A stretch of DNA of 64,000 bases from Halorubrum sp. 2020YC2 (lineage in GTDB: Archaea > Halobacteriota > Halobacteria > Halobacteriales > Haloferacaceae): the NCBI RefSeq assembly GCF_018623055.1, contig NZ_CP076019.1, positions 2,604,001-2,668,000 on the forward strand. Direction: 5' to 3'. Numbering within the stretch: position 1 is the stretch's first letter; the number at the start of each line of letters is the position of its first letter. This document shows positions 1-64,000 of this stretch, piece after piece. The notes under the pieces were generated by a model. The model was not told where the DNA came from and made no database searches. It saw only the letters and a list, made by a program, of their open reading frames with translations. A program made the translations under genes and the position numbers.

Positions 1-1
1 C

Positions 2-115
2 TACCTCCGGAAGTCGAAGGGCGACAAGCGGATCGTCCGGCTCGTCGACGCGCCGAACCTCGCGGACGGCGAGGCCGTGATGCGCGTCCAGAACGAGGGT
101 CTAAAGCCCGAATAA
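2..115 (+). CDS. C-terminal end of an unidentified protein (partial)
   Basis: The window opens inside a reading frame that ends in TAA at 113-115. The visible 37 residues are charged and end in the sequence GLKPE. The codon use is the usual GC-rich haloarchaeal pattern, so this is probably the real tail of a gene whose start lies before the window. No motif is visible and I do not recognise the family. It runs in the same direction as the ammonium transporter, but about 495 bases separate the two, so they are unlikely to form one operon. Confidence 0.55.
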
Positions 116-610
116 GCGGATTCTCTGCGGTATCGGTCGACAATATCGCGTCGACCCACCGTCGGCCGACCGATCCGACTGGGCGACCGCGATGCCGGTT
201 GACAAACGTTAATTTCTGTCGACGAAGCCCGAGCCTCCCGAATTCGAGACCGACAGGCCGTGCCGCGTTCAATCGCGGGACGGCTGGGTGGCAATACTCG
301 CCAGAAGCGGTCGCGCACGGTCTCGGAACGGCCGTCGACAGGGAATCGCGCCGAAGTAGTTAGTCATTTTACACAACGATCGTTGGCTTCGAGCGCAACG
401 ATTGCCGCGAAACACCCGAGGAAACGTCCTTATATTCCATAGCCACGTGCTTATATCGGACGACCGCAGTATTATCAAGTCTGTTTTTTGTGAAACTCAA
501 CTCTAACGTTTATGTATGGTCGTTCCCGGAAGACAAAACGTGATTCAACGCATGAACACGGTTGAAACGCGGTGCGAACCAAACGAGCGTTCAGTAGAGG
601 TGGCGGAATC
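116..610. other. Long intergenic region upstream of the ammonium transporter
   Basis: This gap of about 495 bases holds no convincing gene. It contains a perfect 12-base palindrome CAACGATCGTTG at 374-385, with a related half CAACGATTG at 396-404. TATA-like stretches lie near 429-435, 449-455 and 509-517. It is lower in GC than the genes around it. A regulated promoter for a nitrogen-responsive transporter would fit, but which TATA box is used cannot be told from sequence. A 20-codon open frame at 552-614 overlaps the transporter start. Confidence 0.5.
374..404. promoter_or_regulatory. Palindromic candidate operator upstream of amt
   Basis: CAACGATCGTTG at 374-385 reads the same on both strands, and CAACGATTG at 396-404 repeats its left half 22 bases later. 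The pair lies about 45-55 bases before the TATA-like box at 429-435, where haloarchaeal activators or repressors often bind. The placement suggests a regulator of ammonium uptake, but the binding protein is unknown. Confidence 0.35.
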
Positions 611-614
611 GTGA
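552..614 (+). CDS. Candidate 20-residue leader peptide overlapping amt start
   Basis: An ATG at 552 opens a frame that ends in TGA at 612-614. The peptide begins [10 protein letters not shown] and ends VEVAES. Its stop overlaps the GTG start of the transporter in the sequence GTGA, the arrangement used for translational coupling elsewhere in this window (argX/argC, argC/argB). No homology is claimed. It may simply be a chance frame in the leader. Confidence 0.25.
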
Positions 615-2329
615 CGGGTGGCGTCCTCGCCACGATCGATCCGAGCACGTTCGCGTCCGCAATGAACGGGACGTGGATCCTCGTCGTGACGTTCCTCATC
701 TTCTTCATGCACGCCGGCTTCGCGATGCTCGAAGCCGGGCAGGTGCGGTCGAAGAACGTCGCCAACCAGCTGACGAAGAACCTCCTGACGTGGAGCGTCG
801 GGGTGACGGTGTTCTTCCTCATTGGCACGGCGTTCACGAGCCTCGTGAACGGGTCGCCGGGAATCGCCTCCGCCGCCGGCTCGCTGTTCACCGGCGGCGA
901 GCTCGCCGTCGAGTCGGGCGCGGTCGGTCCGTACGTCAACTGGCTCTACGGCGCGGTGTTCGCGATGACCGCCGCGACGATCGTCTCCGGGGCGGTCGCC
1001 GGTCGCGCGAAGCTCCGCGCGTACGTCACGTACACGTTCCTCCTCGCCGCGGTCATCTACCCGATGGTCATCGCGTTCACCTGGTCGGCGTCGGGCGACG
1101 GGCTCGTCGCGCAGCTGACCGGCGTCGCGTTCCACGACTTCGCCGGCGGCATGATCGTCCACGGGATGGGGGGGATCGCGGGCCTCACGGCCGCGGCCGT
1201 CCTCGGTCCGCGGATGGACCGCTACGCCGAGGACGGGTCGACGAACGTCATTCCCGGCCACTCGCTAACGTTCGCCGTCCTCGGGACGCTCGTCCTCGCG
1301 TTCGGCTGGTACGGGTTCAACGTCGGCACGGCCTCTGTCGTCAGCGGCGGGGTGTTCAACACGATGACCATCAACCTCGTCGCGATGGGGACGACCATCG
1401 CGATGGCGGCCGGCGGGATCGGCGCCGCGCTGGTCGTGTGGCTCCGCACCGGGAAAGTCGACACGCTCTACGTCGCCAACGGGCTCCTCGCGGGGCTCGT
1501 CGGCATCACTGCCATCCCGGACACCACGGCGTGGTGGGGCGCGCTGGTCGTCGGCCTCCTCGCCGGCGGACAGCTCCCGCTCGTCTTCGAGTTCGTCTCG
1601 GACACGCTCAAGATTGACGACGTCTGCGCGGTGTTCCCGGTCCACGGCAGCGCGGGCGTCCTGGGGACGCTCCTCTTCCCCTTCGTCGCCGCGCCGGGGC
1701 AGCTCAGCGCGGGCATCGGTGCGCACTTCATCGCCCAGCTGACCGGCGTCGTCATCATCGGTGGCTGGACGCTCACCGCGACCGCCGCCGTCTGGTACGT
1801 CCTCAAGGTGAGCGGCGAGGCGCGCGTCACGGCGGAACACGAGCAGGAAGGGCTCGACATCTCCGAGCACGGCGTCGAGACCTACCCCGAGTTCGGCGGC
1901 GACCGCGTCGCCACCGACGGCGGTCCCTCCGTCGTAGACACCACGGAGGAGTCCCCGCGCGCCGACGGCGGGGAGGAGGCCGGCTCGCAGATCAAGATGG
2001 TCACCGCGGTCGTCCGCCCCGACAAGCTCGGGGACATCAAGCAGGCGCTCGCGGAGGTCAACGCGCCCTCGCTCACCGTGACGAACGTCTCCGGCCGCGG
2101 CAGCCAGCCCGCGAAGAAGGGCCAGTGGCGCGGCGAGGAGTTCACCGTCGACCTCCACCAGAAGGTGAAAGTCGAGGTCGTCGTCGCCGACATCCCGGCC
2201 GACGAGGTGGCGGAGGCGATCGCCGACGCCGCCGAGACCGGAGAGCCGGGCGACGGCAAGGTGTTCATCATGCCGGTCGAGGACGCACTACAGGTCCGCA
2301 CCGGCACGACCGGTCCGGAGGCGGTGTAG
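611..2329 (+). CDS. amt: Ammonium transporter with fused C-terminal PII (GlnK-like) domain
   Basis: The first 400 or so residues are an Amt/Mep/Rh channel for ammonium at the cytoplasmic membrane, with the early [11 protein letters not shown] helix region and a [10 protein letters not shown] segment. A roughly 50-residue acidic linker follows. The last 110 residues (about 461-570) are a PII signal domain, which normally is the separate GlnK protein that plugs Amt. In the T-loop, Trp506 and Phe511 stand where GlnB/GlnK have Tyr46 and Tyr51, so the uridylylation site is absent. I place the start at the GTG at 611, eight bases after GAGGTG, a good Shine-Dalgarno match; an in-frame GTG at 572 would add 13 poorly conserved-looking residues. 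The protein is then 572 residues long. Confidence in Amt and PII identity is very high; the start is likely. Confidence 0.95.
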
Positions 2330-2427
2330 GCGCGCCGCGCGCGAACTGACGGCCCTTTCCTTCGCGGACCGAACCGCGCCCGAGCGGTTCGGCAACTACT
2401 TTCAGCCCGCCGACCCAAACGTTCGAC

Positions 2428-3765
2428 ATGAACCACGAGCGCTCGCGCGGCCTGTACGACCGCGCGCTGTCGGTCATGCCGGGCGGAGTCAACTCCTCGG
2501 TTCGGGCGACGATGCCGCATCCCTTCTTCGTGGAGCGCGGCGACGGCGGCCACGTGATCGACGCCGACGGCAACCGGTACGTCGACTGGGTAATGGGGTA
2601 CGGACCCCTCCTCTACGGCCACGACCTGCCGGACCCGGTCGAGGCGGCGGTCCAGTCGCACGTCGCGGAGGGACCGATGTACGGCGCGCCGACGGAGATC
2701 GAGGTCGAACACGCCGAGTTCGTGGCGCGACACGTCCCGAGCGTGGAGTCGATCCGGTTCGTCAACTCCGGCACGGAGGCGACCGTCTCGGCGGTCCGGC
2801 TGGCGCGCGGCCACACCGACCGCGACAAGATCGTCGTGATGCAGGGCGGGTACCACGGCGCGCAGGAGTCGACGCTGGTCGAGGGGTCGCCGGGGGACGC
2901 GCGCCCCTCCACGGCGGGGATTCCCGAGGAGTTCGCGCAACACACCCTCCCGATCCCGTTCAACGACCCGGGGGCAGCTAAGGAGGTGTTCGCGGAGCAC
3001 GGGGACGAGATCGCGGCCGTCCTCGTCGAGCCGATCTTGGCCAACAAGGGAATCGTGATGCCGGTCGACGGCTACCACGAGACGCTGCGGGACCTCTGTG
3101 ACGACCACGGCTCGCTGCTGGTCTTCGACGAGGTGATCACCGGGTTCCGGGTGGGCGGCCTCGGCTGCGCGCAGTCGAAGTTCGGCGTCACCCCGGACGT
3201 CACCACCTTCGGCAAGATCATCGGCGGCGGCTTCCCGGTGGGCGCCATCGGCGGGAAAGCGGAGATCATCGAGGGGTTCACGCCCGCGGGCGAGGTGTTC
3301 CAGTCGGGAACGTTCTCCGGGCACCCCGTGACGATGGCCGCCGGGAAGGCCGGGTTAGAGTACGCCGCCGAGAACGACGTGTACGAACACGTCAACCGGC
3401 TCGGGCGGAAGCTCCGGGAGGGGATCGCGGAGATCTGCGCCGAGCGCGCGCCGGAGTACACCGTCGTCGGCACCGACTCGATGTTCAAGACGATCTTCAC
3501 CCGCGACGCGCCCGACGACGTCGACGCCTGCTGTTCGGGCGGGTGTCGACAGGACCCCGACTGCGCCCGGTACGACTCCTGTCCGAAGACCGGCGCGGAC
3601 GTGGCCGACGCCGCGACCGACCGCTGGGAGCGCGTGTTCTGGCAGGAGATGAAAGAGCAGGGGGTGTTCCTCACCGCGAACCAGTTCGAGTGCCAGTTCA
3701 CCTCCTACGCGCACACCGAGGCTGACGTCGAGAAGACGCTGGAGGCGTACCGAGAAGCGCTCTGA
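2428..3765 (+). CDS. hemL: Glutamate-1-semialdehyde 2,1-aminomutase
   Basis: HemL converts glutamate-1-semialdehyde to 5-aminolevulinate in C5-pathway tetrapyrrole synthesis, using pyridoxal phosphate in the cytoplasm. The 445-residue protein starts with the family-typical [14 protein letters not shown] region. It carries a PLP pocket with [12 protein letters not shown], and the Schiff-base lysine is Lys263 in [12 protein letters not shown]. Between about residues 367 and 385 there is an insertion with five cysteines (CC-x3-C-x5-C-x5-C) that bacterial HemL lacks; a metal site is possible but not shown. The gene stands alone, with no other heme genes nearby, and is followed by a repeat element. 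Confidence 0.96.
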
Positions 3766-3840
3766 GCGACGAAAAGAGCCGGTGTTCGAGACTGCTGTCG
3801 TCGATTCGCTATTTAAATAAACGAGCCGCAGCGGCGATCG

Positions 3841-4110
3841 CTTATAGGGAGCGATGCGGTGGCGCGTGCCTGCGAGGCCGCTTTGCGGCCGAGCCGCGAG
3901 GGACCGAAGGTCCCTCTGGAAGCCGGCGCGAAGCGCCGGCGACAGCACGCGCGAGGGACGCCGCGAACGCCCGGAAGGGGTGAGCGGCGAGGTTGGGGAG
4001 GCGTGAGGTGCGGTGCGGTGCGAGGCGGGACTCAAGGGGGCAGCCGGGAGGCGTTTGCCGCCAATCTGCTGGCAGTTATTTATAAGCGAGCGGCTGGGGC
4101 TTTGGAGGCG
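3841..4110 (+). ncRNA. Intergenic structured element, copy 1 (P3-deleted)
   Basis: This is a degenerate copy of the element found seven times in the window. A TATA-like CTTATAG (3841-3847) precedes the conserved GGTGGCGCGTGCC at 3859. The outer P1 stem GCGCGTGC/GCACGCGC is present, but its interior holds three small hairpins with three-base loops (GGCCGC, GAGGGACC and GCCGGCGC stems). P2 is GCCGC/GCGGC. The conserved blocks GAGGTTGGGGAGGCGTGAGG and GGGACTCAAGGGGGCAGCC follow. The interior and 3' arm of P3 are missing: the 5' arm GCCGGGAGGCG runs straight into module sequence. It lies between hemL and argG, same strand as both. Confidence 0.5.
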
Positions 4111-4148
4111 TTTGCCGCCGCTCCGCGATCAGTCACGTATTACGGAAC
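4092..4148 (+). repeat. 57-base module after element copy 1
   Basis: One module begins at GGCTGGGGCTTTGG (4092). It is preceded by TATTTATAA, the end of a shortened module whose start was lost with the P3 deletion. The module's own 3' end has decayed around 4141-4160. From about 4166 to 4446 I see no gene or repeat until the argG promoter, which has a TATA-like AATTTAA near 4413-4420. Confidence 0.5.
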
Positions 4149-4446
4149 GCTTTTATACTGGAGATCGGGTACGTACAGGTGATGACCGTAGCGGCTCGTC
4201 TCGACGCCGCCCTTCTCCGAGGCCGACGAGCCCTGCGACCGCGACGAGACGTCCGACCGCCGCGACCGGCCTCCGGCGCGGCGCGACGACGAGGCCCCTC
4301 GGGCCAGTAATCTTCACCTCTCGTCGCGTTCGCGCCGTTCCGTTCCGAAGAGTCTCGACTCCGCGTTCCTCGAGCGACCGCTTTCGGATTTTCTTACAAA
4401 ATTGAAACCGCTGAATTTAACTGCGTAGACCGGGTGTACTCTGGTA

Positions 4447-5691
4447 ATGACGAGCGTTGCACTCGCGTTCAGCGGGGGACTCGACACCACGGTCTGCGTA
4501 CCGCTACTGAAAGAGGAGTACGGCTACGACGAGGTCATCGGCGTCAACGTCGACGTCGGCCAGCCGACCGAGGAGTTCGACGAGGCCGAGGAGACGGCGG
4601 AGGCGCTCGGGCTCGACATCCACGTCGTCGACGCGAAGGCGGAGTTCGCGGACCTCTGTTTCGACGCGGTGAAGTCCAACGCCAGCTATCAGGGCTACCC
4701 GCTCGGCACCGCCCTCGCGCGCCCGGTCATCGCCGAGGCGATCCTCGGGGTCGCGGAGGAGCAGGGCTGTGACGCCATCGCGCACGGCTGTACGGGGAAG
4801 GGAAACGATCAGCTGCGGTTCGAGGCGGTCTGGCGCGGCTCCGACCTCGAAGTGATCGCCCCCGTGCGCGAGCTGGGTCTCACCCGCGAGTGGGAGATCG
4901 ACTACGCCGCCGAGAAGGACCTGCCCGTCGAGGCCGGCGACGGCGGCGTCTGGTCCATCGACGAGAACATCTGGTCGCGCGCGGTCGAGGGCGGCAAGCT
5001 GGAGAACCCGGACTACGAGCCGCCGGCGGACATCTACGAGTGGACCGCCGAGCCGGAAGGGGAGACCACCATCGAGGTGACCTTCGAGGAGGGCGTCCCC
5101 GTCGCGGTCGACGGGGAAGCGATGGACCCGGTCCCGCTCATCCAGCACCTCAACGAGTACGCCGGCGGCTACGGCGTCGGCCGCACCGACGTGATGGAGG
5201 ACCGCATGCTCGGGCTGAAGGTGCGCGAGAACTACGAGCACCCGGCCGCGACCGTGCTTCTCACCGCTCACCAGGCCCTCGAAGACCTCGTCTTGACGAA
5301 GAACGAGCGCTCGTTCAAGAAGGGAATCGAGCAGGAGTGGTCGGAGAAGGCCTACGAGGGGCTCGTGTTCGCGCCCGTCGTCGACGCGCTGAACGCCTTC
5401 GTCGACGAGACGCAGGACGTGGTGACCGGGACGGCGACCGTGAAGGTATCCGGCGGCGACTGCCGCGTCGTCGCGCGCGACTCCGAGTACGCCGTCTACT
5501 CCGAGGAGATGGCATCGTTCAACACCGAGGACGTGGCGGGCATCGCGCAGTCGGACGCGACGGGCGTCGCGAAGTACCACGGCCTTCAGGAGCGCCTCGC
5601 CAACGACGTGAAAGCGAGCGTCTCGAAGCCCGAACTCGCGACGGACGGCTCGGGCGAGGCTGACGGAGCGGACGACACCGACCACAGCTAA
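4447..5691 (+). CDS. argG: Argininosuccinate synthase
   Basis: ArgG joins citrulline and aspartate with ATP to make argininosuccinate, the penultimate step of arginine synthesis. The PP-loop AFSGGLDTT lies at residues 7-15. The citrulline and aspartate pocket segments (GCTGKGNDQLRFE, SIDENIWSR) are intact. The 414-residue length is normal; the last 25 residues are an acidic haloarchaeal tail. The ATG at 4447 is about 29 bases after a TATA-like AATTTAA, which fits a leaderless message. The stop TAA abuts the argH ATG directly, so the two are surely co-transcribed. Confidence 0.97.
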   Translation: MTSVALAFSGGLDTTVCVPLLKEEYGYDEVIGVNVDVGQPTEEFDEAEETAEALGLDIHVVDAKAEFADLCFDAVKSNASYQGYPLGTALARPVIAEAILGVAEEQGCDAIAHGCTGKGNDQLRFEAVWRGSDLEVIAPVRELGLTREWEIDYAAEKDLPVEAGDGGVWSIDENIWSRAVEGGKLENPDYEPPADIYEWTAEPEGETTIEVTFEEGVPVAVDGEAMDPVPLIQHLNEYAGGYGVGRTDVMEDRMLGLKVRENYEHPAATVLLTAHQALEDLVLTKNERSFKKGIEQEWSEKAYEGLVFAPVVDALNAFVDETQDVVTGTATVKVSGGDCRVVARDSEYAVYSEEMASFNTEDVAGIAQSDATGVAKYHGLQERLANDVKASVSKPELATDGSGEADGADDTDHS

Positions 5692-7215
5692 ATGAGCGAC
5701 GACGACCCCGACGCCGCGACGGACGCCGACGCGGGAGCGAGCGCCGCGACCGGCGAGGGCGACACCGCCGTCCGCCGCGACCGCTTCAGCGGCGGTCCCG
5801 CCCGCGAGTTCCTGTCGAGCCTCGCGGCCGACGCGGCCATCTTCGAGGCGGACCTCGCGGTCGACCGCGCGCACACGGTGATGCTCGCGGAGCAGGGGGT
5901 CGTCGACGACGCGGTCGCGGGCAAGGTACTCGCCGCGCTCGACGACGTGGAGGCGGCGGGCCACGGCGCGCTCCCGGACGGCGAGGACGTCCACGAGGCG
6001 ATAGAGACCGCCGTCATCGACCGGGTCGGTCCCGACGGCGGGCGGATGCACACCGCCCGCTCGCGCAACGACGAGGTGGCGACCTGCATCCGGTACCGGC
6101 TGCGCGAGGACCTGCTGGCGACGGTCGAGGCGACCCTCGCGGCCCGCGAGGCGCTCGTCGACGTCGCGGGCGAGCACGCGGAGACGGTGATGCCGGGGTA
6201 CACCCACCTCCAGCCGGCCCAGCCGACGACGGTCGCGCACTACCTGCTGTCGTACGAGGGCGGACTCGTGCGCGACACGGAGCGGCTACTCGACGCGTAC
6301 GACCGCGTCAACCGGTCGCCGCTCGGCGCCGCCGCGTTCGCGGGGACGCCGTTCGACGTCGACCGCGACCGGACCGCGGAGCTGCTCGGGTTCGACGGGA
6401 CGGTCCGCAACTCGATGGACGCCGCGTCCGCGCGCGACTTCCTCGCGGAGTCGGCGTCGGCGCTCGCGACGCTCGCGACGACGCTGTCGGGGCTCGCGGA
6501 GGACCTGATCGTGTTCTCGAAGGAGGGGGTCGTCGAGCTGGCGGACGCCTACTCGTCGACCTCCTCGATCATGCCCCAGAAGAAGAACCCCGACACGCTG
6601 GAGCTGACCCGGGGCGTCGCGGGCGACGCTATCGGGGAGGCGACGGGCACGCTGAGCCTGCTGAAGGGGCTGCCGCGCGCCTACAACCGCGACCTCCAGC
6701 GCGCCCACGCGAGCGTCTTCGAGATCGCGGGCGACGTGCGGGAGGCGACCGAGGTCGCCGCGGGCGCGGTCGCGACCGCCGAGTGGGACGAAGAGGCGCT
6801 CTCGGCCGCCGCGGGCGAGGGGTTCTCCACGGCCACCGGCGTCGCGGACCTGCTCGCGATGGGGGGGATGCCCTTCCGGACCGCTCACGAGATCGTCGCG
6901 GGCGCGGCGCCCGAGGTCGGAGACGGCGACGACCCCGCGGCGGCCGCCGCAAAAGTTGACGAGGCCGCACGCGCCGTGCTGGGGGAGTCCCTCTTCGAGA
7001 GCGTGTCCCGCGAAGAGGTCGAGCGCGCCCTCGACCCGGCCGCGAGCGTCGCGAGCCGCGACTCCGCCGGCGGCCCCGCCCCGGAAGCGGTCGCGGAGGA
7101 GCTGACGGCCGCGACCGCGGGGGTCGACGCGGACGCGGCGGCGCTCGACGAGCGCCGCGAGGCGCTGGCGGCCGCGGCCGAGGCGCTCGACGCGGAGGTG
7201 GCGACGTATGGCTGA
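5692..7215 (+). CDS. argH: Argininosuccinate lyase
   Basis: ArgH splits argininosuccinate into arginine and fumarate. It belongs to the fumarase/aspartase superfamily, whose signature appears here as SSIMPQKKNPD at about residues 290-300, with the flexible catalytic serine in that loop. HTARSRNDEVAT and TVMPGYTHLQPAQPTT, both typical of the family, are also visible. At 507 residues it is somewhat long because of an acidic, alanine-rich N-terminal tail of about 30 residues and alanine-rich insertions near the C terminus. It begins on the base after the argG stop. Confidence 0.97.
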   Translation: MSDDDPDAATDADAGASAATGEGDTAVRRDRFSGGPAREFLSSLAADAAIFEADLAVDRAHTVMLAEQGVVDDAVAGKVLAALDDVEAAGHGALPDGEDVHEAIETAVIDRVGPDGGRMHTARSRNDEVATCIRYRLREDLLATVEATLAAREALVDVAGEHAETVMPGYTHLQPAQPTTVAHYLLSYEGGLVRDTERLLDAYDRVNRSPLGAAAFAGTPFDVDRDRTAELLGFDGTVRNSMDAASARDFLAESASALATLATTLSGLAEDLIVFSKEGVVELADAYSSTSSIMPQKKNPDTLELTRGVAGDAIGEATGTLSLLKGLPRAYNRDLQRAHASVFEIAGDVREATEVAAGAVATAEWDEEALSAAAGEGFSTATGVADLLAMGGMPFRTAHEIVAGAAPEVGDGDDPAAAAAKVDEAARAVLGESLFESVSREEVERALDPAASVASRDSAGGPAPEAVAEELTAATAGVDADAAALDERREALAAAAEALDAEVATYG

Positions 7216-7490
7216 CCCCCGGGACCGCTCCGAGGCGCGCCGGGGTCGGACGCGGAGCCGCCCGCCGCAACCGGACCGACTGCGACGACCGCCGCGGTCG
7301 GCGGTCGACGCGCGACCGCCGGCCGCGACCCGGTCACCGCGAGGGGCCGAACGCGTTACGGAATTCTGATACTCGCTCTCGTTCGGCCGTTTTCGGCCGC
7401 TTTCTCTCCGATAGCCGGTGCTTTAGTTAGTGTAAGCTATCCTATAAGTTCGGAACCTTTATGCGTTCTCGTCGACGATGACGAGACACG
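7216..7490. other. Gap between argH and argW with promoter-like sequence
   Basis: No gene is apparent in these 275 bases. The first half is GC-rich. From about 7365 it turns AT-rich, with GTAAGCTATCCTATAAG around 7431-7447 and AACCTTTATGCG around 7456-7467. The CCTATAAG or CCTTTATG stretch could be the TATA box for the argWXCBDE genes that start at 7491. The argG/argH pair and the LysW-dependent genes therefore look like two transcription units. Confidence 0.45.
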
Positions 7491-7679
7491 ATGACGAGCG
7501 ACACCGACACGCTGACCGCGGAGGACCCGATCACGGGCGAGGAGATCGAGATTCCGGCCGACGTCGAGGTCGGCGAGATAATCGACAGCCCGGTGACGGG
7601 AACCGAACTAGAGGTCATCTCGCTCGACCCGGTCGTCTTAGACGAGGCGCCGGAACTGGAGGAGGACTGGGGCGAGTAA
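7491..7679 (+). CDS. lysW: LysW/ArgW amino-group carrier protein, cysteine-free
   Basis: LysW-type carriers protect the amino group of glutamate or aminoadipate through an isopeptide bond to their C-terminal glutamate, and present the intermediate to ArgX, ArgB, ArgC, ArgD and ArgE. The 62-residue acidic protein ends with the diagnostic EEDWGE, and its middle has the family EVGEII and LEVISLDP segments. The two CxxC zinc ribbon knuckles of classical LysW are replaced by DPITG (about residues 12-16) and SPVTG (about 32-36). There is no cysteine at all, so zinc cannot bind in the usual way. It sits first in the carrier-dependent gene run. Confidence 0.93.
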   Translation: MTSDTDTLTAEDPITGEEIEIPADVEVGEIIDSPVTGTELEVISLDPVVLDEAPELEEDWGE

Positions 7680-7719
7680 TGGCGACGACCGCCGCGGCCG
7701 CGATACACGAGTGGTCGAC

Positions 7720-8613
7720 ATGCGTATAGGGATCCTCTACTCCCGGATCCGGAAGGACGAGAAGCTCCTGCTGGGCGAGCTCCGCGAGCGGGACCACGAG
7801 GTCGAGAAGATCGACGTCCGTAGGGAGCGGTTCGGCCTGGAGTCCACGACGGCGGCCGTCGACGACCTCGATCTGGTCGTCGACCGCTGCCTGTCGACGA
7901 GCCGGTCGCTGTACGCGACGCGCTTTATCCACAGCTACGCCGTCCCCGTGGTGAACTCGCCGGAGACGGGCGACGTCTGCGCCGACAAGGCGAAGAACTC
8001 GCTCGCGCTCGCGGAAGCCGATATCCCGACCCCGGCGACGGAGGTCGCGTTCACGAAGGAGGCCGCCCTTGAGGCCGTCGAGGGGTTCGGCTACCCCTGC
8101 GTCCTCAAGCCGGTCACCGGCTCGTGGGGCCGACTGATGGCGAAGATCGACTCGCGCAACGCCGCCGAGGCGATCTTAGAGCACAAGGAGACGCTCGGCC
8201 ACTACGAGCACAAGGTGTTCTACGTCCAGGAGTTCGTCGACAAGCCCGGCCGCGACATCCGCGTGCTGGCGGTCGACGGCGAACCGATCGCCGCGATGAC
8301 GCGCTCGTCGGACCACTGGCTCACGAACGCCGCGAAGGGCGGCGAGACCGAGCCCTTCGACCTCGACGAGCGCGCGACCGGACTGGTCGAGCGCGCCTCC
8401 GAGGCGGTCGGCGGCGGCATGCTCGGCGTCGACCTGATGGAGGTAGGCGGTGAGGACTCCGGCGAGTACACCGTCCACGAGGTGAACCACACCGTCGAGT
8501 TCAAGGCGCTCGACGCGGCCACCGAGGTCGACGTCCCGGCGCGGGTCGTCGACTGGCTGGAGTCGAAGGCCGCGGCGCCGGCCGACGGAGCGGTTTCGGA
8601 GGTGGACGCGTGA
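7720..8613 (+). CDS. argX: LysW-glutamate (aminoadipate) ligase, ATP-grasp
   Basis: This ATP-grasp enzyme attaches the alpha-amino group of glutamate to the C terminus of LysW. Recognisable parts are the MRIGILYSRIRKDEKLL opening, the LKPVTGSWGRLM nucleotide loop, VQEFVDKPGRDIRV and the metal-binding EVNHTVEFK near residue 260. I start at ATG 7720, which gives 297 residues; the in-frame GTG at 7711 would add only three. ArgX and LysX differ in substrate and I cannot separate them by motif with certainty, but the surrounding argC-argF genes point to arginine. The TGA overlaps the argC GTG by four bases. Confidence 0.92.
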   Translation: MRIGILYSRIRKDEKLLLGELRERDHEVEKIDVRRERFGLESTTAAVDDLDLVVDRCLSTSRSLYATRFIHSYAVPVVNSPETGDVCADKAKNSLALAEADIPTPATEVAFTKEAALEAVEGFGYPCVLKPVTGSWGRLMAKIDSRNAAEAILEHKETLGHYEHKVFYVQEFVDKPGRDIRVLAVDGEPIAAMTRSSDHWLTNAAKGGETEPFDLDERATGLVERASEAVGGGMLGVDLMEVGGEDSGEYTVHEVNHTVEFKALDAATEVDVPARVVDWLESKAAAPADGAVSEVDA

Positions 8614-9659
8614 CCGCGGACGCCTACACCGCGAGCGTCGTCGGCGGCACCGGGTTCACCGGCGGCGAACTGCTGCGGATCCTCGCCGGCCACCCGGAGT
8701 TCGAGGTCGTCCAGGCCACCTCGCGGTCAGCCGACAACATGACCGTCGGGCGCTCGCACCCGAACCTGCGCGGGTTGGACCTGCGCTTCTCGGACCCCGA
8801 CGACATCGAATCCGTCGACGTGCTGTTCGCGGCGACGCCCCACGGCGTCTCGATGGAGCGCATCGACGAGTTCTTCGAGGCCGCCGACACGGTCGTCGAC
8901 CTCTCGGCCGACTTCCGGCTCCCCGAGGCCGACGCCTACGACGAGTGGTACGACGGCCACGAGTCGCCGGAGTACTTGGAGCGCGCGGAGTACGCGCTCC
9001 CCGAGATCAACCGCGAGAACCTCCCCGGCGCCGACCTGATCGCGGGCGGCGGCTGCAACGCGACCGCGACGATCCTCGGCCTCAAGCCGCTGGTCGACGC
9101 GGGCGCGCTCGGCCCCGACGCGGGCGAGGTCGTCGTCGACGTGAAGGTCGGCTCCTCGGAGGGCGGCGCCGGCGGCGGCGCGGCCTCCTCGCACCCGGAG
9201 CGCTCGGGCGTCGTGCGCCCGTACGCGCCCACCGGCCACCGCCACGAGGCGGAGATAGAGGCGTACCTCGGCCTCTCCGTCTCCTTCACCGTCCACGCGG
9301 TCGACATGGTCCGCGGCGCGAGCGCGACCTGCCACGTCTTCCCCGACGAGCCGGTCTCGAAGGGGGACCTGTGGGGCGCGTACCGCGACGCGTACGCCGA
9401 CGAGCCGTTCATGCGGATCGTCTCCGGCGGGGGCGGCGTCTACCGCTACCCCGAGCCGAAGTCGGTCGCGGGGACGAACCACGGCGAGGTCGGCTTCGAA
9501 CTCGACCCCGGGAACCGGCGCGTCGTCGTCTTCTCGGCCATCGACAACATGACCAAGGGCTCCGCGGGACAGGCGGTCCACGCGGCGAACGTCGCCTTGG
9601 GGCTGCCCGAGACCGCCGGCTTGGGGTTCGACGGGCTTCACCCGGTGGGGTCGCCATGA
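8610..9659 (+). CDS. argC: [LysW]-glutamyl phosphate reductase (N-acetyl-gamma-glutamyl-phosphate reductase family)
   Basis: ArgC/LysY reduces the carrier-bound acyl phosphate to a semialdehyde with NADPH. The N-terminal VVGGTGFTGGELLRIL is the nucleotide-binding loop. The catalytic cysteine is Cys149 in GGGCNATATILGLKPL. The GSSEGGAGGGAASSHPER segment and the late DNMTKGSAGQAVHAAN region also fit the family. The protein is 349 residues, a normal length. It starts with GTG overlapping the argX stop, and its own stop overlaps argB in ATGA, both signs of translational coupling. Confidence 0.95.
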   Translation: MTADAYTASVVGGTGFTGGELLRILAGHPEFEVVQATSRSADNMTVGRSHPNLRGLDLRFSDPDDIESVDVLFAATPHGVSMERIDEFFEAADTVVDLSADFRLPEADAYDEWYDGHESPEYLERAEYALPEINRENLPGADLIAGGGCNATATILGLKPLVDAGALGPDAGEVVVDVKVGSSEGGAGGGAASSHPERSGVVRPYAPTGHRHEAEIEAYLGLSVSFTVHAVDMVRGASATCHVFPDEPVSKGDLWGAYRDAYADEPFMRIVSGGGGVYRYPEPKSVAGTNHGEVGFELDPGNRRVVVFSAIDNMTKGSAGQAVHAANVALGLPETAGLGFDGLHPVGSP

Positions 9660-10588
9660 CGGGAAGCGATTCCGAATCGACGACCGAACCCCCGGTCGTC
9701 GTCAAGGTCGGCGGGGCGAAGGCGGTCGACCCGGCCGGCGCGGTCGGGGACGTCGCCCACCTCGCCGCCAACGGCCGCGCGGTCGCCGTCGTCCACGGCG
9801 GCTCGACGGTCGTCGACGAGACGCTCGAACGGCTCGGCATCGAGCCGGAGTACGTCGAGTCCGCCTCCGGCGTCACCGGACGCTTCACCGACGCGGAGAC
9901 GATGGAGGCGTTCGCGATGGCGATGGCGGGGAAGCTCAACACCGAGCTGACGGCGCGGTTCCGCTCGGCCGGCGTCGACGCGGTCGGGCTGAGCGGCGTC
10001 GACGGCGGGCTCCTCTCGGGCCCGCGCAAGTCCGCGGTCCGCGTCGTCGAGGACGGGAAGAAGAAGATCCGCCGCGGCGACCACTCGGGGCGGATCGAGT
10101 CGGTGAACGCCGACCTCCTCTCCGGGCTCCTCGCGGACGGCTACACGCCGGTCGTCTCGCCGCCGATGGCGGGCGACGAGGGCGACGGCGAGGTCACCCC
10201 GGTCAACGCGGACGCCGACCGCGCGGCCGCGGCGGTCGCGGGCGCGCTCGGCGCCGACCTCGTCCTGTTGACCGACGTGTCTGGCGTGTACGCCGACCCG
10301 AACGACCCCGAAACGCGCATCGACGCGGCCGCGACGCCCGACGAACTGGCGGCCGTCGAGGACGCCGCTGAGGGGTTCATGGGCAAGAAGGTGATGGCCG
10401 CGACGGAGGCGCTCGACGGCGGCGCCGGCCGCGTCGTGATCGCGGACGCCAACGTCCGCGACCCGGTCGTCGCCGCGCTCGGCGGCGAGGGGACCGTGAT
10501 CGAGCGGTCGGCGCTCGGCGGCGACGCGGACGAAGGGGACGCCGACGGCGGCGATACCGTCGCGGCCGAAGGGGGTGAGACCGCGTGA
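9656..10588 (+). CDS. argB: [LysW]-glutamate/aminoadipate kinase
   Basis: This amino-acid kinase phosphorylates the side-chain carboxylate of LysW-bound glutamate. The fold is shown by VVVKVGGAKA near the start, AVVHGGSTVVDETLERLGI, and the LLTDVSGVYADP and GGMGxK-like EGFMGKKVMAATEAL regions. The protein is 310 residues, including about 25 acidic, glycine-rich tail residues outside the fold. Both ends overlap neighbours (argC before, the argD GTG after). Confidence 0.95.
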   Translation: MTGSDSESTTEPPVVVKVGGAKAVDPAGAVGDVAHLAANGRAVAVVHGGSTVVDETLERLGIEPEYVESASGVTGRFTDAETMEAFAMAMAGKLNTELTARFRSAGVDAVGLSGVDGGLLSGPRKSAVRVVEDGKKKIRRGDHSGRIESVNADLLSGLLADGYTPVVSPPMAGDEGDGEVTPVNADADRAAAAVAGALGADLVLLTDVSGVYADPNDPETRIDAAATPDELAAVEDAAEGFMGKKVMAATEALDGGAGRVVIADANVRDPVVAALGGEGTVIERSALGGDADEGDADGGDTVAAEGGETA

Positions 10589-11712
10589 GCGGCTTCGTCT
10601 TCTCCGAGAAGCCGATCGAGATCGCCTCCGGCGACGGCGTCCACGTCACCGACGCGAACGGCACCGAATACCTCGACTTCGGCGCCAGCTACGCCTGTAC
10701 GCCGGTCGGCCACTGTCACCCCGAGGTCGTCGACGCCGCGACGGGCCAGCTGGAGGAGCTCATGTACGTCCAGGCGTCGTACCCGCACGCGGCGCGGACG
10801 GCGTTATACGAGCGGTTGGCCGAGGTCGCGCCCGTCGACGTCGACAACGTCTGGCTCTGTAACTCCGGCACCGAGGCGAACGAGGCCGCGCTGAAGTTCG
10901 CCCGGCACGCGACGGGCCGCGAGAAGATACTCGCGACCACGCAGGGGTTCCACGGCCGGACGATGGGGACGCTCGCGACGACGTGGAAGGACAAGTACAA
11001 GGAGGGGTTCGGCCCGCTCGCGGGCGGCGTGGAGTTCGTCGAGTACGGCGACGCGGACGCGATGCGCGAGGCCGTCGACGAGGACACCGCCGCGGTCATC
11101 TTAGAGCCGCTCCAGGGCGAGGGGGGGATCAACCCCGTCTCGACCGAGTACCTTCAGGCGGTCCGCGTCGCGACCGCGACGTCCGGCGCCGCGATGATCC
11201 TCGACGAGATCCAGACCGGGCTCGGCCGCACCGGGTCGATGTGGGCCGCCGACCGCCACGACGTGGTCCCGGACATCCTGACGACCGCGAAGGGGCTCGG
11301 CAGCGGGCTCCCGATCGGTGCGACGCTGTGCCGCGACTGGATCGCCGCGGACTCGGGCGACCACGGCTCGACGTTCTCCGGCGGGCCGGTGGTGTCGGCG
11401 GCGGCGGGCGCCACCCTCGACGTGATCGAGCGCGAGGGGCTGGCCGCCCACGCCGACGAGATGGGGAGCTATCTCCGCGGCGAACTCCGCGACCGGCTGG
11501 GCGACGACGTCCGCGACGTGCGCGGCGACGGGCTGATGGTCGGGGTCGAGGTGCGCCGCGGGTCGAACCGCCTGCTCCGCGACCTCGCCATCGACCACCA
11601 GATCCTCGCGCTGCCGGCGGGGCGGACCGTGCTGCGCCTGCTGCCGCCGCTGACGGTCGAGCGCGAGCACGCCGACGCCGTCGTCGACGCGATAGCCGAG
11701 GTGGTCGGCTGA
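10585..11712 (+). CDS. argD: [LysW]-ornithine/lysine aminotransferase
   Basis: This class III PLP aminotransferase converts the LysW-linked semialdehyde to LysW-linked ornithine with glutamate as donor. The features are YLDFGASYACTPVGHCHP, the LCNSGTEANEAALKFAR phosphate-binding region, GFHGRTMGTLATTWK, AMILDEIQTGLGRTG and the Schiff-base Lys236 in TTAKGLGSGLPIG. The 375-residue length is typical. Its GTG overlaps the argB stop by four bases, and its TGA overlaps the next ATG. Confidence 0.95.
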   Translation: MSGFVFSEKPIEIASGDGVHVTDANGTEYLDFGASYACTPVGHCHPEVVDAATGQLEELMYVQASYPHAARTALYERLAEVAPVDVDNVWLCNSGTEANEAALKFARHATGREKILATTQGFHGRTMGTLATTWKDKYKEGFGPLAGGVEFVEYGDADAMREAVDEDTAAVILEPLQGEGGINPVSTEYLQAVRVATATSGAAMILDEIQTGLGRTGSMWAADRHDVVPDILTTAKGLGSGLPIGATLCRDWIAADSGDHGSTFSGGPVVSAAAGATLDVIEREGLAAHADEMGSYLRGELRDRLGDDVRDVRGDGLMVGVEVRRGSNRLLRDLAIDHQILALPAGRTVLRLLPPLTVEREHADAVVDAIAEVVG

Positions 11713-12881
11713 TGGCGGCCGGCAAGGAGCGCGAGCGCGCGGCGGACGACGAGTCGTCCGGCGGCACCGACGTCGTCGCGGGCGGCGGCTACCCCCCGGC
11801 CTGCGACACGGCGGCCCGGAAGCTGCTGTACGACATGGTCTCTATCCCCTCGCCGTCGCGCGAGGAGGAGCGGGCCGCCGAGCGCCTTGCCGACTTCTTC
11901 GAGGCGAACGGCCGGGAGGCGTGGATCGACGAGGTCGGGAACGTCCGCGCGCCGGCGAACGACGCCGTGCTGCTCACCTCCCACTTCGACACCGTCCCCG
12001 GCGACATCCCGGTCGAGGTGCGGCCGGCGCCGCCGGAGGGCGAACTCCCGGAACCCTCCGACGTCCGCGTCGGGGAACCCGGCGACCCCGTGCTGTGGGG
12101 CCGCGGCGCGGTCGACGCGACGGGACCGCTGGTCGCGATGGCGGTCGCGGCGGTGAAGACCGGCGTCTCCTTCGCGGGGGTCGTCCGCGAGGAGGTCGAC
12201 TCCGGCGGGGCGCGCGCCCTCATCGACGACCGCGACGCGCCCGAGGCGGTGATAAACGGCGAGCCGTCGGGCTGGCAGGGGATCACGCTCGGCTACCGCG
12301 GCCTGCTGGAGGGGACGTACGTGAACACCAGCGAGTCGGGCCACTCCTCGCGGCCGGAGCCGAACGCGATCCAGCACGCGATCGACTGGTGGCACGGCGT
12401 CGAGGAGGCGTTCACGCCGGAGGACTCGGAGACGGCCGTGTTCGACCAGGTAACGACCAAGCCCATCTCCGTCGACGGCGGCCTGAGCGACGACGGCCTC
12501 GCCGTCGAGACGACGATGGACGTCCAGCTCCGGATCCCGCCCTCGCGCCCGGTGGACGAGATCCACGAGCTGGCGGAGGCGGAGCTGTCCACCGGCTCTG
12601 TGCAGTGGGGCGAGCCGATGCCGCCCGTGATGGAGAGCCCCCGGACCGACCTCGCGCGGGCGTTCCGCGTCGCGATCCGGGGCGCCGGCGGCGACGTGCG
12701 CCTGCTCCGGAAGACCGGCACGAGCGACATGAACCTCTTCGCGGCCGCGTGGGACTGCCCGATGGTCACCTACGGCCCCGGGAACTCCGACTTGGACCAC
12801 GCGCCCGACGAGCGGCTCCCGCTCCCGGACCTCGACCGCGCCGTGGACGTGCTGACCGAGGTCTGTCGCGAGCGACTCTGA
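11712..12881 (+). CDS. lysK: [LysW]-ornithine/lysine hydrolase (M20 family)
   Basis: This M20 metallopeptidase releases ornithine from LysW and regenerates the carrier. The metal-binding LTSHFDTVPGD is near residue 91, the bridging aspartate lies in GRGAVDATGPL, and VREEVDSGG supplies the general base region. The 389-residue protein starts at ATG 11712, which shares a base with the argD stop. The first 28 residues are an acidic extension. It is called argE/lysK in different annotations; the reaction inferred here is ornithine release, because argF follows 55 bases later. Confidence 0.93.
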   Translation: MAAGKERERAADDESSGGTDVVAGGGYPPACDTAARKLLYDMVSIPSPSREEERAAERLADFFEANGREAWIDEVGNVRAPANDAVLLTSHFDTVPGDIPVEVRPAPPEGELPEPSDVRVGEPGDPVLWGRGAVDATGPLVAMAVAAVKTGVSFAGVVREEVDSGGARALIDDRDAPEAVINGEPSGWQGITLGYRGLLEGTYVNTSESGHSSRPEPNAIQHAIDWWHGVEEAFTPEDSETAVFDQVTTKPISVDGGLSDDGLAVETTMDVQLRIPPSRPVDEIHELAEAELSTGSVQWGEPMPPVMESPRTDLARAFRVAIRGAGGDVRLLRKTGTSDMNLFAAAWDCPMVTYGPGNSDLDHAPDERLPLPDLDRAVDVLTEVCRERL

Positions 12882-12936
12882 CCCGCCGCGACCCGCTCAC
12901 ACCGTTTTCGAACGACACCACACTCCCAACCCAACG

Positions 12937-13836
12937 ATGCCACTCGCCACCGACGACTTCCTCGACATCGACGACGTGACGCCAGCCGAACTGGACGCCC
13001 TGCTCGACCGCGCCGCCGCGATGAAGGCGGGCGAGACGGACCCCCGACTGGCGGACGCCACGCTCGGGATGATCTTCGAGAAGCCCTCGACGCGCACCCG
13101 CGTCTCCTTCGAGACGGGGATGACTCGTTTGGGCGGCCACGCGATGTTCCTCGGCCCCGACGACATCCAACTGGGTCACGGCGAGCCGCTGAAGGACACG
13201 GCGCGCGTGCTCGGCCGGTACGTCGACGGGGTGATGGCGCGGCTGTTCGACCACGCGGACGTCGAAATCCTCGCGGAGTACGCCGACTGCCCCGTGATCA
13301 ACGGACTCACCGACGAGGCGCACCCCTGTCAGACGCTCGCGGACCTCCTCACGATCCGCGAGACGGTCGGGGAGGACGCGACCGTCGCGTGGGTGGGCGA
13401 CGGCAACAACGTCGGCCAGTCGTTCGTCGTCGGCGCGGCGATGGCGGGAATCGACGTCGAGGTCGCCACGCCCGCCGACTACGGGATGAACCCTGCCGTC
13501 TTCGACCGCGCCACCGAGTTCGGCGCGGACGTGGAGCCGACGACGGACCCCGAGGCCGCGATCGAGGGCGCCGACATCGTCTACACCGACGTGTGGATCT
13601 CGATGGGGCAGGAGGACGTACGCGGCGAGAAGCTGGCCGCCTTCGACGGGTTTCAGGTGAATCAGGACCTGCTCGCCGGCACCGACGCGAAGGTGATGCA
13701 CTGTCTGCCCGCGCACCGCGGCGAGGAGGTCACCGACGACGTGTTAGAGTCCGACCGCGCCCTCGTCTGGGATCAGGCGGAAAACCGGATGCACGCCCAG
13801 AACGCACTGCTCGTCGAACTGCTCGGTGGAGAGTGA
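12937..13836 (+). CDS. argF: Ornithine carbamoyltransferase
   Basis: ArgF makes citrulline from ornithine and carbamoyl phosphate. The carbamoyl phosphate loop STRTR is at residues 51-55, HPCQTLADL follows, and the ornithine-binding HCLPAHRG is at 255-262. The 299-residue length is normal for the catabolic/anabolic archaeal forms. It completes the arginine block: lysW to argE give ornithine, argF gives citrulline, and argG and argH give arginine. A repeat element begins about 30 bases after its stop. Confidence 0.96.
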   Translation: MPLATDDFLDIDDVTPAELDALLDRAAAMKAGETDPRLADATLGMIFEKPSTRTRVSFETGMTRLGGHAMFLGPDDIQLGHGEPLKDTARVLGRYVDGVMARLFDHADVEILAEYADCPVINGLTDEAHPCQTLADLLTIRETVGEDATVAWVGDGNNVGQSFVVGAAMAGIDVEVATPADYGMNPAVFDRATEFGADVEPTTDPEAAIEGADIVYTDVWISMGQEDVRGEKLAAFDGFQVNQDLLAGTDAKVMHCLPAHRGEEVTDDVLESDRALVWDQAENRMHAQNALLVELLGGE

Positions 13837-13868
13837 GGGCAGATCGGATCCAGTCGGGTATGAGACTG

Positions 13869-14184
13869 TTATAAACAGGTGTGCGGTGGCGCGTGCCTGC
13901 GAGCGGCCGCCCTCGGCGGCCGCGAGGAGCACGCGCGAGGGAGTCGCTGGCGCCGACGGCGCCAGCGACGAGGCTGGGGAGGTGTGAGGTGCGGTTGCCG
14001 TGCGGGGCGGGACTCAAAGGGGCAGCCGGGAGGGTAGCGTAGACGACGTAAGTAGCGTGGCGCTACGCGCCACGGAAAGCCGGCGGCGAAGCCGCCGGCG
14101 ACACCGCAACAAGGGAGCGAACGGAGTGAGCGACCAAGTGAGGAGCGCAGCGAGTGTACGCTACCCTCCCGGCTGGGGCTTTGG
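13869..14184 (+). ncRNA. Intergenic structured element, copy 2 (complete)
   Basis: A TATA-like TTATAAA (13869-13875) lies 10 bases before GGTGGCGCGTGCC. P1 has outer arms GCGCGTGC 13889-13896 and GCACGCGC 13929-13936, and inner arms GCGGCCGCC/GGCGGCCGC with GA on both sides. P2 pairs GTCGCTGGCGCC 13943-13954 with GGCGCCAGCGAC 13958-13969. Then come GAGGCTGGGGAGGTGTGAGG and GGGACTCAAAGGGG. P3 pairs AGCCGGGAGGGTAGCGTA 14024-14041 perfectly with 14157-14174. Inside P3 are two extra hairpins with TAC and GAA loops (about 14062-14110), absent from most other copies. The element lies between the convergent argF and tatC1, so it is not a leader of either. Confidence 0.65.
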
Positions 14185-14341
14185 AGGTGTTCACCGCCGA
14201 TCTGCCAGCAGCCATTTATAAGCAAGCGGCTAGAGCTTTGGCGGTGTTCGTCGTGGAGTCATCAGCAACGACTTATAAACAATCGACTGGGGCTTCAGAA
14301 GCGTTCACCTCCACTCCGCGGTCGACTACTTATAAACAACC
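14171..14341 (+). repeat. Three diverged 57-base modules after element copy 2
   Basis: Modules begin at 14171 (GGCTGGGGCTTTGG), 14228 (GGCTAGAGCTTTGG) and 14285 (GACTGGGGCTTCAG), and a fourth start, GACAGCG, falls at 14342. Each step is exactly 57 bases. Each module ends with TTTATAAGC or TTATAAAC about 10 bases before the next start. The middle 20 bases are different in each module, while spacing and both end motifs hold. The array stops just before the 3' end of tatC1. Confidence 0.7.
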
Positions 14342-14355
14342 GACAGCGACCGGAT

Positions 14356-15573
14356 CTAGTTCCCGGTCCAGCGCAGCACCGCGAGCGTTCCCTCGAAGAG
14401 AGCGATCATCGTCAGCGTCACGATGATCGGCGCCATCCCGGTCGGGTCGGGGCTGAAGAGGAAGGCGACCCCGAGGAACGACCCCCAGAAGATCAGCCGC
14501 TTCGACTCCAGCCACCGCCGCGTGACGAGGTTCATCATGATCGCGAGCATGATGAAAAGCGGGATCTGGAAGACGATCGCCATGAACGCCAGCATGATGA
14601 CGATCAGGTTGAACGTCTCCGCGAGTCCGAAGGCGATCGTCGCCGCGTCGGAGGTGTAGGTGGTGAAATACGAGAAGATCGCGGGCAACACGAGGAAGTG
14701 CGCGAACGCGATTCCGACCCCGCCGAGGACCAGACTCGTGGGAACCGCCGCGAGGTAGTAGCGCCGCTCGTTCTCGTAGAGCCCGGGCTTCATGAACCGA
14801 TACGTCTGGTAGACGAACGCCGGGAGTCCGACCACGACGCCCGCGAGGCCGGCGACCTTCAGCCGGGTGAGCGGGAGTTCGAGCGGACCGTACAGCCGCG
14901 GCCGGTTCTCCAGCGGCGCGGGGATGTGGTAGCTCCAGAAGTAGTTGATCAGCTCCGTCGACTCGGTCACCACGACGAGCGTCGCGAGCCCGCCGACGAG
15001 GAACACGACCGCGAGCCGGCGCATCATCTCCTCGATGTGGGCCGCCAGCGGCATCTCCTCGTCCGTCTCCGGCCCCTCGATGCCGCCGAACGACTCCTCG
15101 TCGTCGACGGCCTGCGGAGCGTTCGCGGCCGGCGGGGCGCCCGCGGCCGTCTCCGGGGTGCCGCCGTCGCCGGCGGCCGCGGTGTCCGCGGTCGCGGCGT
15201 CGTCGACCGACCCCTCGTCGCGCTCGCTCCCGTCGTCGAGGGCGTCCGAGCGACCGGCATCGAGGGCGTCCGAGCGACCGGCGTCCTCGGCCTCGACCAC
15301 CTCGTCCGGGTCCGAGAGCGTGTCCGGCCGCCCGTCGGCGGACTCGTCCGCGTCGCCCTCGACGGACCCGTCCGCGTCGCCTTCGGCCGCCCCCACCTCG
15401 GGTTCGACCTCGGCGGTCACCTCGGACTCGACTCCCTCGGACGCCTCCGAGTCGGTGGATCCGTCGCCCTCGGACGCCTCGTCGACGGCGCCGTCGCTTC
15501 CGGGTTCGCCCTCATCGGTCGACCCGTCGGCGGCGGCCGAGTCGTCGTCGCGCGACCGGTCCGAATCGTCCAT
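14356..15573 (-). CDS. tatC1: Twin-arginine translocase subunit TatC (single-domain, long acidic N-tail)
   Basis: TatC is the membrane receptor for twin-arginine signal peptides, the main protein export route in haloarchaea. The protein has 405 residues. About the first 165 are a disordered tail of D, E, S and G; the six-helix TatC core follows, opening with PLAAHIEEMMRRL, equivalent to the N-terminal cytoplasmic signature, and including GLPAFVYQTYRFMKPGLY and the SPDP segment before the last helices. It is divergent from tatC2 with only about 139 bases between start codons. The downstream end converges on a repeat array. Confidence 0.94.
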   Translation of the reverse strand: MDDSDRSRDDDSAAADGSTDEGEPGSDGAVDEASEGDGSTDSEASEGVESEVTAEVEPEVGAAEGDADGSVEGDADESADGRPDTLSDPDEVVEAEDAGRSDALDAGRSDALDDGSERDEGSVDDAATADTAAAGDGGTPETAAGAPPAANAPQAVDDEESFGGIEGPETDEEMPLAAHIEEMMRRLAVVFLVGGLATLVVVTESTELINYFWSYHIPAPLENRPRLYGPLELPLTRLKVAGLAGVVVGLPAFVYQTYRFMKPGLYENERRYYLAAVPTSLVLGGVGIAFAHFLVLPAIFSYFTTYTSDAATIAFGLAETFNLIVIMLAFMAIVFQIPLFIMLAIMMNLVTRRWLESKRLIFWGSFLGVAFLFSPDPTGMAPIIVTLTMIALFEGTLAVLRWTGN

Positions 15574-15597
15574 TCAGTTGCTACACGCGACCGGGCG

Positions 15598-15690
15598 GTT
15601 ATCAACCTTTTCGGATAGCGGCGCGGCTGACCGTCCGACGGTGGGGTCCGGACGGTCGGAGACCCGCCCGCGGTCGAAAAGGTTGATAAC
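15598..15690. promoter_or_regulatory. Mirror-image divergent promoter of tatC1 and tatC2
   Basis: GTTATCAACCTTTTCG at 15598-15613 is the exact reverse complement of CGAAAAGGTTGATAAC at 15675-15690. Each copy reads as a purine-rich BRE-like part (CGAAAA) plus a TATA-like part (GTTGATAAC) and ends 22-24 bases before its own ATG (15573 on minus, 15713 on plus), so both messages should be leaderless. A second, inner inverted repeat, GACCGTCCG 15629-15637 and CGGACGGTC 15649-15657, shares almost the same centre. The identical cores suggest equal expression of the two TatC proteins, and the inner palindrome suggests a shared regulator. Confidence 0.7.
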
Positions 15691-15712
15691 GGCGACGGCC
15701 TTCGCCTCCCGT

Positions 15713-17944
15713 ATGGCGAGCGCCCTCGACGAGGACACTCAGCGGTCGATCGCGGAGGGCCGCGACACGGCGAAGGCGTTCCTCCGGTCGATTCAGAAGG
15801 ACCTTCAGAAGGTGTTCCTCGTCTTCTTAGCCGGCTTTATCCTGACGTTCTGGGCGCTCCGCGTGTACATCTGGGACTGGCTCCGCGACGTCACGGAATC
15901 GGAGATGAGTCCCGCGGTCGCCGCGGAGGCGGACATCATCGCGACGACCCCGTTCGAGGTGATCCTCCTCCAAGCGAAGATCGGGCTCATCCTGGGCGCG
16001 ATCATCGCGATTCCGCCGCTGATCTACGTCACTCGCGACGAACTCCGCGCCCGAGGGATGTGGCCGCAATCGCCGGTCGCGCGGTGGAAGCTCGCCGGGC
16101 TGGTGCTGCTCGGCGCCGGGCTGTTCGCCGCCGGCGTCTCCTACGGCGTCTTCGCCTTCTTCCCGCTGATGTTCGGCTTCCTCGCGGAGTTCGGGCTCGA
16201 AGCAAACATCCAGCCCACCTACGGGATCGTGATGTGGACGGAGTTCATCGTCTTCCTCTCCCTTTCCTTCGGTCTCGCGGGACAGATGCCCCTCCTCGTC
16301 ACCGGGCTGTCGTACGCCGAGATCGTCCAGTACGAGACGTTCCGCGACAAGTGGCGCTACGCGGTCGTCGCCATCTTCGTCTTCGGCGCGTTCTTCTCGC
16401 CGCCCGACCCGTTCACGCAGCTGCTGTGGGCGTTCCCGCTGACCGCGCTGTACGGCTTCAGCCTCTACCTCGCGAAGGTCGTCGTCACGGCCAAGCGGAG
16501 CTCCGACCAGATCGACGTACTCGGCGCCGTCCGGAACCACTGGAACGTCGTCGGGGGCGTCACCGTCCTCGGCGGCGCGCTCGTGTACGGCTTCTACGAG
16601 TACGGCGGCCGAACCGCGGTCAACGGTGTCCTCCGGCTCGCGGGGAGCAGCCGGCGGTTCCTCGCCCCGGGCGAGGGGCTCGGCGTCGACCCCGAGACAG
16701 CCCTCGCGATGTACGGCGTCGCGTGGGCGCTCGCGTTCGCGGTCGTCGCGACGCTGTGGGCGGTGTACACCGACCTCGACACCACGAGCGCGGGCTACCA
16801 GTACGGCGACCCGACGGCCGTCGACGTGGGCGGACTCAACGCGGCGGGCGTGCGGGCGGCCCCGGCGGACGCCTTCGAAGAGATGGAAGAAGAGGAGTCG
16901 CTCGCGCTCGCGCAGGCCGCGATGGACGACGACGACCCGGAGAAGGCGCAGGCGATACTCGACCGCTTCGACGAGGTGAACGACGGCGACGGGGAGGAGG
17001 GCGACGGCGACGCCTCGGAGGGTAACGGCGCCGCGAGCGCCGGCGGCGGCGGGGACGACGCCGACGACGGGGGGCTGATGGGCTCCGTCCGGAACCGGGG
17101 GTCGCGCGCCGGCTCGACGTTCCTCGCGGAGTTCACCGACGGCGACGGGGAGGAGGCGGAAGACGACATCGGCGGCTACTACACGGACCTCAAGTTCATC
17201 CTCGACTCGCTGCGGTCGGGGTCGTTCCGGATCGTCGCCGTCTTCGCCGTCGTGATGACGGCCGCGTTCACCTGGCTGTACCTCGGCGGACTCGGCACCG
17301 TCCGCGCCGACCTCGAACGGCGCGTGCCCGCGGAGGTCGAGGGCGGGATCGAAATCATCACGCTCCACCCGGTCGAGGCGCTGGTGTTCATGGTGAAGTT
17401 CTCGGTGATTCTCGGGGTCTTCGCCGCGTTGCCCATGGTGCTCTACTACGCGTGGCCCGCGCTCCGCGAGCGCGGCTTCGTCGCCGGGCGGATCCGGCAG
17501 GTGTACCTGTGGGCCGGCGCGCTCGGCGCCGGGATGGTCGGCGGCTTCGCGCTCGGCTACGCGTACATCGCGCCGGGACTCATCGGCTGGCTCGTCACCG
17601 ACGCGCGCCTCGCGGACATGATCATCACCTACCAGGTGAGCGACTTCCTGTGGCTCGTCATCTACACGACGCTCGGGATCGGCTTCCTCGCGGACATCCC
17701 GATCGGGATGGTCTTGGCGAACAAGGCGGGCGTCCCCTACCGCGTGTTCCGCGAGCGCTGGCGCGAGGCGACCATCGCGACCATGCTGATCGCGGCGGTG
17801 TTCACCCCCGCCGACGTGATCACGATGTTCCTCGCGACGGTCCCGCTGATGGCGGCGTACGGGCTGGGCATCGCGGCGCTGTTCCTCGTCACCTTCGGGG
17901 GCCGGCGGAACCTCTCGCCGCCCGCGGAGTTCGTCGGGCGCTGA
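15713..17944 (+). CDS. tatC2: Double-length TatC translocase subunit (two fused TatC domains)
   Basis: This is the haloarchaeal TatCt type, with two TatC domains in one chain. The first domain covers about residues 25-290, with LRDELRARGMWPQSPVARWK as its cytoplasmic segment. A long acidic linker with DDDPEKAQAILDRFDEVNDG and glycine-rich parts separates it from the second domain, about residues 480-743, which repeats the pattern (ITLHPVEALVFMVKFSVILG). That gives about 12-14 membrane helices. Start ATG 15713 (743 residues) lies 22 bases after the TATA-like box. It probably works with tatC1 in export of folded, often cofactor-bearing proteins. Confidence 0.93.
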   Translation: MASALDEDTQRSIAEGRDTAKAFLRSIQKDLQKVFLVFLAGFILTFWALRVYIWDWLRDVTESEMSPAVAAEADIIATTPFEVILLQAKIGLILGAIIAIPPLIYVTRDELRARGMWPQSPVARWKLAGLVLLGAGLFAAGVSYGVFAFFPLMFGFLAEFGLEANIQPTYGIVMWTEFIVFLSLSFGLAGQMPLLVTGLSYAEIVQYETFRDKWRYAVVAIFVFGAFFSPPDPFTQLLWAFPLTALYGFSLYLAKVVVTAKRSSDQIDVLGAVRNHWNVVGGVTVLGGALVYGFYEYGGRTAVNGVLRLAGSSRRFLAPGEGLGVDPETALAMYGVAWALAFAVVATLWAVYTDLDTTSAGYQYGDPTAVDVGGLNAAGVRAAPADAFEEMEEEESLALAQAAMDDDDPEKAQAILDRFDEVNDGDGEEGDGDASEGNGAASAGGGGDDADDGGLMGSVRNRGSRAGSTFLAEFTDGDGEEAEDDIGGYYTDLKFILDSLRSGSFRIVAVFAVVMTAAFTWLYLGGLGTVRADLERRVPAEVEGGIEIITLHPVEALVFMVKFSVILGVFAALPMVLYYAWPALRERGFVAGRIRQVYLWAGALGAGMVGGFALGYAYIAPGLIGWLVTDARLADMIITYQVSDFLWLVIYTTLGIGFLADIPIGMVLANKAGVPYRVFRERWREATIATMLIAAVFTPADVITMFLATVPLMAAYGLGIAALFLVTFGGRRNLSPPAEFVGR

Positions 17945-18031
17945 GCCGTCCGCCGCGCGGGGCGTTCCCCGCGGTATCACCCCCCGCGACCGACGGGTAT
18001 TCCCGCGCGCGCCCGCAATGGCGGAGTAGAA

Positions 18032-20983
18032 ATGAGCAAGGACTACATCGAGGTCCGCGGCGCCGAGGAGCACAACCTCAAGGACCTCGACGTCCGGATT
18101 CCGCGCGAGGAGTTCACCGTCGTCACCGGGCTCTCCGGGTCAGGGAAGTCGTCGCTCGCGTTCGACACCGTCTACGCGGAGGGGCAGCGCCGCTACATCG
18201 AGTCGCTGTCGGCGTACGCCCGCAACTTCCTCGGACAGATGGACAAACCGCAGGTGGAGTCCGTGGAGGGGCTGTCGCCGGCGATATCGATCGACCAGAA
18301 GAACGCCGCGAACAACCCCCGGTCGACGGTCGGGACCGTCACCGAACTCCACGACTACCTCCGCCTGCTGTACGCCCGGATCGGCACGCAGTACGACCCC
18401 GTCACCGGCGAGGAGGTGGGCGAGCAGTCCGCCCAAGACATGGTGAACCAGATCCTCGACCTCCCCGAGGGCACCCGGGCGAAGGTCGCTGCGCCGGTCG
18501 TCCGCGACCAGAAGGGCGCCTTCGAGGACTTATTCGAGGAGCTAGTGAGCGACGGGTACAGCCGCGTCGAGGTCGACGGCGAACCGGTCGACCTGACCTT
18601 GGACGACCCGGACCTCGACGAGAACTACGACCACACGATCGACGTGATCGTCGACCGCGTGCGGGTGGCGCCCGACGCCCGCTCGCGGATCACGGACTCC
18701 GTCGAGACCGCCCTCGAAGAGGCCGACGGCGCCCTCAAGCTTATCGTCCCCGACCCGCCCGAGGACGTGCCGTTCGCGTCGAACGCGCGCTCGACGGGGT
18801 CGCTCGCGGCGGACGCCGAGGGCGACGACCGGCTCGTCGTGGAGTTCTCCGAGGAGCTGGGCAACCCCAACTCCGACGTGCAGTTCTCCGCGATCGAGAC
18901 GCGCTCGTTCTCCTTCAACAGCCCGTACGGCGCCTGCCCCGAGTGCGAGGGGATCGGCTCGACGAAGGAGGTCGACGAGGACCTCGTGGTCGAGGACCCC
19001 TCGAAGCCGATCAAACACGTGTTCGAGCCGTGGAGCTACGACCGCACCTACTACTCCCGCCAGCTCGACAACGTCGCGGAGCACTTCGGCGTCGACCTCG
19101 ACGCGCCCTTCGAGGAGTTAGACGAGTCGATCCGGCGGCAGTTCCTCTACGGCACCGACGAGATGGTCCACTTCGAGTGGACCACGAAGAACGGCACCCG
19201 CGAGAAGACCGAGCGGTTCGAGGGGGTGATCCCCAACCTGGAGCGCCGCCACGTCGAGACCGACTCCGAGCGCGCCCGCGACCACATCGAGGAGTACATG
19301 GCCGTGACGACCTGCCCCGAGTGCGAGGGGACGCGCCTGAAAGAGCAGTCGCGGCACGTCCTCGTCGCCGGCACCTCGATCACCGAGGTGAACGAGCTGT
19401 CGATCGCGGAGGCCCGCGAGCACTTCGAGGGGATGGAGGCGGAGCTGAACGAGCGCGAGACGACGATCGCCGAGGAGATATTGAAGGAGATCCGCGCGCG
19501 GCTCGGCTTCATGGAGGAGGTCGGGCTGGAGTACCTCACGCTCGACCGCGAGGCGTCGACGCTGTCGGGCGGCGAGAGCCAGCGAATCCGGCTCGCTACG
19601 CAGGTCGGCTCCGGGCTGGTGGGCGTGCTGTACGTCTTAGACGAGCCCTCCATCGGGCTCCACCAGCGCGACAACGACCGGCTGCTCGACACCCTCGAAG
19701 GGCTTCGGGACCTCGGGAACACCCTCCTCGTCGTCGAGCACGACGAGGAGACGATGCGCCGCGCCGACGAGATCATCGACATGGGTCCCGGCCCCGGCAA
19801 GCGCGGCGGCCAGATCGTCGCGCAGGGCGACTTCGACGACGTGGTTGAGACGGACGACTCGATCACCGCCGACTACCTCGCGGGCCGGAAGGAGATTCCG
19901 GTGCCCGAGGAGCGCCGCGAGGCCGAGGGCGAACTCGTGGTTCGGGGGGCCCGCCAGCACAACCTGAAGGACCTCGACGTGCCGATCCCGCTCGGGACGC
20001 TGACGACCGTCACCGGCGTCTCCGGCTCGGGGAAGTCGACGCTCGTCAACGACATCCTCTACAAGGGGCTCGCCCGCGAGATGAACGACAACACCTCGGT
20101 CGACCCCGGCGAGCACGACGCTATCGAGGGCCTCGACGACGTCGAGACGGTCCGGCTCATCGACCAGTCGCCGATCGGGCGGACGCCGCGCTCGAACCCC
20201 GCCACCTACACGGACGTGTTCGACCACGTCCGGGAGCTGTTCGCGGAGACGAAGCTCTCCAAGCGCCGCGGCTACGAGAAGGGCCGCTTCTCGTTCAACG
20301 TGAAGGGCGGGCGCTGCGAGGAGTGCGGCGGGCAGGGCACCGTGAAAATCGAGATGAACTTCCTCTCCGACGTGTACGTCCCCTGCGAGGAGTGCGGCGG
20401 CTCGCGCTACAACGACGAGACGCTCGACGTGGAGTACAAGGGGAAGACCATCGCCGACGTGCTCGGCATGAGCGTCGCGGAGGCCCACGACTTCTTCGAG
20501 AGCCACCGCGGCCTCGAACGCCGGCTGAAGCTCCTGAAGGACGTCGGCCTCGGCTACATGGAGCTCGGTCAGCCCTCCACCACCCTCTCGGGCGGCGAGG
20601 CCCAGCGCGTGAAGCTCGCGGAGGAACTCGGAAAGCGCGCGACCGGCGACACGCTCTACCTCCTCGACGAGCCGACGACCGGCCTCCACAAGGAGGACGA
20701 GCGCAAGCTGATCGACGTGCTCCACCGGCTCGTCGACGCCGGCAACACCGTGGTCGTCATCGAACACGAGCTTGATCTGGTGAAAAACGCCGACCACGTG
20801 ATCGACCTCGGGCCCGAGGGCGGCGACGGCGGCGGCGAACTCGTCGCGAGCGGCACCCCCGAAGCGATCGCCCGCGAGGACGCCTCGCACACCGGGCGCT
20901 ACCTCCGAGACATGCTGCCGAAGATCGACCTCGAAGGCCCCCGCGACGACCGCCGGAAGCCCGCGGTGGCCGACGACGACTGA
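18032..20983 (+). CDS. uvrA: Excinuclease ABC subunit A
   Basis: UvrA recognises bulky DNA damage and loads UvrB in nucleotide excision repair. The 983-residue protein has two ABC ATPase modules: Walker [11 protein letters not shown] near residue 33 and [10 protein letters not shown] near residue 661, each with its own LSGGE signature ([13 protein letters not shown] and [13 protein letters not shown]). Two zinc modules are visible, with [18 protein letters not shown] in the first half and CEECGGQGT...CEECGGSRY in the second. uvrB and uvrC are not in the window. The genes are considered bacterial in origin in haloarchaea. Confidence 0.97.
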
Positions 20984-21267
20984 CCCGCTGCTCCCGGTCG
21001 AGCGGGTGCCGTTTCTCACTATCCGAACGGCCCCGGCGATTACGCTCGCAGTTACCGAGATCGTCTCTGTGGCCGACTCCGTGGCGGCTATTGCGGTCGC
21101 TGAACGGTTCTTCCGGCCTGTAGACGGTTGTTCAGTAGTGACCACAGCGGGGGAGAACGTCTCACCGGTTGCGGATTCAGCAGCGCAATCAGCTGAGCGG
21201 ATAGCCGGGACGGCCTACTTATTGCGTAGAGAGTGGTTCGAACTCGTGTTTCCCACGCGGAACGTTG
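20984..21267. other. Gap after uvrA
   Basis: These 284 bases hold one 93-codon open frame on the plus strand (21006-21287), with ordinary-looking composition but a GTG start, no SD sequence or TATA box, and its end inside the transducer gene. I do not call it. Sequence from about 21130 onward is less GC-rich than the surroundings and matches the style of the following transducer gene. Confidence 0.4.
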
Positions 21268-22596
21268 TCAGACTGGGCTGTCCATGACTTCAGCGAGCTC
21301 CCTGTCGATCTGCTCGACCTGCCGTGTGAGACGAGTGACCATCTCTGATTGGCTCTCGTTTTCGTCTGCGATCTCTGCGATTTCGTCGTTAACGACCTGC
21401 GCCCGTTGAGAAACGTCGTCGACGGCACTCGAGATCTCTTCGGCTACACTCGCTTGGTCATCGGTCGCGTCCGCGATCTCACTAATCCCGCTTTCGGTCT
21501 GTTCAACCGCCCTCAGGATCTGCTTTTGATTCTTGAGAACGGCCTGAACGTCGTCCCTCGCGGACTGGATCTCGTCGTTGGCCGTGTTCATTTCGGCGGT
21601 CGTTTGGTTCGCCTTCTCTTTGATCTCGGTGACGATGTCCTCGATTTGAGCCGCTTGTTCCTGAGACCGGGTCGCGAGGCTCTTTACCTCGTCAGCGACG
21701 ACCGCGAATCCGTCGCTGTCACTACGTGCCGCTTCGATGTTCGCGTTCAACGCGAGCATGTTCGTCTGTTCCGCGATGTCGTTGATCACCTCGACGAACT
21801 CCTCGACCTGTTCGATCTTGTCTTTCAGATCCGCGACCTCGTCCGCGACGGTCGCGGACTTGTCGGCTGTGCCGTCTACCTGATCAATGACCTCGCTCGC
21901 AGTATCGACGGACGCTTCCGCGAGATTCCTCGATTCGGCGCTTTGATTGCTAACCTCTTCGGCGCTGGAAGCGATCTCCTCGACGGTGGCACTAAACCCG
22001 GAGATATCGTCTTGTGTGCTTTCGAGTGCCGCTGCCTGCTCGGAGACGAGTTGAGTAATCTCGTTCGAGCGGTTCGTGACTTCGGTCGTCGACTCGCCCA
22101 ACTGTTTCATCGACATCTCGACGTTGTCCGAGAGTTCTTCTTGGAGGTCTGCCAAGGACTCTCGCTGCTCGACGACGGTGGTGACGTCGAAGAGCAACTC
22201 GACTGCGCCAACGACTTCCCCGGTGGGCGTTTGGATCGGCGTCCCGATCGCGCGGGCGTGTGCCTTCGTGCCGTCCGGTCGTTCCGCGGATCGGAACTCC
22301 TCTTCGCGGATCGGGGTGCCGGTACGGACGACCTTCTCGGCGAGGGTTTCGTCCTTCCCTTCGGTTCCGAACACGTCGTAGGCGTTCATCCCGACCGCTT
22401 CGCTCGCTGACAGTCCGAGGAGCTCCGCTGTAGCCGCGTTCCATTGAGTGATGTCGCCGTTAGAGTCGACGACGAACGCCGCTTCGGGCAGTTCCGAGAT
22501 GAACTGCTCGAACGTATGTCGCCAAAAGCGCCCATCGGATTCGGTAGCTGTCTCTTTGAGATGCTCGTTTCGAGTGTTCTGTGTAGTCTGTCCCAT
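21268..22596 (-). CDS. Soluble PAS-domain methyl-accepting transducer (Htr-like)
   Basis: This 442-residue receptor lacks membrane helices. A PAS sensor occupies about residues 28-140 (DSNGDITQWNAATAELLGLS), and the rest is a long coiled coil with the MCP signalling hairpin tip at about 270-305 (INDIAEQTNMLALNANIEAA). It should sit in a cytoplasmic chemoreceptor array and pass a signal, perhaps redox or a small ligand, to CheA and CheW. No che genes are nearby. Its codon use is visibly less GC-extreme than its neighbours (many ATC/GAT/TCT codons), which suggests separate history. The minus-strand start is well separated from other genes. Confidence 0.92.
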   Translation of the reverse strand: MGQTTQNTRNEHLKETATESDGRFWRHTFEQFISELPEAAFVVDSNGDITQWNAATAELLGLSASEAVGMNAYDVFGTEGKDETLAEKVVRTGTPIREEEFRSAERPDGTKAHARAIGTPIQTPTGEVVGAVELLFDVTTVVEQRESLADLQEELSDNVEMSMKQLGESTTEVTNRSNEITQLVSEQAAALESTQDDISGFSATVEEIASSAEEVSNQSAESRNLAEASVDTASEVIDQVDGTADKSATVADEVADLKDKIEQVEEFVEVINDIAEQTNMLALNANIEAARSDSDGFAVVADEVKSLATRSQEQAAQIEDIVTEIKEKANQTTAEMNTANDEIQSARDDVQAVLKNQKQILRAVEQTESGISEIADATDDQASVAEEISSAVDDVSQRAQVVNDEIAEIADENESQSEMVTRLTRQVEQIDRELAEVMDSPV

Positions 22597-23044
22597 GCCG
22601 ATCGGTTCTGATGGACTTCATTGGGGGTTTCGCCCTTAGTATTGTAATTGATAACTCATCGGTCGATAGGCGGTAGCTACGGCACAACGCACGGTGGCGA
22701 AGCCGGATGTCAACGGGAACGCGGGAAGGCGGCGGAAGTCCGGCCGCTCTCGCGGGTCGCGAACGGCGTGTCGACGGCGCGTGGCGCCGTCGTCAGAGAG
22801 GGGTTCGCGGACGCCACCGTGACCCCCGAGGATCTCTCGGCCGGCCGAGTCCGGTCCGCGTCAGGTTTGCTCGCAGCCGCGCTGACGGGCAACGAGGTCG
22901 AGTTGGCGGACCGGAGAGCGCGTTCGTCACCGCGACGGCGGGCGGTCCGAGCGCCGGTGCTGGCTGCGACCGACGGCGACGCGTGGTCGCTCGTCTGACT
23001 CTGGGCCGCAGCGGGCCGGATGCGCGCGCCCGCAGTCCGTTGAT
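22597..23044. other. Region without a confident gene; possible decayed coding sequence
   Basis: About 450 bases lie between the transducer start and the small gene at 23045. AT-rich sequence at 22620-22660 (TTAGTATTGTAATTG) is probably the transducer promoter. On the plus strand, the frame between about 22750 and 22998 reads like haloarchaeal protein (for example EGFADATVTPEDLSAGRV), but it has no credible start and no recognisable domain. It may be the remnant of a lost gene. Confidence 0.35.
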
Positions 23045-23293
23045 CTACCCCGCCGTCGGGCGACGACCGGACGATCCCGTCGCGCTCGCAACGACGAGGA
23101 GCGCGATCAGGTCGACGGTGAGCGCCGCGATGGCGCCGAAGCGGAACAGGATGACGAGGCAGAGTATCGCGACCGCGAGACCGACGGCCGCGCGACGAGC
23201 GCGGTCGCGGTCGGGGAGCAAGCGGGACACCTGAACGCCGACGCCGACCTGCGCCGCGAAGAGGAGGACGCCGAACGGGGACACGGCTGGCAT
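23045..23293 (-). CDS. Small two-helix membrane protein, unknown function
   Basis: The 82-residue product has a hydrophobic N-terminal stretch (about residues 5-22) and a second long one (about 36-68, VGLAVAILCLVILFRFGAIA and onward), with basic residues RDRARR between them. It ends in a short polar tail. I do not recognise a family. The ATG is preceded on the minus strand by an AT-rich CATATTC about 26 bases away, which would suit a leaderless transcript. It is divergent from no gene and sits just downstream of the MutS-like gene end. Confidence 0.5.
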   Translation of the reverse strand: MPAVSPFGVLLFAAQVGVGVQVSRLLPDRDRARRAAVGLAVAILCLVILFRFGAIAALTVDLIALLVVASATGSSGRRPTAG

Positions 23294-23371
23294 AGTTTCG
23301 GGTTCGACGGCGGGAATATGAACGTACCGGCGGTGACGGCGCGCGCGCGTCAGGGACTGCCGCCGAACCTC

Positions 23372-25405
23372 TCAGAACTTCTCCAACAGGTCGCCGTAGA
23401 ACTCGCCGCCGCGGTCGTCCGCGAGCTTCTCAACGATGAGCTCCGGCGTCGACCGCGCGAGGTGCCCCTTCTTCGGCGAGCGGTTCACCCGGAGTTCGCC
23501 GTCGACGAGCCCCGCGGCCTCGATGCCGTCGACGGCCACCTCGAAGTCCGCGGCGTCGCTGATCTCGCGGGCGAGGTGGGAGACGAACACCGCGGTGGCG
23601 TCCTGATCGTCGAGCGCCTCCAAGATGCCCGCGATGATCTTCGCGGAGGCGCCCGGCTCGGTGATCGACTCCAGCTCGTCGACTAAGACGAGCCGGCCGT
23701 CCGCGCCGTCGACGAGGTCCCCGAAGTCCCGGAGCGTCGCCTCGAACGCGCCCGCGTCGAGGGTGCCCTGCGACTTCGCGTAGTAGTGGATCTCCTCGAA
23801 CCGCTCGACCGTGGCCGACTCGGCGGGCACGGGCAGTCCCATCTGCGCGAGGACGACGACGAGGGCGACCAGATCGAGCGTGGAGGTTTTCCCGCCTGAG
23901 TTGACCCCGGAGAGCAGCGTCGCGCCCAAGACGGCGTAATCGACCGGCTCGACGTCCGCGAAGTCGACGTCGAGCAGCGGGGAGCGACCGCCCTCGATGC
24001 GGAAGCCCGCGGCCGCGTCGCCGTCGGCTTCGGCGTCGCCCGGGTCGACGACCTCGGGCATCGCGCAGTCGAAGTCGCGCGCGAACCGCGAAATCGCGAG
24101 CTCCACGTCGAGTTCCAAGGCGTTCCGGACCAGCCGCTCGACCGGCTCGCGGAGGTCCCCGAGGTCGCTCGCGAGGTCGGCCTTCAGCTTCGCCGCGCGG
24201 CGGTCGCGGGCGGCGGAGAGTTCGGTGCGGAGCCGGGAGACGGCGCTCTCGTCGTGGTCGACCGGGAAGGAGGGGTCGCCGCCGAAGACGCGCTCGGCCA
24301 GCTCCGCCTCCTCCGGCTTCAGGCGGAGGGCGTCCGCGAGGTGCTCGCGGGCGGCGTCGACCGCCGCGTCGTACTCGTCGGCCAGCTCGCGGTCCAAGAG
24401 GGAGTCGACGCGGGCGCCCTGCTCGACGAGGGAGAGGAAGTCGGTCCCCTCGATGGTGACGTCGCGCTCGCGGATCGCCTCGCGGAGGCGGTCGTCCGCG
24501 ACGGACGCCGCGGTCGACACCGCGGCGTCGAGGTCGTCGACGGCGGCCGTCAGCCGGTCTAACTCCGCGTCGCCGGCGATGGTCCCGTCGTCGTCGAGCC
24601 GCGAGAGCGCGTCGCGCAGCCGGTCGATCTCGACCGGTGGGTCGGCGTCGCCGCCCGAGACGGGCTCGCCGACCGCCGCGGCCGCCTCGTGGACCGCCGC
24701 GGCCGCCTCCAGCCGCTCGCGGTTCTCCGCGAAGAAGGCGAGCAGCCGCTCGGGGACCGTCTCGGCCGGGGTTTCGAGCGCGTCCGGCCGGACGACCACG
24801 TCGCCCTCCACGTCGAGCCCGGCGAACGACTCGTCTAAGACGATCACCGACGCGTACGAGCGCCCCAGCTCGGAGACGTCGCGGGCGTCCTCGACCGTCT
24901 CGACGGAGAGCTCCGGCACCTCGGCCTCGGCGCGCGCGAGCGTCTCGGCGTCGGCGGTCGCGAGGCAGCGGTCGCGGACGCGGACGGTCGGCGGGTCGGA
25001 GAGGGGCGCGCAGTCCGCGAGCGCCTCGCGGACCGCCGGGTCGGGGTCGCGGGCCGTCGCGTCGGCCGCGAACGCCTGCGCCTCCGCGACCCGCGAGGCG
25101 GACGCGCTCGGGTAGAACGTCTCCAGCCGCTTCGCCGCGTAGTCGGTGACGGTGCGCTCGCGCAGCAGGTCGATCGCCTCCCGGTACAGCTCGCGGGCGC
25201 GGTCGGTGGCCAGCACGCGCCCGTCGTCGTCGTGCCGGCGGCGGATCGCTCCGCGGGCGATGCGGGCCGCGCGGGCCTCGTTGACGCCCGGCGCGCGGGC
25301 GATAGCGGCCACGTCGCCGGACTCGACGGTCGCGACTGGGTCGTCCAGTTCGCGCAGGGCCGCCGCCGTCTTGGCGCCGACGCCGGGGATCGCCTCCAGC
25401 TCCAT
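23372..25405 (-). CDS. MutS-family ATPase with N-terminal helix-hairpin-helix domain (archaeal MutS2/MutS5-like)
   Basis: The C-terminal half has the MutS ATPase core, with Walker A GVNSGGKTSTL near residue 500, then YYAKSQGTLDAGAFE, LVLVDELESITEPG (Walker B) and AVFVSHLAREI. The middle is a helical lever region. The N terminus begins MELEAIPGVGAKTAAALREL, a helix-hairpin-helix DNA-binding motif, followed by a second one. The mismatch-reading domain of MutS1 is absent, so mismatch repair is not implied; branched-DNA binding or suppression of recombination is more likely. Start ATG 25405 gives 677 residues; longer frames upstream lack coding character. It is divergent from larE. Confidence 0.85.
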   Translation of the reverse strand: MELEAIPGVGAKTAAALRELDDPVATVESGDVAAIARAPGVNEARAARIARGAIRRRHDDDGRVLATDRARELYREAIDLLRERTVTDYAAKRLETFYPSASASRVAEAQAFAADATARDPDPAVREALADCAPLSDPPTVRVRDRCLATADAETLARAEAEVPELSVETVEDARDVSELGRSYASVIVLDESFAGLDVEGDVVVRPDALETPAETVPERLLAFFAENRERLEAAAAVHEAAAAVGEPVSGGDADPPVEIDRLRDALSRLDDDGTIAGDAELDRLTAAVDDLDAAVSTAASVADDRLREAIRERDVTIEGTDFLSLVEQGARVDSLLDRELADEYDAAVDAAREHLADALRLKPEEAELAERVFGGDPSFPVDHDESAVSRLRTELSAARDRRAAKLKADLASDLGDLREPVERLVRNALELDVELAISRFARDFDCAMPEVVDPGDAEADGDAAAGFRIEGGRSPLLDVDFADVEPVDYAVLGATLLSGVNSGGKTSTLDLVALVVVLAQMGLPVPAESATVERFEEIHYYAKSQGTLDAGAFEATLRDFGDLVDGADGRLVLVDELESITEPGASAKIIAGILEALDDQDATAVFVSHLAREISDAADFEVAVDGIEAAGLVDGELRVNRSPKKGHLARSTPELIVEKLADDRGGEFYGDLLEKF

Positions 25406-25477
25406 CCACTCGCCGGTATCGCGGCAACGGTCTAAAGCGTGCGGGTCGCTCCCGCGGGGCGGCGGTGCGAGGGACGC

Positions 25478-25522
25478 GACCGGCGGAGGGGTGCGACCGG
25501 CGGAGGGGTGCGACCGGCGGGA
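25478..25522. repeat. Short 17-base tandem repeat between mutS-like gene and larE
   Basis: GCGACCGGCGGAGGGGT occurs twice in a row and is followed by a third partial copy, GCGACCGGCGG. It lies in the divergent promoter region between the MutS-like gene and larE. It could be simple replication slippage or paired sites for a regulator. Confidence 0.45.
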
Positions 25523-25571
25523 TCGGTTCCGCGTGCGACGCCCTTTTTCGCGCCCGCCGCGAACGCCGGCC

Positions 25572-26555
25572 ATGAGCCAGGACGCGCGGGCGGCCGGCGA
25601 CGGGTCGCTCGCACCCGAGACGGCGGCGAAGGCGGCGAGCGCCCGCGACGCGCTCGCGGAGCGCGACGGAGTCCTCGTCGCGTTCTCGGGCGGCGTCGAC
25701 TCCGCGGTGGTGGCCGCGCTGGCGCGGGACGCGCTCGGCGGCGACGCCGTCGCGTGTACCGCCCGCAGCGAGACGCTCCCGGCCGCCGAACTCGACGACG
25801 CGAAACGGGTGGCCGAAGAGATCGGGATCCGCCACGAGACGGTGACGTTCTCCGAGCTGGACGACCCGAACTTCGTCGCCAACGACGGCGACCGGTGTTA
25901 CCACTGCCGGACGATGCGGCTCGGCCGGATGTACGAGACCGCCAAAGAGCTGGGGATCGACACCGTCTGCGACGGGACGAACGCGGACGACCCCGGCGAG
26001 GGGCATCGCCCCGGGCTGCGCGCGGTCGAGGAGTTAGCCGTGTTCTCGCCGCTGCTCGACGCCGGGATTTCGAAGGACGAGGTCCGGGCGATCGCGGAGT
26101 CGTACGACCTCTCCGTGGCCGACAAACCCTCGATGGCGTGTCTCTCCTCGCGGATCCCGACCGGACTGGAGGTGACGGAGGAGCGGCTGAGTCGCGTCGA
26201 GAAGGCCGAGCGGGTGCTCCGCGAGTGGGGCTTCGAGGGGTTCCGCGTCCGCGACCACGACGGCCTCGCGCGCGTCGAGATAGCGCCCGACGAACTGGAG
26301 CGCGCGCTCGACCCCGCCTTCGCGGACGCCGTCCACGAGCACCTCACCGACCTCGGCTTCGAGTACGTCACCCTCGACATGGCGGGCTACCGCACGGGGA
26401 GCGTGAGTCCGGGCGGCGAGGCGGGAGACGGCGGCGACGGAAGTTCGGACGGCGAGAGCGTGGACGATGAGAGCGCTGCCGGCGACGAGAGTTCGGACGG
26501 CGGCGAGCGTTCCGACGACGACGGCGTCGACCTCGGCCGCCGGTACCCGCGCTGA
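25572..26555 (+). CDS. larE: LarE-type ATP-dependent sacrificial sulfur transferase
   Basis: LarE enzymes adenylate and thiolate the nickel-pincer cofactor precursor of lactate racemase; related enzymes act on other substrates. The PP-loop SGGVDS is at residues 39-44. Cys109 and Cys112 form CYHC, and Cys190 lies in SMACLSSRIPTG at the position of the sulfur-donating cysteine. The last 50 residues are a disordered acidic, glycine-rich tail. Start ATG 25572 gives 327 residues. larB, larC and larA are not in the window, so the target is uncertain. Confidence 0.88.
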   Translation: MSQDARAAGDGSLAPETAAKAASARDALAERDGVLVAFSGGVDSAVVAALARDALGGDAVACTARSETLPAAELDDAKRVAEEIGIRHETVTFSELDDPNFVANDGDRCYHCRTMRLGRMYETAKELGIDTVCDGTNADDPGEGHRPGLRAVEELAVFSPLLDAGISKDEVRAIAESYDLSVADKPSMACLSSRIPTGLEVTEERLSRVEKAERVLREWGFEGFRVRDHDGLARVEIAPDELERALDPAFADAVHEHLTDLGFEYVTLDMAGYRTGSVSPGGEAGDGGDGSSDGESVDDESAAGDESSDGGERSDDDGVDLGRRYPR

Positions 26556-26666
26556 GAGGGGACCGCGACGAGACGGGAGCTGAGCGAGACCGCGGACGCT
26601 CCCGGCGTTATCACCGCAGAGAACCCGGCGCGAACGCTTATAACCCGTGTTACTGAAGCGACACCT

Positions 26667-26870
26667 ATGCGAGAGGCACAGACCCTCGCGGTGATCGCCG
26701 GCGGCGTCGGCGGGACCGTCGGGGCGTTCGTCGGCGTCTCGGTCGGCGGATCCGCGCTCTCCGTGACGGCGACGACCCTCGGGGTCGCGACCCTCGTCGG
26801 GGTCGGGGTCATCGCGAGCGCGGTCATCGCCGGCGACGTGGAGTTCCTGGCCGACGCGGACGGCGAGTGA
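26667..26870 (+). CDS. Small hydrophobic membrane protein
   Basis: The 67-residue protein is almost entirely hydrophobic and glycine-rich, with two likely helices (about residues 6-28 and 33-56), and ends in the acidic EFLADADGE. A TATA-like CTTATAAC lies at 26637-26644, about 27 bases before the ATG, as for a leaderless transcript. I do not recognise the family. It stands between larE and serB on the same strand. Confidence 0.65.
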   Translation: MREAQTLAVIAGGVGGTVGAFVGVSVGGSALSVTATTLGVATLVGVGVIASAVIAGDVEFLADADGE

Positions 26871-26916
26871 CCCGTCGACCGCGCGCTTCAAGGTCCCGCC
26901 GCGACGAACGGCAGCC

Positions 26917-27567
26917 ATGAGTCTCATCGCGTTCGACTTCGACGGGACGCTCTCCGATTCCGAGATGACGGTGCTGCTGGCCGAGCGGGCGGGCGTGACC
27001 GACGAGGTGGCCGATATCACCGAGCGGGCGATGAACGACGAGATCAGCTACGCCGAGAGCCTCTACCGGCGCGCGGAACTGCTGGCGGGGCTCTCGGCGG
27101 CGGACGTCGAGGACGCGTTCGACGCGGTCCGGATCCGGCCCGGCGCCGCGCGGCTCATCGAGCGCCTCCGCGGCGAGGGGCACCGCGTCGCGGTGCTCAC
27201 CGGCGGGTTCGAGCGCGGCGTGGAGGCGGCGCTCGCCCGCGAGGGCGTCTCGGTGGACACCATCGTCGCGAACCGACTGCCGACCGATGCGGACGGCGCG
27301 CTCACCGGCGAGGCCGAGGGACCGCTCATCGAGGGGACGAAAGACGACGCGCTCGCGGAGCTGGCGGCCGAGACCGGCGTGCCGATGGCCGAGACGGTGG
27401 CGGTCGGGGACGGCGCGAACGACCTGCCGATGCTGGAGGTCGCGGGGCTGGCGGTCGGCTTCGTACCGAAGGACGCGGTGCGGCCCGTCTGCGACAGCGT
27501 CGTCGCCTCCATGTACCGGCTCGGGAAGGTGCTGGAGTCGCACGGCGTGCTCGCGGACGGGGAGTGA
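26917..27567 (+). CDS. serB: Phosphoserine phosphatase (HAD family)
   Basis: SerB hydrolyses phosphoserine to serine, the last step of the phosphorylated serine pathway. The HAD motifs are all present: motif I DFDGTLSD at residues 7-14 (Asp7 nucleophile and Asp9), motif II LTGGF, the motif III lysine in EGTKDDALAEL, and motif IV VGDGANDLPML. The 216-residue length suits the small archaeal SerB type. It precedes crtY by about 155 bases with a separate promoter. Confidence 0.93.
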   Translation: MSLIAFDFDGTLSDSEMTVLLAERAGVTDEVADITERAMNDEISYAESLYRRAELLAGLSAADVEDAFDAVRIRPGAARLIERLRGEGHRVAVLTGGFERGVEAALAREGVSVDTIVANRLPTDADGALTGEAEGPLIEGTKDDALAELAAETGVPMAETVAVGDGANDLPMLEVAGLAVGFVPKDAVRPVCDSVVASMYRLGKVLESHGVLADGE

Positions 27568-27644
27568 GACCGAAAGGGGGCGACAGCCGACCGCGGAACG
27601 CCTGCCGACCGCGAGCGCTCGCGGGCCGCGGAGCCGAGACCGAT

Positions 27645-27676
27645 ACCTGACCATGTTTGGCTCAAGGGTTAATCAA
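27645..27676 (+). promoter_or_regulatory. Bat-UAS-like site and TATA box upstream of crtY
   Basis: ACCTGACCATGTTTGG (27645-27660) resembles the upstream activating sequence recognised by the Bat regulator of bacterio-opsin and carotenoid genes in Halobacterium (roughly ACC, then ACTAGTT, then GG), with one extra base. The TATA-like GGTTAATCAA (27668-27677) follows at the expected distance, and ATG 27698 is about 26 bases further. The resemblance is by eye and from memory of the consensus. Confidence 0.4.
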
Positions 27677-27697
27677 CGACGGACCGAAAGTGAGGGC

Positions 27698-27739
27698 ATG
27701 AGCGTTCTCGCCGGGGTGATCCGATGCTGCCGACGCTGA
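27698..27739 (+). CDS. Candidate 13-residue leader peptide overlapping crtY
   Basis: The frame encodes MSVLAGVIRCCRR and stops at 27737-27739, inside crtY in another frame. Its ATG lies about 26 bases after the TATA-like box, so a leaderless message would start with it. The sequence GGGGTGATC within it (27713-27721) is a strong Shine-Dalgarno match for the crtY ATG at 27724. Translation of the peptide could therefore open or block the crtY start. It may be accidental. Confidence 0.3.
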   Translation: MSVLAGVIRCCRR

Positions 27740-28554
27740 CGTATCTCCAGTTCCATCTCGTCTTCAGTCTCCCCGTGTTGGGACTGCTGTGGTACCTCGC
27801 GCCGCGGTACGACGCCGTCCGGCAGCGGCGCGCGACGGCCGGGATCGCGATCCTCGTCGCCATCGCGTACCTCTACACGACGCCGTGGATCAGCTACATG
27901 ATCCGGCAGGGGGCGTGGTGGTACGCCGACGGCGCGGTGCTCGTCCGGGCGCTGTCGATCCCGCTCGGCGAGTACCTCTTCTTCACCATCCAGACCGTCG
28001 TCACCGCGTTCGCGCTCCACCGGATCGGGTTCGACCCGACGTTCCGCGACGGCGACTTCGACCGGAGGCCGCGGGTCGCCGGGGTCGTCGCGGGCGTCGC
28101 GATGGTCGGCGGCGGGCTCTGGCTCGTGACCCTCGGTCCCTCGTTCCTCTACCTCGGCGGGCTGATCGCGTGGGTCGGCCCGGTCGTCGCGCTCCAGTGG
28201 GCGGTCGGCGGGGGGTACCTCGTCCGGACGCCGCGGACCTGGCTCGCGGCGACGCTGCTCCCCGCCGCGTACTTCTGGGTCGCGGACCGGATCGCGATCG
28301 GGATGGGGACGTGGCAGCTCTCGACCGAGTACACGACGGGAGTCGCCGTGTTCGGCCTGCCGATAGAGGAGATGCTGTTCTTCGCAGCCGCCGGAGTGAT
28401 GACCGTCAACGGACTCGTCCTCTTCGAGTGGGTGCTCGACTGGAACGACCGCCGGGGCGCGGTCGCGGAGGCGGCCGCGCCGGAGGAGGCCGAGCGCGAC
28501 GTCCCCGGCCCGGAGCCGCCGGCCGACCCGGACCCCGACGTGGTCGATGACTGA
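27724..28554 (+). CDS. crtY: Lycopene beta-cyclase, fused heterodimer type
   Basis: This membrane enzyme closes both rings of lycopene to give beta-carotene. The 276-residue protein contains two tandem lycopene-cyclase domains (CrtYc and CrtYd types fused), each with three or so helices. The repeated motif appears as PLGEYLFFTIQTV near residue 80 and PIEEMLFFAAAGVMTVNG near residue 213. An acidic tail follows the last helix. The ATG has GGGGTGATC six bases ahead. The end overlaps brp by eight bases, so the genes act together in retinal supply. Confidence 0.93.
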   Translation: MLPTLTYLQFHLVFSLPVLGLLWYLAPRYDAVRQRRATAGIAILVAIAYLYTTPWISYMIRQGAWWYADGAVLVRALSIPLGEYLFFTIQTVVTAFALHRIGFDPTFRDGDFDRRPRVAGVVAGVAMVGGGLWLVTLGPSFLYLGGLIAWVGPVVALQWAVGGGYLVRTPRTWLAATLLPAAYFWVADRIAIGMGTWQLSTEYTTGVAVFGLPIEEMLFFAAAGVMTVNGLVLFEWVLDWNDRRGAVAEAAAPEEAERDVPGPEPPADPDPDVVDD

Positions 28555-29671
28555 GGCGTCGGCGGGGGCGACGGAGGCCCGCGAGCGCGGTTCCGCGGCG
28601 GCGGCCGCCGACGGGCGGGCGGAGGCGGGCGACGCCGCGAGCGAGCGCGTCGACCGCTGGTTCGCGCGCCGCCCGGCGCTGGCGTTGGCCGCGCTGCTCC
28701 CGATCGGCGCCGTCACCCCCCTGTTTCCGGTCGAAGTCGGCGTCGCGACGTTCGCGCTCGGCACCCTGGTCGTCGGGATGGCGCACGGCGCGGTCGACCA
28801 CCTCGTTCCCCTCCGGGGCGCGCCCGACGTGTCGCTCGGGCGGTCGATCGCGGTCGTCTCGGTCGTCTACGCGGTCCTCGGCGGGGCGGTGGTCGCCGCG
28901 TTCTTCGCCGCGCCCGTCGCCGCGTTCGCCGGGTTCATCGCGCTCACGTGGCTCCACTGGGGGCAAGGCGACGTGGCGACGCTCGCGGTCGCCGGCGTCG
29001 ACCACCTGCCGTCGGCGGCGGAGCGGTGGCTGGCGCTCGTCGTTCGCGGCGGGTTACCGATGGGTGTCCCGCTCATCGCCCACCCCGAGGAGTACCGGCT
29101 GGTGGCCGAGTGGATCGTCGGGCTGTTCCTCGTCGACCCGGGCGCGGCCGCGACCGCGGTCGACCCCCTGTTCGCGCCCGCCGTCCGGGTCGGCGTCGGC
29201 GTCGGGATGGCGGCCGCGACGCTGGCGTCGGTCGCGCTGGGCTACCGGCGGGTACGGAACGGGAGAGACCCGGGCGGCTGGCGCCGCGACGCCGGCGAGG
29301 TCGCGGTGTTGTGGGCGTGGTTCCTGCTCGCGGCGCCGGTGTTCGCGATCGGGGTGTACTTCGCGCTGTGGCACGCGCTCCGCCACGTCGGCCGGCTCGT
29401 CCTCGTCGACCCGGAGGCCGCGGGCGCGGCGTCCGCGGGCGACGCCGTCGGCGCGCTCGCGCGCTTCGGCCGCGACGCCGCGCCGCTCACGCTCGGCGGG
29501 TTCCTCGTGGTGGCCGCGGTCGGCGCGAGCGTGCCCGCGGGCGTGGCGGCGCCCGGCGACCTGCTGGCCGTGTCGCTCGTCGCCATCGCCGCGATGACGC
29601 TCCCGCACGTTGCCGTCGTGGCGTGGCTCGACCGCCGACAGGGTATCTGGCGGCCGGGCGCCGGGCCCTGA
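28547..29671 (+). CDS. brp: Beta-carotene 15,15'-dioxygenase, Brp/Blh family
   Basis: Brp/Blh cleaves beta-carotene centrally into two retinals for rhodopsins. The 374-residue protein has about eight membrane helices. Its iron-binding histidine segments are intact: GMAHGAVDHL, TWLHWGQGD, LWHALRHVGRL and LPHVAVVAWLD. The first 35 residues are an alanine/glutamate-rich cytoplasmic extension. It overlaps the upstream crtY, giving an operon from lycopene to retinal. No rhodopsin gene is inside the window. Confidence 0.93.
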   Translation: MTEASAGATEARERGSAAAAADGRAEAGDAASERVDRWFARRPALALAALLPIGAVTPLFPVEVGVATFALGTLVVGMAHGAVDHLVPLRGAPDVSLGRSIAVVSVVYAVLGGAVVAAFFAAPVAAFAGFIALTWLHWGQGDVATLAVAGVDHLPSAAERWLALVVRGGLPMGVPLIAHPEEYRLVAEWIVGLFLVDPGAAATAVDPLFAPAVRVGVGVGMAAATLASVALGYRRVRNGRDPGGWRRDAGEVAVLWAWFLLAAPVFAIGVYFALWHALRHVGRLVLVDPEAAGAASAGDAVGALARFGRDAAPLTLGGFLVVAAVGASVPAGVAAPGDLLAVSLVAIAAMTLPHVAVVAWLDRRQGIWRPGAGP

Positions 29672-29765
29672 CCGGACCGCGGGCGCCGGGAGCTGACCGG
29701 ACCGGGGGAGCGGTCCGGTTCCGACACCGCACCGCTCTTACTCCGCGGCGGCGTCGCTCCGGTAG

Positions 29766-30371
29766 ATGGACGATATCGCGATCCGCGACCCGCGGCCGGG
29801 GGACGCCGAGCCGCTGGAGGCGCTCATCACCTCGCACTTCTCCGAGGGGAGCTCCTACGGCGTCGACCTCGGACTGGACGACCCGACGTACCGCGTGTTG
29901 GTCGCGGTGGAAGCCGAGAGCGACGGCGACGACGGCGACCGCGACGACGAAATTCTCGGCGTGATGGCGCTCCGCGAGTTCGAGGCCCCGGCCGCCGTTG
30001 CCGACGAGATGTACTTCTTCGACGACCCCGACCTGCTCCCGCCGGCGACGCTGTACGGCCACCTCGAGATGGGGTACGTCAGGGGGGACGCGACCGGCCG
30101 GGGGATCGGGAGCCGGCTGCTCGAACGCCTCCACGCGGTCGGCGCGGACCGCGGCGTCGACCTGTTCGTCGCGGACTCGTGGTACCACGGCGGCGACGAC
30201 TCGCCGGAGAAGCTGTTCGACGGCCGCGGCTACGAGACGGTCCACCGCGATCCGATCGAGCGCTCGGTCGACGAGTGTCCGAAGTGCGAAGGGGAGTGCG
30301 TCTGTGAGGGGGCGCTCGCGGTGCGGCGGGTCGGGCGCGACGAGCGCGACGCGGAGGCGATCCAGCCGTGA
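29766..30371 (+). CDS. GNAT acetyltransferase with C-terminal four-cysteine cluster
   Basis: The 201-residue protein has a GNAT fold: acetyl-CoA loop GRGIGSRLL at residues 111-119 (after YVRGDAT) and a typical C-terminal FDGRGYE. Beyond the fold it carries CPKCEGECVCEG at residues 171-182, a C-x2-C-x3-C-x-C cluster that could bind zinc or iron. An acidic insertion lies at about 52-62. The substrate is unknown. Its TGA overlaps the GTG of the next small gene, which suggests the two are functionally linked. Confidence 0.85.
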   Translation: MDDIAIRDPRPGDAEPLEALITSHFSEGSSYGVDLGLDDPTYRVLVAVEAESDGDDGDRDDEILGVMALREFEAPAAVADEMYFFDDPDLLPPATLYGHLEMGYVRGDATGRGIGSRLLERLHAVGADRGVDLFVADSWYHGGDDSPEKLFDGRGYETVHRDPIERSVDECPKCEGECVCEGALAVRRVGRDERDAEAIQP

Positions 30372-30655
30372 ATCACGACCGCGTCCACGCCCGAGAGCCG
30401 TCGCATCACGTCGACCGCTGGTCCGTCGGCATCGTCGAGTCGATCAGCGAGCGCGACGGCCATTGCGTCGTGACGGTTCGGCCGGTCGCGTCGGCGGAGG
30501 GAGGCCCGGAAGCCGCAGAAGAGGCCGACGAGTCCGAGTCCGTCGAACTCCGGATCACCTTCGCCGTCAGGGACCTGTTCGTCGGTCGGCTCGCGATCGA
30601 CGACGGCGAGTCGCCGGTCGGCGAGCGCGTGTGGTACCGGAAGCGGGGCGGGTGA
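30368..30655 (+). CDS. Conserved-looking small protein of unknown function
   Basis: The 95-residue product is soluble and acidic in its middle, with a beta-strand-like pattern: WSVGIVESISERDGHCVVTV, then ELRITFAVRDLFVGRL, then VWYRKRGG. It may be a small OB- or TRAM-like barrel, but that is a guess from strand pattern. The GTG start overlaps the stop of the GNAT gene by four bases, which is the main support for it being real. I do not recognise the family. Confidence 0.7.
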   Translation: MNHDRVHAREPSHHVDRWSVGIVESISERDGHCVVTVRPVASAEGGPEAAEEADESESVELRITFAVRDLFVGRLAIDDGESPVGERVWYRKRGG

Positions 30656-30697
30656 GGCGGCCGGAACGCGGCAGGTGATCCGGGGCGGCCCGGGGGC

Positions 30698-32485
30698 TCA
30701 CTCCAGCTGGTGGTAGTCCAGCTCGTGGCCCTCGTCGAGCGCCGCCTGAACGGCCTCGCTCGGGTCGTCGACCGGCTCGGTCCGGAGCGTCATGCCGCCC
30801 ACGTCGGCCGCGTCGAAGTAGACGTTCCGCCGCCAGTCGGGGTCCGTGTCGGGGTGGTCGGTGCGGTAGTGGGCGCCGCGCGACTCCTCGCGTTCGAGCG
30901 CGCCGCGGAGCACCGCCTCGGCGGCGACGAGGGTGAAGCCGACGTCGACCGCGAGTTCGAACGACTCGCTCGTGACCGGGCCGACGCGCATGTCGGCGGC
31001 GCGGTCGCGGACGGCGGCGAGCCGGTCGAGGCCCTCCCGGAGCGACGACTCGTCGCGGAGGATGCCCGCGTGGTCCCACATCAGTTCGCGGAGGTCGGCG
31101 AGCACGTGGTCCACGTCGTGGGCGCCGTCGTTGTCCGCCATCGCGCGCAGGTCGTCGAGGTGCGGCTCGACGAGGTCCTCGCGGAGCGAGTCGGGCACCT
31201 CGCCCGGGCCGTCGACGCGGTCGGCGATCCGCTCGCCGGCGACGACGCCGTACGCGACGGTCTCTGCCAGCGAGTTGCCGCCGAGTCGGTTCGCGCCGTG
31301 GACGCCGGCCATCGTCTCACCGATCGCGAAGAGCCCGTCCACGTCGGTCTCCCCGCCGTCGTCGACGGCGACGCCGCCCATCCCGTAGTGGGAGGTCGGC
31401 GCCACCTCGACGGGCTCTTCGGCCATGTCCACGCCGAGGTCGTCGAACCGCTCGTACATCCGGGGGAGCCGCTCCTCGATGAAGTCGGCGTCGCGGTGGG
31501 AGATGTCGAGGTAGACGCCGCCGTTCTCCGTGCCGCGCCCCTCGGCGACCTCCTGTGCGATCGCTCGGGCGACCACGTCGCGGGCGTCGAGCTCCATCTG
31601 GTCGGGGGAGTAGCGCTCCATGAAGCGCTCGCCCTCGCTGTTGAACAGCCGGCCGCCCTCGCCGCGGACCGCCTCGGTCACGAGGCGACCGCTCCACGGC
31701 GCCCACTCGGGGTCGCTCTCGTCGACGGCCATCCCAGTCGGGTGGAACTGCATGAACTCCATGTCCATCAGCGACGCGCCGGCGTCGTACGCCAGCGCCG
31801 CCCCGTCGCCGTTGTTCTCGTCGTCGCGGGAGGTGTGCCGGTTGTAGATGGCCGCGTGGCCGCCGGCCGCGAGGACGACGGTGCCGGCGTTGAACAGGAC
31901 GAACTCGCCGTCGTCCATGTCGAAGCCGACGGCGCCGTACGTCGCGTCGCCGTCGGAGACCAGCTTCGTGATCATCACGTTCTCGCGGTAGGGGACCGAC
32001 AGCTCCTGTGCGCGGTCCACGAGGGCGTTCAAAAGCGACTCGCCCGTGTGGTCGCCCGCGAAGGCGGTCCGGCGGAACGACTGCGCGCCGAAGAAGCGCT
32101 GGTCTATCTCGCCGTCGTCGGTCCGGGAGTACTCCATTCCCCACTCGTCGAGTTCGCGGAGACGCTCCGGCATCTGCTCGGTCACGGTCTCGACCTTCGC
32201 CGGGTCGTTGATCAGGTGCCCCTCGTTGAGGGTGTCCGCCGCGTGGATCGCCGGCGAGTCCGCCGGGTCGTGCGTGCCGAGGGCCCCGTTGATGCCGCCG
32301 CGGGCCCAGGTGGTGTGGGCGTCCCCGTGACCCCGCTTGCCGAGCACGAGCACGTCGTCGACCCCGCGCTCCGCCAGTTCGATCGCGGTGCGCGCTCCCG
32401 CGGCGCCGGCGCCGACGACGAGGACCGAGACGTCCTCGCGGCGATACGCTGCGGGCTGACCGTCGTCCGTCCGCTGTTCGACCAT
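30698..32485 (-). CDS. Stand-alone SdhA/FrdA-type flavoprotein
   Basis: The 595-residue protein belongs to the succinate dehydrogenase/fumarate reductase flavoprotein family. The FAD loop VVGAGAAG is at residues 23-30. His57 in AHTTWARGG matches the histidine that carries covalent FAD in SdhA and FrdA and that is missing in L-aspartate oxidase. MQFHPTGM and ANRLGGNSLAE hold substrate-site residues. No iron-sulfur or membrane subunit lies beside it, and another complex II set is expected elsewhere. It could be a soluble fumarate reductase or related dehydrogenase. ATG 32485 is the best start. Confidence 0.85.
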   Translation of the reverse strand: MVEQRTDDGQPAAYRREDVSVLVVGAGAAGARTAIELAERGVDDVLVLGKRGHGDAHTTWARGGINGALGTHDPADSPAIHAADTLNEGHLINDPAKVETVTEQMPERLRELDEWGMEYSRTDDGEIDQRFFGAQSFRRTAFAGDHTGESLLNALVDRAQELSVPYRENVMITKLVSDGDATYGAVGFDMDDGEFVLFNAGTVVLAAGGHAAIYNRHTSRDDENNGDGAALAYDAGASLMDMEFMQFHPTGMAVDESDPEWAPWSGRLVTEAVRGEGGRLFNSEGERFMERYSPDQMELDARDVVARAIAQEVAEGRGTENGGVYLDISHRDADFIEERLPRMYERFDDLGVDMAEEPVEVAPTSHYGMGGVAVDDGGETDVDGLFAIGETMAGVHGANRLGGNSLAETVAYGVVAGERIADRVDGPGEVPDSLREDLVEPHLDDLRAMADNDGAHDVDHVLADLRELMWDHAGILRDESSLREGLDRLAAVRDRAADMRVGPVTSESFELAVDVGFTLVAAEAVLRGALEREESRGAHYRTDHPDTDPDWRRNVYFDAADVGGMTLRTEPVDDPSEAVQAALDEGHELDYHQLE

Positions 32486-32580
32486 ACGGATCCAGAAGGG
32501 CCGCGCACGGGTAAGCCTCACGCGCGCGTGTGCGCAAGAGGCGAAAACGCGGGGGTCCGGCGTGGTCGCGGCGCGGGCGC

Positions 32581-33468
32581 TCAGTCCCACCCCGGCGTGC
32601 CCGGCGCGCCCGCGTCGTCCTCCACCTCGCGGGCGAGCCGGTCGCGGGCGTCGCCGTCGAGCGCGACTCGAGCGCCGTCCGCGCCGGCGCGGTCGGTCCA
32701 CTCGCGGATCGCCGCCCCGACCCACGAGTCGGCCTCGCGGGCGCGGTCCCGGGCCTCGGCCATGCGCTCGCGGGCGACCGACAGGGACCCCGGACGAGAG
32801 CCGACCGCGGCGCCGGCGAAGCGCGCGCGGTCGTCGGGGGTGGCCTCGCCGTCGCGGAGGCGGGCGACGACGCCGTCGAGGTCGTCGGGGTCCGGGTAGG
32901 CGAACACCGTCGCGCCGAGCGCCTGCGGACCGAACGCCGGCGCCGGGAGGTCGGCCGGCGGCCCGCCGTCGAGGAGGCGGTCGCCGCCGCCGGCGGCCTC
33001 GACGCGCTCGCACTCGGTCTCGGCGCCGAGTTCGAGGTTGTGGCCGGGGTAGCTCGAACAGGTGTCGGGGTAGCGGTCGGTGTCGTGGATCCGGCACTGC
33101 AGCGTCGTCGGGTCGAGGAAGACGCAGGCGTCGAGCCAGCGCGGGTCGTCGGTCCCGATCGGCGCGACCGGCTTGGGGGGTTTCCGGAGGCCGACGACGA
33201 AGACGGGGCAACCGTCGGCCGCGGCGAGGTCGACCCCGTCGATCCGAACGCTGTCGTCGCGCTCGGCCGGCTCGAAGAGTCGGGGAACCACGGCGTCGCC
33301 CAGCCCGTCGTCGACGAACCGGGCGACCTCGTCGCGGGTGAGCGGCGCGAGGTCGTAGACGTCGTCGAGCGGGGGGCGCGGCCCGGTGCGGTCGGAGCCG
33401 GCGGCGGCGGGGTCGAGCGGCCGCCAGTCGACACAGCAGCCGGCACAGCCCTCGCAGTCGAGTTCCAT
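32581..33468 (-). CDS. YkgJ-type cysteine-cluster protein
   Basis: The 295-residue protein opens with MELDCEGCAGCC, the CxxCxxCC start of the YkgJ/Fli B-like zinc- or iron-cluster family. Further cysteines appear in DACVFLDPTTLQCRIHD and RYPDTCSSYPGHN, completing the usual set. The C-terminal third is acidic and helical without clear motifs. Function in this family is unsettled; metal binding is the safe inference. It is read in the same direction as the flavoprotein, 95 bases upstream of it. Confidence 0.85.
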   Translation of the reverse strand: MELDCEGCAGCCVDWRPLDPAAAGSDRTGPRPPLDDVYDLAPLTRDEVARFVDDGLGDAVVPRLFEPAERDDSVRIDGVDLAAADGCPVFVVGLRKPPKPVAPIGTDDPRWLDACVFLDPTTLQCRIHDTDRYPDTCSSYPGHNLELGAETECERVEAAGGGDRLLDGGPPADLPAPAFGPQALGATVFAYPDPDDLDGVVARLRDGEATPDDRARFAGAAVGSRPGSLSVARERMAEARDRAREADSWVGAAIREWTDRAGADGARVALDGDARDRLAREVEDDAGAPGTPGWD

Positions 33469-33541
33469 ACGACCGTGTTAACGGTTTGCGAGGGGATAAG
33501 CGATCGGCGGTGGAGGGAGGAGAGGCGGAGGCTTCTCCGAC

Positions 33542-34138
33542 TTACAGTTCGCCCTTCGTGCTGGGCGTGTCGCTGCGGCGCCCGTCGAGCCGGGTGGCGT
33601 CGTCGAGCGCGCGCGCCAGGGCCTTGAACAGCGCCTCGACCTCGTGGTGGGCGTTGTCGCCCCTTTCGACCGCCGCGTGGAGCGTCAGGCCGGCGTTGTG
33701 GGCCAGAGACAGCGCGAAGTGGTCGGCCATGACGGCGGTGAACTCCCCGACCGACTCCTGCGAGAACTCGCCGGAGAACTCGTAGTAGGGGCGCCCCGCC
33801 ACGTCGACGACGACGCTCGCGACCGCCTCGTCGAGGGGGATCCGCCGGTCGGCGTACCGCCGGATGCCGCGCTTCTCCCCGAGCGCCTCGTCGAGCGCCT
33901 CCCCGAGGCAGATCGCCACGTCCTCGACGGTGTGGTGATCGTCGATAGCGAGGTCGCCGTCACAGCGGACCGTCAGGTCGAAGAGCCCGTGCTTGGCGAA
34001 GGATTCGAGCATGTGGTCGTAGAAGCCGATCCCCGTGTCGACCTCCGCCTCGCCGTCGCCGTCGACCGCGAGGGTGAGTTCGATCGTCGTCTCGCTCGTC
34101 TCGCGGGTGACGGCCGCGGTCCGGTCGTGCTCGCTCAT
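33542..34138 (-). CDS. hisB: Imidazoleglycerol-phosphate dehydratase
   Basis: HisB dehydrates imidazoleglycerol phosphate to imidazoleacetol phosphate in histidine synthesis. The two internally repeated metal-binding motifs are present: [15 protein letters not shown] with [14 protein letters not shown], and [14 protein letters not shown] with [18 protein letters not shown]. The 198-residue length is that of a monofunctional archaeal HisB. ATG 34138 is chosen because the longer frame upstream is repeat element sequence. hisA lies 545 bases away on the same strand, with element copy 3 between them. Confidence 0.96.
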
Positions 34139-34234
34139 ACCGGTCCGTCGCGGGGGATTCGTAAGTCGGTTGCGGGTGGGGCGGGGTTTCGGGTCCGGCA
34201 GGAGTGAGCGTCGCATCGAAACAGCGTGTTTACT

Positions 34235-34561
34235 TATAAATGGAACGCGGTGGCGCGTGCCTGCGAGCGGCCGCCATCGGCGGCCGCGAGGCAGCACGCG
34301 CGAGGTCGCCGGCGCTACGCGCCGGCTGCCAGAGAATCTTCGATTCTCGCTGGAGTCGGCCGACCGGAGCGAAGCGGAGGGAGGCCGACGAGGCTGGGGA
34401 GGTGTGAGGCTGCGGTTGCGGTGCTGTGCGGGGTGGGACTCAAAGGGGCAGCCGTGAGGTGGGCGCAGGCGACGTAAGCACCGCAACGAGGGAGCGAACG
34501 GAGTGAGCGACCAAGTGAGGAGCGGAGCGAGCGTGCGCCCACCTCACGGCTGGGGCTTTGG
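34235..34561 (+). ncRNA. Intergenic structured element, copy 3
   Basis: TATA-like TTATAA (34235-34240) is 10 bases before GGTGGCGCGTGCC (34250). P1 has the standard outer stem; its 3-base helix is TGC/GCA, next to opposed GA steps and the GCGGCCGCC inner stem with an ATC loop. Two triloop hairpins follow (GCCGGCGC-TAC and GAGAATC-TTC). P2 is GTCGGCC 34355-34361 with GGCCGAC 34383-34389. P3 is AGCCGTGAGGTGGGCGCA 34450-34467 pairing perfectly with 34534-34551. It runs opposite to both hisB and hisA, so it is not part of either message. Confidence 0.65.
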
Positions 34562-34661
34562 AGGTGTTCACCGCCGATTCGCGATCACCAATTTATAAGC
34601 GACCGGCTGGGGCTTTGGCGGTGTTCTCCGGTGATCCGCAGTTTGTTATTTTTAAGCGATC
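34548..34661 (+). repeat. Two 57-base modules after element copy 3
   Basis: Module starts are GGCTGGGGCTTTGG at 34548 and again at 34605, with a decayed third start GACGACC at 34662, all exactly 57 apart. The first module ends in ATTTATAAGC; the second has ATTTTTAAGC instead, so its TATA-like core is weaker. The array ends about 20 bases before the hisA stop codon on the other strand. Confidence 0.65.
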
Positions 34662-34682
34662 GACGACCCCGCGCTCTGACTC

Positions 34683-35423
34683 TTAAATCTCGTCTGCCGC
34701 GTCCTGCGCTTCTCGCAGCGTGAACTCCCCCTCGTACAGCGCAGTACCGACGACGACCGCGGCCGCGCCGGCTTCCTTCAGCGCGACCACGTCCTCGACG
34801 GTCGCCACGCCGCCGGACGCGATCACGGGAACATCCACGGCCTCAACGACGCTCGCGACCGCCTCGCGGTCGACCCCCGCCAGCTGTCCCTCCACGTCGA
34901 CGTTCGTGAACAGGATCCCGCCGGCGCCCAGTTCCTCGTAGCGCGCCGCGGCCTCGGCGGGCTCTAGCCCGGTCCCCTCCGTCCAGCCCGAGACGACCAC
35001 CTCCCCGTCCTTCGCGTCGAGGCTGACGACGACGCTCCCCGGGTGTGTCTCGTCGATCTCCGCGACGATCTCCGGGGTTTCGACCGCCGCGGTCCCGAGG
35101 ATGACGCGGTCGAGGCCCAGATCGAGGAGGTCGCGCGCGCCCTCGGCGGTGCGGATGCCGCCGCCCAGTTGGAGGCCGACCCCGTCCGAGACGCTCTCGA
35201 CGACCGACTCGATCGCCGCCGCGTTGACGCGCTCGCCCTCGAACGCGCCGTCGAGGTCGACGAGGTGGAGCGTGCCGGCGCCCGCCTCGATCCACCGCTC
35301 GGCGGCCGCGACGGGGTCGCCGTAGCGCTTGCCCGTGCCGCGCTCGCCGCCGACCAGTTGGACGACCTCGCCGTCCTGCACGTCGACGGCCGGGATCACC
35401 TCGAACTCCGGGAAGTGGCTCAT
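34683..35423 (-). CDS. hisA: ProFAR isomerase HisA
   Basis: HisA is the TIM-barrel isomerase that converts ProFAR to PRFAR in histidine synthesis. The 246-residue protein starts EFEVIPAVDVQDGEVVQL, whose Asp is the catalytic base, and has the two phosphate-binding loops LGGGIRTAEG and ASGGVATVED, with VILGTAAV and AVVVGTALYEG strands. ATG 35423 is about 26 bases after a TATA-like TTTAATC on the minus strand. Upstream, modules of element copy 4 run in the same direction and could add promoter activity. Confidence 0.96.
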   Translation of the reverse strand: MSHFPEFEVIPAVDVQDGEVVQLVGGERGTGKRYGDPVAAAERWIEAGAGTLHLVDLDGAFEGERVNAAAIESVVESVSDGVGLQLGGGIRTAEGARDLLDLGLDRVILGTAAVETPEIVAEIDETHPGSVVVSLDAKDGEVVVSGWTEGTGLEPAEAAARYEELGAGGILFTNVDVEGQLAGVDREAVASVVEAVDVPVIASGGVATVEDVVALKEAGAAAVVVGTALYEGEFTLREAQDAADEI

Positions 35424-35459
35424 ACGGGAGGAGAGTCGCGGCCGGCGATTAAACCGGTC

Positions 35460-35574
35460 GGTTCGATATGAGATTGGAAGCCTCAGCGGTGAACTGAGTG
35501 TCTCCAGACCCCCAGCCGCTCGCTTATAAATGACTAATCGCAGATCGACGGTGAACACCGCTAAAGCCCCAGTC
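35460..35574 (-). repeat. Two 57-base modules between element copy 4 and hisA
   Basis: Read on the minus strand, the first module starts with GACTGGGGCTTTAG (high end 35574) and ends in CATTTATAAGC. The second starts with GGCTGGGGGTCTGG (high end 35517), exactly 57 bases on. The second has lost its TATA-like core (CATATCG) and is followed after 57-58 bases by GACCGG, directly upstream of the hisA promoter. The TATA-like box of the first module points toward hisA. Confidence 0.6.
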
Positions 35575-35823
35575 GCGAGGACGGCGCACACTCGTTGCGC
35601 TCCTCGTCACTCGCTACGCTCGTTCCTGCGGTGCTTACGTCGTCTGCGCCGCCCTCGCGACTGCCCCTTTGAGTCCCACCCCCCAGCACCGCACCGCAGC
35701 CTCACGCCTCCCCAGCCTCGTCGGTCGCCCTCCGCGTTGCTCCGGGCGACCGACTCCCTCGCGCGTGCGGTTCGCGCCGCGGTGCGGCGCTCACCGGCAC
35801 GCGCCACCGCATTCCATTTATAA
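35561..35823 (-). ncRNA. Intergenic structured element, copy 4 (minus strand)
   Basis: On the minus strand, TTATAAATGG (35823 down) precedes GGTGGCGCGTGCC (35808 down). P1 outer arms are standard; the 3-base helix is GGT/ACC and the inner stem GCGCCGC/GCGGCGC, both changed on the two sides relative to other copies. P2 is GTCGGTCGCCC/GGGCGACCGAC. P3 pairs AGTCGCGAGGGCGGCGCA (35662-35645) with 35588-35571 with one G-U pair. The AGCC/GGCT of other copies has become AGTC/GACT here, a paired change. This is the most informative copy for covariation. Confidence 0.65.
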
Positions 35824-35868
35824 CTAATGGCGTTTCAGCGAAGCCGGAGGTTCCGGATTCTCAACCCC

Positions 35869-36687
35869 TCATTCCACCGAGATGAGCAGCTGCGAGACGT
35901 CCTCGTCGAAAGCCGCGGGGTCGGCGGCGAGCGCCTCGGCGGTCTCGGCGTCCGCGAGCTGCGTCACGACGCTCTCGGCGTCGACCGAATCGGGCAGCGC
36001 CGCGTCGAAGACCTGAATGAGCGGGTCGGTCGGGTACGCCCCGCCGGCGACGATGACGTCGGTCCCGTCGTGCCAGACGCCGAGGCGGGCCTCGATGTCG
36101 ACGGGCCGGTCGAGCGTCGCGGTCGACCCGGTGGGGAGCGGGATCCCGCCGTCGAACGCGTACTCGCCGGTCAGTCGCCACGCGGTCGCGGTGTGACCGG
36201 TCCGCACCGTAGTGGTCATCTCCTCCGCGACCTCAACGTTCTCGATGCCGGCGTTCCGGAGCTGCGCGCGGAACGCGTCGGTCGCCGCCGTCTCCACCTC
36301 GCTCATCACTCGGTCCCGGCCGACGCCGGCCGGGAGCTGGTCGATCGCGGGCCGGAGGTCGATCCGGGTCGCGAAGAAGACGACCGGCGACCCCGACGCG
36401 TCGACCGTCTCGGCCAGCGCGTCCGCGACGGGCGCGTACTCGAAGATGCGCGTGCGTTCGAGCGCCCGGACGGTGACGGGACCGTACGCCTGTTCGAACA
36501 CCGTGCTCTCGGACTCGTCGGTCTGTCGCCAGTCGTCGATCCGGTCGCTCGTCACCTCGGGTTCCGGCACCGGACCGTCGCGCCCGCCGAGACAGCCCGC
36601 GAGGCCGACGGTTCCGATCGCCGCGCCGCCGGCGAGCAGCCGCCGCCGCGTGGTCCCCGTCGACCGCGTTCCGGAGTTCTCGTCCAT
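35869..36687 (-). CDS. Tat-exported lipoprotein of unknown function
   Basis: The first 32 residues are a twin-arginine lipoprotein signal: TTRRRLLAGG at 12-21, a hydrophobic stretch, and lipobox LAGC with Cys32. The mature 240 residues are acidic and rich in beta strands, with VRALERTRIFEYAPVADAL and a late DVIVAGGAYPTDPLIQVFD. This resembles haloarchaeal DUF6517-type lipoproteins, though I am not certain of the family number. It should be anchored on the outer face of the membrane. A TATA-like CATTTACAC lies about 25 bases upstream of the ATG. Confidence 0.8.
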   Translation of the reverse strand: MDENSGTRSTGTTRRRLLAGGAAIGTVGLAGCLGGRDGPVPEPEVTSDRIDDWRQTDESESTVFEQAYGPVTVRALERTRIFEYAPVADALAETVDASGSPVVFFATRIDLRPAIDQLPAGVGRDRVMSEVETAATDAFRAQLRNAGIENVEVAEEMTTTVRTGHTATAWRLTGEYAFDGGIPLPTGSTATLDRPVDIEARLGVWHDGTDVIVAGGAYPTDPLIQVFDAALPDSVDAESVVTQLADAETAEALAADPAAFDEDVSQLLISVE

Positions 36688-36834
36688 GGATCCGGGTGGT
36701 CTCGGCGGTGTAAATGGGTGTCGGCGGGACAGTATTCAGACACAAAGGAGAGATCGGACGGAGCGATCCGCCGGTGGCCTCCGAACAGGACCTCGATCCC
36801 AACACTCATTTCGCTGCCACGTCACCTCCTCTCG

Positions 36835-38550
36835 ATGGAGGATCCGTCGCGGTGTACTCACACGTTCGCGGTCCCTTCCTACGACTTACCGGGCGACGAT
36901 CGGTCGGAGGGCCGACGGTGGATGCTCACCGAGGACGTCCCCGGCGTCACGGACCGAGTCTGGTCGTGTCCGCACGACGCGCTCCCCGAGCGGGACGTCT
37001 GTCTGTTTCACTGCTCACCCGAGGAGCGGCCGCCCGACCTCGACGAGACGGACGCGTTTCGAGAGTGTCTCGCACAGGCGGCCGCCGCTGACGACCAGAA
37101 CAGAAGCCGACGGCTGTGCCAGTTCGTCGACGCGACGTTCGAAGAGCTCGCGCTTCGGGGCGCGACCGTCGGCGGCGAGGTGAACCACGCGATCAACCTC
37201 GCTCACGCGGAGGTCGGCGAGTCCGACTGGACCGACGCGGTGTTTCGGCAGCCGATCCGGTGCTCACACGCGACGTTTAGCGGGCCGCTCGCGGTGCGTG
37301 ACGCGCGCTTCGAGCGAAGTGTGGGTTTCAGGAACACGACGTTCGAAGGCGACCTACAGCTGCGCGGGGCAGTGTTCGCTGGGCCCGCAACGCTCAAACA
37401 CGCCGACTTCCGCGGCGACGCCCGCCTCTGGTACACGCAGTTCGAAGCGCACGCGAACTTCCGACAGGCGCGGTTTCGGAGAGAAGCGTACTTCGAGGCC
37501 GTGGACTTCACCGACTACGCCAGGTTCTCCCGCGCGACGTTCGAGGGCGAAACCGCGTTTACGCTCGCCGAGTTCGACGACGACGCCGACTTCGACGGCG
37601 CGATCTTCGGCGGGGACCACGACTTCCACCGGGCGTCGTTCGCCCGCATCACCGACTTCTCCGACATCCTCGTTGACGGCCCGCTCGACCTGTCGACCGC
37701 GGAAGTCGCCACGTTGGAGCTGATCCCGTCGGACGATTCCACCGACCGGCGCGAGGTTACCCACACCGACGAGGGCATCGCCGAGACGCAGTGCGTGAAC
37801 CTCAGGGAAGCGACCGTCGGCAGCGGGACCCTCGGGCAGCCCGCGTCTGGAGTCGTGCTGTACGATTGTACCGACGCCACGCTGGGCGACGTGTCGTTCA
37901 CCAACTCCGGCGACGATCCGGTCTGCGGTCGGGTTCGGTTCGCGCGCACTCGCTTCGAGGGCTTCGTTTTCGAGAACGACGACCTCGATCCGGCCGCAGC
38001 GGGCTGGCGGCTGTACGAGGTGATAGAGCCCGAGGCGCTTCCGGAGGAGAGCCGTGGGACGCCGAGCACGGAGACGCTGCGCCAGACCTTCCTGAACGCC
38101 AAAAACGGCGCCGACGAGACCGGGAACAACGCGGCCGCGAGCGCGTTCTTCTACCGGGAACTGACGCACCGCCGGCATCGTTACGCCGAACTCGCCCGAG
38201 ACGGAACGCGCCGGTGGCGAGACCGAGTGACCGACGCGACGAAGTGGGGGCGTAACCTCACGCTCATGCTGTCGACGGGCTACGGTGAGCGCCCCGAACG
38301 GGTGGTCTACGCCTCGGTCACGATCATTTCCCTCTTTGCGCTGCTGTACGCTCGGCTGCTCTCGACCGTCGAGTACGCTCCCACGGACTACCTCGTGTTC
38401 AGCTTCCAGAGTTTCATTACGTTTATTCTCGGCACGCCGCCGGCCGACACGAGTCGGCCGGTCGAGGTTTTGAGCGCCGTCGAGGGCTTCGTCGGGGCGT
38501 TCTTCATCGCGCTGTTCGTGTTCACCTTCACGCGTCGGATCCACAGGTGA
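36835..38550 (+). CDS. Pentapeptide-repeat protein with C-terminal channel-like membrane domain
   Basis: The 571-residue protein has three parts. Residues 1-75 hold a cysteine/histidine cluster (CTHTF, SCPHDA, CLFHC), probably metal-binding. Residues 90-300 are pentapeptide repeats of the A(D/N)(F)xx kind (ATFSGPLAVRDARFERSVGF), forming a right-handed beta helix. The last 100 residues have two membrane helices around a re-entrant-like segment FSFQSFITFILGTPP, similar in layout to two-helix potassium channels but without a TVGYG filter. I chose ATG 36835 because the open frame before it is antisense to the lipoprotein. Gating or membrane-tension sensing is possible; nothing here proves transport. 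Confidence 0.8.
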   Translation: MEDPSRCTHTFAVPSYDLPGDDRSEGRRWMLTEDVPGVTDRVWSCPHDALPERDVCLFHCSPEERPPDLDETDAFRECLAQAAAADDQNRSRRLCQFVDATFEELALRGATVGGEVNHAINLAHAEVGESDWTDAVFRQPIRCSHATFSGPLAVRDARFERSVGFRNTTFEGDLQLRGAVFAGPATLKHADFRGDARLWYTQFEAHANFRQARFRREAYFEAVDFTDYARFSRATFEGETAFTLAEFDDDADFDGAIFGGDHDFHRASFARITDFSDILVDGPLDLSTAEVATLELIPSDDSTDRREVTHTDEGIAETQCVNLREATVGSGTLGQPASGVVLYDCTDATLGDVSFTNSGDDPVCGRVRFARTRFEGFVFENDDLDPAAAGWRLYEVIEPEALPEESRGTPSTETLRQTFLNAKNGADETGNNAAASAFFYRELTHRRHRYAELARDGTRRWRDRVTDATKWGRNLTLMLSTGYGERPERVVYASVTIISLFALLYARLLSTVEYAPTDYLVFSFQSFITFILGTPPADTSRPVEVLSAVEGFVGAFFIALFVFTFTRRIHR

Positions 38551-38757
38551 GACGCCGTACGGACGGCCTTCTGACTGTCTCAGCAGCCTGTCGGCGATCG
38601 CCGGAATCCATCTCGAACGGTCCGGACTCGCGCGGGAGCGATGCGTTCGGCCGGACATACGTGAGGCGATAACCAACTCTCTCGGAGTGTCACTCGGAGA
38701 CGAAACGGCGGACGCGGACGGATCCCTTATGTAACCACCGAGTACAACAACCGAGTG
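38551..38757. other. Promoter region of the thiamine-type importer
   Basis: This 207-base region carries a TATA-like CTTATGTAA at 38727-38735, about 25-30 bases before the thiB ATG. I searched for the TPP riboswitch core (CTGAGA with ACCTGA later) and did not find it. An inverted pair CTCGGAGTGTCACTCGGAG near 38682-38700 might be a regulator site but is imperfect. Confidence 0.4.
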
Positions 38758-40005
38758 ATGACTACCGACGAGAGCGAGACGCGGCGGCGATCGGCCCGGC
38801 CACGCACCCGACGACGGTTCCTGACGGCGGCCGGGACGGCGGGAGCCGTCGCGCTCGCCGGCTGTAGCGCCGAGCGGACCGACGGGGGCGACGGCGGCGA
38901 CGGCTCCGGGAGCGACGGGGACGGAAACGACACCTCGGACGGAAACGACACCGATGACGGTGACGGCGGCGACGGCGAGACCCCGACGCTGACGGTCGCG
39001 ACCTACACGAACTTCATCGACGCGCCCTCGGTGAGTCCCGGCGAGTGGCTCAAAGGGGAGTTCGAGAGCCGGTACGACGCCGAGTTGGAGTGGGCGACGC
39101 CCGACAACGAGGTGAACTACTACGTCGAGCGAGCCGCCTCGGGCGCGGGGATCGACGCCGACCTCTACGTCGGACTCACCACCGAGGACCTCGTGCGCGT
39201 CGACGAGCGGCTCGACGGCGACCTCTTTACCGAGGCGGGCGACGTCGACGGGCGCGACGCGGTCAAGGAGGGGCTCCGGTTCGACCCGTTCGACCGCGCG
39301 GTCCCGTTCGACACCGGGTACATCAGCCTCGTGTACGACAGCACGACGGCGGAGGCGCCCGAGACGTTCGACGGGCTGCTCGACGACGAACACGCGGGCG
39401 CGCTCATCACGCAGAACCCCGGCGGCTCCTCGACCGGGCGCGCGTTCCTCCTCCACACGGTCAGCCGCTTCGGGGACGGCGGCGTGGCGAGCGACGGCGA
39501 CGGGGAGGCTGTCGAGGGCGAAGACGGCGACCCCGACTACGACTACCTCGACTACTGGGCGGACCTCGAGGAGAACGACGTGCGCGTGCTGGGGACGTGG
39601 GACGACGCGTACGCGGCCTGGAGCGAGGGGGAGGCGCCGATGGTCGTCTCCTACTCCACCGACCAGGTGTTCGCGGACATGGAGGACCAAGACCTCGAGA
39701 AACATCAGATCCGCTTCCTGAACGATCAGGCGTACGCGAACCCGGAGGGGATGGCCGTCTTCGCCGAGGCCGACGAGCCCGACCTCGCCCGGCAGTTCAT
39801 GTCGTTCATGTTAGAGCCGGACGTTCAGGGCGAGATCGCCCAGCGCAACGTGGCGTTCCCGGCGACCGACGGCGCCGAGCTGCCGAGCGACTACGCCGAG
39901 CTGGCACAGGAGCCGACCGACCCGGTGACGTTCACCTACGACCAGCTCCAGGGCTCCGTCGACGCGTGGGTCGAGGCCTGGGAGCGGCAGTTCGCCGGGA
40001 ACTAA
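38758..40005 (+). CDS. thiB: Thiamine-type ABC transporter substrate-binding lipoprotein
   Basis: This is the extracellular ligand-binding part of the importer. A Tat lipoprotein signal is visible: RRRFLTAAG at 18-26 and lipobox LAGC with Cys36. A low-complexity G/D/S linker of about 40 residues comes next. The mature domain matches the TbpA/ThiB layout: TVATYTNF, ADLYVGLTTEDLVRVDERL, GGSSTGRAFLLH, then WSEGEAPMVVSYSTDQVF. The next two genes encode permease and ATPase. Thiamine is the best guess; related binding proteins carry iron or polyamines. Confidence 0.88.
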   Translation: MTTDESETRRRSARPRTRRRFLTAAGTAGAVALAGCSAERTDGGDGGDGSGSDGDGNDTSDGNDTDDGDGGDGETPTLTVATYTNFIDAPSVSPGEWLKGEFESRYDAELEWATPDNEVNYYVERAASGAGIDADLYVGLTTEDLVRVDERLDGDLFTEAGDVDGRDAVKEGLRFDPFDRAVPFDTGYISLVYDSTTAEAPETFDGLLDDEHAGALITQNPGGSSTGRAFLLHTVSRFGDGGVASDGDGEAVEGEDGDPDYDYLDYWADLEENDVRVLGTWDDAYAAWSEGEAPMVVSYSTDQVFADMEDQDLEKHQIRFLNDQAYANPEGMAVFAEADEPDLARQFMSFMLEPDVQGEIAQRNVAFPATDGAELPSDYAELAQEPTDPVTFTYDQLQGSVDAWVEAWERQFAGN

Positions 40006-40032
40006 GCGCGTGCCCGACGAGGGACCGAGCGC

Positions 40033-41883
40033 GTGACGGACGTCGACGGCAGCCGGGCGACCGGCGACGGTGAGCGCGCGACCGACGACGATGACCGGGC
40101 GGGCCGGCTGACCCGCCTCCGCGCGGGCGTCGAGTCGCACGCGCTGACCGCGCTCGCGGTCCTCACCAGCGCCGCGCTCGTCGTCGCCTTCTACTACCCG
40201 ACCGCGACCGTCCTGATCGAGGCGGTCGTCGTCGACGGCGCCGTCACCCTCAGCGTGTTCGCGGACATCCTCACCGACCCGTTCTACTTCGGGGAGCTGG
40301 CGCGGCTGCTGTCCGGCGAGTCGCCGGTCGCGGTCGCGCGGTCGCTCGCCTCGCCGGACCGGCGGCTGGGGATCGTCGGCTTCACCGCGTATCAGGCGGT
40401 CCTCTCGACGCTCGCGAGCGTCGCCCTCGGGCTTCCGGCCGCCTACCTGCTCGCGCGCTTCGAGTTCCCCGGCCGGCGGACGCTGCGCTCGCTCACCATC
40501 GTCCCGTTCGTCCTCCCGTCGATCATGGTCGCGGTCGGGTTCGTCGCCACGTTCGGGCAGAACGGCACGCTGAACGCCGCGCTCGGCGCGCTCGGGCTGC
40601 CGCCGGTCGACCTCATGTTCACCCTCGAAGCGGTGGTGATCGCCCACGCGTTCTACAACGCGCCGCTCGTGGCGCGCGTGACGACCGCGGCGTGGGAGTC
40701 GGTGGACGCGAGCGCGGTCGAGACCGCGCGGAGCCTCGGCGCCGGGCCGATGCGGGCGTTCGTCGACGTGGTCGCGCCGCAGGTGTACCCCGCCATGCTG
40801 ACGGGCGCGGCGCTCACCTTCGTGTTCACGTTCGGCACCTTCCCAATCGTCTTAGCGCTCGGCGGGTTCCAGTTAGCGACCGTCGAGGTGTTCGTCTACC
40901 GGCTGGTGCGCGACCTGAGCTACGCCGAGGCCGCCGCGTTAGCGATCGTCGAACTCGCGATATCGCTCGGGGTGCTGCTCGCGTACCTCCGGTACGAGGC
41001 CCGCAACTCGACGAGCACGCGGGGGGCGCGGCCGCTGCCGCGGCGCTCGCTGGTGCCGTCGACCCCGTCGCTCCGCGAACTGCTGCCGCGGGCGGGGCTG
41101 GCCGCCTACGTCGCCGTCGCCGGACTCGTCTTCCTCGCGCCCATCGCGTCGATGATCCTCGCGTCGGTGACGGGCGGCGACGGCGCGCTCACGCTCGACC
41201 ACTACCGGTTCCTCGTCGAGCGCCAGCAGACGGGCGCGGCGTTTCAGGTGCGGCCGTGGCCCGCCATCCGCAACTCGCTGGCGTTCGCGACGGCCGCGAC
41301 CCTGCTCGCGCTGCCGATGGGCGTCGTCGTCGCGGTGTTGACCACGCGGCGGTACCGCGGGCGGACGCTGGTCGACGCGGCCGCGATGGCGCCGCTGGCG
41401 GTGTCCGGGATTATCGTCGGGCTCGGGCTCCTCCGGGGGCTCGTCTTCGGCGTCGAGGTCGCGGGGTGGCGGATCGCCGCGAGCGGCGCGGTCGCGATCG
41501 TCGTCGCGCACGCCGTCTCGGGCTACCCGTTCGTCGTGCGCACCGTCTCGCCCGGGCTCTCCGGGCTGGACCGGTCGCTCGTCGAGTCCGCGCGGGCGCT
41601 GGGCGCCTCGCGGGCGCGGGTGATCCGGGACGTGGAGCTCCCCCTCGTCTGGCCCGCGGTCGTCGCCGGCGCGGCGTTCGCGTTCGCCATCTCTATCGGG
41701 GAGTTCACCTCGACCGTCGTGTTGGCGACCGGCGCCGACGCGTACACGATGCCCGTCGCGATCGAACGGTTCATCGGGCGGCGGCTCGGACCGGCGACCG
41801 CCATGGGCGTCGTCCTCCTCGTCGTTACCGGCCTCAGCTTCGTCGTCATCGAGCGGCTCGGGGGTGAGCACCGTGGGCTCTGA
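40033..41883 (+). CDS. thiP: ABC transporter permease, two fused membrane domains (thiamine/iron type)
   Basis: The 616-residue permease has about 12 membrane helices in two homologous halves, as in ThiP and SfuB. Each half has a cytoplasmic EAA loop for ATPase contact: DASAVETARSLGAGPMRAF and LVESARALGASRARVIRD. The GTG start is 27 bases after the thiB stop, and the gene overlaps the ATPase gene by 20 bases. A region of about 60 polar residues lies between the halves. It forms the membrane channel through which the thiB ligand passes. Confidence 0.9.
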   Translation: MTDVDGSRATGDGERATDDDDRAGRLTRLRAGVESHALTALAVLTSAALVVAFYYPTATVLIEAVVVDGAVTLSVFADILTDPFYFGELARLLSGESPVAVARSLASPDRRLGIVGFTAYQAVLSTLASVALGLPAAYLLARFEFPGRRTLRSLTIVPFVLPSIMVAVGFVATFGQNGTLNAALGALGLPPVDLMFTLEAVVIAHAFYNAPLVARVTTAAWESVDASAVETARSLGAGPMRAFVDVVAPQVYPAMLTGAALTFVFTFGTFPIVLALGGFQLATVEVFVYRLVRDLSYAEAAALAIVELAISLGVLLAYLRYEARNSTSTRGARPLPRRSLVPSTPSLRELLPRAGLAAYVAVAGLVFLAPIASMILASVTGGDGALTLDHYRFLVERQQTGAAFQVRPWPAIRNSLAFATAATLLALPMGVVVAVLTTRRYRGRTLVDAAAMAPLAVSGIIVGLGLLRGLVFGVEVAGWRIAASGAVAIVVAHAVSGYPFVVRTVSPGLSGLDRSLVESARALGASRARVIRDVELPLVWPAVVAGAAFAFAISIGEFTSTVVLATGADAYTMPVAIERFIGRRLGPATAMGVVLLVVTGLSFVVIERLGGEHRGL

Positions 41884-43048
41884 ACCGTCGACAGGTTCTG
41901 CGAACGACCCAGCCGTCGCCGTCGAACTCGACGGCGTGACGAAACGGTACGGCGAGACAACCGCCGTCGACGACGTGAGCCTCCGAGTGCGCGAGGGGGA
42001 GTTCTTCACGCTCGTCGGCCCCTCCGGCTGCGGGAAGACGACCACGCTCCGGCTGATCGCGGGGTTCGAGGAGCCGACGGGCGGGGCGGTCAAGTTCGGC
42101 GGCGAGTCGATGGCCGGCGTTCCGCCCGAGGCCCGCGACGTTGGCGTCGTGTTCCAGAGCTACGCGCTGTTCCCGCACATGACCGTCGGAGAGAACGTCG
42201 CGTACGGGCTGAACTTCGCGGACCCGCCCGAGGGGACGACGCGCGACGAGCGCGTCGCGGACCTGCTCGAACTGGTCGACCTCCCCGACGCGGCCGACCG
42301 CGACCCGGGGAGCCTCTCGGGCGGGCAACAGCAGCGGATCGCGATGGCGCGGGCGCTCGCGCCCGGGCCGGACGTGCTCCTCTTAGACGAGCCGATGAGC
42401 GCGCTCGACGCGCGGCTCCGCGAGCGGCTCCGCGCGCAGGTGAAGCGGATCCAGTCCGAACTGGGAATCACCACCGTCTACGTCACCCACGACCAGGAGG
42501 AGGCGCTGGCCGTCTCCGACCGCGTCGCGGTGATGAACGGCGGGACGCCCGAGCAGGTGGCTCCCCCGCGGACCGTCTACCGCGAGCCAGCCACGCGGTT
42601 CGTCGCGGAGTTCGTGGGCGACAACAACGTGTTCGCGGGGCGCGTCGTCGACGCGCCCGCAGCGGCCGGGGGCGAACTCGCGGTCGACGTCGACGGCGGC
42701 GACGAGACGCTCCGCGTGGCGGTCGACGAGAGGGACGGGAGCGAATCGGACGCGGCCGCGACGCAAGCCCTCGAGGCCGGCGACCGGGTCGCCTTCTGCG
42801 TCCGCCCGGAACACCTCCGCGTCGCGAGCGCGGACGGAGAACCCGGCCCCGAAACCGCCGCTCCGGCCGGCGAGAACGCGCTCCGCGCGACCGTCGCCAG
42901 CGCGGAGTTCCTCGGGGAGACGACGCGCGTGACGCTCGACTGGGGCGACCGCGAACTGCTCGTCCGGGCGGTCGACCCGCTCGACGGCGCGGTCGCGGTC
43001 GGGTTCGACCCGTCGGACGCGCACGTGATTGAAATCGAATCGCGGTGA
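41864..43048 (+). CDS. thiQ: ABC transporter ATP-binding protein with TOBE domain
   Basis: This is the cytoplasmic ATPase of the importer, 394 residues. Walker A GPSGCGKTT, Q-loop VVFQSYALFPHMT, signature LSGGQQQRIAMARA, Walker B VLLLDEPMSALD and the H-loop THD are all intact. The C-terminal 150 residues form a TOBE-type regulatory domain (VAFCVRPEHLRV), more usual in the CUT1/FbpC and PotA groups than in short ThiQ, so iron or polyamine transport remains possible. The GTG start lies inside the end of thiP in another frame. A repeat element follows after about 14 bases. Confidence 0.9.
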   Translation: MSTVGSEPSTGSANDPAVAVELDGVTKRYGETTAVDDVSLRVREGEFFTLVGPSGCGKTTTLRLIAGFEEPTGGAVKFGGESMAGVPPEARDVGVVFQSYALFPHMTVGENVAYGLNFADPPEGTTRDERVADLLELVDLPDAADRDPGSLSGGQQQRIAMARALAPGPDVLLLDEPMSALDARLRERLRAQVKRIQSELGITTVYVTHDQEEALAVSDRVAVMNGGTPEQVAPPRTVYREPATRFVAEFVGDNNVFAGRVVDAPAAAGGELAVDVDGGDETLRVAVDERDGSESDAAATQALEAGDRVAFCVRPEHLRVASADGEPGPETAAPAGENALRATVASAEFLGETTRVTLDWGDRELLVRAVDPLDGAVAVGFDPSDAHVIEIESR

Positions 43049-43061
43049 GCGACAGCGATTG

Positions 43062-43323
43062 TTTATAAATAGCGGCGCGGTGGCGCGTGCCTGCGAGTGG
43101 CCGCCGAAGGCGGCCGCGAGGAGCACGCGCGAGGGACGCGGCGACCGGAGCGAAGCGGAGGGAGCCGCGAGGCTGGGGAGGTGTGAGGTGCCGTGCTGTG
43201 CGGGGCGGGACTCAAAGGGGCAGCCGTGAGGCGGGCGCAGGCGAAGTAAGCACCGCAGGAACGAGCGCAGCGAGTGACGAGGAGCGCAGCGAGCGTGCGC
43301 CCGCCTCACGGCTGGGGCTTTGG
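43062..43323 (+). ncRNA. Intergenic structured element, copy 5
   Basis: TTTATAAAT (43062-43070) lies 9 bases before GGTGGCGCGTGCC (43079). P1 has the standard outer arms; the 3-base helix position is TGC opposite GGA, imperfect, as in copy 2. P2 is CGCGGC/GCCGCG. P3 pairs AGCCGTGAGGCGGGCGCA 43222-43239 perfectly with 43296-43313. The interior of P3 is shorter than in copies 2, 3 and 6. It starts 14 bases after the thiQ stop and runs in the same direction, so read-through from the transporter operon is possible. Confidence 0.65.
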
Positions 43324-43594
43324 AGGTGTCGTCCGTCGAGTTGGTAGCAACTATTTATAAGTAAGCGGCTGGGGCTTTGGAGGTGTCGTCCGTCGAGTTG
43401 GTAGCAACTATTTATAAGTAAGCGGTTGGGGCTTTGGAGGTGTCGTCCGTCGAGTTGGTAGCAACTACTTATAAGTAAGCGGCTGGGGCTTTGGAGGTGT
43501 CGTCCGTCGAGTTGGTAGCAACTATTTATAAGTAAGCGGCCGGGGCTTTGGAGGTGTCGTCTGCCGACTTGGTCGCAGCTATTTATACATAGAC
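43310..43594 (+). repeat. Array of five 57-base modules, four nearly identical
   Basis: Module starts at 43310, 43367, 43424, 43481 and 43538 are exactly 57 apart. The first four modules differ at two or three positions in total (GGCTGGGG or GGTTGGGG; ACTATTTATAA or ACTACTTATAA). The fifth differs at about ten positions and ends in TTTATACAT, and a decayed start GACTGG follows at 43595. Each carries GGGGCTTTGGAGGTGTCGTC and TTATAAGTAAGC. The near-identity indicates recent unit expansion in this copy. The 85-residue gene downstream starts 131 bases later. Confidence 0.85.
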
Positions 43595-43725
43595 GACTGG
43601 ATTTTAAGAGGCGTTCACCGATCTGTCCGCGACGACGAGCGATCGAACCGCACCACCGAACCCATCAACGACGTAAACGTATCGAGGCGACACGCCTTAG
43701 CCCGCGGACCCAGTAAGACGCACAT

Positions 43726-43983
43726 ATGGCCTCCGAGGCGTGCGACGTCTGCGAGCGGTCCGTCAGGATCGCCGGCGGGATCGGCGACCTGTGGAACTTC
43801 GCGTTCGAGTCGACGCAGGGACTCACGCTCGAACTCACCGACGGCTCGGAGTTCTTCCTCTGTTTCGAGTGTATGGAGAAACTGCCCGACGACCACGAGC
43901 CGACCGCGGAGGACGTCGCCGACCTCCGGGAGCGCACCGACCCGGTCGAGGAGGACGGCAACCACTTCTGGCATTGGGGCTGA
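43726..43983 (+). CDS. Small CxxC zinc-binding-type protein
   Basis: The 85-residue protein has two CxxC pairs, Cys6/Cys9 (CDVC) and Cys46/Cys49 (CFEC), the layout of a small treble-clef or ribbon zinc site. The rest is acidic and ends NHFWHWG, a conserved-looking aromatic tail. It is probably cytoplasmic. I recognise it only as a haloarchaeal small-protein type without assigned function. It is monocistronic, facing the convergent APC permease gene. Confidence 0.75.
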   Translation: MASEACDVCERSVRIAGGIGDLWNFAFESTQGLTLELTDGSEFFLCFECMEKLPDDHEPTAEDVADLRERTDPVEEDGNHFWHWG

Positions 43984-44048
43984 GGCGGCGCGGGCCGCCC
44001 GGCCTCCACACCGCAGTTTCCCCAGCGGTTTAAAAAGAAACCGTCGCG

Positions 44049-46451
44049 TTAGTCCGACTTCGACTCCTCGCCCACGTCCGACCCTTCGTCCGACTCCGAA
44101 CCCTCCTCTATCTCGGGCGTCGACGGCTCCGGCTCGACGCCGGTCTCGGCAGGCGTCGCGCTCGCGTCGGTGGCGTCGTTCGACCGCGCGCCGCTCCCGA
44201 ACAGCCGGGCGAGGAGCCCGCGGTCGCTGCGCGGCTCGGCCAGCAGGACGGAACACTCCACCTCGCCCAGCACGTCCAACACGAGCGAGCCACGGACCAG
44301 CCGCGAGAGCAGCCCCTTCTGGGTCGCGCCGATGATGAGCATCGTCGCGTCGCGGGCGGCGCGCTCGATGCTGGTCTCGACGTCGCCCGTCTCGATCCGC
44401 AGCGTCGCGTCCGCGAGGTCGTGCGAGTCGGCCCACTCGGAGAGGAACGCGCGGCCGGACTCCTCCTCGCCGTCCTCCGCGACATGGAGCAGCGTCACCT
44501 CGCCGTCGAACTCGGTCTGGAGCATCTTCGCGACGGCGCCGGACAGGTCCGAGGCCGGACCGCCGGCGGTCGGCACGAGGATGCGCGAGGCGTCGAAGCC
44601 GCGGTCGCGGAACACGAGGAAGTCCGAGGGGAGCGAGTACGCCAGTTCGTCGACGGCGGACTCGGCGCGCCCGGGCGCCCCGTGGGAGTCCTCGCCCCAG
44701 CCCATCACGGTCATGTCGGCGCCGTAGGTGCGCGCGGCGTCGAACACCTCCTCGAACACGCGGTGCGAGAGCACGACGTGGGTCTCCACGTCGACGCCGA
44801 ACGTCTCGGCGTCCTCGCGGGCCTGATCGAGGAGGCCGTGAGCCGCCTCGTGGGCGCCGCGGTCGCGGGCCGCCTCCAGCGAGGTCTGGTCGGGGACGTT
44901 CGCGATGTTGACCGCGACGACGGTCCCGTTCCGCTGTTTGGCGATGGCGGACGCGAGCGTGATCAGGTGCTCCTCGGTTTTGGGGTTCGCGAGCGGCACC
45001 ATCACCCGGTAGTCGCCGCCGCTCGGCTGGACGGAGGTGGCCGCCGAGACGGCCTGCTCCGGTAGGTCGTCGGAGCGGTCGAGGATCCACGTCCCCAACA
45101 CGCCGCGCGTCTCCACCTTCCCGCGGGCGTACAGCAGGTACCAGAGGACGGCGAAGGCGACGAGGCCGAACGAGATCAGGATGATCGTCGGCTCGATGTA
45201 GATTATCAGCGCGAACGACGACACCGTCCCGATTATCGGGACGAGCGGGTAGAAGGGGACCTCGAAGTCCGGGTCGTACCCCTCGACCTCCGACTCGCGC
45301 ATCACGATCAGCGCGAGGTTGAGCAGCCCGTAGACGATGAGGTGGAGGACGGAGCCCATCGTCGACAGCGACTCCACGCCGCCGGCGACGAGGAACACGA
45401 GGATGAGCGCGCCGGTGAGCGCAATCGACTTGTACGGGGTGCCGAACCGCTCGTGGATCTCGTTGAGCTTCGGGGTGACGATCTTCTCGCGGCCCATCGC
45501 GAAGTTGATCCGCGAAGAGGAGAGGATCGACGCGTTCGCGGAGGAGGCGGTCGCGAGCAGCCCGCCGATCAGCAGCATGCCGGCGCCGACGGCGCCCAGC
45601 GAGTAACCGAACACCTCGTAGTTGCCGAACAGGAGGCGAGCGGCGTCGACGACCGCGGTCTCGTTGTTCGCGACGAGTTCGTTCGGGACCGCCGCGAGCA
45701 GCACCAGCAGGAACAGCGCGTACACGACGGTGACGATGACGACCGAGCCGAGGACCGCGAGCGGGAGGTTCCGCCCGGGATTTTTGATCTCCTCCGCGAC
45801 CGAGGTGATCTGGACGAATCCCAGATACGAGACGAAGATGATCCCCGTGACCGGCAACACCTCACCCACCGTTCCCGGCGGCGCGAGGGGACGCAGCGAC
45901 GACATCTCGGCGTTCAGCAGGCCGACGACGGTGAAGACGGCGAGGATACCGAGCAGCGACATCACGATGACGATCTGGAGGCCCCCGGTCTCCTTCGCGC
46001 CGAAGTAGTTGACCGCGATAAAGAGGAGCGCGCCCGCGAGACCGATCACCTGCGCCGCCTCCAGCGTCACGAATCCGAGTCCGACCGGCCCGAGACCGAC
46101 GAGCGCGTTGACGTACTCCCCGAAGCCGTACATGTAGAAGGCGGAGGCGAAGGCGAGTCCGAGCCAGTTCGCCCACCCCGCGACGGAGCCGAACATCGGA
46201 CCGAGCGCGCGGTTGACGTAGAAGTACGCCCCGCCGGACTTCGGCATCGCCGTCCCCAGCTCCGAGGCCGACAGCGCGGTGAATAAGGCGATCACGCCGC
46301 CGAGGACGAACGTGGCCGCCGCGAGCGGCCCGGCGCGGGCGACCGCGGTACCCGGGAGCACGAAGATACCCGCGCCGATCATCGTCCCGATCCCGATCGT
46401 GAGCGCCGCGAGCGGGCCGAGGTCCTTCGCGAGTTCCTCGTCGCCGCTCAC
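44049..46451 (-). CDS. APC amino-acid permease with two C-terminal UspA domains
   Basis: The first 430 or so residues are a 12-helix APC transporter, opening with [20 protein letters not shown], the unwound helix-1 region that binds the substrate amine. Two universal stress protein domains follow, about 455-595 and 597-735. The second has [15 protein letters not shown], matching the ATP-binding G-x2-G-x8-G-S pattern; the first has a less clear motif. The 800-residue chain ends in an acidic tail. Amino acid or amine uptake regulated by nucleotide is a reasonable inference. Start codon is GTG at 46451. Confidence 0.9.
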
Positions 46452-46776
46452 GGCGGTTCACCCCGTTCGGTTGTTACTCTCCGGGCGTGTGTCATACGCG
46501 CTTTCGCTCCCCCGTTGGTATAAACCCGGTTGATCCGGGCGGCGACGCCGTTTCCGGAAGGCGAGCGTGCGATCCGCGGTACGCGATCCGGGGACTGTCG
46601 GTCCGACAGGTGCGCGGCGCGACGGGAGCGGACCCGGTGCGGGAGCGGACCCGTACGGAGCGCGACGCGAGCGGACCCGGTCCGGCCCGCTTCGGCCCGG
46701 CCCGCTTCGCGCCTTTTGAACGGAACACAAGGACCATACCCTCGCGCGTCCCGGTACGATCTAACAGGTGGATCCC
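46452..46776. other. GC-rich intergenic region with short degenerate repeats
   Basis: This 325-base divergent region separates the permease and the aminotransferase. GAGCGGACCCG recurs three times near 46625-46685, and GGCCCGCTTCGGCCCGGCCC near 46682-46705 is self-similar. An AT-richer stretch, CTTTTGAACGGAACACAAGG around 46713-46732, is the probable aminotransferase promoter. I see no gene. Confidence 0.4.
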
Positions 46777-47886
46777 GTGACGAAGAAACGCGAATACCGC
46801 GACGACTACGACGAGAAGACGCTGTACATCCCCGGCCCGACGGAGGTCCGCGACGACGTCATCGAGGCGATGGCGGAGCCGATGTTCGGCCACCGGATGG
46901 ACCGGATGACGGATCTGTACACCACCATCGTCGAGGACACGAAGGAGTTCCTCGGCACCGACAACGAGGTCGTGATCTTGACCGGCTCCGGCACGGAGTT
47001 CTGGGAGGCGACGACGCTGAACCTCGTCGACGAGCGCGTCCTCGTCCCGACCTGCGGCGCGTTCAGCGAGCGCTACGCCAACGTCGCGGAGCGGCTCGGC
47101 AAGGACGTCGACCGACTGGAGTACGAGTGGGGAGAGGCGGTCAAGCCCGAGGACGTCCGCGAGGCGGTCGAGGCCGCCGACGCGGAGTACGACATGGTCG
47201 CGGGCGTGCTGAACGAGTCCTCGACCGGCGTCCGGAACCCGATAGAGGAGATAGGCGACGTCCTGAAGGAGTACCCGGACACCTACTTCGCCGTCGACGC
47301 CGTCTCGTCGCTCGGCGGCGACTACGTCGACATCGACGAACACGGCATCGACGCCATCTTCGCGTCCACCCAGAAGGCGTTCGCGATGCCGCCCGGACTC
47401 GCCGTCTGCGTCGTGAGCGACGACGCCTACGACCGCGAGGTCGAGAAGGGCGACTCCTCGTGGTACGGCGGCTTCCGCCGCGCCATCGACTACTACGACC
47501 GGAAGGGACAGACCCACTCGACGCCCGCGATCCCGATCATGTTGGCGTACCGCAAGCAGATGAAACACATGCTCGACGAGGGCCACCGCGCCCGCGACGA
47601 GCGCCACCGCGAGATGATGACGTACGTCCACGACTGGGCCGACGAGCACTTCGCGATGTTCCCCGAAGAGGGGTACGAGTCGCAGACGGTCGCCTGTATC
47701 GAGAACACCCGAGACGTCGACGTGGCCGCGACCATCGAGGAAGTGAGCGAGGAGTACGACATGGCCTTCTCGAACGGCTACGGCGACATCGGCGAGGAGA
47801 CGTTCCGGATCGGCCACATGGGCGAACACACGGTCGAGAGCGTGAAAGAACTCACCGACGCCATCGAGGACGTGGCGGACCTCTAG
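46777..47886 (+). CDS. Class V aminotransferase (serine/alanine-glyoxylate type)
   Basis: This PLP enzyme belongs to the alanine-glyoxylate/serine-pyruvate aminotransferase family. YIPGPTEVRDDVIEAM marks the N-terminal active-site region, TGSGTEFWEA the phosphate pocket, FAVDAVSSLGGDYVDID the PLP aspartate, and Lys200 in ASTQKAFAMPPG the Schiff base. I place the start at GTG 46777, six bases after AGGTG; a GTG at 46768 would overlap that Shine-Dalgarno sequence. This gives 369 residues. The substrate is not resolved; glyoxylate, serine or purine-derived ureidoglycine are possible. Confidence 0.9.
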   Translation: MTKKREYRDDYDEKTLYIPGPTEVRDDVIEAMAEPMFGHRMDRMTDLYTTIVEDTKEFLGTDNEVVILTGSGTEFWEATTLNLVDERVLVPTCGAFSERYANVAERLGKDVDRLEYEWGEAVKPEDVREAVEAADAEYDMVAGVLNESSTGVRNPIEEIGDVLKEYPDTYFAVDAVSSLGGDYVDIDEHGIDAIFASTQKAFAMPPGLAVCVVSDDAYDREVEKGDSSWYGGFRRAIDYYDRKGQTHSTPAIPIMLAYRKQMKHMLDEGHRARDERHREMMTYVHDWADEHFAMFPEEGYESQTVACIENTRDVDVAATIEEVSEEYDMAFSNGYGDIGEETFRIGHMGEHTVESVKELTDAIEDVADL

Positions 47887-47956
47887 GCGGGTCGACCGCT
47901 CTCGGCGGGCGGCTCGCCCCGTCGCAACCCCTCCTCGACCGCCTCGTCGCGATAAC

Positions 47957-48241
47957 TCAGTCCCCGTCGCGGTCGGCGACCAGTTCGATCCGGTAGACCC
48001 GGCCCCCGGCCTCGGTCCACTCTGCGTCCACGACGACGAAGGCGTGGTCCCCCACGTCGACGATGTCGCCCGTGTCGAGCGGTTCGGCCGGCTGCCCGTT
48101 CGTCTCGCCGGAGTCACCGACGGCGTCCGCGCCGACGCCGAGCGCGGCCTCCCCCCGGTCGATCGCGCGCCGCCAGAAGGCGTCCGCGGGCGGTCGCGGT
48201 CCGACCCGCGACGCCAGTTCGCTCCGCGTGAGTCGTCTCAT
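47957..48241 (-). CDS. Small acidic protein of unknown function
   Basis: The 94-residue protein starts MRRLTRSELASRVGPRP, contains LDTGDIVDVGDHAFVVVDAEWTEAGGRVYRIELV, which looks like two or three beta strands, and ends in an acidic tail. No cysteines or membrane helices are seen. The reading frame has good haloarchaeal coding bias. It is about 60 bases downstream of the DUF424 gene on the same strand and may be co-transcribed with it and the TPR gene. Confidence 0.6.
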   Translation of the reverse strand: MRRLTRSELASRVGPRPPADAFWRRAIDRGEAALGVGADAVGDSGETNGQPAEPLDTGDIVDVGDHAFVVVDAEWTEAGGRVYRIELVADRDGD

Positions 48242-48302
48242 CGGGTTCGCCTCGTCGCGCGCGCCCTTAGCCGGTTCGGATCCCGGCGAAATCCGGGACC
48301 CG

Positions 48303-48602
48303 CTACAGCCAGAGCAGCTGCGCGTGCCGCGTCTCCTCGAACTCCAGGACGGTCTCCTCGTCGACGAGGCCAGCCTCGACGGCGACGCCGACCGACTCGG
48401 TGCCGACGATGTTCGCGACCTGCGCGCGCTGGAGGCCGGCGATCACCTCCTCTTCGGTCGCCTCGACCGCGTCGTCGCCGCCGTAGAACTCCTCGCTCAC
48501 GGTGAGCGTCACCGGGCCGTCCTCGTACGTCTCGCCGAGGCAGTCGGGGTCGCAGACGGAGACGAGCCGTCCCTCGGCGGTCTCGCGCTCGCGGAGGAGC
48601 AT
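48303..48602 (-). CDS. DUF424 family protein
   Basis: The 99-residue archaeal protein has the pattern SVCDPDCLGETYEDGPVTLTVSEEFYGG near the start and AQVANIVGTESVGVAVEAGLVDE in the middle, which matches DUF424. Members are usually placed with translation or RNA-related genes and are predicted to bind RNA, but no function is proven. Its ATG begins on the base after the TPR gene's TGA, so the two are one transcription unit. Confidence 0.85.
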   Translation of the reverse strand: MLLRERETAEGRLVSVCDPDCLGETYEDGPVTLTVSEEFYGGDDAVEATEEEVIAGLQRAQVANIVGTESVGVAVEAGLVDEETVLEFEETRHAQLLWL

Positions 48603-49577
48603 TCAGAAGCCCTCGGGACCCTCGCCTTCAAGCTCTCGCTCCGGACCCTCCGGCTCGCCGTCCTGCCCGCTCCGGTCGCCGCTCTGTCCGCCGCGGCCGC
48701 CGGGTTCCCCGGGTCCGCCGCCCTGCCCGCCGGGACCCCGCCCGCCGCGACCGTCGGCGCCGGGCTGCCCGCCGCGACCCTGTCCGCCCCGACCGCCGGC
48801 GCCGGGCTGCCCGCCGGGACCGGGCGCCTGACCGGTCTGTTCCTCGATCAGCTGTTCTTCCGTCTCGCGGCGGAGCTCCTCGGCCTGATCGGCCACCTCC
48901 TCTGCCTGCTCGTGCTCGCCGGCCTCTTCGAGGGCCCGCGCCTTCTCTTCGAGGACGCCCGCGTCGCGGTAGCCCAGCCGGATCGCGTTGTCGAAGCACT
49001 TGACCGCGTCCTCGGCGAGGCCGCGCTCGACCAGCAGGAACCCGCGGTTGTACCACGCTTCCGCGAAGCGCGGGTCGGTCTCGACGGCGCGCTCTGCGTG
49101 TTCGAGCGCCTGCTCGCTGCGGCCGGACTCCCAGAGCGCGTACGCGAGGTTTGTCTCGGCGGTCGCGGCGTGCTCGGACTCCTCGTCGATGCGCAGCGCC
49201 TCCTGATACGCGCCGATCGCCTGGTCGAACTCCTCAAGCTGGGCGTGGGCGGCCCCCTTGTTCACCCACGCCTCCTGCGCCTCCAGCGAGTCCTCGTCCG
49301 CGAAGCGGGCGGCGCGCTCGAACGTCTCGGTCGCCTCCTCGAAGCGGTTGATACCCATGTACGAGAGGCCGACGTCGACCAGCTGCTCGACGTCGACGTC
49401 CTCGCTGCCGATGTTCCGGCGGTCCAGCTCCTCGGTCAACACGCGGGAGTCGACCGGGTCGACGCGGCTCGGGTCCTCGCCCAACTCGGGCGGGTCCAGC
49501 GTGAACGCGTCGTAGTCGGCGTCGACGCCCTGCCCCGAGGAGAACTCGTGGCCGTCGTCGTCGCGTTCGTCGGTCAT
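48603..49577 (-). CDS. TPR-repeat protein with glycine-rich disordered tail
   Basis: Residues 60-215 contain four or five tetratricopeptide repeats, for example AWVNKGAAHAQLEEFDQAIGAYQEAL and AWYNRGFLLVERGLAEDAVKCFDNAI-type helices. A coiled-coil EELRRETEEQLIEEQ segment follows. The final 80 residues are mostly glycine, proline, glutamine and acidic residues (GRGGQGRGGQPGADGRGG), a low-complexity tail that may phase-separate or tether. It probably scaffolds a protein complex in the cytoplasm. It is first in the pair with the DUF424 gene. Confidence 0.88.
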   Translation of the reverse strand: MTDERDDDGHEFSSGQGVDADYDAFTLDPPELGEDPSRVDPVDSRVLTEELDRRNIGSEDVDVEQLVDVGLSYMGINRFEEATETFERAARFADEDSLEAQEAWVNKGAAHAQLEEFDQAIGAYQEALRIDEESEHAATAETNLAYALWESGRSEQALEHAERAVETDPRFAEAWYNRGFLLVERGLAEDAVKCFDNAIRLGYRDAGVLEEKARALEEAGEHEQAEEVADQAEELRRETEEQLIEEQTGQAPGPGGQPGAGGRGGQGRGGQPGADGRGGRGPGGQGGGPGEPGGRGGQSGDRSGQDGEPEGPERELEGEGPEGF

Positions 49578-49854
49578 ACGCCGTGATTGGCGGCCGCGAC
49601 GCGTAAGGGTTGCGTCGCGCGGGTCCCGCGGGGGCCGTTCCCACGGGAGACGGTCGAGAGCGGGCGGTTACCCGAGACGCCGTCGGAGGGCCGACCCGTC
49701 AGAAGGGAGACCCGTCAGAAGGCGGAGGCTCCCGTGCGCAGGCGCGTCCCGCAGAGACGCACCAGGGCGCTTCGGAGCGTATCCGGGTCCACAGCCCGCG
49801 AGGCGACCGATCGCGAACGTAGTTTTATTACTTCGGCACGTAGTGGTTCGCGTG

Positions 49855-50544
49855 ATGACCGGTCCCCGGCTCTCCACGCGACTCCGATTCGGCGTCGCGA
49901 CCCTCCTCGTCGTCGTCGGCGCCGCCGCGAGCCTCGCGGTCGCACCGAACCTCCCCGAACAGATGGTGACGCGGTGGAACGGCGCGGGCGAGCCGACCGG
50001 CACGCTCTCCCGGACGGCCGGGATGTGGCTCGTCCCGGGGCTTTCGGCCGGACTGATCGGCCTGTTCGCGCTGCTCCCGCGGATCGACCCCCTCGGGGAG
50101 AACATCGCCGCGTTCCGGGTCCACTACGACCGGTTCGTCGTGGTGTTCACGGCGTTCCTCGTCGCGCTCCACCTCGCGGTGCTCGCCGTCAACCTCGGGT
50201 ACGCGGTCGACGTGACGACGCTCGCGGTCGCCGGCGGCGCCGCGCTGTTCTACTACGTCGGAACGCTTTTACCCCACGTCGAGCCGAACTGGTTCCTCGG
50301 GATCCGGACGCCGTGGACGCTCAGCGACGACGACGTGTGGGACCGGACCCACGCGCTCGGCGCCAAGCTGTTCAAGCTCTCGGCCGCGGTCGGGGTCGTC
50401 GGGCTCCTTGCGCGGGAGTACGCCGCGTACTTCCTCGTCGGACCGATTCTCGCGACGGCCGTCGTCACCGTCGCGTACTCGTACGTCCTGTACGCGCGAG
50501 CGCCGAGCGACGGCGACGACGGCGCGGCCGGGACTCCGGAGTAG
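49855..50544 (+). CDS. SdpI/DUF1648-type membrane protein
   Basis: The 229-residue protein has about six membrane helices. The N-terminal part reads LPEQMVTRWNGAGEPTGTLSRTAG, the motif of DUF1648, and the C-terminal part has NWFLGIRTPWTLSDDDVWDRTHALGAKLF, the SdpI signature. In bacteria SdpI confers immunity to a toxin and acts as a signal protein; here the role is unknown. ATG 49855 is about 28 bases after a TATA-like TTTTATTA (49823-49830), which supports a leaderless start. Confidence 0.88.
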   Translation: MTGPRLSTRLRFGVATLLVVVGAAASLAVAPNLPEQMVTRWNGAGEPTGTLSRTAGMWLVPGLSAGLIGLFALLPRIDPLGENIAAFRVHYDRFVVVFTAFLVALHLAVLAVNLGYAVDVTTLAVAGGAALFYYVGTLLPHVEPNWFLGIRTPWTLSDDDVWDRTHALGAKLFKLSAAVGVVGLLAREYAAYFLVGPILATAVVTVAYSYVLYARAPSDGDDGAAGTPE

Positions 50545-50633
50545 GGTTCGACGGCCGCCGGCGTCCGTCTCCCGCTCGGGCGAATTCCGCCCCGGTGCCC
50601 GGCGTTTATACCCGCGGCCCCGAAGGGATGTGT

Positions 50634-51296
50634 ATGACCGAGGAGTCACGCGCGGACCGGCAGTCCCCCGTCGGCGAGCCGGTAGTGCGGTCTGACCCGG
50701 CGGTGACGGGCGACCGGGCCGCGGACGCGGTGGGGTTCGACCCGAACGACCCCGACAGCGTCGCGGAGGCCGCGGAGACGGTGGCCCGGTTCGCGGCCGG
50801 GGACGTGGGCGACGAGGACAACGTCCTGATGCTCCGCGGCGCCGCCGCCTGCGCGGCGCTCGTCCGCGGCGTCGGCTCGTACAAGGAGGCGGCCGAACGG
50901 GCGGGCGCGGACGTCTCCGTCGCGTTCATCCGCAAGTGGGCGCGGGTCCACGACCTCCCGCAGGCGATCCGGCGACAGGTCGCCAACGGGCGGATCGCGC
51001 CGAGCGCCGCGAAGCACGTCGCCCGGCTCGGCGGGCGGGGCCGCTACCTGCTCGCGTGGGCGGCGATCGACGGCGACCTCACCGTCCGGGAGGTGCGCGC
51101 GGTCGCCTCCGCGGTCAACGACGGGGACGACGTCGAGACCGCGGTCCGCGACGTGGGCGTCGAACTCGGCCGACTCCAGCTCCGGCTCCCGGCGGACACC
51201 TACGTCGAACTGCGGCGTCGCGCCTCGATGGAGAACGTCGAGCCGGGAGCGATCGTCGCGGACGCGGTCGACGAGTACCTCGCGGACGACCGCTAG
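50634..51296 (+). CDS. Helix-turn-helix protein with ParB/KorB-like core
   Basis: The 220-residue protein has a central helical region, about residues 80-155, that looks like a ParB/KorB DNA-binding domain: GSYKEAAERAGADVSVAFIR then RKWARVHDLPQAI and NGRIAPSAAKHVARLGG. The last 45 residues resemble a ribbon-helix-helix (LRLPADTYVELRRRASMENV). It lacks the ParB nuclease/CTPase box. The TATA-like GTTTATAC at 50604-50611 is about 26 bases before the ATG. It may be a transcription regulator; a role in DNA segregation is not implied. Confidence 0.75.
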   Translation: MTEESRADRQSPVGEPVVRSDPAVTGDRAADAVGFDPNDPDSVAEAAETVARFAAGDVGDEDNVLMLRGAAACAALVRGVGSYKEAAERAGADVSVAFIRKWARVHDLPQAIRRQVANGRIAPSAAKHVARLGGRGRYLLAWAAIDGDLTVREVRAVASAVNDGDDVETAVRDVGVELGRLQLRLPADTYVELRRRASMENVEPGAIVADAVDEYLADDR

Positions 51297-51315
51297 GGGG
51301 AGCGGCCCCGAGCGG

Positions 51316-52668
51316 TCACGCCGCGTGGTCGTTCGCGAACCGCTCCGCAGCGGCGGCGATGGTCGCTCTCGCCCGAACGACCTGCTTCCACGCGATCGTC
51401 TCGTCCGGGTAGTGCGCCTCGTCGATGGTGCCGGGGCCGAACAGCACCGCCGGGATACCGGCCGCGACGAAGTGCCGCGAGTCGGCGCCGTACGTCGCGC
51501 CCCGCGGCTCGGCGTCCGGGAGGCCGGTCGCGGCGAGTCCGGCGCGGACCGCTTCGACGACCGGCTCGTCGACGGCGACCTCGGCCGGCTCGAACTGGAC
51601 GGAGAACCGCTCGAACCGCGGCGGGCGCTCGCGCAGCCATGCGTCCTCGGCCGCGACGCGCTCCAGCCGCTCGTGGAACGCCGCCTCCACCTCGTCGACG
51701 GTCTCGCCGGGCGCGACGCCGATCCGGAACTCCGCGGCGAGCGTCGCCGGGACCGTCGACGCCCACGACCCCGCCTCGACCCGGCCGCAGACGACCGGCC
51801 ACGGGACGGGGAACTCCCCGTACAGCGGGTGCGAGACCGACTCGCCGCGCTCCGACTCCAAGTCCGCGAACGCCTCCCGCACGGCCTCGAAGCGCGGGAG
51901 CACGTCCTCGCCGCGCCAGCGCGTGGCCGCGTGCGCGCTCCGGCCGTCGATCTCCAGCCGGGCCATGAGCGACCCCTCGCAGGCGACGACCGGACGCAGT
52001 TCGGTCGGCTCCGCGACGATCGCCGCGTCGCGCTCGAAGGGGTACGGGCTCGCGAGCGCGGCGGTCGCCGCGCCGTACCCCCCGTCCTCCTCGCCGGCGA
52101 CGGCCTCGACCGCGAGCCGAAGGCCGGCCGACGGGAGGTCGACGGACCCGTCAGCGACCCCCGCTCGCACGTCGAGGGCGGCGCCGACGCAGGCGGCGAG
52201 TCCCGACTTCATGTCGGCCGCGCCGCGGGCGGTGAGCGTCTCGCCGGTCCCGTCGCCGCCGCCGGCCGCGTTCGCGCTTCGCTCAGACGCGTCGCGCCAG
52301 ACCGGTTCGAACGGGTCGCTCGACCACTCGGTCGGCTCTGCGGGGACGACGTCGAGGTGGCCGTTCAGGACCAGCGTCGGGGTCGGATCGTCGCCGTTCC
52401 CGGCTTCGTCCGGGGGCGCCCCGTCGCCCGCGCCGCCGAGTTCGAGGACGCCCGCGACGCTGCGCCGGCCCTCCACGGCCGCCGCCTCGAGGTCGTCCGG
52501 GAAGGAGGGGTGGTCCGCGAGGACGGCGGGGTCGGCGTCCCAGGCGTACGTCTCGAAGCCGAGGGCCGAGAGTCGCTCCGCGACGAACGCGGTCGCGGCC
52601 GCCTCCTCGCCGGCGGTCGAGCGGTGCCGGCAGAGGTCGGCGGCGAACGCGCGCATGTCGAACTCCAT
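51316..52668 (-). CDS. M20 family deacylase/desuccinylase (ArgE/DapE-like)
   Basis: The 450-residue metallohydrolase has LVLNGHLDVVP (first zinc histidine and the catalytic Asp), TARGAADMKSG (bridging Asp), VAGEEDGGYGA (general base Glu) and the late GADSRHFVAAGIPAVLFGPG with the last zinc histidine before DEAHYPDE. A dimerisation domain lies between. It is a paralog of the lysK gene in the arginine block, so it could act on N-acyl amino acids or succinyl-diaminopimelate. ATG 52668 is preferred over the further upstream start because the extra residues are not conserved-looking. Confidence 0.87.
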   Translation of the reverse strand: MEFDMRAFAADLCRHRSTAGEEAAATAFVAERLSALGFETYAWDADPAVLADHPSFPDDLEAAAVEGRRSVAGVLELGGAGDGAPPDEAGNGDDPTPTLVLNGHLDVVPAEPTEWSSDPFEPVWRDASERSANAAGGGDGTGETLTARGAADMKSGLAACVGAALDVRAGVADGSVDLPSAGLRLAVEAVAGEEDGGYGAATAALASPYPFERDAAIVAEPTELRPVVACEGSLMARLEIDGRSAHAATRWRGEDVLPRFEAVREAFADLESERGESVSHPLYGEFPVPWPVVCGRVEAGSWASTVPATLAAEFRIGVAPGETVDEVEAAFHERLERVAAEDAWLRERPPRFERFSVQFEPAEVAVDEPVVEAVRAGLAATGLPDAEPRGATYGADSRHFVAAGIPAVLFGPGTIDEAHYPDETIAWKQVVRARATIAAAAERFANDHAA

Positions 52669-52773
52669 GCTCGCGGCGACGGCGGGGGGTCGGAAACCGT
52701 TTCGGGTGGCGAGGCCGACTCCCACCGCGGTTCTAAACGTTTATCCGTCGGCTGACCCTACAGCGATTCGTCT

Positions 52774-52847
52774 GGGCCGGTAGCTCAGTTAGGGAGAGCG
52801 TCCGGCTTTTAACCGGACGGTCGGGGGTTCGAATCCCTCCCGGCCCG
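52774..52847 (+). tRNA. trnK: tRNA-Lys (anticodon UUU)
   Basis: The 74-base gene folds as a full cloverleaf. Acceptor arms are GGGCCGG (52774-52780) and CCGGCCC (52840-52846), with discriminator G. The D arm is GCTC/GAGC, the anticodon stem TCCGG/CCGGA with loop CTTTTAA (anticodon TTT), and the T arm GGGGG TTCGAAT CCCTC. No intron is present and CCA is not encoded. The tRNA 3' half is the template of the four repeat units that follow directly. Confidence 0.95.
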
Positions 52848-53291
52848 TACACCGAACCGCCGAGCGACAGCGAGGCGGTGAGGGAACCGGCCGAGAGGGA
52901 TTCGAAGCAGGGAACGGAGCGAAGCGGAGTGACCGTGGTTCGAATCCCTCCCGGCCCGTACACCGAACCGCCGAGCGACAGCGAGGCGGTGAGGGAACCG
53001 GCCGAGAGGGATTCGAAGCAGGGAACGGAGCGAAGCGGAGTGACCGTGGTTCGAATCCCTCCCGGCCCGTACACCGAACCGCCGAGCGACAGCGAGGCGG
53101 TGAGGGAACCGGCCGAGAGGGATTCGAAGCAGGGAACGGAGCGAAGCGGAGTGACCGTGGTTCGAATCCCTCCCGGCCCGTACACCGAACCGCCGAGCGA
53201 CAGCGAGGCGGTGAGGGAACCGGCCGAGAGGGATTCGAAGCAGGGAACGGAGCGAAGCGGAGTGACCGTGGTTCGAATCCCTCCCGGCCCG
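52848..53291 (+). repeat. Four tandem 111-base units, each ending in the tRNA-Lys 3' half
   Basis: Units end at 52958, 53069, 53180 and 53291, exactly 111 bases apart, and appear identical apart from their junctions. Each ends with GGTTCGAATCCCTCCCGGCC, the T-arm and acceptor 3' arm of tRNA-Lys. Within each unit, GAGGGATTCGAA is the reverse complement of the T-arm TTCGAATCCCTC, so a hairpin of about 12 base pairs with a 30-base loop can form. Repeated duplication of a tRNA 3' end is what integrase attachment sites produce, but no integrase gene lies near. Confidence 0.9.
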
Positions 53292-53558
53292 CTGTACCGC
53301 CGCGAGCAAAATCGCGAGCGGCGGTGCTGTGCTGAGGGAGGGTTCGAATCAGGGAGCGGGAGGTGAGCGAGCGTAGCGAGCGAACGGGAGCGACTGTGGT
53401 TCGAATCCCGTCGCGCCCGTTCCGCTCACTCCGTTCGGTCACGGGCGCGACTGACCCACGCTCGCTTCGCTCGCGTGGATCCCTCCCGGCCCGCTGTCAC
53501 CGCCGCGAGCAACTCCGCGAGCGGCAGTACTGTGTGAAGGGGGTTCGAACAGCCGGAG
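53292..53558. other. Degenerate tRNA-3'-like repeats downstream of the 111-base array
   Basis: This stretch has no gene. It holds decayed versions of the same pieces: GGTTCGAATCCCGTCGCGCC near 53399-53418, GGATCCCTCCCGGCCCGCTG near 53476-53496, and twice a GTnACCGCCGCGAGCAA...GCGAGCGGC(A/G)G block (about 53294-53325 and 53495-53530). GTTCGAAT and GTTCGAAC recur. The array is therefore longer than its four clean units and fades with distance from the tRNA. Confidence 0.6.
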
Positions 53559-54380
53559 TCACTCCGTGCCGCCGGCCCACTCCAGCGCCGCCCGCCGCCG
53601 GTCGAGGAGCGTGCCGAGGTGATCCGCCTCGACGGTCTCCAGCGTTCCGCCTCGCTCCCCGACGAGCGACCGGACGGGGGCGAGCGGCGTGTTCTCGTCG
53701 CCCGTGCCGTGCCAGGCACGGAGCGGGACGCCGGCCGGGCCCGGGTCGAACGACGCGCTCGCGAACGCCCGGTTCTCGCGTTCGACCGCCCCCGCGCCGC
53801 GGGCGAGGGCCTCGTGGAAGTCGGCAGCCACCGCGTCGGCAACCGACTCGGAGAGGGAGCGGTCGGTGTACTGCGAGACGACGGCGTCGGGACCGGCGAC
53901 CGACGCGAGCGCCTTCGAGATCCGGAACGCCGCGCGCAGCGCGAACGGGACCGCCGCGAGCGTCGCGAGGGCGTTCTCGGCCGGGGGGACGACGCTGCTC
54001 ACCAGCCCGGTTCGGGCCACTCGGTCGTTGTCCGCGGCGGCGAGCGCGAACGGGCCGCCGCCGGAGAACCCGAGGACGCCGGCTCGGTCGACCGACTCCC
54101 AGTCGAGGAGTTCACCGACGTCGTCGCCCCAGTCCCCCCACGACCACTCCGCCGGGGGCGGCGACGAGCGACCGTACCCCGGCCGATCCGGGACGAGAAC
54201 TCGGACGCCGGCCGCGGTCGCGGGCGCCGACAGCAGCGCCCCGAACAGCCGCGACCCCGGGGTGCCGTGGTGGACGACCACCGGCCGGCCGTCGGGGTCG
54301 CCGGCGGTCGCGTACGCGAGGGTGCGTCCGTCGGAGAGGATGCGCGCGTCGGTCGAGAGATCCGCGGACGGAGGCGTCAT
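53559..54380 (-). CDS. Alpha/beta hydrolase
   Basis: The 273-residue protein is an alpha/beta hydrolase. The oxyanion region is HHGTPGSRL, the nucleophile elbow GFSGGGPFAL places Ser106, the acid lies in WHGTGDENTPL and the histidine in VEADHLGTLL. Family members of this small type include esterases and haloperoxidase-like enzymes; no substrate is visible. It is convergent with the tRNA repeat array and alone on its strand. Confidence 0.88.
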   Translation of the reverse strand: MTPPSADLSTDARILSDGRTLAYATAGDPDGRPVVVHHGTPGSRLFGALLSAPATAAGVRVLVPDRPGYGRSSPPPAEWSWGDWGDDVGELLDWESVDRAGVLGFSGGGPFALAAADNDRVARTGLVSSVVPPAENALATLAAVPFALRAAFRISKALASVAGPDAVVSQYTDRSLSESVADAVAADFHEALARGAGAVERENRAFASASFDPGPAGVPLRAWHGTGDENTPLAPVRSLVGERGGTLETVEADHLGTLLDRRRAALEWAGGTE

Positions 54381-54540
54381 CGTTGGGGACCTACGCGGCG
54401 GTTCTCGGAGGAGGGGAAAACGGGTTGCGGTCTCGCGGTCTCGGCGTCGACAGCGGCGCCGCTGGCGGGCGTCGAAGGGGGAAAAAGCGTGTGACGCGTC
54501 AGCGCGTGACTCGGACGCGTCTACCGTGACGCGCGGGCGC

Positions 54541-55197
54541 TCAGTAGCCGAGCTGCTCGCGCACGAGGACGACCGTCGTCCGGCCCGCCTCGGTCTCGCG
54601 CCGGTAGATCAGCTGCTTCGCGATGGAGGACTCGACGCCGTACGCCTCCTGCGCGCGCTCGTTCTCCAGCGGGTACGCGACCGACTCCAGCCGTTCGAAC
54701 GCGTCCGAGAGCGTCGGGACGATCTTGTTGATCCCGGTGACGATGACGACGCTGCCCGCGGCGAACGGGTACGCGCCGATCCGGCTGCCGGAGAGGTCGG
54801 CGGCGACCAGCTCGCCCGTCTGCGCGACCGCGTTAATTCCGCCGAGGAAGTAGTCGGCGGTCTGCGACTCGCGGCGCGCGGTCTGCCGCTCGGCGTCGTC
54901 GTCGATGCCCCAGATCTGGTCCGGCAGGCTCTCCCACTCGTGGTCGCCCTCGCTCAGGAACTCGTCGAACCCGATCTCTTCGAGCGTCGTCGAGTGCCCG
55001 TTCATCACCGAGACCCCGTCGGGGATCTGGGATTTGACGGTTTCGAGGGCCTCGTCGGCGTCGTCAACGACGACCACGTCGAAGCCGCGCTCTTCCAGGT
55101 TCGCGACCGTCTCCTCGACGGTCTCGTCGTCGGGGAGTTCGTCCAGTTCCGCGTCGATCTCGGCGTCGTCGGCGTAGTCCGTTTTCTGCTGTGGCAT
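54541..55197 (-). CDS. LUD-domain protein (LutC/YkgG-like)
   Basis: The 218-residue protein has the lactate-utilisation LUD fold: SVMNGHSTTLEEIGFDEFL, then ADYFLGGINAVAQTGELVAADLSGSRIG and GSVVIVTGINKIVPTLSDAFERL. An acidic N-terminal segment and a helical C terminus flank it. In bacteria such proteins work with LutA and LutB in L-lactate oxidation; no lutA or lutB lies here, so a general role in binding a metabolite is the safest statement. Confidence 0.87.
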   Translation of the reverse strand: MPQQKTDYADDAEIDAELDELPDDETVEETVANLEERGFDVVVVDDADEALETVKSQIPDGVSVMNGHSTTLEEIGFDEFLSEGDHEWESLPDQIWGIDDDAERQTARRESQTADYFLGGINAVAQTGELVAADLSGSRIGAYPFAAGSVVIVTGINKIVPTLSDAFERLESVAYPLENERAQEAYGVESSIAKQLIYRRETEAGRTTVVLVREQLGY

Positions 55198-55488
55198 AGT
55201 GAACGTGAGAACCTCGTCGGAAGATTGGAGGGGCGGGAGTCACTTAACCGCTCGCGGACACCGCCGTCCGGTGGTGACGCCGGTGTTACCCTCGTGTCGC
55301 ACGAGCCGAATATGAGAGTCGATACCGATGCTCGCGGCGGGGCGACGAGCCGGTGGCTCAGCGGTCGTCGAGTCGTCGATAAAAATCGCGTGTCGTCGAG
55401 GCCCGAAGGGGCGCGCGACGCTCGGTCTGCGGACGGTTCGGTGAAGCGGCTGTAGTCGGCGTGAGGGTGTGAAGGCGTTAACCGAACT
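55198..55488. other. Gap between LUD gene and thermosome gene end
   Basis: No gene is evident in these 291 bases. It contains GATAAAAATCGCG around 55377-55389, an AT-rich TATA-like site of no clear gene, and the LUD promoter region immediately upstream of 55197. I see no repeat or hairpin that stands out. Confidence 0.35.
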
Positions 55489-57183
<1,695 letters not shown>

Positions 57184-57200
57184 TGATTGTTTGTGATTCT

Positions 57201-57207
57201 ATATAAA
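57201..57207 (-). promoter_or_regulatory. TATA box of the thermosome gene
   Basis: On the minus strand the sequence reads GGGTTTATATAGAATCACAA. The TTTATAT core is a near-ideal haloarchaeal TATA box, preceded by purine-rich CGAAGGG. A strong promoter is expected for this highly expressed heat-shock chaperonin. Confidence 0.65.
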
Positions 57208-57280
57208 CCCTTCGCTCGGTGCGTGCGAAACCGCAACACGGTGGGGAGTATTACTCGGTATGCGGTGGGTTCACACGGCG

Positions 57281-57650
57281 CTTTTTATAGAACTCCAGAT
57301 CAACTGCTGGGCGCGAATCGGGGTAGCAAACCGGGGTGGCGCGTGCCGACGAGCGCCCACAGGGCGCGAGTCGCACGCGCGAGGTCGCCGGCGGCGAAGC
57401 CGCCGGCTGCCAGAGGGACCTTCGGTCCCTCGCTGGAGTCGCTGGCTCCCGGAGCGAAGCAGAGGGTGCCAGCGACGAGGCTGGGGAGGCGTGAGGCTGC
57501 GGTTGCTATGCGGTGCGGTCGGGAGGACTCAAAGGGGCAGCCGGGAGGCGGGCGCAGGCGAAGTAAGGACCACAGCGAGGGAGCGAACGAAGTGAGCGAC
57601 CGAGTGAGGACCGCAGCGAGCGTGCGCCCGCCTCCCGGCTGGGGCTTTGG
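57281..57650 (+). ncRNA. Intergenic structured element, copy 6 (displaced TATA box)
   Basis: A TATA-like TTTTTATAG sits at 57282-57290, but the conserved GGTGGCGCGTGCC begins only at 57335, about 45 bases later instead of 10-20. P1 has a GAC/GTC 3-base helix, opposed GA steps and inner stem GCGCCC/GGGCGC with ACA loop. Triloop hairpins GCCGGCGGC-GAA and GAGGGACC-TTC follow. P2 is GTCGCTGGC/GCCAGCGAC. P3 pairs AGCCGGGAGGCGGGCGCA 57539-57556 perfectly with 57623-57640. It lies between the thermosome and PNO1 genes, both on the other strand. Confidence 0.65.
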
Positions 57651-57750
57651 CGGTGTTCACCGTCGATCAGTAGCCACCCACGTATCGCCCAGCGACTGGG
57701 GCTGTGTAATGAGTCGCCACACCGCTAGTAACAGCGAGTTAGAAACAAAC
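57637..57750 (+). repeat. Two 57-base modules after element copy 6
   Basis: Module starts are GGCTGGGGCTTTGG at 57637 and GACTGGGGCTGTGT at 57694, exactly 57 bases apart. Both have lost the TTTATAA core: the first ends in CACGTATCGCC and the second in GAGTTAGAAACAAAC. These are the most decayed modules in the window while still keeping the period. They end about 30 bases before the PNO1 stop codon. Confidence 0.5.
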
Positions 57751-57786
57751 AGCGACGCCGACCGCAACACCAGAAAATCCGCTCGC

Positions 57787-58329
57787 TTATTGCGGTGCGT
57801 TGAAGCTCACGTCGTCGTCGAGTTCGTTCGACATGCGCTCCAAGTACGAGTACACCGCGCCGTGGGGCGCCCCGTCGAGCAGCATCCCGACGGCCCGCCG
57901 GACCACTTCAAGCTCCTCGGGCTGTCCCACCGCGCCCACGGTCGAGCCGTAGACGACGACGTTGGCGCCCGACAGTTCCTCCAGTAACTCGCGCGTCCGG
58001 CCGTTCTCACCGATGATCCGGCCCTTCTTGCGCTGGAGGTCGTTGTCGTTGCGGGTGTGCTCGGAGAGGTCGATTAAATCGAGCGTCCGGAGGTCGTGGT
58101 CGAGGATCGACAGCGCGGTCTCCGGCTTGAACCCGCGCCCGATCGCCTTGATGATGTCCGGCGCGACCATCGCGGCGACCGGGTCGTCGCGCTCCTCGAT
58201 GGCGACGCTCCCCGACTCCGAGTCGATGTCGAGCCGCACGTTCGCCCGCTCTTCGATCTCCCGCATCGTCTCGCCGCCGGCGCCGATGACGACGCCGATC
58301 CGGTCCTGCGGAACCGTCACGTGTTGCAT
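57787..58329 (-). CDS. KH-domain protein PNO1/Dim2 (ribosome biogenesis)
   Basis: The archaeal homologue of Pno1/Dim2 binds pre-16S rRNA near its 3' end during small-subunit maturation. The 180-residue protein has two KH domains: VVIGAGGETMREIEE at 14-28 (GxxG at 16-19) and GRIIGENGRTRELLEELSGA at 103-122. Start is ATG 58329. RIO1 kinase, its usual partner, is 700 bases upstream on the same strand, with an acetyltransferase gene inserted on the opposite strand between them. Confidence 0.93.
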   Translation of the reverse strand: MQHVTVPQDRIGVVIGAGGETMREIEERANVRLDIDSESGSVAIEERDDPVAAMVAPDIIKAIGRGFKPETALSILDHDLRTLDLIDLSEHTRNDNDLQRKKGRIIGENGRTRELLEELSGANVVVYGSTVGAVGQPEELEVVRRAVGMLLDGAPHGAVYSYLERMSNELDDDVSFNAPQ

Positions 58330-58488
58330 ACCACGGAGTACCCGGCGAAGCCCTTTAAGAGTGTTCCGCCGCGGGCGGTGTGTGCCAGTATGACGGTTCT
58401 CGCCGGGGATTTCGCTCGCTGTCACCGAAGTCGGCACGGAGTGGCACACCGCCGGTGGCGCTTTCGGCCTCCGGGCCGATCCCCGACT

Positions 58489-59007
58489 ATGGAGATCCGC
58501 CCTCCCGAGACCGACGCGGAGATCCGGGAACTGATCCGCGCGCACGGTCGCTCGTGGCGCGCGGCCTACGACGACATCCTCCCGGAGTCGTTGCTCGACG
58601 CGATGACGGTCGACCCGACGCCGGAGGAGGTGGAAGAGTGGGCAGACGGCTTCAAAACCGACGACAGCGCCGTCTTCGTCGCCGTCGTCGGCGGAACAGT
58701 CAGGGGGTTCGTCGAGACGCGCTGGGGCGAGGGGAACACGAAGCCGTTCGTCGGGCCCGACGAGGCCGGGGTGAAGGCGATATACGTCCACCCCGACTGG
58801 TGGGGCGAGGGAGTCGGAACGGCCCTGCTCGACCGCGGCCTCGACGCGCTCCCGGACGGCGTGGAGGCGGTCCGACTCGAAGCGTTCGCCGACAACGACG
58901 TCGGCGCCCGCTTCTACGAGGCGCGAGGGTTCAAACGGGTGGAGACGGACGAGACCGAGATCGCCGGCGAGACGTATCCGACCGTGGTCTACGCCCGCGA
59001 TCTCTGA
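58489..59007 (+). CDS. GNAT family N-acetyltransferase
   Basis: The 172-residue protein has a complete GNAT fold. The acetyl-CoA loop is PDWWGEGVGTALLDRGL, after the strand AGVKAIYVH, and the C-terminal part FADNDVGARFYEARGFKRV is typical of the RimI-like branch. The substrate is unknown. ATG 58489 is taken because the longer frame upstream overlaps the PNO1 promoter. Its insertion between PNO1 and RIO1 genes on the opposite strand looks like local rearrangement. Confidence 0.88.
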   Translation: MEIRPPETDAEIRELIRAHGRSWRAAYDDILPESLLDAMTVDPTPEEVEEWADGFKTDDSAVFVAVVGGTVRGFVETRWGEGNTKPFVGPDEAGVKAIYVHPDWWGEGVGTALLDRGLDALPDGVEAVRLEAFADNDVGARFYEARGFKRVETDETEIAGETYPTVVYARDL

Positions 59008-59037
59008 TCCGAACGGGCGACCGGAGCGGCAGCCGAG

Positions 59038-60021
59038 TCACTCCCTCTTGTCCGCTTCCGACCCCTCGCCCGCTCCTGCGCCCGACTCTCGGCCGTCCGG
59101 CTCCCCGCTCGGGTCCGCTTCCGGTTCCGTCACGTACGCGCGGAGGTCGTCGGGGTCGACGTCGATCCCCTGCCGGGTGAAAAAGGCGGCCACGTTCTCG
59201 CAGTCGCGGTCGAGGAACTCCCCGGCGTTGGGGTGGTGGACCGTCACCGCCTGTCCGAGGTCGATGATCACCAGCTCGCCCTCGTGGATGATCATGTTGT
59301 ACTCCGAGAGGTCGCCGTGGATCAGCCCGGCGCCGTACAGTCGACGCATGTACTCGCGGACGACCTCGTAGGCCGTCTCCGGGTTCTCCACGTCGACCTC
59401 GCTCAGGCGCCGAGCGCGCTCCTCGGCGTGGCCGACGAGTTCCATCACGAGGACGTTGCGCTGGACCGCGATCGGTTCGGGCACCCGGACGCCGGCCTTG
59501 CGCGCGCGTTCGAGGTTCGCGAACTCCTTGCGCGTCCACGCCAGCACGACCGCCTTCTTGTCGCTCGCGATGCCGTCGAAGCGCGGGTCCCCCTCTAAGT
59601 AGTCGCGCATCTGCCGGAAGTTCGAGGAGTTGATCCGGTACACCTTCACCGCGACCTCGCGCTCAGGCGTGACGCCTTCGGGGCCGCCGCCGGCGGCCTC
59701 GGACCCCGGCTCCGGTCGCTCGCCCGCCTGCCCGCCGAGCGCCTCGAAGACGCTCGCCTCCTTCCCGGTGGACACCGGCCCGCCGAACGCGTCGACGTAC
59801 CCGTCCTGCACGAGCTTGTAGACGGCCGCGAGCGTGGCGTCGTCGAACACCGACTCCTGCAGCTTGAACTGCTCGGTGTCTTTGATCCGCTTGCGGAACT
59901 CGTCGAACTCGCGGTCCTGCCGCCGGGCGATCCGGTCGGACTCGGTGTCGGAGACGTCGAGCTGCTCCCACTCGTCGCCGGGCTGGTCCGCGGGTTCGAG
60001 CAGGCCGAAGTCCTCGCTCAT
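59038..60021 (-). CDS. rio1: RIO1 family serine protein kinase
   Basis: RIO1 is an atypical kinase/ATPase needed for late 30S subunit maturation. The 327-residue protein shows the RIO nucleotide loop VSTGKEASVFEA, the invariant Lys in VAVKVYRINSSNFR, the catalytic LIHGDLSEYNMIIHE and the metal-binding LVIIDLGQAV. An acidic insertion at about residues 100-120 and an acidic tail are halophile traits. It pairs functionally with PNO1 downstream. Confidence 0.94.
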   Translation of the reverse strand: MSEDFGLLEPADQPGDEWEQLDVSDTESDRIARRQDREFDEFRKRIKDTEQFKLQESVFDDATLAAVYKLVQDGYVDAFGGPVSTGKEASVFEALGGQAGERPEPGSEAAGGGPEGVTPEREVAVKVYRINSSNFRQMRDYLEGDPRFDGIASDKKAVVLAWTRKEFANLERARKAGVRVPEPIAVQRNVLVMELVGHAEERARRLSEVDVENPETAYEVVREYMRRLYGAGLIHGDLSEYNMIIHEGELVIIDLGQAVTVHHPNAGEFLDRDCENVAAFFTRQGIDVDPDDLRAYVTEPEADPSGEPDGRESGAGAGEGSEADKRE

Positions 60022-60112
60022 TCGTGGCAGGGTTCGGCGCCGCGAGGGATAAGCGAGGGGGTCGGTGCCGGAGCCGGTCGCGCGGGCGGAGCGGGACCGC
60101 GTGCGGGCCCCG

Positions 60113-60661
60113 CTACAGCACGTCGAGCGCGTCCTCGACCGGCATGTGGCCGTCGCGGACGGCCTCCAGTATCGCCCGGCGCTCCTCGGTCTCCGGGTCG
60201 GTCGCGTCCGCCTCGTCGCCGTCGCCGCCGGCCTCCGCGAGCGTCACCTTCTCCGTCTCCCCGACGAACTCGGGGAAGTCGGTGCCGTCCGCGAGCGCCG
60301 TCTCCTTCTTCACGCGGTAGGAACCGGCGTCGGTGGTGTAGAGGTCGCCGGGGTGGAAGAAGTACCAGTCCTCGCGGTCGAACCGCACCGCGATCCGCGC
60401 CTTCGCGCCGAAGTTCCGCGCGAAGAAGAGTAGCGCCTCCACCTCCTCGCCGGTGAGGTAGATGGGGTCGCCCGCGCTCGATTTCGCCTCGATGGCGTAG
60501 AACGTCTCGCCGTCGCCCGCGAGCACGTCCGGAAGCTCCCGCTCCGTGGCGGAGCCGCTGGCCGGCGCGCGCATCACGGCGAACCCCGCGTCGTCTAAGG
60601 CGTTCACCAGCTCGCGCTCCCGGCGGTCCCCCTTCCGGTTAGCGGACACGGTCGTCGTCAC
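60113..60661 (-). CDS. hjc: Holliday junction resolvase Hjc
   Basis: Hjc cuts four-way DNA junctions. The 182-residue protein carries the archaeal Hjc nuclease pattern: [20 protein letters not shown], then LPDVLAG with the metal Asp, and FYAIEAKSS with the E-x-K. The C-terminal 50 residues are an acidic extension. The ATG at 60661 gives [12 protein letters not shown]; the in-frame GTG just inside would give a start closer to most Hjc proteins. Either fits. Confidence 0.93.
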
Positions 60662-60730
60662 CCGGTTCGGTCATGGGCGTCGTAGACGCGAGCCGGGCAA
60701 AAGCCCGGCGGGTCGGCGGTCCACCGGCCA

Positions 60731-60807
60731 CGGAGCGGCTCCACGCCCGCGGTGCCGTCCCGTTCGCGCGGAGCGGCTCCACGCCCGCGGCGCCGTCGCG
60801 CCTCGCG
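60731..60807. repeat. 38-base direct repeat pair upstream of hjc
   Basis: CGGAGCGGCTCCACGCCCGC begins at 60731 and again at 60769, 38 bases on, and the similarity extends over the following GGTGCCGTC or GGCGCCGTC. The repeat lies between hjc and the rhodanese gene end. It is probably a slipped duplication, with no sign of function. Confidence 0.5.
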
Positions 60808-61179
60808 TCACCCACGCAGCCGCCACCACAGCGACCGGATCCGGTAGCCGAGCGACCCGCGCTCGTACCCGTTCCAGCCGCTCATCCCGCCGGCGAGCGT
60901 CGACGCCTCGTAACCCGCGTCGTCGAGCACCCGGGTCGCGCGCTTGGCGACGACCCCCATCTTACAGACGGTGACGACCTCGCGGCCGTCGGGGACCTCG
61001 TCGAGCCGGCGACGGAGCGCGGCGTCGTCGCCGCCCCGGAGTTCGTCGTACACGGGGACGTTCCGGCTCCCCTCGATCGCGCCGCCCTCGTAGTCAGACG
61101 CGGGGCGGATATCCAGCAGGAACGGCTCGTCGTCGGTGCCGAGGCGCTCGTCCAGTTCGTCCGGGCGGATGCGACTCAT
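60808..61179 (-). CDS. Rhodanese-domain sulfurtransferase
   Basis: The 123-residue single-domain rhodanese transfers sulfane sulfur through a cysteine persulfide. The active-site loop is VTVCKMGVVAKRA with Cys72; LLDIRPASDYEGGAIEGSRN is the conserved N-terminal part and LAGGMSGWNGYE the C-terminal part. The last 15 residues are basic and aromatic. Partner proteins cannot be named from context. Confidence 0.92.
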   Translation of the reverse strand: MSRIRPDELDERLGTDDEPFLLDIRPASDYEGGAIEGSRNVPVYDELRGGDDAALRRRLDEVPDGREVVTVCKMGVVAKRATRVLDDAGYEASTLAGGMSGWNGYERGSLGYRIRSLWWRLRG

Positions 61180-61255
61180 CGACGGATGGTCGGCCTCGCG
61201 GGGGAAATCCCTGCCGGCTGCCGCCGCGATCGGTGCTCGGCGGGCGCCGCCGCCC

Positions 61256-61810
61256 TCACTCCCGCATGCGCTCGGCGTGTTCGACGACGACCCGGCCCAG
61301 CCGCTCGGTACGGCGACGGAGGTCGTCGTCGGTGATCCGGGGGTTTCCGTCGGGGGCGGCCCCGCCCGCCTCGACCTTCGAGGAGGCGCCCTGAATCCCG
61401 ACCTCGTGCGGGACCGTCCACGCGTGGACGTTCCGGAACGTCGACCGGAGGTGTTCTAAGGTTCCGCCGTAGGAGCCGCCGCCCGCGGTGGCGAGCAGGC
61501 CGACCGCGGTGTTCGCGTACTCGTCCGAGCCGCAGAAGTCGTGGAAGTTCTTAAACGTCGACGAGTAGGAGCCGCGGTAGACGGGCGTGCCCGCGAGGAC
61601 GCCGTCGGCCTCGCGAACGCGGCGTTTTAGGTCCTCGCTGTCGCCCTGCGCGTCTTCGTTCGGGTGGTACAGCGGGAGGTCGACGGCGGCTAAGTCGATC
61701 AGGTCGGTCTCGGCGCCGGCGTCGGCCGCGGCGCGGAGCGCGACGCGGAGCGCGGCCCGCGTGGTGCTGTCCGCGCTCCGGCTGCCGGAGACGGCGACGA
61801 TTCGGGTCAT
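61256..61810 (-). CDS. NADPH-dependent FMN reductase family protein
   Basis: The 184-residue flavodoxin-fold protein starts TRIVAVSGSRSADSTTRAAL, the phosphate loop for FMN. It has GVLAGTPVYRGSYSSTFKNF in the middle, the residues that cover the isoalloxazine ring, and GLLATAGGGSYGG after it. It likely reduces FMN or quinones with NAD(P)H in the cytoplasm. The minus-strand TTTTATTAC about 25 bases before the ATG is a good TATA box. Confidence 0.9.
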   Translation of the reverse strand: MTRIVAVSGSRSADSTTRAALRVALRAAADAGAETDLIDLAAVDLPLYHPNEDAQGDSEDLKRRVREADGVLAGTPVYRGSYSSTFKNFHDFCGSDEYANTAVGLLATAGGGSYGGTLEHLRSTFRNVHAWTVPHEVGIQGASSKVEAGGAAPDGNPRITDDDLRRRTERLGRVVVEHAERMRE

Positions 61811-61933
61811 AATCCGGATTCGAGACCAAGTAATAAAAACGGAGGCGATCGAAATGGTCCGAGTTCGAAGTTCCGGTCGGCGGCGGTTTGTTGACGGCTC
61901 TGGGGAACGTTTCGCGCTTTTTAAATTCTAATC

Positions 61934-62047
61934 TATCGTTTATAAATGGTTGATTGCGAATCGATGCTGAATTCCTCCAAAGCCCCAGTCGCTCGGTTAT
62001 AAACAGCCGACCACAGATCGACAGCGAACACCTCCAAAGCCCCAGCC
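61934..62047 (-). repeat. Two 57-base modules after element copy 7
   Basis: On the minus strand, modules start at GGCTGGGGCTTTGG (62047 down) and GACTGGGGCTTTGG (61990 down), with a third boundary at 61933, each exactly 57 apart. The ends read TGTTTATAACC and CATTTATAAAC, so both keep the TATA-like core. The array ends about 120 bases upstream of the FMN reductase start and points toward it. Confidence 0.65.
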
Positions 62048-62347
62048 GCGAGGCGAACGCACGCTCGCTGTGCTCCTCACTCGGTCGCTACCGCTCCCTC
62101 GTTGCGGTGCTTGCGTCGCCTGCGTTCGCCTCGGGGCTGCCCCTTTGAGTCCACCTCACAGCACCGCAACCGCAGCCTCACACCTCCCCAGCCTCGTCGG
62201 CCGGCCTCCGCTTTGCTCCGGCCGCCCGACTCCAGCGAGAATCGAAGATTCTCTGGCAGCCGGCGCGTAGCGCCGGCGACCTCGCGCGTGCTGCTCGGCC
62301 GCAGGGCGGCCTCGCAGGCACGCGCCACCGCGGTTCACTTATAAATA
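62034..62347 (-). ncRNA. Intergenic structured element, copy 7 (minus strand)
   Basis: On the minus strand, TATTTATAAG (about 62347-62338) precedes GGTGGCGCGTGCC (62329 down). P1 has a perfect TGC/GCA 3-base helix, opposed GA steps and inner stem GGCCGC/GCGGCC. The triloop hairpins GCCGGCGC-TAC and GAGAATC-TTC are the same as in copy 3. P2 is longer and partly mismatched. P3 pairs 62138-62121 with 62061-62044; it has one C-C mismatch, while the GAACGCA/TGCGTTC part is changed on both sides relative to other copies. It lies in the divergent space between the FMN reductase and the hexomutase. Confidence 0.65.
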
Positions 62348-62357
62348 ACCGCCATCA

Positions 62358-62399
62358 GCTTGCGTACGCAAGCGGCACGAGCGACACCGGGCATTATTG
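62358..62399 (+). promoter_or_regulatory. Palindrome and TATA-like box upstream of the hexomutase
   Basis: GCTTGCGTACGCAAGC at 62358-62373 is a perfect 16-base palindrome. A TATA-like GCATTATTG (62391-62399) follows, about 28 bases before ATG 62423. The palindrome sits at about -37 to -65, and its position suggests an operator for this gene or for the element copy 7 promoter on the other strand, 10 bases away. Confidence 0.5.
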
Positions 62400-62422
62400 T
62401 CCCCGCCGCCGACGTGCTCGAC

Positions 62423-63841
62423 ATGGACCAGATCGCTTTCGGCACGGACGGGTGGCGCGCGACGCTCGACACCTTCACCGACGAGCGCGTGCGGATCGTG
62501 GGGCAGGCCGTGGCCGACCACCTCGACGCGGCGGGCCGCGACGAACCGGTCGCCGTGGGGTACGACGCCCGCGAGACCTCGGAGGGGTTCGCGGAGAGCC
62601 TCGCCGAGGTGCTCGCCGGCAACGGGTTCGACGTGCTCCTCCCCGAGCGCGACGCGCCGACGCCCGTCATCGCGCACGCCATCGTCAATCGCGGGCTCGC
62701 CGGCGCGTGCATGGTCACGGCCTCGCACAACCCGCCCGAGTACAACGGCGTGAAGTTCATCCCGCACGACGGCGCGCCCGCGCTCCCGGACGTGACCGAG
62801 GACGTCGTCGACCGGCTCGCGGAGCCGGACCTCCTGCCAGAGGCCGAGCGCGGCGAGGTCTCGCGCGTCGACCTCGTGAGCGACCACGCCGACGCGGCCC
62901 GAGAGCTGGTGGGCCGAGTCGCCGGCGCCGGGAGCGACGGAGGGAGCGACGCGGCCGACCTCTCCGGGTTCACGGTCGCGTACGACGCGATGCACGGGAG
63001 CGGGCGCGGCGTCACGGACGCGCTCCTCGAATCGGCCGGCGCGGAGGTCGTCCGCCTGCGCTGCGAGCGCGACGTGACCTTCGGCGGCGACTCCCCGGAG
63101 CCGTCGGCCGAGCACCTCGACGCGCTGGCCGAGCGCGTGACGGACCCCGAAAGCGACGTCGACCTCGGAATCGCCAACGACGGCGACGCCGACCGGATCG
63201 CGGTCGTCACGCCCGACCGCGGCGTCCTCGACGCGAACCTCTTCTACGCCGCCTGCTACGACCGCCTGCTGGAGGCCGACTCGGGGCCGGCGGTCCGCAC
63301 CGTCTCGACGACGTTCCTCGTCGACCGCATCGCGGAGGCGCACGGCGAGGACGTGTACGAGACGCCGGTCGGCTTCAAGTGGGTCGCCGAAGCGATGGGG
63401 GAACGCGACGCCCTGTTCGGCGGCGAGGAGTCGGGCGGGTTCACCCTCCGCGGCCACGTCCGCGAGAAGGACGGCGTGTTGATGGCGCTGCTCGCGGCCG
63501 CGACCCACGCCGCCGAGCCGTTCGACGCGCGCGTCGACCGCCTGCTCGACGAGCACGGGCACATCGCGGCCGGAAAGGTGTCGCTCGACTGCCCCGACGA
63601 CCGGAAGGCGGGCGTCCTCGACGAGCTGGAGGACCACATCCCGGAGTCGGTGTGCGGCTCTCCCGTCGCGAAGGTCGTCACGCTCGACGGGTTCAAGCTC
63701 CTCTTGGAGAACGGCTCGTGGCTGCTCGTCCGCCCCTCGGGCACCGAGCCGAAGCTGCGGGTGTACGCGGAGTCCGACTCCGAGGCCGCCGTCGACGACC
63801 TGCTCGCGGAGGGGCGCGATATCGTCGAACCGCTGATTTGA
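62423..63841 (+). CDS. Phosphoglucomutase/phosphomannomutase
   Basis: This alpha-D-phosphohexomutase interconverts hexose 1- and 6-phosphates. All four family motifs are present: the phosphoserine loop MVTASHNPPEYNGVK with Ser101, the magnesium loop NDGDADRIAVV, the sugar loop FGGEESGGFTL, and the phosphate-binding VRPSGTEPKLRV. The 472-residue length fits the archaeal PGM/PMM/GlmM group; the exact sugar is not resolved. It is leaderless if the TATA-like box at 62391 is used. Confidence 0.94.
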   Translation: MDQIAFGTDGWRATLDTFTDERVRIVGQAVADHLDAAGRDEPVAVGYDARETSEGFAESLAEVLAGNGFDVLLPERDAPTPVIAHAIVNRGLAGACMVTASHNPPEYNGVKFIPHDGAPALPDVTEDVVDRLAEPDLLPEAERGEVSRVDLVSDHADAARELVGRVAGAGSDGGSDAADLSGFTVAYDAMHGSGRGVTDALLESAGAEVVRLRCERDVTFGGDSPEPSAEHLDALAERVTDPESDVDLGIANDGDADRIAVVTPDRGVLDANLFYAACYDRLLEADSGPAVRTVSTTFLVDRIAEAHGEDVYETPVGFKWVAEAMGERDALFGGEESGGFTLRGHVREKDGVLMALLAAATHAAEPFDARVDRLLDEHGHIAAGKVSLDCPDDRKAGVLDELEDHIPESVCGSPVAKVVTLDGFKLLLENGSWLLVRPSGTEPKLRVYAESDSEAAVDDLLAEGRDIVEPLI

Positions 63842-64000
63842 GGGCGAGCCGACCCCGGCCGCTCGGTTCCTCCCCGCCGCACGAGTTTCAGTTCCACTTT
63901 GCGTTCGGCTCATTTATTTATAAATTAACCACGTGAGTTCGCGTACGGCCGGACACCGGCCGGTTCGACCGATGATCGACGAGTCACTACCGACGCCCGA
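63842..64000 (+). other. Promoter region and possible start of the next gene
   Basis: A strong TATA-like TTTATTTATAAATTAA lies at 63913-63928. A frame opens with GTG at 63933 or ATG at 63972, reading MIDESLPTP to the window end. The ATG is about 50 bases from the TATA centre, so a short leader would be needed. The TATA-like box resembles the one before element copies, but no P1 sequence follows. The gene itself cannot be identified. Confidence 0.35.

Follow-up and report, generated by a model that had tools for sequence, protein, structure and literature searches.

A candidate family of structured RNA elements dispersed through haloarchaeal genomes

Copies and architecture in the window

The intergenic sequence at positions 13869-14184 (+ strand) of a 64,000-nucleotide stretch of the Halorubrum sp. 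2020YC2 genome, the whole of which we call the window, recurs elsewhere in that stretch and raises the question of what kind of molecule its conserved blocks serve. The first-pass annotation had read it as one of seven copies of an undescribed structured RNA. Of that reading, selection on the structure stands: the fold is real, occurs order-wide and is absent from Rfam. That RNA is the selected molecule is likely rather than proven, and the explanation that we consider probable is that haloarchaea possess a previously undescribed family of structured RNA elements dispersed through their genomes.

The positions and strands of all seven copies were confirmed, as were the order of the blocks and the three P3 arm pairs given as examples, including their single G-U. 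In the 5' to 3' direction, a TATA-like box (present in about 59% of copies) is followed by GCGGTGGCGCGTGCC, P1, P2, a linker, GGGACUCAAAGGGG, P3 and GGGGCUUUGG. The element is about 110-300 bases long and has several domains. In the full copy at 13869-14184, the TATA-like box lies at 13869-13873 and P1 at 13885-13940, with its 5' arm block at 13885-13897 and its 3' arm at 13929-13940. P1 consists of a conserved outer stem (GCGCGUGC/GCACGCGC), a bulged C, a covarying three-pair stem (UCC/GGA, GAC/GUC, UGC/GCA, GGU/ACC, GAU/AUC or UUC/GAA), a tandem G.A/A.G and a covarying apical stem. P2 (13941-13969) is a covarying hairpin of the type GUC..GAC or CGCGG..CCGC. The G-rich linker (13970-14010, GAGGCTGGGGAGGYGTGAGG..GGGGYGG) contains the block GAGGCTGGGGAGG at 13970-13982, and the Gs of its consensus GAGGCUGGGGAGGYGUGAGG are for the most part constant, nearly invariant across 205 copies. 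The core GACTCAAAGGGG occupies 14011-14022 and the end block GGGGCTTTGG 14175-14184; between them lies P3 with optional inserted hairpins. P4 forms when GGGGCUUUGG pairs with GGGACUCAAAGGGG of the core (AAAG/CUUU; AAAG/CTTT in the DNA), and a symmetric GGG/GGG internal loop precedes the long P3 hairpin. This part, 14011-14184 in the copy described, is the one conserved order-wide. Within it, P3 has a conserved internal loop (GGCGACGUAAGCACC/GGAGCGCAGCGAGCG, in the DNA GGCGACGTAAGCACC/GGAGCGCAGCGAGCG) and a central hairpin in which two-pair stems alternate with tandem G.A/A.G.

The other full copies lie at 34234-34561 (+), 35561-35823 (-), 43062-43323 (+), 57281-57650 (+; its TATA-like box lies some 50 bases ahead of P1) and 62034-62347 (-). 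The copy at 3841-4110 (+) fits the described element in part: it keeps P1 with inserted hairpins, P2, the linker, a variant core GACTCAAGGGGG and one tail unit and is devoid of the P3 hairpin. We used the compact copy at 43062-43323 as a fold example. Its folding energy of -141.1 kcal/mol corresponds to z = -6.05 relative to dinucleotide shuffles and is 29 kcal/mol better than that of the opposite strand (-112 kcal/mol). The minimum-energy fold contains P1, P3 and P4 with their loops; the proposed P2 was not recovered in it.

The window copies at 13869-14184 and 34234-34561, and others elsewhere, contain optional perfect-palindrome modules (e.g. GAGAATCTTCGATTCTC, GCCGGCGCTACGCGCCGGC), which are inserted in P1, P2, P3 or the linker and are seen in both loop orientations. 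In 2 of 58 aligned copies (L163 4915-5035 and L189 5103-5225), the P3 interior is inverted relative to the core, a state that probably arose by recombination between the P3 arms.

Distribution and covariation across the order

Far from making up the whole family, as first described, the seven copies belong to a set of about 150 in the genome, and the family is spread across the order. The 3.06-Mb genome contains 112 exact copies of the 12-base core GACTCAAAGGGG and none of its reversed control, which excludes chance. A covariance model of P3/P4 (R2) recovers at least 134 copies at E <= 0.001 and a P1-P2 model (R1) at least 148, giving a genome total of at least 130-150. Of the 195 genomes sampled within the order, 126 have R2 matches, representing 47 of 66 genera. 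Among 60 genomes sampled from the phylum, the six that match R2 are all haloarchaeal, and none of the 53 lying outside the order has a match. Copy number ranges from 0 to about 150 per genome; haloarchaeal genomes that served as negative controls, G092 and G144 among them, are element-free despite having as many first-look candidates as carriers. In other families, P3/P4 reads GGGUGGGACUGAAAGGGGC..GGGGCUUUC or GGAAG..CUUCC and reaches 83 copies per genome. The P3/P4 core is the order-wide part, and P1, P2, the G-rich linker and 57-bp tails with TATA boxes represent the Halorubrum form, P1-P2 leaving weak traces outside that genus. Exact-motif counts place the core in Halorubrum alone, with as few as two to six copies in some species. 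This picture of a Halorubrum-only element was rejected as an artefact: exact strings mislead because compensated changes separate the species, AAAG/CTTT having become GAAG/CTTC, for example. In one genome (G004), exact matching finds four cores and the model at least 60 copies.

We also found matches in 37 plasmid records and in none of the phage records. Three viral metagenome contigs (L374, L375 and L376) each carry the exact 16-base core TGGGACTGAAAGGGGC. Plasmids from several genera carry an R2 copy upstream of the gene for a replication factor A-like protein with an OB-fold (L377 3501-3608, L378 3501-3611, L379 3501-3607, L380 3501-3608 and L386 1260-1366); pNRC100 and pHME132 have the OB-fold gene and no significant R2 copy there.

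The covariation claimed from seven copies holds at both genus and order level. In genus-level alignments, which were built from sequence alone and made no use of structure, P1-P2 shows 183 double-changed cells compared to 59.5 in shuffles and P3-P4 217 compared to 51.7, and the covariation score of each was reached by 0 of 500 shuffles, these controls taking no account of kinship among the copies. The order-level alignment (117 copies from eight other genera), whose fitting to the covariance model biases its counts towards structure, has 97.7% of cells paired, 742 double-changed cells compared to 179 in shuffles, and a covariation score of 0.575 compared to 0.146 in shuffles and 0.03-0.07 in slid controls; here, too, 0 of 500 shuffles came up to the observed covariation. 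The first pair of P4 is C-G in Halorubrum and G-C in other genera; in the order-level alignment the next pair is AU in 71 copies and GC in 43, with none in a half-way state. The stem sequence is free and the pairing constrained.

The mismatches within the stems are fixed as well. At three P3 sites, 45-56 of 58 copies retain tandem G.A/A.G next to pairs that vary, and in P1 53-54 of 55 copies do so; A.A mismatches are likewise nearly invariant. This bears on the notion that the palindromes are a DNA-level by-product, arising and being perfected by template switching and gene conversion while folding itself goes unselected. Such a process would account for stems that are replaced wholesale, with orthologous content no closer than random, and for the inserted perfect palindromes with three-base centres, which are common in the copies. 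Palindrome repair would, however, erase the G.A/A.G and A.A mismatches, and it predicts neither a bias of G-U over A-C nor conserved unpaired blocks, both of which are seen. We regard this notion as improbable, and the invariant mismatches already largely refute it. G-U outnumbers A-C by 79:23 in the P3 outer arms and by 69:8 order-wide, which argues that one strand is under selection. C>T does not outnumber G>A in P3, so that plain mutation bias does not explain the G-U excess.

In agreement with the initial impression that the element belongs to no known family, an Rfam 15 scan of the window and 16 element loci returned tRNAs only, and a scan of four plasmid loci returned no family. A permissive scan gave just weak hairpin matches to a viral frameshift element (E >= 0.09). 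Literature searches, core strings included, yielded nothing on this element. With so large and ornate a structure present at least 100 times per genome in Halorubrum, across haloarchaea and outside Rfam, a notable share of intergenic sequence has gone uninterpreted.

RNA or single-stranded DNA as the folded molecule

RNA is favoured because of the size of the element, its fixed multi-loop architecture and the TATA boxes upstream of it in Halorubrum. In this reading, P1, P2 and a long P3 with P4 as its closing helix would form on one strand of each copy. The fixed sheared tandem G.A, the GGG/GGG loop and the loop CGACGUAAG/CGCAGCGAG predict that all copies share a binding partner, presumably a protein, for which they may serve as a scaffold.

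The TATA-like box, described at first as a fixed block, proved frequent and not universal: at least seven of eight positions of TTTATAAA are matched within the 45 upstream bases in 101 of 171 copies, compared to 3 of 171 in a control window, and 41% of copies have no good box. The box begins about 20 bases upstream of GGCGCGTGCC. If it starts at -26, as measured for HF2 promoters (PMC8707807), a normal start site would fall inside the P1 5' arm. This proximity counts against the RNA reading, as do head-to-head copies in other genera, which are only 20-40 bases apart and thus leave no room for two promoters between them. Most copies are followed by tandem repeats of 57 bp that include a TATA box and GGCTGGGGCTTTGG (window 34605, 43324-43550 and 61990), and within the window these units occur only after elements. 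The tail at 43324-43550 (+), behind the copy used as the fold example, is built of units reading GGCTGGGGCTTTGGAGGTGTTCACC..TTTATAAGNNAGC. A structured hairpin in the tail was dropped as a candidate: it has a G-U excess, but covariation is absent (1225 compared to 1224.6 in shuffles), and it served as a negative control. Identity of the tail with the class I repeats of Halovirus HF2 (58 bp, promoter-bearing) was rejected since the published motifs differ (PMC8707807).

The main rival to a structured RNA is a miniature mobile element that functions as single-stranded DNA, folded from one strand and recognised by a DNA enzyme, with the copies spread and homogenised, in the manner of REP/REPIN, IS200/IS605 ends or attC sites. 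We take this to be a serious alternative, although well short of probable. Strand-specific single-stranded DNA would yield the same G-U excess as RNA. The apical loops of P1 are triloops in 83% of cases, often C[GNA]G, and GNRA or UUCG tetraloops are rare among them. C[GNA]G triloops are exceptionally stable in DNA, and this preference suits DNA mini-hairpins and counts against RNA. A DNA element would further fit the roughly 150 dispersed intergenic copies in both orientations, the patchy distribution across genera, the perfect palindromic modules, the two inverted P3 interiors, the head-to-head pairs, the occurrence on plasmids and the fact that some orthologous sites are empty; a selfish element, too, would fit copies that are so numerous and so patchily distributed. 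On the other hand, Y1 transposases, on which REP and IS200/IS605 depend, do not track the element. None was found in G026 (83 copies, one contig) or G115 (21 copies), and they occur in genomes lacking the element. Terminal inverted repeats show no general signal (score 4.87 for the copy's own ends, 5.07 for a shuffled partner), no clear target duplication was found at five element-free orthologous sites, themselves diverged, and both sites and orientation persist genus-wide.

In two genera, GTGTTYAGTTA precedes the core by about 46 bases and has an inverted counterpart some 50 bases after it (L324-L336 in G187, L354-L355 in G115). GTGTTYAG..CTRAACAC at both ends is confined to G187 and G115, and these flanks may represent a terminal repeat, the arms of an outer stem or a promoter.

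Among known systems, REP/BIME/REPIN sequences with their RAYT (TnpA-REP) share with the element high copy number, intergenic position, palindromic stems with compensatory changes, one favoured strand and, in some genera, inverted pairs. The element differs in being far larger than the 20-40 bp palindrome of REP/RAYT systems, in its multi-domain build, fixed non-canonical motifs and long-lived sites, and in that some element-rich genomes are without a Y1 transposase. MITEs, which are reportedly present in haloarchaea such as Haloquadratum walsbyi, are likewise small, non-coding and dispersed, but for the element neither general terminal inverted repeats nor clear target duplications were found. 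Haloarchaeal intergenic sRNAs, e.g. Haloferax sRNA132, are said to have been studied as individual sRNAs; they are intergenic RNA candidates of the same clade, whereas the element is a dispersed repeat family whose RNA status is predicted. Orphan structured RNA motifs identified by comparative genomics likewise rest on covariation and conserved loops and have no assigned function (Weinberg et al., 2010; PMC2864571); the element differs from them in having about 150 copies per genome, in its content turnover and in being archaeal; the text of that study names no haloarchaeal motif (PMC2864571).

Neighbouring genes, inherited sites and replaced stems

With genes predicted by a home-made codon model, none of 77 copies of the genome overlaps a predicted gene. 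These copies lie in convergent (25), antisense (25), sense (15) and divergent (12) contexts, and other genera are similarly mixed. An opposing downstream gene is present in 50 of the 77, a slight excess that carries little weight, being weak and noted post hoc. In the window, several copies follow the stop codon of a same-strand gene at a distance of 14-76 bases, as would be expected of a cis-regulatory or terminator element in the UTRs of neighbouring mRNAs. This function is very unlikely, however, given that only 40 of 77 copies have a same-strand gene upstream and 27 of 77 downstream, that 12 of 77 lie between divergent genes, and that the orientation to the neighbouring gene is not constant in this or other genera. 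We give hardly any credence to a DNA site that serves to organise or replicate the chromosome: many copies in solely intergenic positions would fit it, but their spacing is random (coefficient of variation 1.03, expected 0.98), no strand pattern was found along the chromosome, and genomes differ from 0 to about 150 copies.

At the locus 13869-14184, the orthologous gaps of the other inspected Halorubrum genomes hold an element in the same orientation, either intact or as a deletion derivative. Site and orientation agree in about 31 of 36 orthologous comparisons, a count that overstates presence since many of the loci were chosen because they bear the element; the five exceptions are element-free. 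Despite this constancy, orthologous stems are no closer to each other than to random copies of other species (mean ranks 0.42-0.55). Position is therefore inherited and content exchanged. The simplest candidate mechanism is ectopic gene conversion that acts between conserved blocks, and the combination makes the family a natural experiment in gene conversion.

For a structured RNA, the same pattern of kept site and orientation with continually replaced stems leads us to propose local action. Each copy would be transcribed and would act in cis between transcription units, its stems being renewed from other copies through ectopic gene conversion. Our working hypothesis is that this action takes place at transcription-unit boundaries through the common binding partner; the boundary role itself is tentative. 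More speculative still is an archaeal SINE-like or domesticated RNA element, self-propagating and recognised by a common protein, which would occupy fixed intergenic sites order-wide and be refreshed by conversion between copies.

Ten pairs of copies are less than 3 kb apart, and eight of them face inward (L004, L009, L011, L033, L035 and window 34433-35675). Composite transposons were considered for the inward-facing pairs and set aside because the enclosed genes look housekeeping; in several pairs, named by eye from their translations, they resemble cysS, ffh, thi4 and hisA.

Follow-up and report, generated by a model that had tools for sequence, protein, structure and literature searches.

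What are four perfect 111-bp repeats doing directly behind a tRNA gene, when no integrated element accompanies them? In a 64,000-nt stretch of the Halorubrum sp. 2020YC2 genome (hereafter the window; all features below are on its forward strand unless stated), tRNA-Lys(UUU) is followed by units that each end with the T-arm and acceptor sequence of the tRNA. An earlier sequence-only reading drew attention to these units, to degenerate versions continuing to about 53550 and to an inverted copy of TTCGAATCCC in each unit, and regarded a ladder without cargo or integrase as abnormal. It proposed serial att sites, a template for tRNA-3'-like fragments or runaway tandem duplication. To distinguish among these and other possibilities, we analyzed the locus, the rest of the genome, related genomes, and phage, plasmid and viral sequences.

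A ladder of hairpin units follows tRNA-Lys

The repeats are real in the assembled sequence, and the observation was correct as far as it went. The tRNA-Lys(UUU) gene occupies 52773–52848 (Rfam tRNA match, 52774–52847), with the discriminator base at 52847; nt 52/53–73 of the tRNA, at 52826–52847, are the source of the copied 3' end. Tandem Repeats Finder reports a repeat at 52826–53291 with a period of 111, 4.2 copies, 100% matches and 0% indels. Unit 1 (52848–52958) comprises a linker hairpin (A), an inverted T-arm (52897–52906), a hairpin loop (B) and a direct copy of the tRNA 3' end (52937–52958). Units 2 (52959–53069; inverted T-arm 53008–53017, direct copy 53048–53069), 3 (53070–53180; 53119–53128 and 53159–53180) and 4 (53181–53291; 53230–53239 and 53270–53291) are identical to it. 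TTCGAATCCC occurs 10 times in the window, 6 times forward and 4 times reverse, always between 52828 and 53409, against 0.14 expected in shuffled sequences. The inverted copy is not limited to TTCGAATCCC, as had been supposed; in the Lys unit the stem runs on towards the acceptor strand, and one unit folds at -63.6 kcal/mol against -38.7 for shuffles (z -6.7).

Degenerate material indeed continues to about 53550. A fifth, different unit (53292–53419) carries another A type (A4) and B type (B1), and its T-arm TTCGAATCCC at 53400–53409 is joined to a tRNA-Arg-type acceptor end (GTCGCGCCCG, ending at 53419). It is followed at 53420–53493 by an acceptor-class module, two hairpins around an inverted Arg-type acceptor CGGGCGCGAC, which ends in GGATCCCTCCCGGCCCG, i.e., back to a partial Lys end; the same module is found behind the Arg tRNAs. 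The stretch 53494–53549 is the decayed start of a further unit, an A4-like hairpin plus the remnant of an inverted T-arm.

The array lies between two genes on the minus strand, encoding an M20 peptidase (51316–52725) and an alpha/beta hydrolase (53559–54380). At 52733–53442 it leaves long open frames on both strands (150–217 aa, e.g., with repeated GREGFEPRSLRFAPFPASNPSRP), but the two array ORFs tested have no Pfam match, arguing against a protein-coding repeat; such frames are likely spurious proteins in annotations. A scan with Rfam found only tRNA above the gathering score. A 57-bp tandem repeat elsewhere in the window (43309–43587; 4.9 copies, 95% match), with an AT-rich end (TATTTATAAGTAAG), is not related to the tRNA arrays as far as seen.

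Own-end copies follow many tRNA genes

If the ladder were an ordinary local duplication or an assembly error at one tRNA, it should be confined to tRNA-Lys. The perfect identity of the four Lys units would fit a very recent duplication or a mis-assembled repeat, and the number four rests on the assembly, a single 3.06-Mb contig. We therefore asked whether other tRNAs carry copies of their own 3' ends. An Rfam scan of the genome gave 46 tRNAs; the stretches that we took around them and around other similarity hits contain 48. Of these 48, 22 have at least one downstream copy of their own 3' end (at least 17 of 21 identical, within 500 nt), a count that includes two neighboring tRNA-Asp genes, one of which sees the array and tRNA of the other. 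The same test with the end of another tRNA succeeds in 3.2% of pairs, and in 22 of 22 cases the own end is the best or joint best of all 48. Two congeneric genomes behave alike: in G110, 16 of 45 tRNAs have a copy and the own end is (joint) best in 16 of 16; in G284, sampled as 20 tRNAs from 19 chosen stretches, the numbers are 9 of 20 and 9 of 9. Across the three genomes the off-diagonal rate is 3.0–4.2%. Thus, calling a ladder abnormal understates the case, as ladders are found at about half the tRNA genes of this genome; the genome-wide and class-wide occurrence and the modular A/B structure had not been noticed in the sequence-only reading.

The boundaries of the copied block are sharp. 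Over 56 copies, identity is 0.84–1.00 from positions -2 to +19 relative to T54 and at most 0.68 beyond, so that the block begins at nt 52/53 and ends at nt 73, the mature end of the tRNA. The 51 inverted arms found cover nt 52–63, with complementarity of 0.61–1.00 from -2 to +9 and background values thereafter. A second, rarer class repeats only the acceptor 3' strand, with an inverted acceptor in between; a strict test finds it at 8 of 113 tRNAs, one of them the Lys T-class array of G110 (off-diagonal at most 0.26%). A cluster of about a dozen tRNA hits within 3 kb in G284 (C74:4125–6980) looks like a viral or plasmid tRNA array.

The hairpin pattern is widespread in Halobacteria and rare elsewhere

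The pattern GGATTYGAAN{20,50}GGTTCRAATCC occurs in 358 of 391 genomes of the class Halobacteria (82 of 86 genera), and its reversed control in none of the rows. In a sample of the phylum, the pattern is present in 74 of 81 in-class genomes and in 1 of 311 others. The single out-of-class genome, G537, contains a different structure: a tandem array of tRNA-Ala 3' parts in which, at loci L305 and L306, two copies lie about 177 bp apart next to tRNA-Ala genes without the haloarchaeal hairpin. Of 34 class loci read around a match, 31 have the hairpin within 700 nt downstream of a tRNA 3' end, with many different tRNAs. A scan of genome contigs with a Lys-unit pattern hit two named records, Halorubrum sp. 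SD626R and Halorubrum yunnanense Q85, each with a similar but non-identical array behind tRNA-Lys. The same architecture with different sequences at 22 tRNAs here, in other genomes and throughout the class leads us to reject an assembly artifact or single-locus duplication for the family; as an account of the array without wider meaning, it is very unlikely.

No vehicle was found. A search of 50,697 phage and 72,556 plasmid records with the array gave no match. Among viral contigs the hairpin pattern hit at least 120 stretches, with 80 loci listed; however, of the 83 matches re-found on the loci retrieved, 46 lie inside predicted tRNAs, mostly tRNA-Ser(CGA/UGA), because an anticodon arm plus a T-arm fits the pattern. 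Of the other 37 matches, only L127 was resolved: this virus-labeled metagenome contig carries a haloarchaeal-type tRNA-Glu(UUC) followed by one own-end hairpin unit (13744–13945) at its end, and may be provirus flank. Three virus-labeled contigs that do not look haloarchaeal contain near-perfect palindromes built on GGATTTGAACC/GGTTCAAATCC, also with a T-arm-like arm (L173:1103–1163, L191:365–404, L202:2325–2382), with loops that differ between contigs.

Hairpin arms follow the tRNA, and stems co-vary

We next asked whether the arms track the host tRNA. Of 156 distinct pattern matches, we kept the 77 within 700 nt downstream of a same-strand tRNA; those left out include the other-strand readings of palindromic hits. 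tRNA position 57 (A or G), the copy and the inverted arm agree in 75 of the 77 (51 G-G-C, 24 A-A-T; the remaining 2 are A-A-C). Unusual T-loops are followed too: tRNA-Tyr and tRNA-Gly(CCC) have TTCAATT, and their inverted arms read GAATTGA.

The stems inside B co-vary strongly. In 15 hairpins of 55 nt, 98.9% of cells pair and 34 cells change on both sides, against 12.8 in shuffles (0 of 500); in 21 hairpins of 61 nt, 95.0% pair and 33 cells change on both sides, against 10.1 (0 of 500). These hairpins were picked by equal length from the listed matches of the class and phylum scans, leaving out other lengths and without a case-by-case check of orientation to the tRNA; because the sequences are related, the counts are not independent events and both controls have limits.

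Many A and B loops end in GA-(G/A)CG-N-AG-(C/T)-GA, i.e., two flanking G-A positions, a covarying closing pair and a GNA or GNNA loop with N free. In the trailers of this genome, the apical core GA-N-CG(N)AG-N-GA occurs 2.87 times per kb on the sense strand and 0.88 on the antisense strand, against 0.21 in the rest of the window and 0.065 in shuffled trailers. It is present in 44 of 47 trailers with an own-end copy and in 13 of 66 without. Predicted apical loops are GNA or GNNA in 27 of 100, against 4.6% when the loop is shuffled. GNA/GNNA loops closed by G-C pairs form extraordinarily stable DNA mini-hairpins; GCGAAGC has a Tm near 78 °C (PMC4686876). That the apex is recognized by a protein is only our guess. 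The bare loop motif GAGCGNAGCGAG occurs 93 times genome-wide against 55 for the control, and much of this presumably reflects coding composition, so this spread was not used.

These data also bear on a rival model in which the units are transcribed as part of the tRNA trailer and act in RNA, for example as decoys or brakes for tRNase Z and tRNA folding, as terminators, or as stable 3' RNAs, with the inverted arm masking the extra T-arm copies. The A and B cores lie mostly on the tRNA-sense strand (62 against 19 here, 32 against 23 in G110, 21 against 8 in G284), whereas a free DNA hairpin would not need a strand; the copies stop exactly at nt 73, a border that matters for RNA; and the compensatory changes in both stems and the own-tRNA specificity would fit as well. 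On the other hand, 26 of 48 tRNAs lack a copy, copy number at one tRNA varies widely within the genus (see below), no Rfam family beyond tRNA matches at its gathering score, and the RNA minimum-energy fold of tRNA-Lys plus two units mispairs the tRNA acceptor with the downstream copies. G-U pairs are rare in the stems, but tRNA acceptor stems here also have only 3.5% G-U, and we dropped this rarity as an argument for DNA. An RNA device is thus not excluded, but we consider it unlikely; the suggested template for tRNA-3'-like fragments remains hypothetical.

Modules are gained, lost and exchanged

Comparison of relatives had been set beforehand as a test that would refute the observation if all relatives lacked the repeats; they do not. 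Of 52 congeners, 51 have the tRNA-Lys gene, and we read 700 nt of the Lys trailer in 30 loci out of the genomes that matched, the window's own among them. The number of full-length copies runs from 0 to 4, and 25 of the 30 loci carry at least one parsed unit. The 38 units in these 25 loci use 7 A types and 6 B types in 21 combinations, although the number of types is set by the threshold of the greedy clustering (0.35 shared 7-mers). B loops such as CCCTATCAGTCGCGCGCAGCGAAGCGAGCACGTCTGATTCCGG occur behind different tRNAs and in another family of the class.

Other tRNAs show the same dynamics. At tRNA-Arg(GCG) this genome and G284 have one unit, whereas G110 has the exact empty site, the tRNA end being followed at once by the sequence that follows the unit here. 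At tRNA-Leu(UAG) the same A is followed by two different Bs. At tRNA-Leu(UAA) the B loop of G110 is the reverse complement of the one here, the only inverted B loop noticed. At tRNA-Glu(CUC) this genome has two identical units and the two congeners none. Runaway duplication holds for the last step (four identical Lys units, two identical Glu units), but it does not explain the tRNA-specific inverted arms or the occurrence throughout the class. Some B loops carry a nested larger hairpin insertion of up to about 150 nt (loci L033, L014 (own) and L270 (G110)). An AT-rich insertion of about 290 nt, possibly a miniature transposable element, lies inside the A module of a unit in the tRNA-Val(UAC) trailer of G284 (L291).

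Serial att sites are partly consistent with these observations. The block from the T-loop to nt 73 has the geometry of a T-loop att duplication, units behave as exchange modules, and archaeal and bacterial integrases do use the T stem-loop and 3' end of tRNA genes (PMC8371274). A tyrosine recombinase that cuts at the T-loop could move gene-less cassettes between T-loop sites, in the manner of an integron without genes or of remnants of very small integrative elements. However, a search with PF00589 found 5 integrase genes (6 matches) in this genome, of which one (1730976–1731416 of the contig) is near a tRNA; it lies close downstream of tRNA-His (1732092–1732165), which has no ladder, and probably marks a conventional integrated element. 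No integrase or cargo accompanies any ladder tRNA in this genome, and no cargo was seen between units in the 30 Lys trailers; the L291 insertion is the one larger insertion seen elsewhere. Moreover, each cassette fits only its own tRNA, which a single mobile cassette would not. An enzyme-driven att ladder thus appears doubtful, and the three interpretations offered by the sequence-only reading were, taken together, partly supported.

A DNA-level cassette family is the favored interpretation

We favor, with about even confidence, a model in which the 111-bp units belong to a family of short non-coding DNA hairpin cassettes that sit directly behind tRNA genes throughout the class Halobacteria. 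Our analysis establishes the anatomy (A hairpin, 12-nt inverted copy of nt 52–63 of the host tRNA, B hairpin loop, direct copy of nt 52/53–73) and the dynamics: cassettes are gained and lost as exact units, A and B modules shuffle, tandem copies arise, one B loop is inverted between species, and the arms track the tRNA. That the element works at the DNA level is, in contrast, inferred, as is the mechanism. In this view the T-loop-derived arms are the exchange points, through unequal recombination or template switching over 12–22 bp in a polyploid cell with active gene conversion, possibly helped by a tRNA-targeting tyrosine recombinase, although our analysis identified no recombinase. The strongly folding loops, many with a GNA apex flanked by tandem G-A, would be extruded or folded as single-stranded DNA. 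The direct copy would be kept like the tRNA by gene conversion or recent re-duplication, and the inverted arm could be kept complementary by copying across the hairpin, without selection. We think that the element is most likely a selfish or neutral repeat, with the tRNA end serving as a permanently conserved homology anchor, and not a device the cell needs. A bolder reading, which we consider improbable but cannot exclude, is that haloarchaea run a gene-less cassette system on their tRNA genes: folded single-stranded hairpins with stems templated by each tRNA's own T-loop would be cut and rejoined at the T-loop by a dedicated recombinase yet to be found, making every tRNA 3' end an active site that writes, swaps and flips tRNA-specific modules.

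tRNA genes are the classic landing sites of integrative elements, and their 3' flanks are usually treated as neutral. Here, a whole archaeal class carries fast-changing hairpin modules there whose arms follow the sequence of the neighboring tRNA. This provides a natural experiment on how palindromes arise, are corrected, flip and exchange over very short homologies, in organisms that can be manipulated genetically. It also warns annotators that the arrays yield long, likely spurious ORFs and tRNA fragments that look like att sites.

Comparison with known systems

Our literature searches found no description of haloarchaeal tRNA-trailer repeats, which is weak evidence of absence because most subscription journals were not covered. 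Of the systems considered below, the tyrT array, att duplications and REP-like palindromes are not known to combine arms made from the neighboring tRNA with freely shuffled modules. The nearest relative by anatomy is the E. coli tyrT array with rtT RNA (Rfam RF00391), in which tandem units behind a tRNA gene each end with the tRNA 3' end, as they do here; copy number varies between strains, as for the 175-bp rtT VNTR of Salmonella Paratyphi A (PMC2658671). The tyrT array, however, is one locus in enterics, against about half the tRNA genes of a haloarchaeon, and the RF00391 covariance model gave 0 matches at E<=1 in this genome, while its control matched in E. coli only. A tRNA-matched inverted arm and A/B shuffling have not, to our knowledge, been described for tyrT.

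The att duplications of tRNA-integrated elements with T-loop sublocation share the direct repeat from the T-loop to the tRNA end (PMC8371274). They need an integrase gene and cargo between the repeats; the units here are only about 80–250 bp, lack both, have an inverted arm and occur as 0–4 full copies at about 100-nt spacing.

REP/BIME-like and other bacterial palindromic intergenic repeats are likewise short, non-coding, dispersed, strongly folding and variable between relatives, and the haloarchaeal units are dispersed intergenic palindromes in many copies that are absent at some orthologous sites. They differ in being bound to tRNA 3' ends (31 of 34 class loci) with arms made of the host tRNA's own sequence. 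Hairpin-loop inversions of plastid genomes also involve a loop between short inverted repeats that flips between species, as at tRNA-Leu(UAA), but are not known to involve tRNA-templated arms or cassette shuffling. Finally, integron cassette arrays lie behind a fixed site, with units bounded by imperfect palindromes and modules that are exchanged; palindromic unit boundaries and shuffling are seen here from sequence comparison alone, with recombination at these boundaries only putative, but the haloarchaeal units contain no coding cassettes, and their modules exchange at two points, A and B separately.
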